From contig PBSL01000055.1 in NCBI GenBank assembly GCA_002726205.1, positions 1 through 34,885 of the forward strand: a stretch of DNA of 34,885 bases, read 5' to 3'. This document shows positions 1 to 34,885 of this stretch, in pieces. Source of the DNA: Planctomycetaceae bacterium. Lineage in GTDB: Bacteria > Planctomycetota > Planctomycetia > Planctomycetales > Planctomycetaceae. The position numbers and the translations under genes are program-made. Every line of letters starts with the position of its first letter. Positions within the stretch are counted from its first letter, which is position 1. The notes beneath the pieces are model-generated. The model saw only the letters and a list, made by a program, of their open reading frames with translations, was not told the DNA's origin and did no database searches.

Positions 1-309
1 ATGATGTTTGTCGCAGGCACCACGTTGCCCCCACACGCCGGGACAGCGATTGGCCTGAAACTGAGGCTCAACAACACCGGCACCGGCAACACCAACATCG
101 GTGCCTCGCAGATGAACTATAACCTGACGGCCACCCAGCAGGGGGCTCCACGGCCGTCGTCGAACCACGGCGACATGGTGAATTTCGCCTTCTGTGGCGG
201 CAACGTACGGTCGATCAACAAGGAAATCCACTGGGCGGTCTATGCCCAGATGGTCACCCCCGACGGCCAGCGGTTCGGCCAGAAGACTATCCGTAACGAC
301 CAGTTGTAG
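1..309 (+). CDS. DUF1559 family protein, C-terminal part (5' end outside window)
   Basis: The reading frame is open from base 1 to a TAG at 307-309 and almost certainly continues upstream, so only about 102 C-terminal residues are visible. The end of the protein carries the pattern typical of DUF1559 C-termini: a Ser-Ser-Asn-His-Gly stretch, then a Phe-Cys-Gly-Gly-Asn-Val-Arg segment, then 'VYAQMVTPDGQ' just before the stop. DUF1559 proteins are greatly expanded in planctomycetes and are prepilin-like: a type IV pilin-style N-terminal methylation helix is followed by a beta-rich domain (family knowledge; the N-terminus is not in this window). Their role is not established, though surface or pseudopilus assembly is usually suggested. 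The ATG ATG at bases 1-6 is not taken as the start, because a complete DUF1559 protein is roughly 300 residues. A strong terminator follows 40 bp after the stop. Confidence 0.8.
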   Translation: MMFVAGTTLPPHAGTAIGLKLRLNNTGTGNTNIGASQMNYNLTATQQGAPRPSSNHGDMVNFAFCGGNVRSINKEIHWAVYAQMVTPDGQRFGQKTIRNDQL

Positions 310-349
310 GCAACGCCTGCTGCGAAGCAGACTCCTGGTCGGAGACACA

Positions 350-384
350 AAAGAGCCCGGCATCCTCTGGATGCCGGGCTCTTT
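350..384. terminator. Strong bidirectional Rho-independent terminator
   Basis: A perfect 16-bp inverted repeat (arms 350-365 and 369-384, 3-base loop) has a GC-rich core flanked by A-rich and T-rich ends, followed by a pyrimidine-rich tract (CTTTCTTTCTT region). It lies between the convergent DUF1559 gene (+) and rpsT (-). The A-run on the left arm becomes a U-run on the opposite strand, so it should stop transcription from both sides. Confidence 0.85.
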
Positions 385-446
385 CTTTCTTGTTCCGGTT
401 GCAGCAGACGCCTGTCCTGTTGGCAGGACGACAGCGTCACAGCGCG

Positions 447-716
447 CTACTCAGCGGATCCGGCGTTGACGAGCCGGGCCAGCCGGCTCTTGGTCCGAGC
501 CGCCTTGTTCTTGTGGATCAGCTTCTTGGTGGCCGCCTGGTCGAGCCGCTTGGTGGCCGCCCGCAACAGTTTCCGGGCCTCCTCGGCCTCGCCTGCAGCG
601 ACGGCCAGGCGAACCTTCTTCACCACGGTCCTCAGCGACGAACGCTGCGACCGGTTGCGAGCCCGCCGACGCAGGTTCTGGCGGAGTGATTTCTTGGCAC
701 TGACAGAATTCGGCAT
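447..716 (-). CDS. rpsT: 30S ribosomal protein S20 (bS20)
   Basis: The 89-residue, very basic protein has the classic S20 layout. The N-terminus (MPNSVSAKKSLRQNLRRR) is Ala/Lys/Arg-rich. It is followed by helical segments with 'VVKKVRLAV', an AEEA-type turn ('EAEEARKLLRAATKRLDQAA'), the 'KLIHKNKAARTKSRLARLV' block and an Ala-rich tail. bS20 binds 16S rRNA early in 30S assembly. The start is the ATG at 716-714, which gives the usual S20 length; a GAGG lies 6-9 bases upstream on the coding strand. The same frame stays open upstream to 1235, but that extension is antisense to a DUF1501 gene and does not resemble any part of S20. The gene stands alone, divergent from DUF1501 copy 1 and convergent with the DUF1559 gene. 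A TACACT at 768-763 (minus) is a possible -10 element. Confidence 0.95.
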   Translation of the reverse strand: MPNSVSAKKSLRQNLRRRARNRSQRSSLRTVVKKVRLAVAAGEAEEARKLLRAATKRLDQAATKKLIHKNKAARTKSRLARLVNAGSAE

Positions 717-863
717 GAAACGCCTCGAACGCTCAAAATTCCCGGAATCAAGTGGGTCGTTCAGTGTAGGGGTTCGGCAGAAACGTTGCCAGTCATTGAT
801 GTGGTGCAGCGACCATTGCGTCGGGCAGAACTCCTGCAATTCCCCTCGCCGCCAGGATTGCGG

Positions 864-869
864 TATACT
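864..869 (+). promoter_or_regulatory. Candidate -10 element (TATACT) for DUF1501 copy 1
   Basis: TATACT matches five of six bases of the sigma-70 -10 consensus and lies 58 bases before the chosen ATG (928), in an otherwise GC-rich divergent spacer between rpsT and the DUF1501 gene. No convincing -35 was found at 16-18 bases. The same hexamer precedes the PQQ-like gene (14393). Confidence 0.35.
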
Positions 870-927
870 GGAGATTGCCCGGTCGACGAAAAGGTTGATG
901 GGTGATTTCTGGCAAGGGGTCTCGCTG

Positions 928-2310
928 ATGCTGACGATTTCGCACGGACACCGTCGTGGTTTCCTGAAGGTCGGTACAGCCGCTTTTGGTGGATTGACGC
1001 TGGCCAACCTGTTGCAGGCGCGGGCTGCCAAGGGCGGTTCGTTCCTTAACGACCGGGCCATCGTGGTGTTGAACCTGCAGGGCGGGCCGACACAGTTCGA
1101 GACCTTCGACCCGAACATGCAGGCCCCCCGGGAAATCCGCAGTATCACCGGCGAGATGGCCACGTCACTGCCGGGGGTGACCTTCGGTGGAACACTGCCG
1201 CGGTTGGCGGCCCTGGCCGATCGCATGGCGATCATCCGTTCCTACCGCCACGGCATCTCCAGCCACGGTCCCGCCGCGATGCACGTGATGGCCGGTGGCA
1301 ACCCGACCGGGGCCCAGATGGGATCGATCTACTCGCGGATCGCCGGGCTGACCGACCCCCAGAGCGGCATGCCCCGCAACATGCTGGTCACCGCACACGC
1401 CGTCGGAGACGAGTTCAAGGAGAAGAAGCTCTATACCAACGTCGGTCGGCTCTCTCAGACCGGCACACTGCCCGCGGTCTACCGCCCCTTCGATCCCAGT
1501 GCCGGCGGCGAGATCGTCGACAACATGAAGCTGCGGATCGCCCGCAGCCGGCTCGACGACCGTCGCGGCCTGCTGACCGGTCTCGATTCGCTCCGTCGCC
1601 AGTACACGCAAACCGGTCTGGCCGACGCGTCGGGCCGTTTCCAGCAGCAGGCTTTCGATGTCCTGCTCAAGGGTGTCGCCCGCGCCTTCGACATCTCGCA
1701 GGAAAAGCCCGAGACGCTGGCCCGCTACGACACGTCGATGATGGAAACCACCGACGCGGTCAAGAAACGCAATTCCTACGGCGCGATGTTCTCGCCCGTG
1801 GCACTGGGTCGCCAGATGCTCTTCGCCCGCCGCCTGATCCAGAGCGGCTGTGGTTTCGTCACCGTCGGCAACGGTGGCTGGGACATGCACGGCGGCGGCA
1901 AGGAATTCCGCGTCGACGACGGACTGGCCACGTTGCTGCCGGCCGTCGACAAGGCGGCCTCGGCGTTCATCGAGGACATTCACCAGCGGGGCCTCGAGGA
2001 AAAGGTGATGCTGGTGATCACCGGCGAGTTCGGCCGCACGCCGCGGGTCAACAAGAACGGCGGCCGCGACCACTGGGGCAACCTCTGCACGCTGGCCTTT
2101 GCCGGCGGGGGCCTGAAGACCGGCCAGGTCGTGGGTCGCTCGGACCGCACCGGCAGCCAACCGGCCTCCCAGCCGATCTCCAGTGGCCAGATCATGGCCA
2201 CCATCATGCACTCGCTGTTCGACATCGGTCGGTTGCGGATCCAGGCCGACCTGCCCAGGGACCTCGAGCAGATCATCGTCGCCCAGCAGCGGATCCCCGA
2301 GTTGTTCTAG
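928..2310 (+). CDS. DUF1501 domain-containing Tat-exported protein (copy 1)
   Basis: A 460-residue DUF1501 protein. The N-terminus has a twin-arginine motif (R9-R10-G-F-L-K) followed by a hydrophobic Gly/Ala/Leu segment, so export by the Tat pathway is expected. DUF1501 belongs to the alkaline phosphatase/sulfatase-like fold superfamily (family knowledge). Its hallmark metal-ligand-like motifs are visible: 'QGGPTQFETFDP' near residue 51, 'WDMH' at 318-321, 'GEFGRTP' at 366-372 and 'RDHWG' at 380-384. The enzymatic activity is unknown. The ATG at 928 is preferred because it places the RR motif at the normal distance from the N-terminus and has a purine-rich GGCAAGGGG upstream. ATG 898 (10 residues longer, AAGG upstream) is the alternative. 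The open frame extends back to 466, but that part is antisense to rpsT. It is monocistronic, and its 3' end is 27 bp from the convergent SGNH-Dabb gene. Confidence 0.9.
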   Translation: MLTISHGHRRGFLKVGTAAFGGLTLANLLQARAAKGGSFLNDRAIVVLNLQGGPTQFETFDPNMQAPREIRSITGEMATSLPGVTFGGTLPRLAALADRMAIIRSYRHGISSHGPAAMHVMAGGNPTGAQMGSIYSRIAGLTDPQSGMPRNMLVTAHAVGDEFKEKKLYTNVGRLSQTGTLPAVYRPFDPSAGGEIVDNMKLRIARSRLDDRRGLLTGLDSLRRQYTQTGLADASGRFQQQAFDVLLKGVARAFDISQEKPETLARYDTSMMETTDAVKKRNSYGAMFSPVALGRQMLFARRLIQSGCGFVTVGNGGWDMHGGGKEFRVDDGLATLLPAVDKAASAFIEDIHQRGLEEKVMLVITGEFGRTPRVNKNGGRDHWGNLCTLAFAGGGLKTGQVVGRSDRTGSQPASQPISSGQIMATIMHSLFDIGRLRIQADLPRDLEQIIVAQQRIPELF

Positions 2311-2337
2311 GACCGCAGCACGCGGCCGGACAACCCT

Positions 2338-3384
2338 TTACTGCCCGGTCCAGTAATCGAACACCAGCACGTCGTCCAGGCGGGGACCGACCAGCTTGAC
2401 GAATTCCTGGTGGGCCGGGTGAGGCAGGTAAGTGTCGCGGCCCTTCTCGTCACGGAAGGTCACCACGAAACCGTGCGTGAGCCCCTTGTGCTTGTTCTCG
2501 ACACTGACGTCAATCCCGTGCTCGAACCCCACGATCACCTCGATCTTCTGAGGCAGTGCCGCGAACGCCCGCACCACCTCCTGCACCTGTTTCTCGCTGA
2601 CCTCGGGCTTGAACTTGAAAAGCACCACGTGTCGCAGTCGCCGCGATCCGGTACCGGAAACACCCAGCGCGTCGAGCATCCGCGCGGCGACAAAACGGTT
2701 GCCGGCAGCATTCAGGTGCACGCCGTCGGTCGTCAGCACCTTCGATCCGGCCGCCAGCGGGTTGTGGCGTCGCAGGTAGTCGAGAAACTCGCGGTTGAGA
2801 TCCAGTAGCTGCACACCGGTCCGGGCAGCCACCCCCCGGGAGATGGCCGCGTACTCGGCGAGCATCTTGTCGAGACGATTGGAACCGTCGGGCTTCTCGC
2901 CGATCACGCTGGGCGTACAGAGGATGACCCGGGCACCGGCCTTTTCGATCCGGGTGATCAAGCGGCCAAGTCCCGCCTCGAAATCGGGCTTCGACGTGCC
3001 CTTCTTCTGCAACGAGTGCCACACGTCGTTGATGCCGATATAGATCACGACCACCTGCGGCTTGTGGGCCAGCACGTCGCGATCAAGCCGTTTCTCGAGA
3101 TCGGGCACCTTGTGCCCACTGATCCCGGCACCGATCACCTTCAGCTCCAGCTTCGCGTGACGTGTCTCGAGAAACTCGCGAACGACCCGGATGTAACCAC
3201 CGGGCTGTTCTCCGGCCTGGGTGATCGAATCACCCAGGAAAACGATCCGGTCACCTTTTTTCAGCTTCGCATCGGCCGCCACGGCCGGGTTGACCACCAG
3301 GGCCACGCTGGCCAGCAACACGGCAAGCGAAGCAAACGGCGGAAACGCATCACGCACGAGTGTGGAGAGAGTCGGCGACATCAT
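2338..3384 (-). CDS. Secreted SGNH/GDSL esterase fused to C-terminal Dabb domain
   Basis: A 348-residue protein of two domains. After a hydrophobic signal segment (about residues 12-36, ending in an AxA-like site), residues 45-240 form an SGNH hydrolase. Its blocks are 'FLGDSIT' (nucleophile S53), 'GAGISG' near 85-90, 'GIND' at 117-120 (oxyanion Asn119) and 'DGVH' at 220-223 (catalytic Asp/His). Members of this family deacetylate sugars or cleave other small esters. Residues 248-348 match the stress-responsive A/B barrel (Dabb, ferredoxin-like dimeric barrel): 'RHVVLFKFKPEVSE' opens it and 'HPAHQEFVKLV' follows near the end. The start is the first of two adjacent ATG codons (3384/3381), and both give the same signal peptide. 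The frame is open to 3780 but overlaps the upstream gene without similarity. It lies 64 bp downstream of the tandem hydrolase gene and is probably co-transcribed. Confidence 0.88.
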   Translation of the reverse strand: MMSPTLSTLVRDAFPPFASLAVLLASVALVVNPAVAADAKLKKGDRIVFLGDSITQAGEQPGGYIRVVREFLETRHAKLELKVIGAGISGHKVPDLEKRLDRDVLAHKPQVVVIYIGINDVWHSLQKKGTSKPDFEAGLGRLITRIEKAGARVILCTPSVIGEKPDGSNRLDKMLAEYAAISRGVAARTGVQLLDLNREFLDYLRRHNPLAAGSKVLTTDGVHLNAAGNRFVAARMLDALGVSGTGSRRLRHVVLFKFKPEVSEKQVQEVVRAFAALPQKIEVIVGFEHGIDVSVENKHKGLTHGFVVTFRDEKGRDTYLPHPAHQEFVKLVGPRLDDVLVFDYWTGQ

Positions 3385-3448
3385 GAGACCTGTTCTGGAA
3401 AAGAGGAAGATGCAGCAGGAAAATCCCGAGGGCCAGACACTCCAGCGT

Positions 3449-5650
3449 CTACTGTCCCAGCAGCCAGGGGACCGCGGCCCCGATGGCTTTCTGTTCCGAG
3501 CCTGCCGTCGAAACAACGTACTTGGGCCGTTTCGTTGCCGTGTAAGCGGCCTGGACGCGCTCGGGCACCGAACCCTTTTCCCCCGCCAGCCACAACGGCA
3601 GCGGTGCGGCCAGCGAGAGCAGGCCGGGAAGATCCCCGTACTTGACGGCACCGGGCAGGAACATCGGATCGCGGTAACTCTTGACGTTGACGAAGCGAAA
3701 TCCGCCGGTGGCGACGACGGCCTTGTCGACCAGGTCCTGGGCCACGACGCGGGCGGCAGCCACCAGGGGTCCGGCACCACCGGTCCCGACCAGTGCCACC
3801 GCGCCGGCCCGATCCTCCTCGTGCCCCTTGACGAAGGTCAACAGCGTCAGGATGTCGTGAACGCGACTGGCGAAGACACTGTGGTTGTAACCGAACGTGT
3901 AAGCGGCAAACTCGCGGTTGTTGCCGACTTTCGGCGTGACCGTCAACGGCTGGCCTTTTTCCAGGAACTCACCCTGGTACAGCAGGTCACCGCCGAGCAC
4001 GGCGGCACCACCGTCAAGCAGACGACGGATCGCCGGTCGCGGTGTCCCGTCACCGGCGTACAGGCCATCCTTGCCGCGACCATCAACCCAGACAACGGCC
4101 AGGCCGTTGAAACGGGTCTTCTTGGGAAAGAACGAGACGACCGGCAGTTCCTCGTTGCGGGTCGTCACCCGCAGGATGTCGGTGAATTCCAGGTAATCAC
4201 CGCGATCGTGTTCGGCCACCTTCGTCCGCTGGATCTCGTTGGACCGGGGCAGCCCCCGTCCAATGATCGTCTGCACGGCTCCGCCAACGATACCCTGGTA
4301 GATCGTCATGTCCTCGCGTCGCACCGGCACCAGCGAGGCAACCTGGGCTTGTGACTGCCGCGCAAGGAAGCGGGTCACGGATTTCTCGTGCTTTTCACCT
4401 CCCGGCGGCGAGGGGTGCTGCTTGTCCCAGACCGTGTACTCCTGCTTGGTCAGTGGCTCGTAGTCGGTCTCGATGACCGGCTCCTTCAACCCCAGCCCGA
4501 GATGTCGATTGAAGAGGTTGTACATGATGCCACGGCTCACGTAGTTGTAGTTGTGAGGAAACTGGACCAGCGAGCGGCAGAGAACGTGGTCTCGCTTGCC
4601 GTAGAGCCCGTAGAGCTGGCGAAGTTGCGGGTACCCCTTGGTCATCATCTCCTTGGTCCAGTCATTCGCCGCGGTCATGCCCTGGGGTTTCGGGGCAAAC
4701 AGCGCGGCCAGTTCAACGTTGCCGGTCCCGATTCTCAGCAGGCAACAGTTCTCGCAGGTGCAACCACCCTGCATCGATGTCGAGACCATGCCGTTGGGAA
4801 AGGCGACAACCGGCCGCGGGTCTATGGCACACAGCAGGATCGTCTGCGTGCCCCCACCGCTGCCGCCGGTGACACCGATCCGCTTCGGATCGACATCGGG
4901 CAACCCGGCCAGGAAGTCCAGGCAACGGATCGAGCTCCACGTCTGCAGGCCCATGATGCTCTGCAGCCGCAGCTCCGCCTGGGTACTGATGAACCCCCAG
5001 CCCTCGGGGCTGTTCATGTGGGGCCGCTGTTTCTGCAGGCGATGAGCGACCTGCATCCCGAGTTGCTGGCTGTCGGCATAGCCTTCCATATCGAAGATGA
5101 AGGTGACACACCCCATCCGTGCCAACTGGGCACAGCGGGCCAGCTTCGGGAACCGTCCGGATTTCCTGAACTTCTCGCCACCGCTTTTGATCAGGGCATC
5201 CATCTTCCCTTCGCCGTAATCCTGCAATCGGCCACCGTGGCCGTGAGGGCAGAGGACAGCCGGATGGCGACCCTTGCCGGCGGATTTCGCCGGCCGGTAC
5301 AGCAACCCGGTGATGAAGTGGCCCGGCAGGCTCTCGAAGTACACCTTCTCGACGCTGAATCCCGGTCGGTTGACCTTGCCGAAGATGACCGGCCTGAGCG
5401 GCGTCCGCTGGGGCATCGGCCAGAGACCGGTGGAAACCAGGATCCGTCGCCTCAGTTCCCGCGCCCGGGCTTCCCAGGCCTTTTTCGTTGCCGGGACCGT
5501 GAAGGGGAAATAGGCATTGAGGTCTTTTTGCGGGCCCAGTCGCGCGTCGTTGGGTCGTTTGCCTTCGGGCAACACCCGGGGACTGTTGGCCGGGCAGGTT
5601 GAAACCAGCAGCAGGGTGACGGCGACGGACAGGATAAGTCGGGTGCGCAT
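3449..5650 (-). CDS. Secreted tandem alpha/beta hydrolase (acetyl xylan esterase-like)
   Basis: A 733-residue protein with a signal peptide (residues 1-22, hydrophobic 'LILSVAVTLLLVSTC'). The first half is an alpha/beta hydrolase resembling the acetyl xylan esterase/dienelactone hydrolase group. It has an oxyanion strand 'VLCPHGHGG' (132-140), a nucleophile elbow 'GGSGG' with S264, a Cys cluster 'GGCTCENCC' (295-303) and a likely catalytic His366 ('FPHNYNY'). The second half (about 440-733) looks like a second alpha/beta hydrolase unit in which the elbow position reads 'GTGGAG', with no serine, so it may be non-catalytic. The exact substrate is unknown; esterase activity on acetylated glycans is inferred. 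The start is the ATG at 5650, with GGAG 9-12 bases upstream; the frame is open to 5710, but those residues precede the signal peptide. It is the middle gene of a probable three-gene unit (102 bp after the upstream gene, 64 bp before the SGNH gene). Confidence 0.82.
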   Translation of the reverse strand: MRTRLILSVAVTLLLVSTCPANSPRVLPEGKRPNDARLGPQKDLNAYFPFTVPATKKAWEARARELRRRILVSTGLWPMPQRTPLRPVIFGKVNRPGFSVEKVYFESLPGHFITGLLYRPAKSAGKGRHPAVLCPHGHGGRLQDYGEGKMDALIKSGGEKFRKSGRFPKLARCAQLARMGCVTFIFDMEGYADSQQLGMQVAHRLQKQRPHMNSPEGWGFISTQAELRLQSIMGLQTWSSIRCLDFLAGLPDVDPKRIGVTGGSGGGTQTILLCAIDPRPVVAFPNGMVSTSMQGGCTCENCCLLRIGTGNVELAALFAPKPQGMTAANDWTKEMMTKGYPQLRQLYGLYGKRDHVLCRSLVQFPHNYNYVSRGIMYNLFNRHLGLGLKEPVIETDYEPLTKQEYTVWDKQHPSPPGGEKHEKSVTRFLARQSQAQVASLVPVRREDMTIYQGIVGGAVQTIIGRGLPRSNEIQRTKVAEHDRGDYLEFTDILRVTTRNEELPVVSFFPKKTRFNGLAVVWVDGRGKDGLYAGDGTPRPAIRRLLDGGAAVLGGDLLYQGEFLEKGQPLTVTPKVGNNREFAAYTFGYNHSVFASRVHDILTLLTFVKGHEEDRAGAVALVGTGGAGPLVAAARVVAQDLVDKAVVATGGFRFVNVKSYRDPMFLPGAVKYGDLPGLLSLAAPLPLWLAGEKGSVPERVQAAYTATKRPKYVVSTAGSEQKAIGAAVPWLLGQ

Positions 5651-5752
5651 CGGGGTGTCTCCGGAAGGGGCAGCCTCCGTCAGGGTACCCGGCGGCTGGC
5701 AATCTCGCAAAGCGGTGGGGCGGGGCGGGGATTCGATCCCGATTCGTCGTCC

Positions 5753-7774
5753 CTATCGACGAACCCGCCACTTCTCGTCGAAGAAGCCGGCAGCGGTGAT
5801 CTTGCCCGGCCACTGCGTTCCCGGCGGCGTGGTCAGGTCCACGATGGCCCAGTCGGGCAGCATCGGCACCTGCCGGGCGTTGTTCAGGTAGGCGTACTCG
5901 CGGTAGGTGAAACTGCTGTTGAGCACCACGTAGCGACTGTTGTTGAGCGGGTTCGGGTAGATCATCACCGGCATGTGATGACTGGCGTCAAAACCCTTCT
6001 CGGTAACGTGAAGTTGCCCCTCGCCCCACGTCAGCGGCAGGCGGTCAACGACTCTTGCCAGCAGCTTGTTGCTCTGCGGGTCGCCCCACAACACCAGGTT
6101 GGCCCCCTTGATGTCCTCGTCGGTCACCTCGGTGTCCTTCTTCACCCGGGCATGCCCGCGGAACTGCTTTCGCCAGTGGACAATCGCACGTTTGAGTTCC
6201 GACTGGACCCACTCGCCGGTCTTCTCGTTCAACGGTTTTCCGGTCGGACGAACAAAGAGGAACGAGTCCATGAAGGCATCGTCGATGGGGCCCTGCAGGT
6301 CGTGTCGCTTTCTCAGGCCAGCACCGTGACCGCCTGCACGTCCTCCGACCCGCCAGCCGTCTTTCCGTTTCGTCAGCCGACAGAACCAGGAGCGGTCCGA
6401 GCGTGGCCGCGGTGCGGCCAGTTCCTGTCCATCCACGACGACGGTCACCTGCCGGAGAATGTCAAACGGCGAGTGCCCCGAGGAAAACGAGAACTTCATG
6501 CCGGTGATGTTCTTCGTCGAGAGTTCCAGCCGCGACCGGCCGACCACGTCGGCGGTCACCCGCGCCCGTGACCAGTGCTCACCCAGGCCCTCGATTGTCA
6601 GCCAGTGCATGCGATTGTATTTCAACGTCCAGGTCGCCAGTTCCACGTGCAGCGGGTACGACTCGCGACCACGCCGTCCCAGGTTCTGCAGCCGTCGATC
6701 GATCTCGATCTTCGAATCCGGATGGATCCGGTGCTTGGTCTCCGGACCGATCACGTGAACCATGTCGATGCCCTCGGCCTCGAGCGCCGCTTCCATGATA
6801 TCGGCCGCCTGCTTCTGGATGTCCAGTTCGCCGCTGTAGGCCACCGTCGGGCAGTGGTAGAGGTTGATCGCCCAGTCGGTGCAGTCGTACCAGTGCCAGA
6901 GTTTCTTCTCGTACCAGGTCGGGTTGAGCGTTTCCTTCTGGAAGAACTTCAGGAACTCCGGCGTTTCGGAGAACCCGGCACCCGGGTTCGCGGCGAACCA
7001 GCGGTCGGCGTAATGGACGGCGAATTGCCAGCAGGCGGCACCACCCATCGAGAAACCCCGGACCGAGGTCCGGCGAGAATCGACCTGGTACTTCTGCTTC
7101 ACGTCCTCCCAGCTCTCCAGCACATCGACCTCGCCGGCAAACTTGAAAGCGTTGGAATAGCGTCCGTAGGGGTGCAGCACGATCGTCTGTCGCGGCGTGT
7201 ACGCACCGGCGTTGCGAGCCCGCTGGTGGACGAAATTGACCTCGCTGAGGGTCTCGCCACGGCCATGGAACCAGATGTCCAGACGGTGACGACGGCCCGA
7301 GTTGAAGTTGTAGCTCTCGGGGATCACCAGCCCGTAGGGCTGCACGGTCCGGTCGATCCGGGAAACGTATCCCCGGACCACCAGCCCGCGTTGCCGTGTC
7401 CAGGGTGCCTTTCCCGCGGCCAGTTGCGTGGCCCTTGCCTGGCCGATCCCCAGCAGGTCATGGCCTTTCTTGATGTCACCTGGAGAAAAAAACTCGTTGT
7501 AGGCCAGGGCGTCGGCGACGGCCCGATGGTAGATCTCGATGTCGGGCAGCAGTTCCCGAACCGCGGGGGTTTTCGATGCGGCCAACTTGTCGAGTTGTCC
7601 GCGGAGTTGTTTCAGCCCGGCCTCCAGGGCTGCCCGATCCTCGTCTGGAACCTCGACACCCACGCGAGGCACCGGGCGAACCGATTTCGGGTCGTTGTCG
7701 CCGAGCCCGTCAGCCAGCACGGCGGTGGTGGTCAGCAACAGGATCAGGACGGGCAGTACGCGCTTGATCGTCAT
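5753..7774 (-). CDS. Secreted alpha/beta hydrolase, prolyl-oligopeptidase-like
   Basis: A 673-residue protein with a clear signal peptide (MTIKRVLPVLILLLTTTAVLA). An N-terminal helical region (about 40-125) is followed by an alpha/beta hydrolase core. Visible elements are the oxyanion region 'WFHGRGE' (168-174), the nucleophile elbow 'GFSMGG' (240-245, S242), an acidic candidate D318 in 'GELDIQ', and H348 in 'PETKH', giving a plausible Ser-Asp-His triad. The C-terminal 300 residues form a beta-rich extension with a conserved-looking 'GPIDDAFMDSFLFVRPTG' stretch. This architecture is known from planctomycete proteins annotated as prolyl oligopeptidase family or putative esterase, and no substrate is established. 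The start is the ATG at 7774, preceded by a GAGAGAA purine run. It is probably the first gene of the minus-strand hydrolase unit that continues to 2338. Confidence 0.82.
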   Translation of the reverse strand: MTIKRVLPVLILLLTTTAVLADGLGDNDPKSVRPVPRVGVEVPDEDRAALEAGLKQLRGQLDKLAASKTPAVRELLPDIEIYHRAVADALAYNEFFSPGDIKKGHDLLGIGQARATQLAAGKAPWTRQRGLVVRGYVSRIDRTVQPYGLVIPESYNFNSGRRHRLDIWFHGRGETLSEVNFVHQRARNAGAYTPRQTIVLHPYGRYSNAFKFAGEVDVLESWEDVKQKYQVDSRRTSVRGFSMGGAACWQFAVHYADRWFAANPGAGFSETPEFLKFFQKETLNPTWYEKKLWHWYDCTDWAINLYHCPTVAYSGELDIQKQAADIMEAALEAEGIDMVHVIGPETKHRIHPDSKIEIDRRLQNLGRRGRESYPLHVELATWTLKYNRMHWLTIEGLGEHWSRARVTADVVGRSRLELSTKNITGMKFSFSSGHSPFDILRQVTVVVDGQELAAPRPRSDRSWFCRLTKRKDGWRVGGRAGGHGAGLRKRHDLQGPIDDAFMDSFLFVRPTGKPLNEKTGEWVQSELKRAIVHWRKQFRGHARVKKDTEVTDEDIKGANLVLWGDPQSNKLLARVVDRLPLTWGEGQLHVTEKGFDASHHMPVMIYPNPLNNSRYVVLNSSFTYREYAYLNNARQVPMLPDWAIVDLTTPPGTQWPGKITAAGFFDEKWRVRR

Positions 7775-7827
7775 GGTGATTTCTCTCGATCGGAGGAAGC
7801 GTCACTCAGCGTAGCGAGCAGGCTGGG

Positions 7828-7989
7828 ATGCGGCAAATCCGTCTGGGTACCGCGAAGGACGCTGTCCTACGATCCGCGCCGCTGCTGGCCGCGTTCCTGG
7901 CAACCATCTGTGCCCCCACGCTCGGATGGTTCATCCTGCCCAGTGACAAGGCACCACCGGCTGAAACGACCGGTGCGGTCACCGGATGA
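7828..7989 (+). CDS. Candidate small single-pass membrane protein (53 aa)
   Basis: An ATG at 7828 opens a 53-codon frame ending in TGA at 7987-7989. The product begins MRQIRLGTAKDAVLR, continues with a hydrophobic stretch ('APLLAAFLATICAPTLGWFIL', one possible membrane span after a positively charged N-terminus), and ends in a short polar tail. About two thirds of its codons end in G or C, in keeping with the neighbouring genes. AGCAGG lies about 8 bases upstream as a possible ribosome binding site. No family is recognised. It sits between divergent genes and could be a leader or microprotein, or simply a chance ORF in GC-rich DNA. Its function is unknown. Confidence 0.4.
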   Translation: MRQIRLGTAKDAVLRSAPLLAAFLATICAPTLGWFILPSDKAPPAETTGAVTG

Positions 7990-8060
7990 CTTTCCGCAGG
8001 GCTGGAACCGGACAAACCCAACCGGTCAATCGATCCGTAACGACAGCGACCGGATTTGAC

Positions 8061-8068
8061 GATAGAAT
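8061..8068 (+). promoter_or_regulatory. Candidate promoter element GATAGAAT for DUF1501 copy 2
   Basis: GATAGAAT (hexamer TAGAAT at 8063-8068, four of six matches to TATAAT) lies 87 bases before the chosen start. An identical octamer lies just upstream of DUF1501 copy 3 (15771-15778). No clear -35 is seen. Confidence 0.35.
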
Positions 8069-8155
8069 AGATGGTGGTTTCACCGGCGAACGGCTTGATG
8101 TCGATCGATGACAATGGTCGAACCGGGTCCGGCCCTTCTGACAGGATGCTGCTCC

Positions 8156-9592
8156 ATGTCGATGCATGACCACAACTGCGGCTGTCCCCAACACGGATTT
8201 TCCCGCCGTCAGCTGCTGCAGGCCGGATCGGCGGGCATGGTGGGGCTGGGAGCGACCGGGCTGTCGCCCCTGCCGGCTGTCGCCGCGCCGCTTTCGAAGG
8301 CCAAGCGGGTGCTGTTTGTCTTTCTGACAGGCGGAATTTCGCACCACGACACGTTCGACATGAAGCCCGCTGCTCCGGTAAAGGTGCGTGGCGAGTTCGA
8401 CCCGGTCTCGACCGACGTCCCGGGAATCCAGATCGGCGAGCACCTGCCGATGTTCACCAAGCGGATGAAGCACTACGCGGTCGTCCGGTCAATGGGTACC
8501 GGAAGCAACGGTCACGAACAGGCCTGCCACATGATGCTGACCGGTCGGCTGGATTTTCCTCCTGCCTTCAGCACCCGCCAGGTCCCCAGTCCCAACGAGT
8601 GGCCGTCGATGCTCTCGGTTGTGACCTATGCCAAGCGCAACGAGCAACGCAACCTGCCACCCTCGGCGGTGCTGCCCGAACCCAGCGTGAACGAGGCAGC
8701 ACGGGTCCGGCCCGGCCAGTACGCCGGCCGCCTGGGGGCCTCTTACGAGACCTGGCACGTCAATGTCGCCGCACAATGCCCGCTGGGCAACGGGGCCTGC
8801 CCCGACTGTTTCCGCTTTGATCTCGACTCGTTTGACCACGCCACCAGTACGATTTTCAACACGCCGGAGCTCACGCTGCCCAGGGGAGGCCGTAATCGTC
8901 TGCAGAACCGGATCGGGTTGCTGGGGACAGTCGAGCAACAGCGGGTGGATCTGCAGAAACGAGCCGCCGGCCGCAAGCTTGAACAGAGCCGTCGGCAGGC
9001 GATCACCGTGCTGGCCGACCCCAAGACCAGCCAGGCCTTCGACGTCGAAAACGCCGACCCGAAGCTGATCGAACGCTACGGCAAGAACAAGTTCGGCCTC
9101 TCGGCACTGATGGGTTACCGGTTGCTCGACGCGGGTGTTGATTTCGTCCAGGTCAACCTGGGCAAGAACTCGTCCTGGGACACTCACCGTCGCAATTTCG
9201 TGAACCTCAAGCGAAACCTGCTGCCGCCATTCGACCGGTCGATGAGCGCCCTGGTCGATGACCTGGCCGACAGCGGGCTGCTTGATGAAACCCTCTTCGT
9301 CATCAGTGGCGAGTTCGGTCGCACGCCGAACATCAACAAGAACTCGGGCCGTGACCACTGGGGACCGGTGTTCACCGCACTGTTTGCCGGCGGCGGTGTC
9401 CAGGGCGGACAGGTGATCGGCCAGTCCGATGACCTGGGAGCCTACTCGGTCAGCCAGCGGTACATGCCCGAGAACTTCTCGGCGACGATCTACGACGCGC
9501 TGGGGATTCCCCGCGACGATCACTGGACCGACTTAGACAGGCGTGTCCACGAGATCTACCGCGGGCAGCCGATCTCGGCGTTGTACGGCTAA
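8156..9592 (+). CDS. DUF1501 domain-containing Tat-exported protein (copy 2, Cys-rich)
   Basis: A 478-residue DUF1501 protein. The N-terminus is unusual: a His/Cys-rich segment (MSMHDHNCGCPQHGF) comes directly before the twin-arginine motif 'SRRQLLQAG' (RR 17-18), then a Gly/Ala-rich hydrophobic stretch ending 'PAVAAP'. DUF1501 hallmarks follow: 'TGGISHHDTFDMKP', 'SWDTHRRN', 'GEFGRTPNINKNSGRDHWG'. A second Cys cluster, 'CPLGNGACPDC', lies in the middle of the protein and is absent from the other copies here. Activity is unknown. The family is placed in the alkaline phosphatase superfamily, and Tat export suggests folding or cofactor loading before transport (inference). ATG 8156 is chosen, with AGGATG upstream; ATG 8162 and 8108 are alternatives. 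It is followed, after 160 bp, by the RraA-like gene on the same strand. Confidence 0.88.
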   Translation: MSMHDHNCGCPQHGFSRRQLLQAGSAGMVGLGATGLSPLPAVAAPLSKAKRVLFVFLTGGISHHDTFDMKPAAPVKVRGEFDPVSTDVPGIQIGEHLPMFTKRMKHYAVVRSMGTGSNGHEQACHMMLTGRLDFPPAFSTRQVPSPNEWPSMLSVVTYAKRNEQRNLPPSAVLPEPSVNEAARVRPGQYAGRLGASYETWHVNVAAQCPLGNGACPDCFRFDLDSFDHATSTIFNTPELTLPRGGRNRLQNRIGLLGTVEQQRVDLQKRAAGRKLEQSRRQAITVLADPKTSQAFDVENADPKLIERYGKNKFGLSALMGYRLLDAGVDFVQVNLGKNSSWDTHRRNFVNLKRNLLPPFDRSMSALVDDLADSGLLDETLFVISGEFGRTPNINKNSGRDHWGPVFTALFAGGGVQGGQVIGQSDDLGAYSVSQRYMPENFSATIYDALGIPRDDHWTDLDRRVHEIYRGQPISALYG

Positions 9593-9688
9593 CAGGCCTC
9601 GGGCCGGCTGTGACGCTCGCGGTCAGCGCCTCAGGCTCTCGTCTTCCCGGGACCGCGTTCCCGATGGCATCCTGCGGGGTGTGCTGTC

Positions 9689-9716
9689 TTGCCTTGCTTT
9701 GCCTTCTGATTATTCT
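9689..9716 (+). promoter_or_regulatory. Candidate promoter for the RraA-like gene
   Basis: TTGCCT (9689-9694), a 16-base spacer and TATTCT (9711-9716) form a plausible sigma-70-like promoter ending 36 bases before the ATG at 9753. It lies in a locally AT-richer patch of the 160-bp spacer after DUF1501 copy 2. Both boxes deviate from consensus, so support is moderate to weak. Confidence 0.35.
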
Positions 9717-9752
9717 ACGGTTCCTTGAACCGACGAACTCACGAGGCCTACG

Positions 9753-10499
9753 ATGAACGACACAGCAACCGAAACACCCGTCGCGATCGCCGACCGCACC
9801 TGGAAACTGCTCGAACAGCCCAGCACCGCGACGCTGGCCACGGTACTGGCCAAGCACGGCCTGTGGAATGTCTTCATCACCGGGGCCCGGCCGCTGTCTT
9901 CGGGTCGACGAATGGTCGGCCAGGCCTACACGCTGCGATACCTGCCGGCCCGCGAGGACCTCGATCACAACCTCGTCTTCGACAACTCGACCGATCCCCA
10001 GCGACTGGCAATCGAATCGGTGGGCCCCGGCGACGTGCTGGTGATCGACGCCCGGGGTGACGAGCGGGCCGGCACGATGGGCAACATCCTCGCCACACGA
10101 ATGGTGGCCCGCGGGGCTGTCGGAATTGTCACCGACGGCTGCTTCCGCGATTCCCCGGTGATTGCGGCGATGGACATCCCGGCCTACGCCCGTTCGGCCC
10201 ACGCGGCCACCAACAAGACGATTCACCATCCCATCGACGTGCAGATGCCCGTCGGCTGCGGTGGCGTGTCGGTCTACCCGGGAGATGTCCTGGTCGGCGA
10301 CGACGAGGGCGTGGTGGTCATCCCCCGGCACCTGGCCGACGAGGTGGCCCTGGCCGCCGCCCGGCAGGAACATCGCGAGGACTTCATCCTGTCGAAGGTC
10401 GAGAACGGTTCGCCACTGGCCGGAACCTACCCGCCCGACGAAGCGACCCAGGCCGAGTACGAAGCCTACTGCCGCGAGAACCCGCCACCGGGTGACTGA
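9753..10499 (+). CDS. RraA family protein (HMG/CHA aldolase-like)
   Basis: A 248-residue cytoplasmic protein with no signal peptide, of the RraA/dimethylmenaquinone methyltransferase-like family (PF03737). The family signature is clear: 'GNILATRMVARGAVGIVTDGCFRD', with the Gly-rich loop near G110 and the Arg132-Asp133 pair that binds substrate and divalent metal in 4-hydroxy-4-methyl-2-oxoglutarate aldolases. It is followed by 'YPGDVLVGDDEGVVVIP' (175-191), with its acidic residues. Members are either class II pyruvate aldolases or, in E. coli, the RNase E inhibitor RraA. The conserved R-D pair fits the aldolase branch at least as well, and sequence alone does not decide. The extra N-terminal 25 and C-terminal 50 residues are typical of the longer, non-RraA members. 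GAGG lies about 8 bases before the ATG. Its 3' end is 4 bp from the convergent S9 peptidase gene. Confidence 0.88.
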   Translation: MNDTATETPVAIADRTWKLLEQPSTATLATVLAKHGLWNVFITGARPLSSGRRMVGQAYTLRYLPAREDLDHNLVFDNSTDPQRLAIESVGPGDVLVIDARGDERAGTMGNILATRMVARGAVGIVTDGCFRDSPVIAAMDIPAYARSAHAATNKTIHHPIDVQMPVGCGGVSVYPGDVLVGDDEGVVVIPRHLADEVALAAARQEHREDFILSKVENGSPLAGTYPPDEATQAEYEAYCRENPPPGD

Positions 10500-10503
10500 C
10501 CGG

Positions 10504-12762
10504 TCATTGTTCATCCGCCTTTCGTCGCGGTTTCACGCTCCAGAGGTGCCTGACGAAGAAGTCCCGCCGGCGACGGATCCCGTAAGAGCCCCCGATCCCA
10601 TGCCCTCCACCGGGAATCACCAGCAGGTCAAAGTCCTTGTCCGCCTTGATCAGGGCATTGACGACCTGCATTGTCGATGCCGGATCGACGTTCCGGTCGA
10701 GTTCACCCACGATCAGCAGCAACGACCCCGTCAGGCGATGCGCCTGGGTCACGTTGGACTGTTGGGCGTAGTGAGGCCCAATCGGCCATCCCATCCACAA
10801 CTCGTTCCACCAGACCTTGTCCATGCGGTTGTCGTGGCACCCGCAAACCGACACGGCCACCTTGTAGAAGTCCCCGTGAGCGAGCATCCCGCGGAGGGCG
10901 CTTTGCCCGCCGGCTGACCCTCCGTAGATCCCGACCCGCGAGAGATCCATCCAGGGCCGTTTTGCCGCCGCGGCCTGCATCCAGAGAATGCGATCAGGGA
11001 ATCCCGAATCCCCCAGGTTCTTGTGACAGACATCGTGAAAGGACTTCGACCGGTTGGACGTGCCCATGCCGTCGATCTGGACCACGACAAACCCCAGTTC
11101 GGCCAGCGATTGGCCATCGTGCAGGGAGCGGAATTCCTTGGGCACGAACGACCCGTGTGGACCGGCATAGATCTTCTCGATCACCGGATACCGCAGTTTC
11201 TCGTCAAAATTGGTCGGACGGTAGATCACGCCCCAGATTTCGGTCCGGCCATCACGCCCACGGGCGGTGAAGCGTTCGGGCCGTTGCCAACCGGCCGCTT
11301 TCAATGACGAGATGTCGGCGCGTTCCAGCCGGCAGACCCGTCGCCCCGTGTCGGTCCTGCGGACCTCGGTCACCGGCGGCCGATCGACGCGTGACCAGGA
11401 ACTCACCAGGTAGTCGCCCCCCGGGGAATAGCGGATGCGGTGCGTGCCGTCACCGGTCGTCAACCGGACCAGGTTGGTTCCATCAAAGTTGATCCGGCAG
11501 AAGTGCACGTGGTAAGGATCCTCGCCTTCTTCCAGGCCGCTGGCACGGAACCACAGTTGTCGCGACTTCACGTCGACCCGGTCGATCTTCCGCACGACCC
11601 AGTTCCCGCGAGTCACCTGGTTCTTCACCTTCCCGGTCTGGGCGTCGAGAAGGTAGAGGTGGTTCCAGCCATCCCGCTCGGACATCCACAGCAGTTCACT
11701 GGTCTTGTCGAGATAGAACAGGAACTGCTTGTAGGCGTAGTCGATGAACGTCTTGCTGGTTTCCTCGATCACCGCGCGGGCCGCGCCGCTGCCGGCATCG
11801 ACCTCGATCAACCGCAGCACCTGGTGACCACGCTGGTTGTAGCGAAACGTGAACCGGTCGCCTGCCTTGTTCCAGCGCAGTTCGCGGACTCGCCACGGGT
11901 TGGAGAACAGCTTGTCCGACACCGGGATTTCTCGTCCACCGGCAACGTCGAACAGGTGCGGTCGAACCTGGAAGAGCTTGTCGCCGGGCTTGAGATACTG
12001 GTGGGAATGCAATTTTGGCTGCAACTGTTTTTTCGGCGAGGATTCGACCATGTGAACCGTATGGGTGGCTCCCTGCCTGGTCCTGTAGGCCACCAGTCGT
12101 TTCGAGTCGGGAGACCAGAACACGCGGTCCGACCATCTCCGTTTCTCGTCGGTGTCGTCGGAGAGGCGAAACTCCGACCCGCTCTTGCGGTCCCTCAGGT
12201 GCAGGTCATGGTTCTTGACAAAGACTTCCCAGGCCCCGTCGGGCGAACGGCGATTCCGTGGTGATTCGAACCCCGGCCTTTTCCAGCCGGGAGGTTCCTT
12301 GTCCGAACCCGCGTCGAAGTCCTGCGGTTGCCCGGCTTCCTGCAACGTGCACTTGTCGCGATCACACAACCATCCTTTCCCGGCGGCACGAAACCAGCAG
12401 TGTTTCCGGTCTTTCGAGAACCTCAACTGCTCCAGTGGCAGCCGCTTGGAATCGAACGCCTTCCCGGTCTCCTTCGCCAGCGCCTTGGCCAGGTCCTCGT
12501 GATCGAACGCCGCCCGTCGCTTTCCCCGCTCGACATCAACCAGCACGAACTCGCGTTTTCCTTCTTCGAGATCGACCCGGTACCAGCCACCCTCGTCGCC
12601 GCGGAACCAGCGGATACGGATCCGGTCCCGGCTGACCTTGTTGGAGAACTGCTTACGGAGATCAGCCGCCCTGCGATAATCCTCGGCGGTTCCCTGGGCG
12701 GGAAGCCGCGATGTCAGCAGGACCAGCAGTGCCGTGCACGTGACGCGGGGAAACGAAGACAT
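10504..12762 (-). CDS. Secreted S9 family peptidase (dipeptidyl peptidase IV-like)
   Basis: A 752-residue protein with signal peptide MSSFPRVTCTALLVLLTSRLPAQG. Residues about 60-480 form a DPP-IV-type beta propeller ('RRSPDGAWEVFVKNHDL', 'FWSPDSKRLVAYR', 'WMSERDGWNHLYLLD'). Residues about 500-745 form the prolyl oligopeptidase catalytic domain: nucleophile elbow 'GIYGGSAGG' with S616, Asp689 in 'GELDRNVDP' and His721 in 'PGGGHG'. The 'ERDGWNH' segment is the conserved propeller hallmark of DPP-IV-like proteins. The expected role is cleavage of X-Pro dipeptides or other short peptides outside the cytoplasm. Length is normal for the family. ATG 12762 is chosen for the signal peptide and the GGGAG 8-12 bases upstream; the frame stays open to 13050 with no resemblance to the family. 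It is divergent from the sulfatase gene across a 136-bp spacer. Confidence 0.92.
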   Translation of the reverse strand: MSSFPRVTCTALLVLLTSRLPAQGTAEDYRRAADLRKQFSNKVSRDRIRIRWFRGDEGGWYRVDLEEGKREFVLVDVERGKRRAAFDHEDLAKALAKETGKAFDSKRLPLEQLRFSKDRKHCWFRAAGKGWLCDRDKCTLQEAGQPQDFDAGSDKEPPGWKRPGFESPRNRRSPDGAWEVFVKNHDLHLRDRKSGSEFRLSDDTDEKRRWSDRVFWSPDSKRLVAYRTRQGATHTVHMVESSPKKQLQPKLHSHQYLKPGDKLFQVRPHLFDVAGGREIPVSDKLFSNPWRVRELRWNKAGDRFTFRYNQRGHQVLRLIEVDAGSGAARAVIEETSKTFIDYAYKQFLFYLDKTSELLWMSERDGWNHLYLLDAQTGKVKNQVTRGNWVVRKIDRVDVKSRQLWFRASGLEEGEDPYHVHFCRINFDGTNLVRLTTGDGTHRIRYSPGGDYLVSSWSRVDRPPVTEVRRTDTGRRVCRLERADISSLKAAGWQRPERFTARGRDGRTEIWGVIYRPTNFDEKLRYPVIEKIYAGPHGSFVPKEFRSLHDGQSLAELGFVVVQIDGMGTSNRSKSFHDVCHKNLGDSGFPDRILWMQAAAAKRPWMDLSRVGIYGGSAGGQSALRGMLAHGDFYKVAVSVCGCHDNRMDKVWWNELWMGWPIGPHYAQQSNVTQAHRLTGSLLLIVGELDRNVDPASTMQVVNALIKADKDFDLLVIPGGGHGIGGSYGIRRRRDFFVRHLWSVKPRRKADEQ

Positions 12763-12898
12763 CCAGGAACTCCCGGCTCCGGTTGACGATCGACAAGGAC
12801 GGACGCAACATTGTCGCTGGGCCGCGCCCGGAAACTCAAGAGAACCGACAGGGAGCGCTACCCTGCCGACAAAACCAGTCCAGCCAGGGAACGTGACC

Positions 12899-14380
12899 AT
12901 GCACAATCGCCGTGTCGCGAGATCCACCAGCCGTTGCGGGCTGATCATGCTTCTCTGGTGGCCGATCCTGGCAACGGCCACCGCTTCGACACTCGCGGCA
13001 CCACCAAACGTGATCCTGGTGATGGCCGACGACCAGGGATGGGGCGACACCGGCTACAACGGCCATCCCCACCTGAAAACGCCGCACCTCGACCGGCTGG
13101 CGGCCGACGGCCTGGTGTTTCGTCGCTGGTACGCGGGGGCACCGGTCTGCAGCCCCACCCGTGGCAGTTGCCTGACCGGCCGGCACCCGTACCGTTACGG
13201 GATCCTGACAGCCAACCGCGGACACCTGCCCCGACGTGAACGGACCCTGCCCGAGTTGCTGGTGAGCCGAGGATACCGGACCGGACATTTCGGCAAGTGG
13301 CATGTCGGCACGCTCACGACCGAGGTCGAGGATTCCAACCGCGGTGGTCCCCGAAACAAGCGGCACTTTTCCCCTCCCTGGAAAAACGGTTTCCAGGTCT
13401 GTTTTTCGACCGAGGCGAAAGTGCCGACCTGGGACCCGCTGTTGAAACCGCAAAACGCCGGACGGCGTTGGTGGAACCCGATCACCGACACTGCCGACGC
13501 GGTGCCCTACGGTACGCGGTACTGGAACCAACGCGGCAAGCCGGTCAACGAGAACACTCGTGGCGACGACTCGCGGGTGATCATGGACCGGGCCGTGCCC
13601 TTCATCGAATCCGCCGCGAAGGACAAGTCGCCGTTCCTGGCGGTGATCTGGTTCCACGCTCCCCACCTGCCGGTCGTGGCCGGCCCGAAATACACGGCCC
13701 TGTATGCCGACCAGCCGGATTACCACCGGCACTATTACGGTTGCATCACCGCTCTGGACGAGCAGGTCGGCCGGCTGCGGGCCACGCTCGACCGGCTCGG
13801 GATCGCCGAAAACACGATGCTGTGGTACAGCGCCGACAATGGACCGGAAGGCAACGACAAGGCTCCCGGCAGAACCAGGGGCCTGCGTGGTCGCAAGCGC
13901 AGCCTCTACGAGGGGGGCATCCGCGTGCCGGGAATCGTGACCTGGCCCGCGGTGGTCGCCGCCGGTCAAACAACCGACAGCCCGGGTGTGACATCCGACT
14001 ACCTGCCGACTGTCCTCGACGTGCTCGGCGTCCTGCCCCCCAGAAAATTCACTCCTGACGGGATCAGCCTGCTCCCCGTCCTCAGGGGACAGCGGGACTG
14101 GAAACGACCGCAACCGATCCTGTTTGAATCGGGCGGTCAAACCGCTGCGATCGACAACCGCTTCAAGCTGGTCCGTCACACCGGTGGCGGCAAGAAGAAG
14201 AAAGGCCAGACCGGGGCGGCGGGAAAGCCGACGATCGAGTTGTTCGACCTGCTGGCCGATCCCCGCGAAACCGCCAACGTGGCCGCCGACCATCCCCGTG
14301 TCGTCGAAGAACTCTCCGGAAAGCTCAAGACCTGGCGAGCTTCCTGCCGGGTCAGTGCCGCCCGCAACGCCGACCGCTGA
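12899..14380 (+). CDS. Secreted arylsulfatase, formylglycine type
   Basis: A 493-residue sulfatase (PF00884) with signal peptide (positive N-terminus, 'CGLIMLLWWPILATATAS', cleavage near residue 33). Catalytic features are present in order: 'MADDQGWGD' with metal ligands D44-D45, the sulfatase signature 'CSPTR' at 84-88, in which C84 would be oxidised to formylglycine by a maturase, 'GKWH' (132-135), 'WFHAPH' (H253) and 'SADNG' (D313-N314). The enzyme hydrolyses sulfate esters, likely on polysaccharide fragments; specificity cannot be read from the sequence. The start ATG at 12899 has AGGGA about 8 bases upstream, and the open frame before it is not family-like. It is followed 73 bp later by the PQQ-like gene on the same strand, which has its own candidate promoter. 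Confidence 0.94.
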   Translation: MHNRRVARSTSRCGLIMLLWWPILATATASTLAAPPNVILVMADDQGWGDTGYNGHPHLKTPHLDRLAADGLVFRRWYAGAPVCSPTRGSCLTGRHPYRYGILTANRGHLPRRERTLPELLVSRGYRTGHFGKWHVGTLTTEVEDSNRGGPRNKRHFSPPWKNGFQVCFSTEAKVPTWDPLLKPQNAGRRWWNPITDTADAVPYGTRYWNQRGKPVNENTRGDDSRVIMDRAVPFIESAAKDKSPFLAVIWFHAPHLPVVAGPKYTALYADQPDYHRHYYGCITALDEQVGRLRATLDRLGIAENTMLWYSADNGPEGNDKAPGRTRGLRGRKRSLYEGGIRVPGIVTWPAVVAAGQTTDSPGVTSDYLPTVLDVLGVLPPRKFTPDGISLLPVLRGQRDWKRPQPILFESGGQTAAIDNRFKLVRHTGGGKKKKGQTGAAGKPTIELFDLLADPRETANVAADHPRVVEELSGKLKTWRASCRVSAARNADR

Positions 14381-14392
14381 GTGTCGTTCGAG

Positions 14393-14398
14393 TATACT
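14393..14398 (+). promoter_or_regulatory. Candidate -10 element (TATACT) for the PQQ-like gene
   Basis: TATACT sits inside the perfect palindrome GAGTATACTC (14390-14399), 12 bases after the sulfatase stop and 55 bases before the ATG at 14454. The same hexamer is found upstream of DUF1501 copy 1. No -35 is evident, so read-through from the sulfatase gene remains possible. Confidence 0.35.
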
Positions 14399-14453
14399 CC
14401 AGGGACCAAAGTCCTCCTGTCCTGTTCATTTCACCGACCTCCCCGGACCTCCC

Positions 14454-15695
14454 ATGAAATTCTTCTCGCTCCTGCTGCTTGCACTCAGCACCGCCAACCT
14501 GCCCGCGGCCGACTGGAACCAGTTCCGGGGATCCGCCGGCGATGGCCAGTCCACCGTCAAGGGCATCCCCACGACCTGGAGCGAGACATCCAACGTGGCC
14601 TGGAAGACGGCGATCTGGGGAAAAGGCTGGTCCTCGCCGGTCATCTGGAAGGACCAGGTCTGGCTGACCACCGCCACGCCCGACGGGCACCGGCTGGCCG
14701 CCGTGTGTGTCGATCGCCGCAACGGCAAGATCCTTCACGACATCACGGTCTTCGAGCACGAAAAACCCCAGTATTGCCACCCCTTCAACAGCTACGCCTC
14801 GCCCACGCCGTGGGTCGAAGAGAACCGGGTCTACGTCCACTTCGGTGCCCTGGGAACCGCCTGCCTGGACACCCGGACCGGCAAGACGATCTGGAAACGG
14901 CAGGACCTGCCCTGCAATCATTTCCGCGGTCCCGGTTCCTCGGTGGTCATCCACGGAAATCACCTGTTCCTGCCCTACGACGGTTTTGACTACCAGTACG
15001 TCGTCGCCCTCGACAAGCGAAACGGCAAGACGGCCTGGCGCAACGATCGCAACGTTGATTACGGCTCAGACAACGGTGACGTCAAGAAGGCCTACGGCAC
15101 GGCCAAGGTCATCACGTTCGGCGGTCGCACGCAGGTCGTCGTTCCCGGCGCGGTCGCCACGATGTCCTACGATCCCGAAAGCGGCAAGGAACTCTGGCGA
15201 GTGATCCACGGCGGGATGAACTCGTGCGCCCGTCCGCTGTTCGGCAATGGCCTGCTCTACATCAACACCGGCTCGGTCCCCACCCGCCTGCTGGCCGTAC
15301 GGCCCGACGGAAAAGGCGACATCACCAAGACTCACGTGAAGTGGACCACGATGAAAAGTGTCCCCTCGCGTCCCTCGCAACTGCTCGTCGGCGACGCGAT
15401 CTACATGGTCAGCAACTCGGGCGTGGCCTCCTGCCTGGCCGCCGGAACGGGAAAGGCCGCCTGGACCAAGCGGATCGCCGGCAAACATGTCGCCTCGCCG
15501 ATCCTGGTCGGCAAGCGAATCTTCAGTTTCAGCCAGGAGGGTCGGACACACGTCTTTGCCGCCGACAAGGCCACGTACCGCGAACTGGCGGTCAACAAGC
15601 TCGACGGCGGTTTCATGGCCTCGCCAGCCGTCGCCGAGGGCCTGCTGATTCTCCGGACCAAGACGCATCTTTACGGCATCTCGGGCAAGAAATAG
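14454..15695 (+). CDS. Secreted PQQ-binding-like beta-propeller repeat protein
   Basis: A 413-residue protein with a short signal peptide (MKFFSLLLLALSTANLPAAD) followed at once by 'WNQFRGSAGDGQS', the standard opening of planctomycete PQQ-like (outer membrane assembly BamB-type) propeller proteins. Repeats carry the W-motif pattern 'V.ALD.RNGKTAWR', 'YDPESGKELWRV', 'LAAGTGKAAWTKRI' and 'IFSFSQEGRTHVFAAD'. These repeats bind either PQQ in dehydrogenases or protein partners; the catalytic Asp and calcium site of true quinoprotein dehydrogenases are not recognisable, so a structural or binding role is more likely (inference). There is no Shine-Dalgarno sequence before the ATG: the upstream bases are pyrimidine-rich (GGACCTCCC). 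It lies downstream of the sulfatase and upstream of DUF1501 copy 3. Confidence 0.88.
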   Translation: MKFFSLLLLALSTANLPAADWNQFRGSAGDGQSTVKGIPTTWSETSNVAWKTAIWGKGWSSPVIWKDQVWLTTATPDGHRLAAVCVDRRNGKILHDITVFEHEKPQYCHPFNSYASPTPWVEENRVYVHFGALGTACLDTRTGKTIWKRQDLPCNHFRGPGSSVVIHGNHLFLPYDGFDYQYVVALDKRNGKTAWRNDRNVDYGSDNGDVKKAYGTAKVITFGGRTQVVVPGAVATMSYDPESGKELWRVIHGGMNSCARPLFGNGLLYINTGSVPTRLLAVRPDGKGDITKTHVKWTTMKSVPSRPSQLLVGDAIYMVSNSGVASCLAAGTGKAAWTKRIAGKHVASPILVGKRIFSFSQEGRTHVFAADKATYRELAVNKLDGGFMASPAVAEGLLILRTKTHLYGISGKK

Positions 15696-15704
15696 CCCGC
15701 TAAC

Positions 15705-15737
15705 AGCCGAAGATCCCGCGATACCCCGGATTCGGCT
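15705..15737 (+). terminator. Possible hairpin after the PQQ-like gene
   Basis: The arms AGCCGAA (15705-15711) and TTCGGCT (15731-15737), extended by TCC/GGA (15714-15716, 15728-15730) with a 2-base bulge, form a hairpin 10 bp after the stop codon. No T-run follows, so factor-independent termination is doubtful; it could stabilise the 3' end instead. Confidence 0.3.
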
Positions 15738-15770
15738 CAAACCTCGCGCTGTCTCGGATCGATGAGTTTT

Positions 15771-15778
15771 GATAGAAT
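15771..15778 (+). promoter_or_regulatory. Candidate promoter element GATAGAAT for DUF1501 copy 3
   Basis: GATAGAAT (TAGAAT at 15773-15778) is identical to the octamer upstream of DUF1501 copy 2 (8061-8068). It lies 39 bases before the ATG at 15818, a normal distance for a -10 box with a short leader. A TTTT run directly precedes it; no -35 is recognised. Confidence 0.4.
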
Positions 15779-15817
15779 TGAGGATGATCATTCCTCCGTG
15801 GGTGGAGCGACTCGACG

Positions 15818-17215
15818 ATGCTGAGCGTGTACGACGGGCACAGCCGTTACGGGCGGCGTGACTTCCTGAAGATCGGCAGCCTCGGGCTTGGTGGGTTGAC
15901 ACTCGCCGACCTGCTCGCCGGTCGCGAGGCCGCCGCGGCCTCGTCGGGACAATCCGTCCACGACAAGGCCGTGATTTTCCTGTTCATGCACGGTGGGCCG
16001 TCGCAGGTCGAGACCTTCGATCCGAAAATGACGGCTCCCTCGGGAATTCGCAGTGCGACCGGTGAGATCAAGACGAAGATCCCCGGGATCACCTACGGAT
16101 CCACGTTCGAGAAGCTTGCCGCGTTGAACGATCGCACGACCGTGGTCCGATCGTTCGTGACCGGTGACGGCCGCCACGACATCAAGCCGGTGGTCGGCAA
16201 GGATACCCTGGGAGCCAACCTCGGCTCGATCTATTCCCGCATCGTCGGCCAGAACAATCCCGATAACGGGATGCCGTCCAACGTGCTGCTGTTGCCACGC
16301 TCGGTTGACGAGAGCACGATGCCGGGAGTCACGCAGTTCGGCAAGTTCGATTCGACCGGAACCGTCGGCTCGGCCTACCGGCCCTTCACTCCCAGTGGCG
16401 GTGGCGATCTCAAGGCCGACATGAAACTGACGCTGCCGATGGGACGGCTGACCGATCGCCGTGGCCTGTTGACCCGGCTGGATCGGCTGAAGCGTTCATT
16501 CGACGGCAACGGACGTCGCGAGAGTCTTGATCGGCTTCGCGAGCAGGCCTTCGACACGATCCTCGGTGGCGTGGCCGAAGCGTTCGACCTGTCCAAGGAA
16601 TCTCCAGGAACCGTGGCCCGGTACGACACCAGTGGCCTGGCCCCCGAGGCGGGGACCGACAAGCGTTGGAACAACCGCAAGCGGTACGCCGACAACGGCA
16701 AGACGCTGGGCAAGTTGCTGCTGTTGGCGCGGCGATTGGTCGAGCGGGGCTGCGGATTCGTGACGGTTACGACCAACTTCGTCTGGGACATGCATGCCGA
16801 CGTGAACAACGCCGACGTGATCACCGGCATGAACTACATGGGCAGGCCGTTCGATCACGCCGTCTCGGCATTCCTCGAGGATGTTCACGACCGCGGTCTC
16901 GACGACAAGATCCTGCTGGTCTGCTGCGGCGAGATGGGACGCACGCCGCGGATCAACAAGAAGGGCGGTCGCGATCACTGGGGCAACATCGCCCCGTTGC
17001 TGCTGGCCGGCGGTGGACTGGAGATGGGCCAGGTCATCGGGCAATCGACCCGGGACGTCTCGCGGCCGCTGACGACCCCGAATCACAACAGCAACCTGAT
17101 CGCGACCATCTGGCACACGTTGTTCGATGTCGGCGGGGTGCGGATCAACCAGTCGGTTCCCCGCGATATTGCCCGCGCGATGGAGAATTACCAGCCGATC
17201 CCCGGGCTGCTGTGA
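15818..17215 (+). CDS. DUF1501 domain-containing Tat-exported protein (copy 3)
   Basis: A 465-residue protein with Tat motif 'GRRDFLKIG' (RR at 13-14) and the hydrophobic stretch 'SLGLGGLTLADLLA'. DUF1501 motifs: 'MHGGPSQVETFDPKM', 'FVWDMHAD', 'GEMGRTPRINKKGGRDHWG'. It is the closest relative in the window to copy 1. They share an 'LDDRRGLLTGLD'-like segment ('LTDRRGLLTRLD' here), an 'RPF.PS.GG' motif and a proline-containing C-terminus, so the two are probable paralogues. The function is unknown; the family is alkaline phosphatase-like. GGTGGAG lies about 10 bases before the ATG. It ends 24 bp from the stop of the convergent DUF1501 copy 4, so two DUF1501 genes of different subtype face each other here. 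Confidence 0.9.
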   Translation: MLSVYDGHSRYGRRDFLKIGSLGLGGLTLADLLAGREAAAASSGQSVHDKAVIFLFMHGGPSQVETFDPKMTAPSGIRSATGEIKTKIPGITYGSTFEKLAALNDRTTVVRSFVTGDGRHDIKPVVGKDTLGANLGSIYSRIVGQNNPDNGMPSNVLLLPRSVDESTMPGVTQFGKFDSTGTVGSAYRPFTPSGGGDLKADMKLTLPMGRLTDRRGLLTRLDRLKRSFDGNGRRESLDRLREQAFDTILGGVAEAFDLSKESPGTVARYDTSGLAPEAGTDKRWNNRKRYADNGKTLGKLLLLARRLVERGCGFVTVTTNFVWDMHADVNNADVITGMNYMGRPFDHAVSAFLEDVHDRGLDDKILLVCCGEMGRTPRINKKGGRDHWGNIAPLLLAGGGLEMGQVIGQSTRDVSRPLTTPNHNSNLIATIWHTLFDVGGVRINQSVPRDIARAMENYQPIPGLL

Positions 17216-17239
17216 ACCTGTCGAGCACGGTCGCCCGGC

Positions 17240-18673
17240 TCACGCCAGGAGATCGTCGATCACCAGCGCATCCTCGACCCCGGTCAGTCGCTGCTCCAAC
17301 CCCTGGTGACTGTAGGTCAGTTCCAGGTGATCCAGCCCCAGGCAATGGAGAATCGTGGCGTTGAGATCGTTGACGTGGACCGGTTTCTCGACCACGTTGT
17401 AGCAGAAGTCGTCGGTCCGACCGTATTCGATGCCGCCACGGATCCCGCCGCCGGCCATCCACAGGCTGAAACAGCGGCCATGATGGTCCCGGCCGTAGTT
17501 GCCGCCAGACACCTTTCCCTGGGCGTAGACGGTCCGGCCAAACTCGCCGCCCCAGACAACCAGTGTCTCGTCGAGCATTCCGCGACGCTTCAGGTCCTTG
17601 ACGAGCGCCGCGGCCGGCTGATCAGTATCACGACACTGACCACGAAGTTGCGCCGGCAGGTTCCCGTGCTGGTCCCAGCCCCGGTGGAACAACTGGATGA
17701 ATCGCACCCCCCGCTCGGCCAATCGGCGGGCCAGCAGGCAGTTGGCGGCAAACGTTCCGGGCTGGCCCACGTTGGGACCGTAACGCTGTAACGTCCCGGC
17801 TGTTTCGCCGGAGATATCCATCAGCGACGGCACCGAGGCCTGCATGCGGAAGGCCATTTCGTACTGGGCGATTCGCGTGTCGATCTCCGGATCACCGACC
17901 CTGCGGGCCCTCAACCGGTTGAGCCTGGCCAGTCCATCAAGCATCTTGCGGCGGCCGCCACGATCAATCCCGGGCGGATCGCCCAGGTACAGGACCGGGT
18001 CACGCCCACTGCGAAAGCGAACACCCTGGTGCCGTGACGGCAGGAACCCGCTGCTCCAGAGCCGCGAGAACAACGGCTGGCCTCCGGGCCGGCCGGTCCC
18101 CTGCGAGATCAAGACGACGTAGGCGGGCAGGTCACGACTCTCGCTGCCCAGCCCGTAACTCAGCCACGATCCCAGGCTGGGCTTGCCCAGTTGCTGGCTG
18201 CCGGTGTTGATCAGCGTGATCGCCGGATCGTGATTGATCGCTTCGGTCGTCATGGACTTGACCAGACAGATCTCGTCGGCAATCGAACCGGTGTGTGGCA
18301 GCAGTTCACTCAGCGGCCGGCCACAGGCGCCATGTCGTGGGAAACCGAACACGGTACTGACGCAGGGAAAGCTCTTTTGCTTGTGCGTCATCTCGGTCAA
18401 CCGCTGCCCGGCCCGCACCGAATCGGGCAGCTCCCGGCCCGCGTGACGAGCCAGTGCGGGCTTGTGGTCGAAGAGATCGATGTGCGAGGGGGCTCCGGAC
18501 TGGAACAGGTAGATCACCCGCTTGGCCCGGGCCGGGAAATGCGAACCCGCCGCGGGGGGGTGTTCGGCTCGCAACAACGAGGCCAGCGCCACCGAACCCA
18601 ACCCACCGGCGACCTGTCCGAACAGGCCCCGTCGATCCACTCGCTTCGGGCTGGTTGATCCTGTAGCGGTCAA
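17240..18673 (-). CDS. DUF1501 domain-containing protein (copy 4, partner of DUF1553), TTG start
   Basis: A 477-residue DUF1501 protein of the subtype usually encoded directly downstream of DUF1549/DUF1553 genes in planctomycetes (family knowledge). The N-terminus has '[22 protein letters not shown]', with RR at 14-15, as a Tat-like signal. Family motifs: '[17 protein letters not shown]', 'RGWDQHGN', '[13 protein letters not shown]', '[17 protein letters not shown]'. The start codon is TTG (18673-18671). No ATG or GTG places the signal correctly, and GGGAG at the very end of the upstream gene lies about 8 bases before the TTG, so translation is probably coupled. The gap to the upstream stop codon is 5 bp. 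It is the last gene of the five-gene minus-strand unit and is convergent with copy 3. Confidence 0.9.
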
Positions 18674-18678
18674 AGCTG

Positions 18679-21546
18679 TTACTCCCTGGTAATCGCTTCG
18701 TCGAGGTTGAGTACCACGCTGGCCAGGACCGTCCAGGCGGCATGTTCGGCCGGATCCAGCCGTTGATCCCGCGCTGATTCTCCCACTTTCAGCAACGCCC
18801 CGGCCGCGGCGGGATCACGACGGTAACGTGCCAGCTGGTCGGCCAGCAGCCGCTGCAACTCCGACAGTTCTTCCTGCTCGGGGACCCGGGCCGTCACCCG
18901 CTGAAACAGGTGTTGGATCCGCCCGTCGATGCCGGCTTTTTTCTCTCCCAGCACCAGCCCGGCCAGGCTGCGGGCCGCTTCAACGAACGTCGGGTCGTTG
19001 AGCAGGACCAGTGCCATCAGCGGTGTGTTGGTGCGCTGCCGACGCACCGTACAGGTTTCCCGCGTCGGCGCGTCCAACGCGAACATGTTCGGCGGCGGCA
19101 CCGATCGCTTCCAGTAGGTGTAGAAGCTGCGGCGATACAGGGCGACACCGTGGTCCTGGACGTAGCCGCGGTTGGAGGTTTCTTTCCACAACCCGGCCGG
19201 CTGGTACGGCCGGACACTCGGGCCACCGATCTGTTCGACGAGCAACCCGCCCGAGGCCAACGCGTGATCACGAATCAGCTCGGCGGGCAACCGGTACCGC
19301 GTGGCACGAGCCAGCAGGCGGTTGGCCGGGTCCCGCTCGCGGAGGGCGGGTGTCGATCGCGACGACTGGCGATAGGTCGCCGACGTGACGATCAGCCGCA
19401 GCAGCGACTTGGTGTCCCAGCCCCGGCGGATGTACTCGGTGGCCAGCCAGTCGAGCAACCGGGGGTGACTGGGCGGCTGTCCCTGTGTCCCAAAGTCCTC
19501 GGCCGTTTCGACCAGGCCGGAGCCGAAGCTGAGCTGCCAGAGACGATTGACCGCCACGCGCGCGGTCAGCGGGTGTGACGGATCGACCAGCCAGCGGGCC
19601 AGCCCCAGCCGGTTCGCTGGTGCCCCGGCCGGAAGACCTGGCAGGAACCCCGGCACACCCGGCTTGACCTCGGCACCATGCTGATCGTACTGACCGCGCA
19701 GCAGGACGAACGAACGGCGAGGCATCTTCAGGTCCTGCATCACCATCACCGTGGGACGGTTCTTCTTCAACGCGTCCAGTTCTCGACGTCGACGGTCCCG
19801 TTGTTCGCTCAGGCGACGGTACTCCTGATCGTGCAGGGCCAGGTAGGTCCGCTGCAACGTCTCGCGTTGCGACCTGGTCCGCTTTTCGGCGGCCACCGCC
19901 AGGATCTCGTCCAGGCCGTCAGTCCCGGCCAACACGGCCACCTCCTCGGGCTTGAGCTGTCGCGGGTAGATGCGGACATCGTCGATTGTTCCCTTGAGAA
20001 ATCCGCTGGGATTTCGCCGACCGATATGCAGTGGTCGGGCGGTTCGGATCGACCCGGTCAGCCGATCCCGGGTCACATTAACCTCCTGTCGTTTGCCGTC
20101 AAAATACAGGGCGACTCCGGCCGACCGGCTGGAACCGTCGTAGGTGACAAACACGTGGGTCAGCCGATCCGAGGGCAGCGAGGCCTTCGAGATCAGGTGC
20201 ACGGCATTTCCCGGCCACTGATGAATCAGGTGGACCTCGACTCGCCGCCCGCTCACGAACACGTCCCAGCCACGGTAGTCGGCCGCGTCATCCATCCGCG
20301 CGACGATGGCACCACCGCTGCTGGGGTTCACCCACGCACCGTAGGAAAACGCGTCGGTCCGCTCGAAACCCGCCACGTCACCCAGGACCAGGCTGCTGCG
20401 ACCGTCGAGTTCCAGGCCACCGGCAACCCGGGCCTTGACCCACTTCGCCTGCCCCTGGACCGTCGCCGGCTTCCCGGGTGAACCGGTCGACACCGGCTGG
20501 CCATCCCGTTCATCGAGCCGACAGTGCACCAGCAACGGTCCCTCGACGACGCCCCGGCGACCAGGCTGCTTTGCCAGTGCTCGCTCCCAGGCGGCAACAC
20601 GGTCACCAACGCCCTCGAACCGCCGGGCCCGACGAGCCTCCAGGCTCTTGATCACGCCGGCCAGCCTTGTCTCGATCGCCTGCTGACCCAGTGGCACGAC
20701 CTCGACGAGAGGGTCCACGTTCCCAGGACGGTTCTCGACCCCCTTGTCGGTGACCGAGTTGAAATAGGCGAAGAAGCTGTAGAACTCCTCCTGCGACACG
20801 GGATCATACTTGTGCTCGTGACATTGTGCACAACCGATTGTCAGTCCCATCCAGGTGGTGGCGGTCGTCCGCACGCGATCGAGCACGTACTCGACCCGGT
20901 ATTCCTCGGAGATGCCCGAGGCGGTCACTCCATGGTTGCGATTGAATCCGGTCGCGACCACTTGCCGTGACGTGGCGCCGGGCAACAGGTCACCGGCCAG
21001 TTGCTCGATCGTGAACTGGTCGAAGGGCATGTTGTCATTCAGGGCGGCAATCACCCAGTCTCGCCACGGCCACATGTCGCGGTTGTAGTCCTCGTGGTAG
21101 CCATGCGTGTCGGCGTAACGTGCCGCGTCCATCCATTGCAATGCCAGGCGTTCGCCGAACCGTGGTGAATCGAGCAGCCGGTCGACCAGCCGGTGGTAAG
21201 CCCCCGGTCGGCGATCGGCCAGAAACGCATCCACTTCCCCGATGGTCGGCGGCAGTCCCAGCAGATCCAGCGACAGTCGGCGGATCAACGTCCGGCGATC
21301 GGCCTCCCCGGCGGGCCTCAGGCCGGCCTCTTCAATTCTCCGCAGTACGAAGCGATCGATCGCGTTGCGGGGCCAGGCCCCGTCTTGAACCGCCGGTGGT
21401 GTCTGCCGGCGGGGAACAACAAAAGACCAGTGCGATCCCGGTTCGGCTGCCGGCACCCGGGCCAGGGAAAAACACACCACCGCGAACACCACGATCACAG
21501 TCGGTGCCGGAAATCTGTGGCTGTTGAATCGCTCTTGAAAAGTCAC
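18679..21546 (-). CDS. DUF1549-LamG-DUF1553 protein (planctomycete cytochrome-associated), GTG start
   Basis: A 955-residue exported protein. After a signal segment (about residues 12-35) come a DUF1549 domain (about 55-270), with '[12 protein letters not shown]' and a single CxxCH-type motif 'CAQCH' (239-243), then a laminin-G-like/concanavalin fold (about 338-543: 'AFSYGAWV', '[10 protein letters not shown]', '[13 protein letters not shown]'), a charged helical stretch, and DUF1553 (about 640-930: '[14 protein letters not shown]', 'PATREs'-like '[21 protein letters not shown]'). The LamG domain would bind glycans. CxxCH could bind haem c or another metal, but DUF1549 is not a proven cytochrome. 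The N-terminal PSCyt1 domain seen in many relatives is absent. The start is GTG at 21546, with AGGG 7-10 bases upstream and 8 bp after the preceding stop; an in-frame extension to 21687 lacks family similarity. Confidence 0.9.
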
Positions 21547-21554
21547 TTCGCGCC

Positions 21555-23981
21555 CTAGTTCCGGAACAGGAATTCCCTGCTGTTGATCACCGCCCACTGG
21601 ATGTCCTCGTGGGCCTTCTCGCGATTCCCCGCTCCGCCAACATATTCCAGCCCGACCCGCAGCTCCTCGGAGTTGGGCAATCGGCAAAACGCGGCAAGGT
21701 AGAGGTCTTCGAGGATTTCCCGGTCACCGCGTCCCGCCGAGATCAATCGCCGGAACCGGTTCTTGCCGTGGGTGATCTTTCCGCTGACCAGGCTGCCGTT
21801 GACCAGCGTGAGGTGCTGGGAGAGCGTCGAGCCGGTCTGCCGTTCGCAGTCACACGATGTTTCCCGGGACGGTTTTCCGAAGATCCTCAGGAATGCCGGC
21901 GCATCCTCGGGTGTCGCCAACTGCGTGGCACGGGTACCGGCCGGCAATTTCCCGAATTGTTCGGGCACCTGGCTGACCTGGCAGATCGCGTCGAGCACCT
22001 GTTCGGCCGAGAGGCGATGAGCGACCGCGTGAGAGAACAGTTGTTGATCGTGCCGGTTCTGGTCGGTGGCCAGCGAATCCAGCTGGTAGGTCCGGCTGTT
22101 GAGGATCAACGAGAGGATATGCCGCCGGTCGAAGTCCGACCGCTGGAACTCCCCGGCAAGCCAATCCAGCAGCGGGGGATTGGCCGGCGGGTTCGACGCG
22201 CGAAAATCATCGATCGGTTCAATGATGCCTCGACCGCACAGCATCGACCACAGTCGGTTCACCTCGACGCGTGCGAACAGGGGGTTGTCCTTGCGGACCA
22301 GCCAGTCAGCCAGTGCCAGTCTCCGGTCCGATTCCGGATCGGGCAGCTTCGCATTGCCGGTCAGCGGCAACCAGGGAACGGCGTTTCCTCCACGGGGCCG
22401 GCTGATCTCGCCGCTGCGAGCCACCCAGACCACCAGGTTGCCCGCGGAATCCGGCTTGCCGCGACGGACGCGGTTGAAGAACGCGGCAATCCCGTAGTAG
22501 TTCTCCTGCGTCCAGCGTTCATAGGGATGGTTGTGGCATTTCGCGCACTGGATCCGGATCCCCAGGAAGTGCCGCGCGGTGGTCTCGGTCGCATCTTCCA
22601 CGTCGGTGGCGGCCCGGTAGTAATTGGCCGCCGGGTTGGCGAACGTATCGCCCTGGGCCGTCAACAGGCTGCGAACGAAACGGTCGTAGGGCATGTTGTC
22701 GCGAACCGCAGCCACCAGCCAGCGGTGAAACTTGTCGACACCGGTGGAACCAAGTTGCTTGCGTGTCATGCGGAACAGGTCAGCCCACCGCCCGGCCCAG
22801 AAGCGGGCATGATCTTCGCCGGCCAGCAGCCCGGCGATCAGCCGCGCCCGCCGATCAGGACGCCGGTCGGCCAGGAAGGCCCTCGTCTCCTTGACCGTCG
22901 GCAACAGGCCGGTCACATCCAGCGTCACGCGACGCAGGAACTGGCCATCGGTCAGCAGCGGCGAGGGCACGATCTGCATTTCCTTGAGCCGGGCAAACGT
23001 GTGCCGATCCACCTCGTTGATCACCGGGGGTTCGTTCCAGACAAAGCCGGGCCGATCTTTCAGAAACGTCAGCCGCGTGGCCTGCATCTGGTCGAGAAAG
23101 CGGACCAGGATTCCCACCTGCCCGACGGCGGTCCCTGTCACCCACCCGGCAACATCAACCTCGGCCAACGTCTCGTTCGAACTGCTGTAGACGGCCAGGT
23201 GGGTCACGTCGCGCGACGACCCGTCGGAGAAATGGGCGACCACCTTCAGCTGCTGCGAGACCGCCGGGGACTTCAGGAAGCGGTCGCGGGGAAAGACCTC
23301 TGTTCGCACGCAACGCGGTGAATCCTCGGCGTCGCGCGGGCAGCCATCGGCAATCCAGTCGCGGATCAACTCGTAGGCCGGGTCATGCCGTCGCAGTTGT
23401 TGACCGCCGCCGTGGGCCACCTGCAACGTCGGCTTGCGCAACAACAGGCTCTTGTCGGGATCAAACACGTTGACCCGCCTGGCAAACTGCTCGCGAATCA
23501 GCGTCTGTGCGTCGAGCGTTGGATCGAAGGCCCGCAGCGAGAGCCGGAAGCCTCCCTTGCCGCTGGGTGAACCGTGGCAACCGCCCGAGTTGCAGCCCTG
23601 CTTGCTCAAAGACGCCAGCAGGCCGTTCCTGAAACTGACCGGGGGCGTCTGTTCCAGGCGTTGAACCCGAACCGGTAATTGCAGCACCTGGCCGGAGGCG
23701 GAAATCGTCAGCCGGGTTGTGCCGTTGGCCAGAGGAAGCACGCGACCGCGTTGAACCCCAACAGTACCGCGATGCTCGACGGTGACACGAGCCTGGTGCG
23801 TCAGGTCGATGACCGACCCATCGGAGCGATGGCCACTGACAACCAGCTGCACCCGCTGTCGTCGTCCGCTCAACTCGACGGCCGCCGGTTCAACCGTCAA
23901 CCGACTCACCACCGGCTCGGCGGCGCACAACGGCATCGTCAGCAGCAGGCTGGTCGTGAGTGTCCGGACGTGTCGTTGCAT
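21555..23981 (-). CDS. DUF1549/DUF1553 protein with Ig-like domains and Cx4CH motif
   Basis: An 808-residue exported protein. Signal peptide about 1-21. An Ig-like (BIG2-type) domain lies at about 28-105 and a second at about 240-305. Between them is a conserved 'LSKQGCNSGGCHGSPSGKGGF' block whose motif is C130-x4-C-H136 rather than the standard CxxCH. DUF1549 spans about 320-505, with 'LDVTGLLPT' and 'CAKCHNHPYERW' (479-483 CxxCH). DUF1553 spans about 550-800 ('ARVEVNRLWSMLCGRGI', 'PSRETSCDCERQ'). Planctomycete proteins with this architecture are described as cytochrome-like, but function is unproven. The ATG at 23981 follows GGTGATC, complementary to the 16S 3' end, at short spacing; GTG 23990 is an alternative. 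The gap to the upstream stop is 23 bp. It is the third gene of the five-gene unit. Confidence 0.9.
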   Translation of the reverse strand: MQRHVRTLTTSLLLTMPLCAAEPVVSRLTVEPAAVELSGRRQRVQLVVSGHRSDGSVIDLTHQARVTVEHRGTVGVQRGRVLPLANGTTRLTISASGQVLQLPVRVQRLEQTPPVSFRNGLLASLSKQGCNSGGCHGSPSGKGGFRLSLRAFDPTLDAQTLIREQFARRVNVFDPDKSLLLRKPTLQVAHGGGQQLRRHDPAYELIRDWIADGCPRDAEDSPRCVRTEVFPRDRFLKSPAVSQQLKVVAHFSDGSSRDVTHLAVYSSSNETLAEVDVAGWVTGTAVGQVGILVRFLDQMQATRLTFLKDRPGFVWNEPPVINEVDRHTFARLKEMQIVPSPLLTDGQFLRRVTLDVTGLLPTVKETRAFLADRRPDRRARLIAGLLAGEDHARFWAGRWADLFRMTRKQLGSTGVDKFHRWLVAAVRDNMPYDRFVRSLLTAQGDTFANPAANYYRAATDVEDATETTARHFLGIRIQCAKCHNHPYERWTQENYYGIAAFFNRVRRGKPDSAGNLVVWVARSGEISRPRGGNAVPWLPLTGNAKLPDPESDRRLALADWLVRKDNPLFARVEVNRLWSMLCGRGIIEPIDDFRASNPPANPPLLDWLAGEFQRSDFDRRHILSLILNSRTYQLDSLATDQNRHDQQLFSHAVAHRLSAEQVLDAICQVSQVPEQFGKLPAGTRATQLATPEDAPAFLRIFGKPSRETSCDCERQTGSTLSQHLTLVNGSLVSGKITHGKNRFRRLISAGRGDREILEDLYLAAFCRLPNSEELRVGLEYVGGAGNREKAHEDIQWAVINSREFLFRN

Positions 23982-24004
23982 TATGATCACCGCGACGCAC
24001 CGCG

Positions 24005-26044
24005 TTATTTCTTCCCCACGCTCAACAATACCGTGCCGTCCAGTTCCCGGGGAACAAACGGCATACCGCCGAGATCTTTTCGCAGCGGTACGGTAACACG
24101 GGCCCGGGCATGGATCACCCGCCCGGGCTGCTTCTTCCGGGGTGCCGGCAATGCGATCCGGATGGCCGTCAGGTGCGAAAACACACCCACCTTTTCCAGC
24201 CGCAGCACGCTCTTGCCCTTGGGAAACTTCACCAGGCCCTCGTTGAACCACCGGGCCGTCTTCGTGCTCCAGCTGCCGGTCGTCTTGCTCATGATCGACG
24301 AATTGACGACCCGCCCGTCGAGTTTCATCACGGCGACGCGTTGGGCGGCGGCGGCATATCTCAACAGGACCAGATACTCACCCGCGTTGGCCAGTTCAAC
24401 GTCATACTCGGCAAAGTTCAGTCCCCCCTTCTTGTCGCTGATGAAATCGTCGAAGATTCCCAGGTCACCGCGATCGTATTTGATCGATGAGAGTTCCTTG
24501 ACGGTTGGACCCACCGGCGGTGTGTCGAGTTGTCCACTGCCCACGATTCTCAGGCTGGCCAGCGAACCGGGCTCGAGCCCCGCCGGCAACGTGATCTTCA
24601 GGGTTGTCTCGTTCTTTCCGGCAGGAATCAGCTCGCCCGCCAGCATCACGTTCTTACCCAGTCCCTCGACCGACAACCGGATGGCGCCCTGGAAGTCACG
24701 ACGGGCGGCCGTCACCTTGACCGACAACGAACCGCCGGCAACGGCCTGCAACCGATCGGCGGCAACGCCCAGGTCAAAATCGGCTGTCCTCAGCCGGCAG
24801 TCCAGGTGGTAGGCAAAACCAGGGCCTCCTCGCCGCTGCAGGTCCTCGACCAGCAGGCGAACCTCGGCATCGGCAGCAGCCGTGTAGTCAAGAACGCATC
24901 TGGTGGCCGCCTGCTGCGGTGCAACCACCAGTGTGCCGCCCTCGGCGTTGCACAATCGCATGTAAAGCCGGCCGGCGACGCCCAGCGAGGCCGTCCGCCC
25001 CACCAGCTGCAATCGCTGGCCCTTTTTCAGCGTGATCCGGAACCAGTCGCGATCGCCGGGTCGATCCAGCAAACCGCTGACACCAGCACCGGCCGCCAGC
25101 GGATTGGCCTTCGACCCGTCGTCATTTGGTTCGCTTTCGACCCCGCGTTCCCGGTCATCCACCTGCACCGACAGCAGAGCGCGACCGCCACCGGGACCCA
25201 CCGGACCACCCACCCACACGGTGCCGCCGGCCGGAAGACCGGGCACTGCGCGATCGGCCGTGGTTCCCGGTCCCAGCAATCGCAGCCGGGCGGGTTGCCC
25301 GCTCCTGACGAACAACGGGTAGGCCACCGTCAGCGGTACGTAGCGGGCCAGCCTCAACCGGTACCTGTAGGCATCCCCACCACGGCGACGGACATCGGTG
25401 ACCGAGACCGTGTGGACACCCTCATCGGCGGCAAGCACCGAAAACCCGACATCACCGGCCAGCCCAGGCGTATCATCCTCGGCGATCACGGTCCGACCAC
25501 CCGGGTCAATCACCCTCACGACCGGATCCAGCGACGAACCCAGGCGGCGGGCCCAGAGATCAACCGTCAATCGCTCGCCGGCCTTCAGCTGGATTCGGCA
25601 GCGATCCGGCTCTCCGGCAACCACCGACCCATCGATCGCCAGTGGCAGGGTCAGCGGCTTTTCATCCGCGGGCCGATCGTCGGTGTGGCTGGTCAGCGAC
25701 TCGCGCAACAGCAAGCGGACATTCGAGACGCCCCGGTCGGTCACCACGCGGATGGCGCCACGGCCGATCGACTCGGCCGGCAGCGTCACCTCAAACGTCG
25801 CCTGCCCGGCCCCGTCACCTTTGGCGGAAACTTTTCTGACCTCGGCCGGAAAGCTCGTCCACAGTGTCCTGGCCGTCTCCAGCTCGGTGCCTCGACAGGT
25901 CAACCGCGTCACCCGACCGGGACTCACGGCACCCGGAGACAGCTTCTGCAGTGTCACCGCCGCCGGCAACCGGTCAACCAGCCCGGGACCGGCCAACAAC
26001 ACCACCGCCACGAGTGCCGGTCGGAATCGAGGATGGACGGCCAC
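24005..26044 (-). CDS. Secreted PPC-domain protein with C-terminal carbohydrate-binding-like domain, GTG start
   Basis: A 679-residue exported protein, beta-rich throughout. Signal peptide about 1-28. An IPT-like N-terminal domain ('LSPGAVSPGRVTRLTCRG') is followed by two bacterial pre-peptidase C-terminal (PPC) domains, about 135-235 and 303-415. The second has the hallmark 'ESEPNDDGSKANPL' and 'GDRDWFRITLKKGQRL'. Residues about 540-635 resemble a CBM6/35-type jelly roll ('YDVELANAGEYLVLLRYAA', 'FPKGKSVLRLEKVG'). No catalytic domain is seen, so it is probably an adhesion or substrate-binding partner of its operon neighbours (inference). The GTG at 26044 is chosen: GAGGGG lies about 8 bases upstream, and it begins 2 bp after the stop of the preceding DUF1501 gene, implying translational coupling. 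Confidence 0.85.
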   Translation of the reverse strand: MAVHPRFRPALVAVVLLAGPGLVDRLPAAVTLQKLSPGAVSPGRVTRLTCRGTELETARTLWTSFPAEVRKVSAKGDGAGQATFEVTLPAESIGRGAIRVVTDRGVSNVRLLLRESLTSHTDDRPADEKPLTLPLAIDGSVVAGEPDRCRIQLKAGERLTVDLWARRLGSSLDPVVRVIDPGGRTVIAEDDTPGLAGDVGFSVLAADEGVHTVSVTDVRRRGGDAYRYRLRLARYVPLTVAYPLFVRSGQPARLRLLGPGTTADRAVPGLPAGGTVWVGGPVGPGGGRALLSVQVDDRERGVESEPNDDGSKANPLAAGAGVSGLLDRPGDRDWFRITLKKGQRLQLVGRTASLGVAGRLYMRLCNAEGGTLVVAPQQAATRCVLDYTAAADAEVRLLVEDLQRRGGPGFAYHLDCRLRTADFDLGVAADRLQAVAGGSLSVKVTAARRDFQGAIRLSVEGLGKNVMLAGELIPAGKNETTLKITLPAGLEPGSLASLRIVGSGQLDTPPVGPTVKELSSIKYDRGDLGIFDDFISDKKGGLNFAEYDVELANAGEYLVLLRYAAAAQRVAVMKLDGRVVNSSIMSKTTGSWSTKTARWFNEGLVKFPKGKSVLRLEKVGVFSHLTAIRIALPAPRKKQPGRVIHARARVTVPLRKDLGGMPFVPRELDGTVLLSVGKK

Positions 26045-26046
26045 GC

Positions 26047-27573
26047 TCAGGCCCCTCGGAAGATCTCGGGGCGAACCACGCCGGTTCCGGCCACCGGCAC
26101 CGGACGATCCTGCCGGTCGGGAATGGTCGTGTGTGCATCGATACCCAGCAGGTGCAGGATCGTCGCCAGAATGTCCTTGGGCGAAACCGGTTGCGAGCGG
26201 ACATCGCCGCCCAGCCGATCGCTCTCGCCGATGATGTTGCCACCACCGACACCCGCTCCGGCCATCGCGATCGAATAGACCCGCGACCAGTGATCACGAC
26301 CGACATTCTTGTTGAACCGTGGCGTCCGCCCGTGCTCGCTCATCCAGACCACCAGCGTGTCCTCGAGCATGCCACGATCTTCCAGGTCGCTGATCAGTGC
26401 CGAGAACCCGAGATCAAACCCGGGCAGCAGACGATCCTTCAGGCGATAGAAGTGGTTCCAGTGAGTGTCCCAGTCGGTGTTGAGATAGGCGTACTCGTCC
26501 CAGAACACGGTGACGAATCGGCTTCCCGCCTCGACCAGCCGGCGTGCCGCCAGGCAGGACTGGCCGAAGAGATTCATGCCGTAGTCCTGCCGGAGTTTCT
26601 CGGACTCCTGATGGATGTCCAGCGCGGCGTGAACACGGGTGGTCGAAACCAGCGAGAGGGCCAGTTGCTGGTAGCGGTCGAAACTCTGTGTCTCGGCATT
26701 GCGGTCCAGTTCCCGCCGGGCCCGGTCGAAGCGGGCCAGCAGGCCGTTGCGGTTGTTCTGCCGTTCGAGCGTGACGCTGTCGCGTCGCTGCGCCCCGGCC
26801 AGTGTGAAGCGGCCGTCGGGCTTGATGCCGGCATAAGGATCGAACACGTCATGCCGCTTGCCGCCGGTCGGCGTTCCGCCCGGGCTGATCTTGTAGATCT
26901 TCCGGTTGCCTTCTCCCTCGAACTCGGTCAGCACCGGATCGTAGGCCGGGCCGAGAAACGCGGCGTAGGGACCGGCCTGGACGGCCGCCGCCTTGGGTCC
27001 CCCCCGCGAGTTCATCTTCCAGGGCAACGCCATGTTGCGAGGAACCAACGGAATCGTACTTTCACGACGGCCCTGCACGTAATCGACGACCGAACCGATG
27101 TAGGGCCAGAGTTTCGGATCCCGTGGCCGCGACTCCAGTGCCGGGGAATAGGTCGGAATGCCGCTGGTCACGTAAGCCGTGCAATGCACGGGGAAGGGAT
27201 GCGTCATCGAGCGGATGACCGTCAACCGATCGGCAACCCGGGCAATCTTGGGCAGGTACTCGCCGATCGCGTAACCGGGAACCGACGTCGGAATCGCCTT
27301 CAACTCGCCCTGGATCTCCTCGGGCGCCTCGAGCTTGGGATCAAACGTCTCGTGCTGCGGGGGCGATCCGTAGGGCAACAGCAGGATGCACCGCTTGGCC
27401 CGGCCGAACGTTGCGTCCAATGAACTGCCGCCAGCCGGCGCAGCCTGCGCCGCTTTCAAGCGCAGGTAATCCGACAAACCAACGCCAAGAAACCCAAGAC
27501 CACCGACATGCAGCCAGTCGCGACGCGACAGGCCATCGCAGAGTCGACGGCGATTGCCAAGAATGCGGAACAC
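26047..27573 (-). CDS. DUF1501 domain-containing Tat-exported protein (copy 5), GTG start
   Basis: A 508-residue DUF1501 protein of the subtype beginning 'FRILGNRRRLCDGLSRRDWLHVGG', a very characteristic planctomycete N-terminus. The Tat pair is R17-R18, followed by the hydrophobic 'GLGFLGVGLSDYL'. Motifs: 'PYGSPPQHETFDPK', 'DWDTHWNH', 'SEHGRTPRFNKNVGRDHW'. In place of the 'GEFGRTP' seen in copies 1 and 2 this copy has 'SEHGRTP'. The activity is unknown. The start is GTG at 27573, preceded by AGGTGG about 7-12 bases upstream and a TAGAAT element 40 bases upstream. It is the first gene of a five-gene minus-strand unit extending to 17240, with only 2 bp to the next gene. Confidence 0.92.
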   Translation of the reverse strand: MFRILGNRRRLCDGLSRRDWLHVGGLGFLGVGLSDYLRLKAAQAAPAGGSSLDATFGRAKRCILLLPYGSPPQHETFDPKLEAPEEIQGELKAIPTSVPGYAIGEYLPKIARVADRLTVIRSMTHPFPVHCTAYVTSGIPTYSPALESRPRDPKLWPYIGSVVDYVQGRRESTIPLVPRNMALPWKMNSRGGPKAAAVQAGPYAAFLGPAYDPVLTEFEGEGNRKIYKISPGGTPTGGKRHDVFDPYAGIKPDGRFTLAGAQRRDSVTLERQNNRNGLLARFDRARRELDRNAETQSFDRYQQLALSLVSTTRVHAALDIHQESEKLRQDYGMNLFGQSCLAARRLVEAGSRFVTVFWDEYAYLNTDWDTHWNHFYRLKDRLLPGFDLGFSALISDLEDRGMLEDTLVVWMSEHGRTPRFNKNVGRDHWSRVYSIAMAGAGVGGGNIIGESDRLGGDVRSQPVSPKDILATILHLLGIDAHTTIPDRQDRPVPVAGTGVVRPEIFRGA

Positions 27574-27613
27574 GGTTCAGACCACCTGGAGGAAACCGGC
27601 TTCACGGTCCTGT

Positions 27614-27619
27614 ATTCTA
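27614..27619 (-). promoter_or_regulatory. Candidate -10 element (TAGAAT) for the five-gene unit
   Basis: On the minus strand TAGAAT lies 40 bases upstream of the GTG at 27573, the same hexamer and distance as before DUF1501 copy 3 (15773). Read on the plus strand, the overlapping TATTCT could instead serve the divergent GNAT gene. The 97-bp spacer holds no other obvious site. Confidence 0.4.
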
Positions 27620-27670
27620 GCAACGCAGCACGGTCAGGTCTGCCACGATTCATCTCCCAAGACCAGTTGG

Positions 27671-28267
27671 ATGTCTCCGATGAACCACCGCGACAACGTC
27701 AAGATCACCTGGGAACTGGCAATAACCGACCCGGCCGGTTTTTGCCCGGTCACCGACCCGGACGATCGGCTGGAATTTCGACAGGCCGGGCAACCCTGCG
27801 CCGCGTTCAACTGGTTCCTTTTCCAGGCGGTCGGAGAACAACATCGCTGGGGTGGACGTGGTGACTGGAACCGGCAGCAGTGGTCCGACCTGATCGACCG
27901 CGACGAATTCCAGACCTGGGTTGGATACGTCGAGGGAACACCGGCCGGCTATGCCGAGCTGGAACGACAGGATGACGGCAGCGTGAGAATTCTCTGCTTC
28001 GGCCTGCTGCCGGATTTCATCGGCCGCGGCCTGGGATCACGTTTGCTGAGCGAGACGGTCGAGCGTGCCTGGGCGATGGGCGCCAACCGGGTCTGGCTGA
28101 GAACCTGCAGCCACGATCACCCGCACGCACTGCCCAATTACCAGGCCCGCGGCTTCGAACTGGTCGAGGAAACCACCAGCGAACCCAACCCCGCACTGAC
28201 CTCGATTCTGTTCACCAGCGGAACAGAAATTGACGAGTCGACCCAGGGTCAACCGGCCTTGCCTTGA
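27671..28267 (+). CDS. GNAT family N-acetyltransferase
   Basis: A 198-residue cytoplasmic protein with the GNAT acetyl-CoA-binding core. An N-terminal alpha/beta portion ends in 'TWVGYVEGTPAGYAELE' (strands beta3-beta4). It is followed by strand beta4/motif A 'VRILCFGLLPDFIGRGLGSRLL', containing the R-x-x-G-x-G pyrophosphate loop ('GRGLGS'), and motif B 'ANRVWLRTCSHDHPHALPNYQARGFELVEE' with the usual 'Y..RGF' signature. The substrate is unknown. It resembles small-molecule GNATs annotated as acetyltransferases in planctomycetes and proteobacteria. ATG 27671 is used; ATG 27680 (three codons on) is equally possible, and neither has a strong Shine-Dalgarno sequence. It is divergent from the five-gene unit and convergent with the porin gene, so probably monocistronic. 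Confidence 0.88.
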   Translation: MSPMNHRDNVKITWELAITDPAGFCPVTDPDDRLEFRQAGQPCAAFNWFLFQAVGEQHRWGGRGDWNRQQWSDLIDRDEFQTWVGYVEGTPAGYAELERQDDGSVRILCFGLLPDFIGRGLGSRLLSETVERAWAMGANRVWLRTCSHDHPHALPNYQARGFELVEETTSEPNPALTSILFTSGTEIDESTQGQPALP

Positions 28268-28304
28268 TGCAGACGGCGATCCGGCCGCCGAAAGAACTTT
28301 CGAC

Positions 28305-29447
28305 CTACCAGTGGATGACCAGGTCGAGGGTGGCGGTAAACAGCATCCGGTCACCGGCAAACGGCCGTGACTTCGTGTTGTGATCGACCCGCAACTCGGG
28401 CCGAACCAGCAGGTGATCGTTCCACCGCCAGGCCAGGCCACCGGCCAGTGCCGTGTAGAGCCCACGCGATCCGGTCCGGTTTCCGTGCTCGTCATTGAAG
28501 AGTTCCAGACGAATTGCGGCATCGATGTCATCCTGCAGATCCCAGGAAACGTAGCCCACGCCGGAAAACCAGTGCGCCGTGCCAACACCGGGAAAATTCT
28601 TCTCGTACCCTCCCAGCCCCTCCAACGTCACCTCGACGGTTTCCGAGACCTTCCGGGTGATGACCAGGTCGAAGACCCGGGGACTGTGGATTTCATGGCG
28701 GGTGTCGTAACGGCCGTTTCCCGAAATTGCCAGGAAATCAACACTCGTACGATCATCTTCCAGGTCCCAGTGAAACCCGGCCAGGAAGGTCGGCTGGTTG
28801 CTTTCATGGACGAACACGTCACTGCCGATCACGATGCCGCCGCGGAACACGAAGTTCTCGTTGACGGCAACCCGCGCCAGCCCACCGGTCTGGGTGAAAG
28901 GATTGTAGATGAAGCTGTAGGAATGAGAGACCAGGGTGTTCTCTGGTCCGGCGATGCTCTCGACGCCGAACGGGGCAAAGAACCGGCCGAAGGTCAATTC
29001 GAGTCCCTCTCCGACCCCTTCGATCTCGCGGCTGACGAAAAACTGAACCGGGTCAATCCCGGTCCAACCATCCTGGTCATCAAACAGGCCTGTCGCGCGG
29101 GTGAACTGGTAGTCGCTGCCGGGAAGAATCCAGTCCGAGTGGACCCGGGTCCCGCCGTCGAACTCCCCGTCAACCCGCAACCAGTTCTGTTGCAACAGGA
29201 ATTCGTTGGAGCGGTGGTTGAACCCCATCGGCCGGTGGTCGCCGTTGGCCGTTCCGGCCGTGAACGACAACTCGGTCCACCCGGACAGGTCAAGCCCGAG
29301 AAGCGAGTAACCCGTTTTCTCTTCCAGGACCGGCGCGGCAGCGGCATCGACCGCGTTATCGTCGATCCCGGGCAGCAGTTCACCGGCCCGGAGCCAGCTG
29401 GCAGACAACACCACCAGCAACAGCGCACCTGTCAACAACCCACGCAT
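28305..29447 (-). CDS. Outer-membrane beta-barrel porin (OmpL-like, bbp2 family)
   Basis: A 380-residue protein with signal peptide MRGLLTGALLLVVLSASWLRAG. The rest alternates polar and hydrophobic residues in amphipathic strands typical of a barrel ('WLRVDGEFDGGTRVHSDWIL', 'LARVAVNENFVFRGGIVIG', 'RLELFNDEHGNR', 'LLVRPELRVDHN') and ends in an aromatic residue ('TLDLVIHW'), as outer-membrane proteins do. The pattern 'GRFFAPFGVES....NTLVSHSYSFIYNPFTQTG' is typical of the putative beta-barrel porin-2 family (PF07642) common in planctomycetes, where the outer membrane has long been debated. It is expected to allow diffusion of small solutes. AGGAG lies about 8 bases before the ATG. It lies 196 bp downstream of the TIM-barrel gene on the same strand, so a separate promoter is likely. 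Confidence 0.85.
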   Translation of the reverse strand: MRGLLTGALLLVVLSASWLRAGELLPGIDDNAVDAAAAPVLEEKTGYSLLGLDLSGWTELSFTAGTANGDHRPMGFNHRSNEFLLQQNWLRVDGEFDGGTRVHSDWILPGSDYQFTRATGLFDDQDGWTGIDPVQFFVSREIEGVGEGLELTFGRFFAPFGVESIAGPENTLVSHSYSFIYNPFTQTGGLARVAVNENFVFRGGIVIGSDVFVHESNQPTFLAGFHWDLEDDRTSVDFLAISGNGRYDTRHEIHSPRVFDLVITRKVSETVEVTLEGLGGYEKNFPGVGTAHWFSGVGYVSWDLQDDIDAAIRLELFNDEHGNRTGSRGLYTALAGGLAWRWNDHLLVRPELRVDHNTKSRPFAGDRMLFTATLDLVIHW

Positions 29448-29643
29448 CCCAGGCTCCTTCCCGTTCTCCCTGTGCAGGAAAACACACCTTCCCCGCTAGT
29501 TTTTTCGAGTCTCGGGACGACCTGGTGCACCGAAAACCAATCGTCGAAAGCATTGAATCCGGAAAGACGGTCAGAAGCGTCACCACCGGAACAAACACTA
29601 CAGACGGACCACCCACGAGTTCATCCGCGACGGTGACACTCAC

Positions 29644-30915
29644 TTACCTGCCGGAGACATTCGTCTTTGCTGGGAGCAGAAACAGCCGTCCCTCGCCGGC
29701 ATCGAGCGAGACCTGCAGCCCGGGCATGTCGGGGCTGTCGTCATAGGCGGCCCTCACTCGTCCCGTCCGCTGGTCGACCTCGCGGACCTGGCCGGTCGGC
29801 ACGTCAAACACCACGGTCGGCCAGGCCGTGTAGGCGAAGCGATAGTTGGTCAGCAGCACCGCTCGCCGGCCGTCGGCGTGCCCGAAGACCCCGAGCAGGT
29901 AATCGTGATCCGGGTCGACCGGGGCACGGCTGATCGTCTTGACCGGTGATCCGGCCAGCACGGTGGCCGGATCATCCCCCGGCTTGACGCGAAACACGCC
30001 CCGGCTCTGCAACTGCATCAGGGTTGGGCCGAGGTTCTTCAACGCGAGGTTGATTCGCCGGGCCTGGAACCAGTGCCGGGTACGGGTTCCATCGCGGCGA
30101 ACAATCCCGCCCCCCTTGGGAAACTCGAACGTCTTCGGCGTGCCATAATTGAAGTAGATAACCCCCTTGGCCCCGTAGGCCAGCGAGGTGTAGATCTGCC
30201 AGCGGATCTGCGACTCGGTTGGGTCGGTGTGCGGCCCAAACGGCATCACGTTGAAGTAGTTCCAGAACGGGATCCGCTTCGACACCGAGTGCTTCCGCAT
30301 CGTTTCCAGGTTCTGACAGTAGCGCCGACGACCGTCGGTCCTGGGCTTGAATGGCGGATAGTGGTCCATCGAAAGCACGTCCACATCGACTGTCTTCAAG
30401 AAACGCTGCACGTATTCCTCGTAGCCCGCCGCACCCAGTTGCCGGTCGTTGGCGTAGTTGGGATAGAGATTGATATAGCCCAGGCGGCCGGGCCGGACCT
30501 GCCGCAACTTGTTGACTCGAACAGCCAACTGGTCGAACATCTTCGCGTTGGGCTCATCCCAGAGCCGGTAACCCCAGCAGGCCGGACCGTCGGGCAACTG
30601 CTCATCCGGGACACCACGGCAGAGCACGATGGCCCGCAGGTCGTGTTTCTGACACAGCTTGATGTGTTTGGCTGCGTTGCTGGCCGTGAAGCCACCGACC
30701 GGTCCGAAGACCAGCGTGAAGTTGGCTTCGGCAATTTCACCGAACCGCGCGTCAAGCCGTTCGTCGTCGGAAAAGGTCAACCAGAAGGCGCCGATGGCAA
30801 AACGATCCTGGCGAAAACGGCTGACAGCGGTCCCGGGTTTCCCGGCAGCGGGCAACCAGGCAGGCAGGCCAAGAACAACAGCCAGCAGACAGACGACGGG
30901 AAATCGAGAACTCAT
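29644..30915 (-). CDS. Secreted glycoside-hydrolase-like TIM-barrel protein
   Basis: A 423-residue protein with signal peptide MSSRFPVVCLLAVVLGLPAWLPAAG. The body reads like a (beta/alpha)8 glycosidase. Examples are 'FAIGAFWLTFSDDE', 'ANFTLVFGPVGGF', 'HDLRAIVLCRG', 'WGYRLWDEP' (D120-E121 after beta4, the usual position of an acid/base Glu), 'RLGYINLYPNY', 'DVLSMDHYPPF' and 'YGAKGVIYFNYGTP'. A C-terminal beta domain follows ('RRAVLLTNYRFAYTAWPTVVFDV'). This resembles GH42/GH-A-type proteins but fits no named family I can assign with certainty. The second catalytic carboxylate is not obvious, so substrate and even activity are open. The start is the ATG at 30915, with GAGG about 8 bases upstream. 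Gene order puts it upstream of the porin and divergent from the kelch-like gene. Confidence 0.75.
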   Translation of the reverse strand: MSSRFPVVCLLAVVLGLPAWLPAAGKPGTAVSRFRQDRFAIGAFWLTFSDDERLDARFGEIAEANFTLVFGPVGGFTASNAAKHIKLCQKHDLRAIVLCRGVPDEQLPDGPACWGYRLWDEPNAKMFDQLAVRVNKLRQVRPGRLGYINLYPNYANDRQLGAAGYEEYVQRFLKTVDVDVLSMDHYPPFKPRTDGRRRYCQNLETMRKHSVSKRIPFWNYFNVMPFGPHTDPTESQIRWQIYTSLAYGAKGVIYFNYGTPKTFEFPKGGGIVRRDGTRTRHWFQARRINLALKNLGPTLMQLQSRGVFRVKPGDDPATVLAGSPVKTISRAPVDPDHDYLLGVFGHADGRRAVLLTNYRFAYTAWPTVVFDVPTGQVREVDQRTGRVRAAYDDSPDMPGLQVSLDAGEGRLFLLPAKTNVSGR

Positions 30916-31020
30916 CCTGGGACCTCGCAAAACGGGAACGGATAAACCGCCACGTCCGAATGGTTCTCGAAGTCAGAGGCAATCACAACCCGGATCCAAT
31001 AAAGTGTCGCGGGCAATCAA

Positions 31021-31049
31021 CCGCCGGAGATCCCGGCGGTGATGTTTTT
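31021..31049 (+). terminator. Hairpin with T-run in divergent spacer (leader terminator or attenuator?)
   Basis: Perfect 7-bp arms CCGCCGG (31021-31027) and CCGGCGG (31033-31039), with a 5-base loop, are followed within 5 bases by TTTTT (31045-31049). This has the form of an intrinsic terminator on the plus strand, yet it lies 62 bp upstream of the kelch-like gene between two divergent genes, where no upstream plus-strand gene ends. A leader attenuator or an insulator against antisense transcription is possible. Confidence 0.4.
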
Positions 31050-31111
31050 CCAACACGTTCATCGTTGCCACGGCGACGCGAGATGAACACACTTTGCCAA
31101 GGCTGTTGAAC

Positions 31112-32218
31112 ATGAAAACCGTGAGATCAACGATGAACAGACCGGCGAAAGCAAAACCCGCGGCACTGCTGCTTGCCGTGGTCACACTGATCACGGCCGT
31201 TCCCGGACCGGGAACCAGGGCGGGGGAACCGGCCAGGTACCGCTGGAAACAGGTCACGCTGACCGGACCATTCGCGGCCCGCGACGGATCCGGGGCCCTG
31301 GTCTTCAAGGACCGGATGTGGTTGCTCGGCGGATGGAACCCCGGCGACAAGGTTCATTTCCCCCGGATCTGCAACAACGAGGTCTGGAGTTCCCGCGACG
31401 GGCTGAAGTGGAACCTGGAAAAACCCAACACGTTTCTCGATCTGAAGTTCGACACGACCACCGACTGGGAGGGCCGGCACACGGCCGGTTACGTCGTCTA
31501 CCGGGGCCGGATGTGGATCATCGGCGGCGACGTCAACCAGGGCCACTACCAGAACGATGTCTGGAGTTCCCGTGACGGGAAGACCTGGACGCACGTCAAC
31601 AAGGGACACGACGTTCCCTGGGGTCCGCGGGCCCTGCACTACACCTTCGTTCTCAACGACAAGATCTGGATTCTCGGTGGCCAGACAATGCCGGCCTTCG
31701 CGAAGAAAACCCGCACGAAAGAAAAATTCTATCGCGACTGCTGGAACACCAGCGACGGCATTCACTGGAAGCGGGTCACTGTCAAGGACCCGGCGTGGTC
31801 GGCCCGCGGCATGATCGGAGGCAACGTCGTCTTCAAGAATCGGGTCTGGGTCCTCGGCGGCGGAACCTACGACACGCCAACCACACCCAAGCGAAAGTTC
31901 CACAACGACGTCTGGAGTTCGGCAGATGGTGCGAACTGGACACGGCACGTCGAGCACGCGGCCTGGCAGCCCCGGCAGTACCACGACGTGGCGGTCTACG
32001 ACGATCGAATGTGGGTGATGGAGGGCTACACCGCCGGAGTCGGCAACCGCAAGGACGTGTGGTACTCGGCCGATGGGGTGAAGTGGCACGAGGTCCCCGC
32101 GACGCCCTGGAAACCGCGGCACGCCGCCAGCGTGTTCGTCTTCGACAAGTCGCTGTGGATGGTGATGGGCAACAACATGCGGCCCGACGTCTGGCGACTG
32201 AACCGGGTCTCCAGGTAA
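31112..32218 (+). CDS. Secreted six-repeat kelch-like beta-propeller protein
   Basis: A 368-residue protein. After a signal peptide (hydrophobic 'PAALLLAVVTLITAVPGPG', residues about 16-34) six repeats of about 50 residues fill the protein. Each has a strand 'VF.DRMW(L/I)(L/I)GG' and ends 'NDVWSS.DG..W'. Examples are 'FKDRMWLLGG', 'YRGRMWIIGG', 'LNDKIWILGG', 'FKNRVWVLGG', 'YDDRMWVMEG' and 'FDKSLWMVMG'. The GG plus spaced Trp pattern is kelch-like, while S-x-D-G-x-x-W at each repeat end is close to an Asp-box of sialidase-type propellers. A six-bladed propeller binding glycan or protein is the natural prediction; no catalytic residues are recognised. ATG 31112 has AAGG about 8 bases upstream; ATG 31133 is an alternative start with a slightly better signal peptide. 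It is monocistronic, convergent with the OB-fold gene. Confidence 0.82.
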   Translation: MKTVRSTMNRPAKAKPAALLLAVVTLITAVPGPGTRAGEPARYRWKQVTLTGPFAARDGSGALVFKDRMWLLGGWNPGDKVHFPRICNNEVWSSRDGLKWNLEKPNTFLDLKFDTTTDWEGRHTAGYVVYRGRMWIIGGDVNQGHYQNDVWSSRDGKTWTHVNKGHDVPWGPRALHYTFVLNDKIWILGGQTMPAFAKKTRTKEKFYRDCWNTSDGIHWKRVTVKDPAWSARGMIGGNVVFKNRVWVLGGGTYDTPTTPKRKFHNDVWSSADGANWTRHVEHAAWQPRQYHDVAVYDDRMWVMEGYTAGVGNRKDVWYSADGVKWHEVPATPWKPRHAASVFVFDKSLWMVMGNNMRPDVWRLNRVSR

Positions 32219-32269
32219 GACACGATATTGTCCGCGACGCGATCAAGTGCCCGGCGTGGTCCGCTCACC

Positions 32270-33208
32270 TCACGCCTCAAGCGTCCCCTCGCCGATGTAG
32301 ATGTTCCGCATGAAACCGTCGAATTTCACCAGTCGGCCGGCAACAGTGACGACTTGGCCCTCGTGGCCCTCCAGGGCGTCGAGCGTTTCCGCGGGCAGTT
32401 GCACGACGGCCGAAACCGTGGCATTGCCGTAACCGATCGCATCAGTCTCGTAGATAGCAAGTACCGCTTTCGTGCCCGGCTGATTCCCGAAGACCAGGTC
32501 GAAACCGTACGACTCGGCCCGCGTCAGCGTGCCGCTCCAACGGACCGGCCGACCGTCAAAGCGTTCCGCGAAAATGCGGTTGGCCGCGGTGCTGCCGGCT
32601 TCCGCGAACAACGCATCGCAGACACTCTCGACGTCAAGATCGGGCGAGGGCTCGTCGGACACCGCGGGCGGCTCGTCGGATTCCGCAACCGTGTCGGTCG
32701 CTTCCCCGGCCGGTTTGCCACCGGGTCCGAGCAGTGCGCCGGCGATCTGGCCAATCAGTTCCTCACGGCTGGGACTCTTGGAGGTCAGATCAGCCTCGAT
32801 GTCTTCTGCCTCTTCACCGCTCTCCGGGGACATCTGCCGTTGACCGGATAGATCCTCGTCGGCACCCACATCGCCGGAGGCAACTTCCTGGTCACTCTCA
32901 CCCTCGGTCTCCTCCTGGTTGAGCGAGAGGTTGATCCCCCAGACATAGAACCGCAGGACAAGTCCACCAAACCCGAAACCAAGAGTCAGGATAGGGCCCC
33001 ACGCGGTGGACAGTTCTCCCTCGCCCGCGACCCAGAGCACCACCCCCACGGGAATGATCACATAGACGAGCTTGTACCACAGCCACATCGGCAACCAGAT
33101 CGGATAAAGACACCCGATCTCGGAGATACTCGGCGGCATCCATGACGGCCGCTCCGGCGGTGACGCCTGCCTCTTGATTCTCGATTCCTTCTTACTGCGT
33201 CCCGCCAC
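32270..33208 (-). CDS. Membrane-anchored protein with acidic linker and OB-fold-like domain, GTG start
   Basis: A 312-residue protein with three zones. A basic N-terminus (about 1-20, K/R-rich) is followed by two membrane segments (about 38-61 'IWLPMWLWYKLVYVIIPVGVVLWV' and 70-90). Next is a very acidic, low-complexity linker (about 98-195, rich in Glu, Asp, Ser). The C-terminal domain (about 195-310) looks like the tRNA_anti-like OB fold (PF12869-type): 'NRIFAERFDGRPVRWSGTL', then 'GHEGQVVTVAGRLVKFDGFMRNIYIGEG'. Such domains occur in small exported or membrane proteins of unknown function. No enzymatic residues are seen. The start is GTG at 33208; no strong Shine-Dalgarno is visible. It is convergent with the kelch-like gene (51-bp gap) and divergent from the lipase-like gene (180-bp spacer). 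Confidence 0.7.
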   Translation of the reverse strand: MAGRSKKESRIKRQASPPERPSWMPPSISEIGCLYPIWLPMWLWYKLVYVIIPVGVVLWVAGEGELSTAWGPILTLGFGFGGLVLRFYVWGINLSLNQEETEGESDQEVASGDVGADEDLSGQRQMSPESGEEAEDIEADLTSKSPSREELIGQIAGALLGPGGKPAGEATDTVAESDEPPAVSDEPSPDLDVESVCDALFAEAGSTAANRIFAERFDGRPVRWSGTLTRAESYGFDLVFGNQPGTKAVLAIYETDAIGYGNATVSAVVQLPAETLDALEGHEGQVVTVAGRLVKFDGFMRNIYIGEGTLEA

Positions 33209-33388
33209 GGTGATCTTCGCTCGGTTGGGTGAAGAAAATGAGAACGCAAGACTTGTTGGCCGTCGCAGAACCTATCGTGCCCCAGGGGGGGCGGGTTCTC
33301 AAGAGTGGAGGGCAGAGCCTTGCCACTGGTTGTTCGGTTCTGGCATCATGGTTGCAGGACAATCAGGGTCGAGCCGGGGGGTGCTGCA

Positions 33389-34189
33389 ATGGTCGGTCGA
33401 CGCGTTCGCCGTATTGACGGGCTGGCGGTGCTGGCGGTGTTGCTGCTGGTGACCGGAACGATTTTCGATCGCGGCATCCAGGCTGCCGACAAGCCGTCGA
33501 AACAGCCTCAGGCTGCTGACAAGACCGTGGTGGTCCTGGTCCACGGGTTCAGGCAGGAAGCCAAGGACCTGCAGAAGTTGAACGACTACATGGAAGAAAA
33601 CAGCCGGTTCCAGGTCCTGCAGTTCGAATATCCGAGCCGGAAAATAACGGTCGACAAGGCCGCTGCATTGCTCGAGACATTTGTTCGCACTCGCGCCAGT
33701 GACTCCCAGATCAACCTTGTCGGTTTCAGCCTGGGGAACCTGGTCATCCGCCGCTACCTGGCCGACATGCGGAAGACCAACCCCCGACCGACGATCGGTC
33801 GCGTCGTTATGATCGCCCCGCCCAACCACGGGGCAAGCTGGGCCAGGAAGTTCCGCCGCGGACTGGGCCGGCTCTACGGCGGCCCGGTCGTTCTCCAGAT
33901 CGGGGCCGACTTCGACAAGCTGGAGCCGACCCTGGCCACGCCCAGCGACTTTGGGATCATCGCCGGTGGCATGGGTGACAACGTCGGCTTCTCGAAGAAA
34001 ACGCTACCCGGTGACGATGACGACTACTTGAAGGTGGAGACGACCAAGCTGTCCGGAGCCGCCGACTTCCGCCTGGTCAAGGCCCGCCACGGCGAACTCG
34101 ACGACCGGCAGGACGTTCACGAACTGGCCCTGCATTTTCTGCAAAACGGCTCGTTCGGATCCGAGCAAAAGCGACAGCGGCTCCGCTGA
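33389..34189 (+). CDS. Exported lipase-like alpha/beta hydrolase
   Basis: A 266-residue protein with an N-terminal hydrophobic segment after an Arg-rich start (MVGRRVRRIDGLAVLAVLLLV...), a signal peptide or anchor. The alpha/beta hydrolase core shows 'VVVLVHGF' (oxyanion loop, 47-54), the nucleophile elbow 'LVGFSLGN' with S114, and a probable catalytic His234 in 'KARHGELDD'. The 'MIAPPNHGASWARKF' segment (141-155) matches the PP-N-HG motif of triacylglycerol lipase/PGAP1-like esterases. The Asp is probably within the acidic loop 'PGDDDDY' (207-213). The expected reaction is hydrolysis of a lipid or other carboxylic ester outside the cytoplasm. ATG 33389 follows a G-rich GGGGGGTG; the frame is open to 33305 without signal-like content. 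It lies 122 bp upstream of the transglutaminase-like gene on the same strand. Confidence 0.85.
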   Translation: MVGRRVRRIDGLAVLAVLLLVTGTIFDRGIQAADKPSKQPQAADKTVVVLVHGFRQEAKDLQKLNDYMEENSRFQVLQFEYPSRKITVDKAAALLETFVRTRASDSQINLVGFSLGNLVIRRYLADMRKTNPRPTIGRVVMIAPPNHGASWARKFRRGLGRLYGGPVVLQIGADFDKLEPTLATPSDFGIIAGGMGDNVGFSKKTLPGDDDDYLKVETTKLSGAADFRLVKARHGELDDRQDVHELALHFLQNGSFGSEQKRQRLR

Positions 34190-34311
34190 CCTGGTCGGCG
34201 TGAGGGCTGCCAATCCGGTGTCAACGGCAGCCGACGAGTTGTCGGCGGCCACGGAAAAAATTACTCCTGATGACACCTCGCCGTTGACCTCCACACCCAA
34301 ACCCAGGACCG

Positions 34312-34885
34312 ATGATGGCACCTGCTCGCGAGAACCCGCCGTGGATATTCACCTGGCTGATCTGCCTTGTTTTCTCGGTGAGCGTGCAGGCCGAGGGGCC
34401 ATCAAAGACCCCATTGACCGACCGGGCTGTCGAACAGGTTCGCCGCCAGGCGAAATACATGGCTCGTGGAAACCAGTCGGCGGCGCCGGAGTTCTTTTCT
34501 GCCCTGGCGACGACCAATTTTGTCCAGGCACGAATAAGCTCTTTGAACCACTCGATTCTCAATATCGAGAAGAAGAATTTGCCGAGCAGTGTCGAGCAGT
34601 GCCTGGAAAAGAGAGCGGGACTTTGCGGCAACCACGTGGCCGCTTTTCTTGAAATCTCGAAACGATTGAAACTCCGTGCGAGGCCCGTGGAATTCTATTT
34701 TCGTGGTGACAAACCACAAAAAAACCACAGCCATATCTGTGTCGAGGTGTTTTACCGTGGGCACTGGCGGATGTTCGACATCACCTGGGGAACCTACTTC
34801 CCGATTTCAGGCAGTCGTCACGATGACCTGGCCGATGTGACACGGCTTCGATCGGATCGTCGCAGCCGTGATTGGGCCGTCACCA
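34312..34885 (+). CDS. Exported transglutaminase-like protein (3' end outside window)
   Basis: The frame is open from the ATG at 34312 to the window end (191 codons), so the gene is truncated by the window only. Residues 1-28 form a signal peptide (hydrophobic 'WIFTWLICLVFSVSVQA'). The transglutaminase-like core shows all three catalytic elements: Cys105 in 'RAGLCGNHVAAF', His141 in 'NHSHICVEVFY' and Asp156 in 'WRMFDITWG'. Bacterial members act as cysteine proteases or peptidases, or cross-link proteins, and many are cell-surface proteins; the exact role is unknown. AGGA lies 5-8 bases before the double ATG (34312, 34315). Codon use is slightly more AT-rich than that of its neighbours ('AATATCGAGAAGAAGAAT' region). 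It may be co-transcribed with the lipase-like gene. Confidence 0.85.
   Translation, partial: MMAPARENPPWIFTWLICLVFSVSVQAEGPSKTPLTDRAVEQVRRQAKYMARGNQSAAPEFFSALATTNFVQARISSLNHSILNIEKKNLPSSVEQCLEKRAGLCGNHVAAFLEISKRLKLRARPVEFYFRGDKPQKNHSHICVEVFYRGHWRMFDITWGTYFPISGSRHDDLADVTRLRSDRRSRDWAVT

Follow-up and report, generated by a model that had tools for sequence, protein, structure and literature searches.

What does a Dabb barrel do at the C-terminus of an apparently exported esterase? We addressed this question for a gene in a window of 34,885 nucleotides (the whole stretch of DNA analysed) from a Planctomycetaceae bacterium. A preliminary description of this DNA had recognised an SGNH esterase followed at once by a Dabb domain. 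Both domains are known, and their architecture appears to be new. An SGNH–Dabb fusion is described in no title or abstract opening among the listed open-licence PubMed Central papers.

The fused gene and its relatives

The gene is a single open reading frame that runs on the minus strand from an ATG at position 3384 to a stop codon ending at 2338, with no internal stop codons. It consists of the following parts.

2338–3384, minus strand: SGNH–Dabb fusion gene, 348 amino acids plus stop; a single ORF with two Pfam domains far above their cut-offs
3271–3384, minus strand: N-terminal leader, residues 1–38; a probable Sec signal peptide with hydrophobic FASLAVLLASVALVV and an AVA-A-like end
2665–3258, minus strand: SGNH esterase domain, residues 43–240, with S53, G87/G90, N119, D220 and H223 (Pfam, alignment, model)
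2638–2664, minus strand: variable linker, residues 241–249 (alignment of 59 fused sequences)
2347–2637, minus strand: Dabb domain, residues 250–346, with H252, H304, Y319 and H325, and also H322, E296 and D343

Using hmmscan against Pfam, we obtained significant matches for PF13472 (SGNH hydrolase) at residues 49–230 (98.8 bits against a cut-off of 32.9; E 6.9e-28) and for PF07876 (Dabb) at residues 250–345 (100.3 bits against a cut-off of 25; E 9.9e-29). The proposal of one protein with a complete SGNH domain and a complete Dabb domain was thus borne out, and the worry that residues 248–348 might give no significant Dabb match fell away. The residues S53, N119 and D220/H223 lie where the preliminary description had placed them and are invariant in all 59 aligned fusions (the window protein plus 58 of the 80 loci described below, down to 49% identity).

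The leader has a pLDDT below 50 in the structure model. It is probably a Sec signal peptide that is cleaved at the AVA-A-like end. Leaders were scored on the Kyte–Doolittle hydropathy scale, and a hydrophobic N-terminal 12-mer (mean of at least 1.8) was present in 68 of the 71 fused sequences with a readable N-terminus. The linker stretch, counted from residue 238 to just before residue 252, varies from 10 to 37 residues across the 59 fused sequences. The model of the fusion protein is that of a monomer with a pTM of 0.69, and the placement of the two halves relative to each other is hence a predicted one.

To follow the architecture into other genomes, we scanned genome contigs and analysed the best 80 of 142 matching loci. 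Both domains were found in one uninterrupted ORF at 78 of these 80 loci, and we therefore rejected a frameshift or assembly artefact, including the idea that re-sequencing might separate two genes. The ranking favours full-length matches, so that the figure speaks for the reality of the fusion and not for its frequency. The other two loci among the best 80 of 142 were L111, which has the SGNH domain only, and L112, which leaves its contig at query residue 266; among the 78 fused loci, a contig end cuts the Dabb domain in L106 and the SGNH domain in L109. All but one of the best 80 of 142 records (79/80) were titled planctomycetes, the remaining one (L038) being titled only 'bacterium'. Against the three nearest relatives, dN/dS was 0.12–0.18 for the SGNH half and 0.08–0.12 for the Dabb half, values that indicate purifying selection on each.

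Of 392 genomes sampled evenly across the phylum, 144 gave some match at 1e-10, and at least three of the 392 (G000, G353 and G257) contained, among the matches listed, a single match covering both domains in full. The fusion was found in 19 further genomes of the class, which brings the count to at least 22 of 297 class genomes, based on Dabb matches with long open frames among the matches listed. Many of these genomes come from the same assemblies as best-80 records, and the counts are not additive. None of the plasmid records covered 80% of the fusion query; 52 of them gave partial matches.

The esterase domain and the Dabb pocket

The nearest solved structure to the SGNH half is AlAXEase from Arcticibacterium luteifluviistationis (PDB 7ddy; phmmer E 2.4e-47, 43% identity over the SGNH domain, Foldseek TMt 0.95). 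The SGNH model aligned with 7ddy_B over 199 residues with an rmsd of 1.2 Å (Z 32.8). The two have in common the SGNH fold, the triad, the oxyanion residues and, in the alignment, the GDSITQAG, NDVWH, IGEK and D-x-x-H blocks. In contrast to the window protein, the matched AlAXEase chain of 230 residues has no Dabb domain, and the likeness between them is one of sequence and model. Further structural matches were 3rjt (an Alicyclobacillus lipolytic protein), the acetylxylan esterase Axe2 and LAE5. G87 and G90 are invariant in all 59 aligned fused sequences, as are S53, N119, D220 and H223; we take G90 to be the glycine of SGNH block II, by analogy with TesA. The NCBIfam equivalogs scored far under their cut-offs: AxeA1 (NF042968) 29.3 of 700 bits, TesA-type 26.8 of 270 and PatB 16.1 of 580. 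AlAXEase is counted among the known acetyl xylan esterases in an excerpt of PMC9105624. The window protein is an exported-looking SGNH esterase that most likely acts on O-acetyl groups on carbohydrate, and its sequence and relatives argue strongly for both esterase function and export.

A comparable case of an SGNH esterase with an added domain is provided by the CE20 esterases, in which an ancillary β-sandwich domain shapes the SGNH active site (excerpt of PMC12313940); that domain is inserted, whereas the Dabb domain is C-terminal here. Relatives of the window's SGNH domain that lack a Dabb domain carry other partners. An SGNH domain of the same subfamily is followed by a C-terminal glutathione peroxidase (PF00255, 154.9 bits) at L006:997–2208 (minus strand), and an SGNH relative is fused to SASA in L007. 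A single ORF at L008:4–2478 (minus strand) joins the SGNH domain to a 3-keto-disaccharide hydrolase (PF06439) and ThuA. At L010:472–2142 (plus strand), Pfam identified an N-terminal α/β hydrolase before the SGNH domain, that is, a double esterase, and the ORFs of L011–L020 and L022 were judged similar to it by eye from their sequences.

The Dabb is a small barrel that is known above all from enzymes of plants. For the Dabb half, the nearest solved chains were At3g17210 (E 2.4e-19) and olivetolic acid cyclase, OAC (best E 1.3e-12), and the fold matched 1q4r and 7w6d equally well (TMt 0.86 and rmsd 1.4 for each). SP1 and At3g17210 are close folds, and the matches include, by their PDB titles, OAC and Passiflora hydroxynitrile lyase. 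The structure-match list for the whole fused model was filled by the SGNH half and was uninformative on the Dabb. At3g17210 (PDB 1q4r), which is presumably HS1 (AtHS1), has the most similar sequence of all solved Dabbs (42% identity, rmsd 1.4) but is a plant protein standing alone. Antifungal and ribonuclease activity of AtHS1 is reported in an excerpt of PMC11171964.

The comparison with OAC (PDB 5b08 and 7w6d; 32% identity) concerns the pocket. In a gap-free alignment, H252, H304, Y319 and H325 correspond to OAC H5, H57, Y72 and H78. Residue numbers of the OAC chain in this alignment are higher than the native ones by three, as judged from the 104 residues of the chain; we assume that native OAC has 101. 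The mapping agrees with the six-residue Tyr–His spacing and with the mutants H5Q, Y72F and H78S named in PDB titles. According to excerpts of PMC7962319 and PMC8156804, OAC is a homodimer in which Tyr72/His78 are proposed to act as an acid/base pair. OAC is a stand-alone plant enzyme of polyketide synthesis and the window Dabb a bacterial domain, apparently exported as part of an esterase chain; the two are likened by residues, not by pocket shape.

H252, H304, Y319 and H325 are invariant in the 59 aligned fusions, and so are H322 and E296. The same four residues were present across 145 distinct Dabb stretches wherever these were long enough (83 fused, 34 single, 24 tandem halves and 4 SASA-linked, some genomes contributing more than one); in one fused row, gaps begin at residue 319. 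Since all the Dabb architectures compared share the four residues, their presence is a sign of a working Dabb pocket as such rather than of OAC chemistry. The residues that most strongly distinguish fused from other Dabbs are G333, L331 and R335. We infer with moderate confidence that the Dabb of the fusion protein keeps a live small-ligand pocket, and the barrel is probably a working one rather than a mere handle, as its active-site residues are kept. The genome contains one other Dabb (C21, 41 bits), whose frame showed no obvious leader by eye.

Whether the Dabb could also pair the esterase was approached through tandem Dabbs. A tandem model built from 12 sequences (pLDDT 86.9, pTM 0.79) matched two natural single-chain two-domain barrels, 2pgc_B (Z 17.0, 192 residues, rmsd 3.4) and 3mcs_A (Z 16.9, 200 residues, rmsd 3.6), at 8–10% identity, and a sulfur oxygenase reductase with Z 15.2. 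Since tandem Dabbs of the same subfamily are modelled as one two-domain barrel, pairing of single Dabbs, the fused one included, appears likely. That the fused Dabb dimerises the esterase may be suggested with moderate confidence from these models. The preliminary description had offered dimerisation or a small-ligand site as possible roles of the Dabb; this idea gains support from the tandem-barrel models and from the invariant OAC-equivalent residues.

Exported-looking Dabbs, gene neighbourhoods and fusion history

It had been thought surprising that a signal peptide would place a Dabb outside the cytoplasm. This view did not hold. Some Dabb, exported or not, was found in 285 of 297 class genomes (E 0.001), and a hydrophobic signal-like leader was present in 54 of the 58 distinct single Dabbs of the subfamily in which 20 or more residues lie ahead of the domain. 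All 14 two-Dabb chains (12 tandem and two SASA-linked) likewise had a signal-like hydrophobic stretch. The leader test was a crude Kyte–Doolittle one on better-matching loci. Judged by these leaders, exported-looking Dabbs, alone or in tandem, are common in this class, and the unusual part of the fusion is its esterase partner, not its location. Tandem Dabb–Dabb proteins with signal or lipoprotein-like leaders were seen in L122 and L183–L193. In the Dabb tree, the N and C copies of tandem Dabbs each form one starred group, and the duplication therefore looks old.

The SASA-linked chains are the following.

L123:4529–6643, minus strand: Dabb–Dabb–SASA chain with signal-like leader, genome G064, 705 amino acids; PF07876 twice plus PF03629
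L182:623–2764, minus strand: Dabb–Dabb–SASA chain with signal-like leader, genome G320, 714 amino acids; PF07876 twice plus PF03629

In the 392-genome sample, a match over the whole chain was found only in G064 and G320; 15 other genomes of the 392 had a best match with E below 1e-60 that starts only at residue 232. Pfam describes SASA (PF03629) as a carbohydrate esterase. By domain content, this chain is a second joining of an exported-looking Dabb to a carbohydrate-esterase family. It resembles the window protein in combining a signal-like leader, Dabb domains and a carbohydrate-esterase family in one chain, but differs in having two N-terminal Dabbs and SASA, and its hosts belong to other families of the phylum.

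Did Dabb and SGNH meet once or repeatedly? The Dabb tree comprised 108 rows and 100 columns, the best-80 fused rows having been reduced to roughly one in three. On this tree, nine changes of the fused label are required, of which starred branches force only one, and 46 of 105 inner branches are open. The long SASA-linked rows meet in the tree, which calls for a long-branch warning. A single group of all fused rows was not rejected (p-AU 0.196, after removal of six long rows), nor was a group of the fused plus the SASA-linked rows (p-AU 0.094, after removal of five long rows). As the AU test rejects neither grouping, independence of the SASA fusion would rest on domain order, copy number, esterase family and a starred long-branch split. 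In the SGNH tree (69 rows), the fused label needs six changes and starred branches force two. Two of its 23 'nonfused' rows are not true ones. The L112 row is cut by the contig end. The L043 row has an end branch of nine changes per column; since the fused ORF of L043 is intact, we took this 'nonfused' ORF for a wrong frame. The two trees fit one fusion event or several alike.

Two hydrolase genes lie upstream of the fusion.

3449–5710, minus strand: weakly AXE1-like α/β hydrolase, directly upstream (24.5 bits, cut-off 21)
5753–7774, minus strand: Peptidase_S9-like α/β hydrolase, next upstream (Pfam)

From this arrangement, co-transcription of the three hydrolase genes is possible. Among fused loci, the BLAST cluster of the AXE1-like gene adjoins the fusion only in the nearest relatives L033–L035, and the L033 copy had no Pfam match at 1e-5. 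The other window genes scanned (DUF1501, PSCyt2/PSD1, sulfatase, PQQ_2, DPPIV-type peptidase and BBP2 porin) are familiar planctomycete material. Four DUF1501-type genes lie in the 35-kb window, at 466–2310, 8108–9592 and 15818–17215 on the plus strand and at 17240–18673 on the minus strand; they form one BLAST cluster, and Pfam identified three of them.

We found no conserved operon: in a gene-cluster view of the best-80 loci and the window, no neighbourhood was widely shared, the gene caller having failed to place the fused gene in 13 of 78 rows. The operon analysis covered 99 fused, 61 single and 14 tandem loci (two SASA-linked ones being counted as tandem), with repeats from the same genomes and duplicates (L240 of L204, L241 of L177). 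We then tallied the families of immediate neighbours of at least 150 amino acids. Sulfatases accounted for 5 of 89 near fused genes and 4 of 100 near single Dabbs; they were absent from the 25 families listed for 100 distant control genes, which corresponds to a count of 0 or 1. The fused tally was drawn from 119 neighbours (nine fell to a length cap and 21, mostly near-copies, were removed by hand, including five genes of L091, L092, L100 and L101 whose copy status was assumed), the single-Dabb tally from 102 (two neighbours of the duplicate L240 were dropped) and the control tally from 146 distant genes. These raw counts amount to a weak excess of sulfatases near Dabb genes. A sulfatase, an exported-looking single Dabb and an AXE1-like hydrolase are consecutive on one strand at L118:4551–8685 (plus strand) and at L119:3873–8093 (minus strand). 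These same-strand runs come from two genera and are suggestive, being two cases only. On the whole, gene neighbourhoods help little in assigning a function.

Proposed mechanism, alternatives and meaning

The reading that we favour, and to which we give about an even chance, is that of an exported O-acetylesterase of carbohydrate type, to which the C-terminal Dabb adds both dimerisation and a second small-ligand pocket. Judged from the sequence and from relatives, the leader would export the protein. The SGNH domain would then hydrolyse the ester of an O-acyl group, most likely acetyl, by nucleophilic attack of Ser53, with Asp220–His223 completing the triad. Gly90 (or Gly87) and Asn119 would form the oxyanion hole; these residues are in place, and the chemistry is that expected from the SGNH family and AlAXEase. 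Two Dabbs would pair into one α+β barrel, as their fold and the tandem Dabbs suggest, to yield a homodimer with two esterase sites. The acid/base pocket, for which Tyr319/His325, His252 and His304 are all present, may bind the esterase product or some substituent on the substrate, or act chemically on either.

The Dabb might go further and be a second catalytic domain of a bifunctional enzyme, acting on the esterase-freed product by lyase, isomerase or cyclase acid/base chemistry with the two sites working in sequence. We regard this as unlikely. The counterparts of OAC H5, H57 and the Tyr/His pair are invariant, OAC and the Passiflora hydroxynitrile lyase are among the solved Dabb-fold matches, and an exported-looking Dabb has been joined to two esterase families. 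Yet the pocket residues are equally conserved across Dabbs of every architecture compared, the differing linker length does not suggest a fixed channel, and a Pfam scan of 14 window genes revealed no polyketide synthase. A more definite form of the idea, an exported two-step enzyme in which deacylation by the SGNH domain is followed by acid/base chemistry of the Dabb on the product set free, through an intact OAC-type Tyr/His pocket, is a little more doubtful still.

At the other extreme, the Dabb could be a structural handle only, which dimerises or stabilises the exported esterase and keeps its pocket residues for fold stability. OAC is a homodimer, according to an excerpt of PMC7962319, tandem Dabbs model as one two-domain barrel, and SP1 and At3g17210 are close folds, all of which would suit such a role. 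Strict retention of the four pocket residues together with H322 and E296 in 59 of 59 sequences would, however, go beyond the need of a dimer interface, and we hold a pure handle to be as unlikely as the bifunctional enzyme. The close SGNH relatives carry quite different partners, and the Dabb therefore need not be required for esterase action. The range of those partners (glutathione peroxidase, SASA, α/β hydrolase, and 3-keto-disaccharide hydrolase with ThuA) could even mean that the fusion is an unremarkable product of chance or drift in a lineage where this SGNH domain is readily fused, and that its two domains are not functionally coupled. Such an origin is very improbable: the fusion is kept at 78 of the best 80 of 142 loci, in aligned sequences down to 49% identity, and purifying selection acts on both halves.

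We found no description of a role for the exported-looking planctomycete Dabbs. The fusion gives these proteins, common as they are in the class, a testable partner and thus a lead on function: acylated carbohydrates are indicated by the SGNH half as well as by the separate joining to SASA. Should the Dabb pocket be active, OAC-type chemistry would extend to an exported bacterial setting, and the fusion would be a ready-made one for engineering. If the exported two-step reading is true, the exported single and tandem Dabbs would be a new extracytoplasmic set of enzymes tied to the breakdown of acylated carbohydrates.
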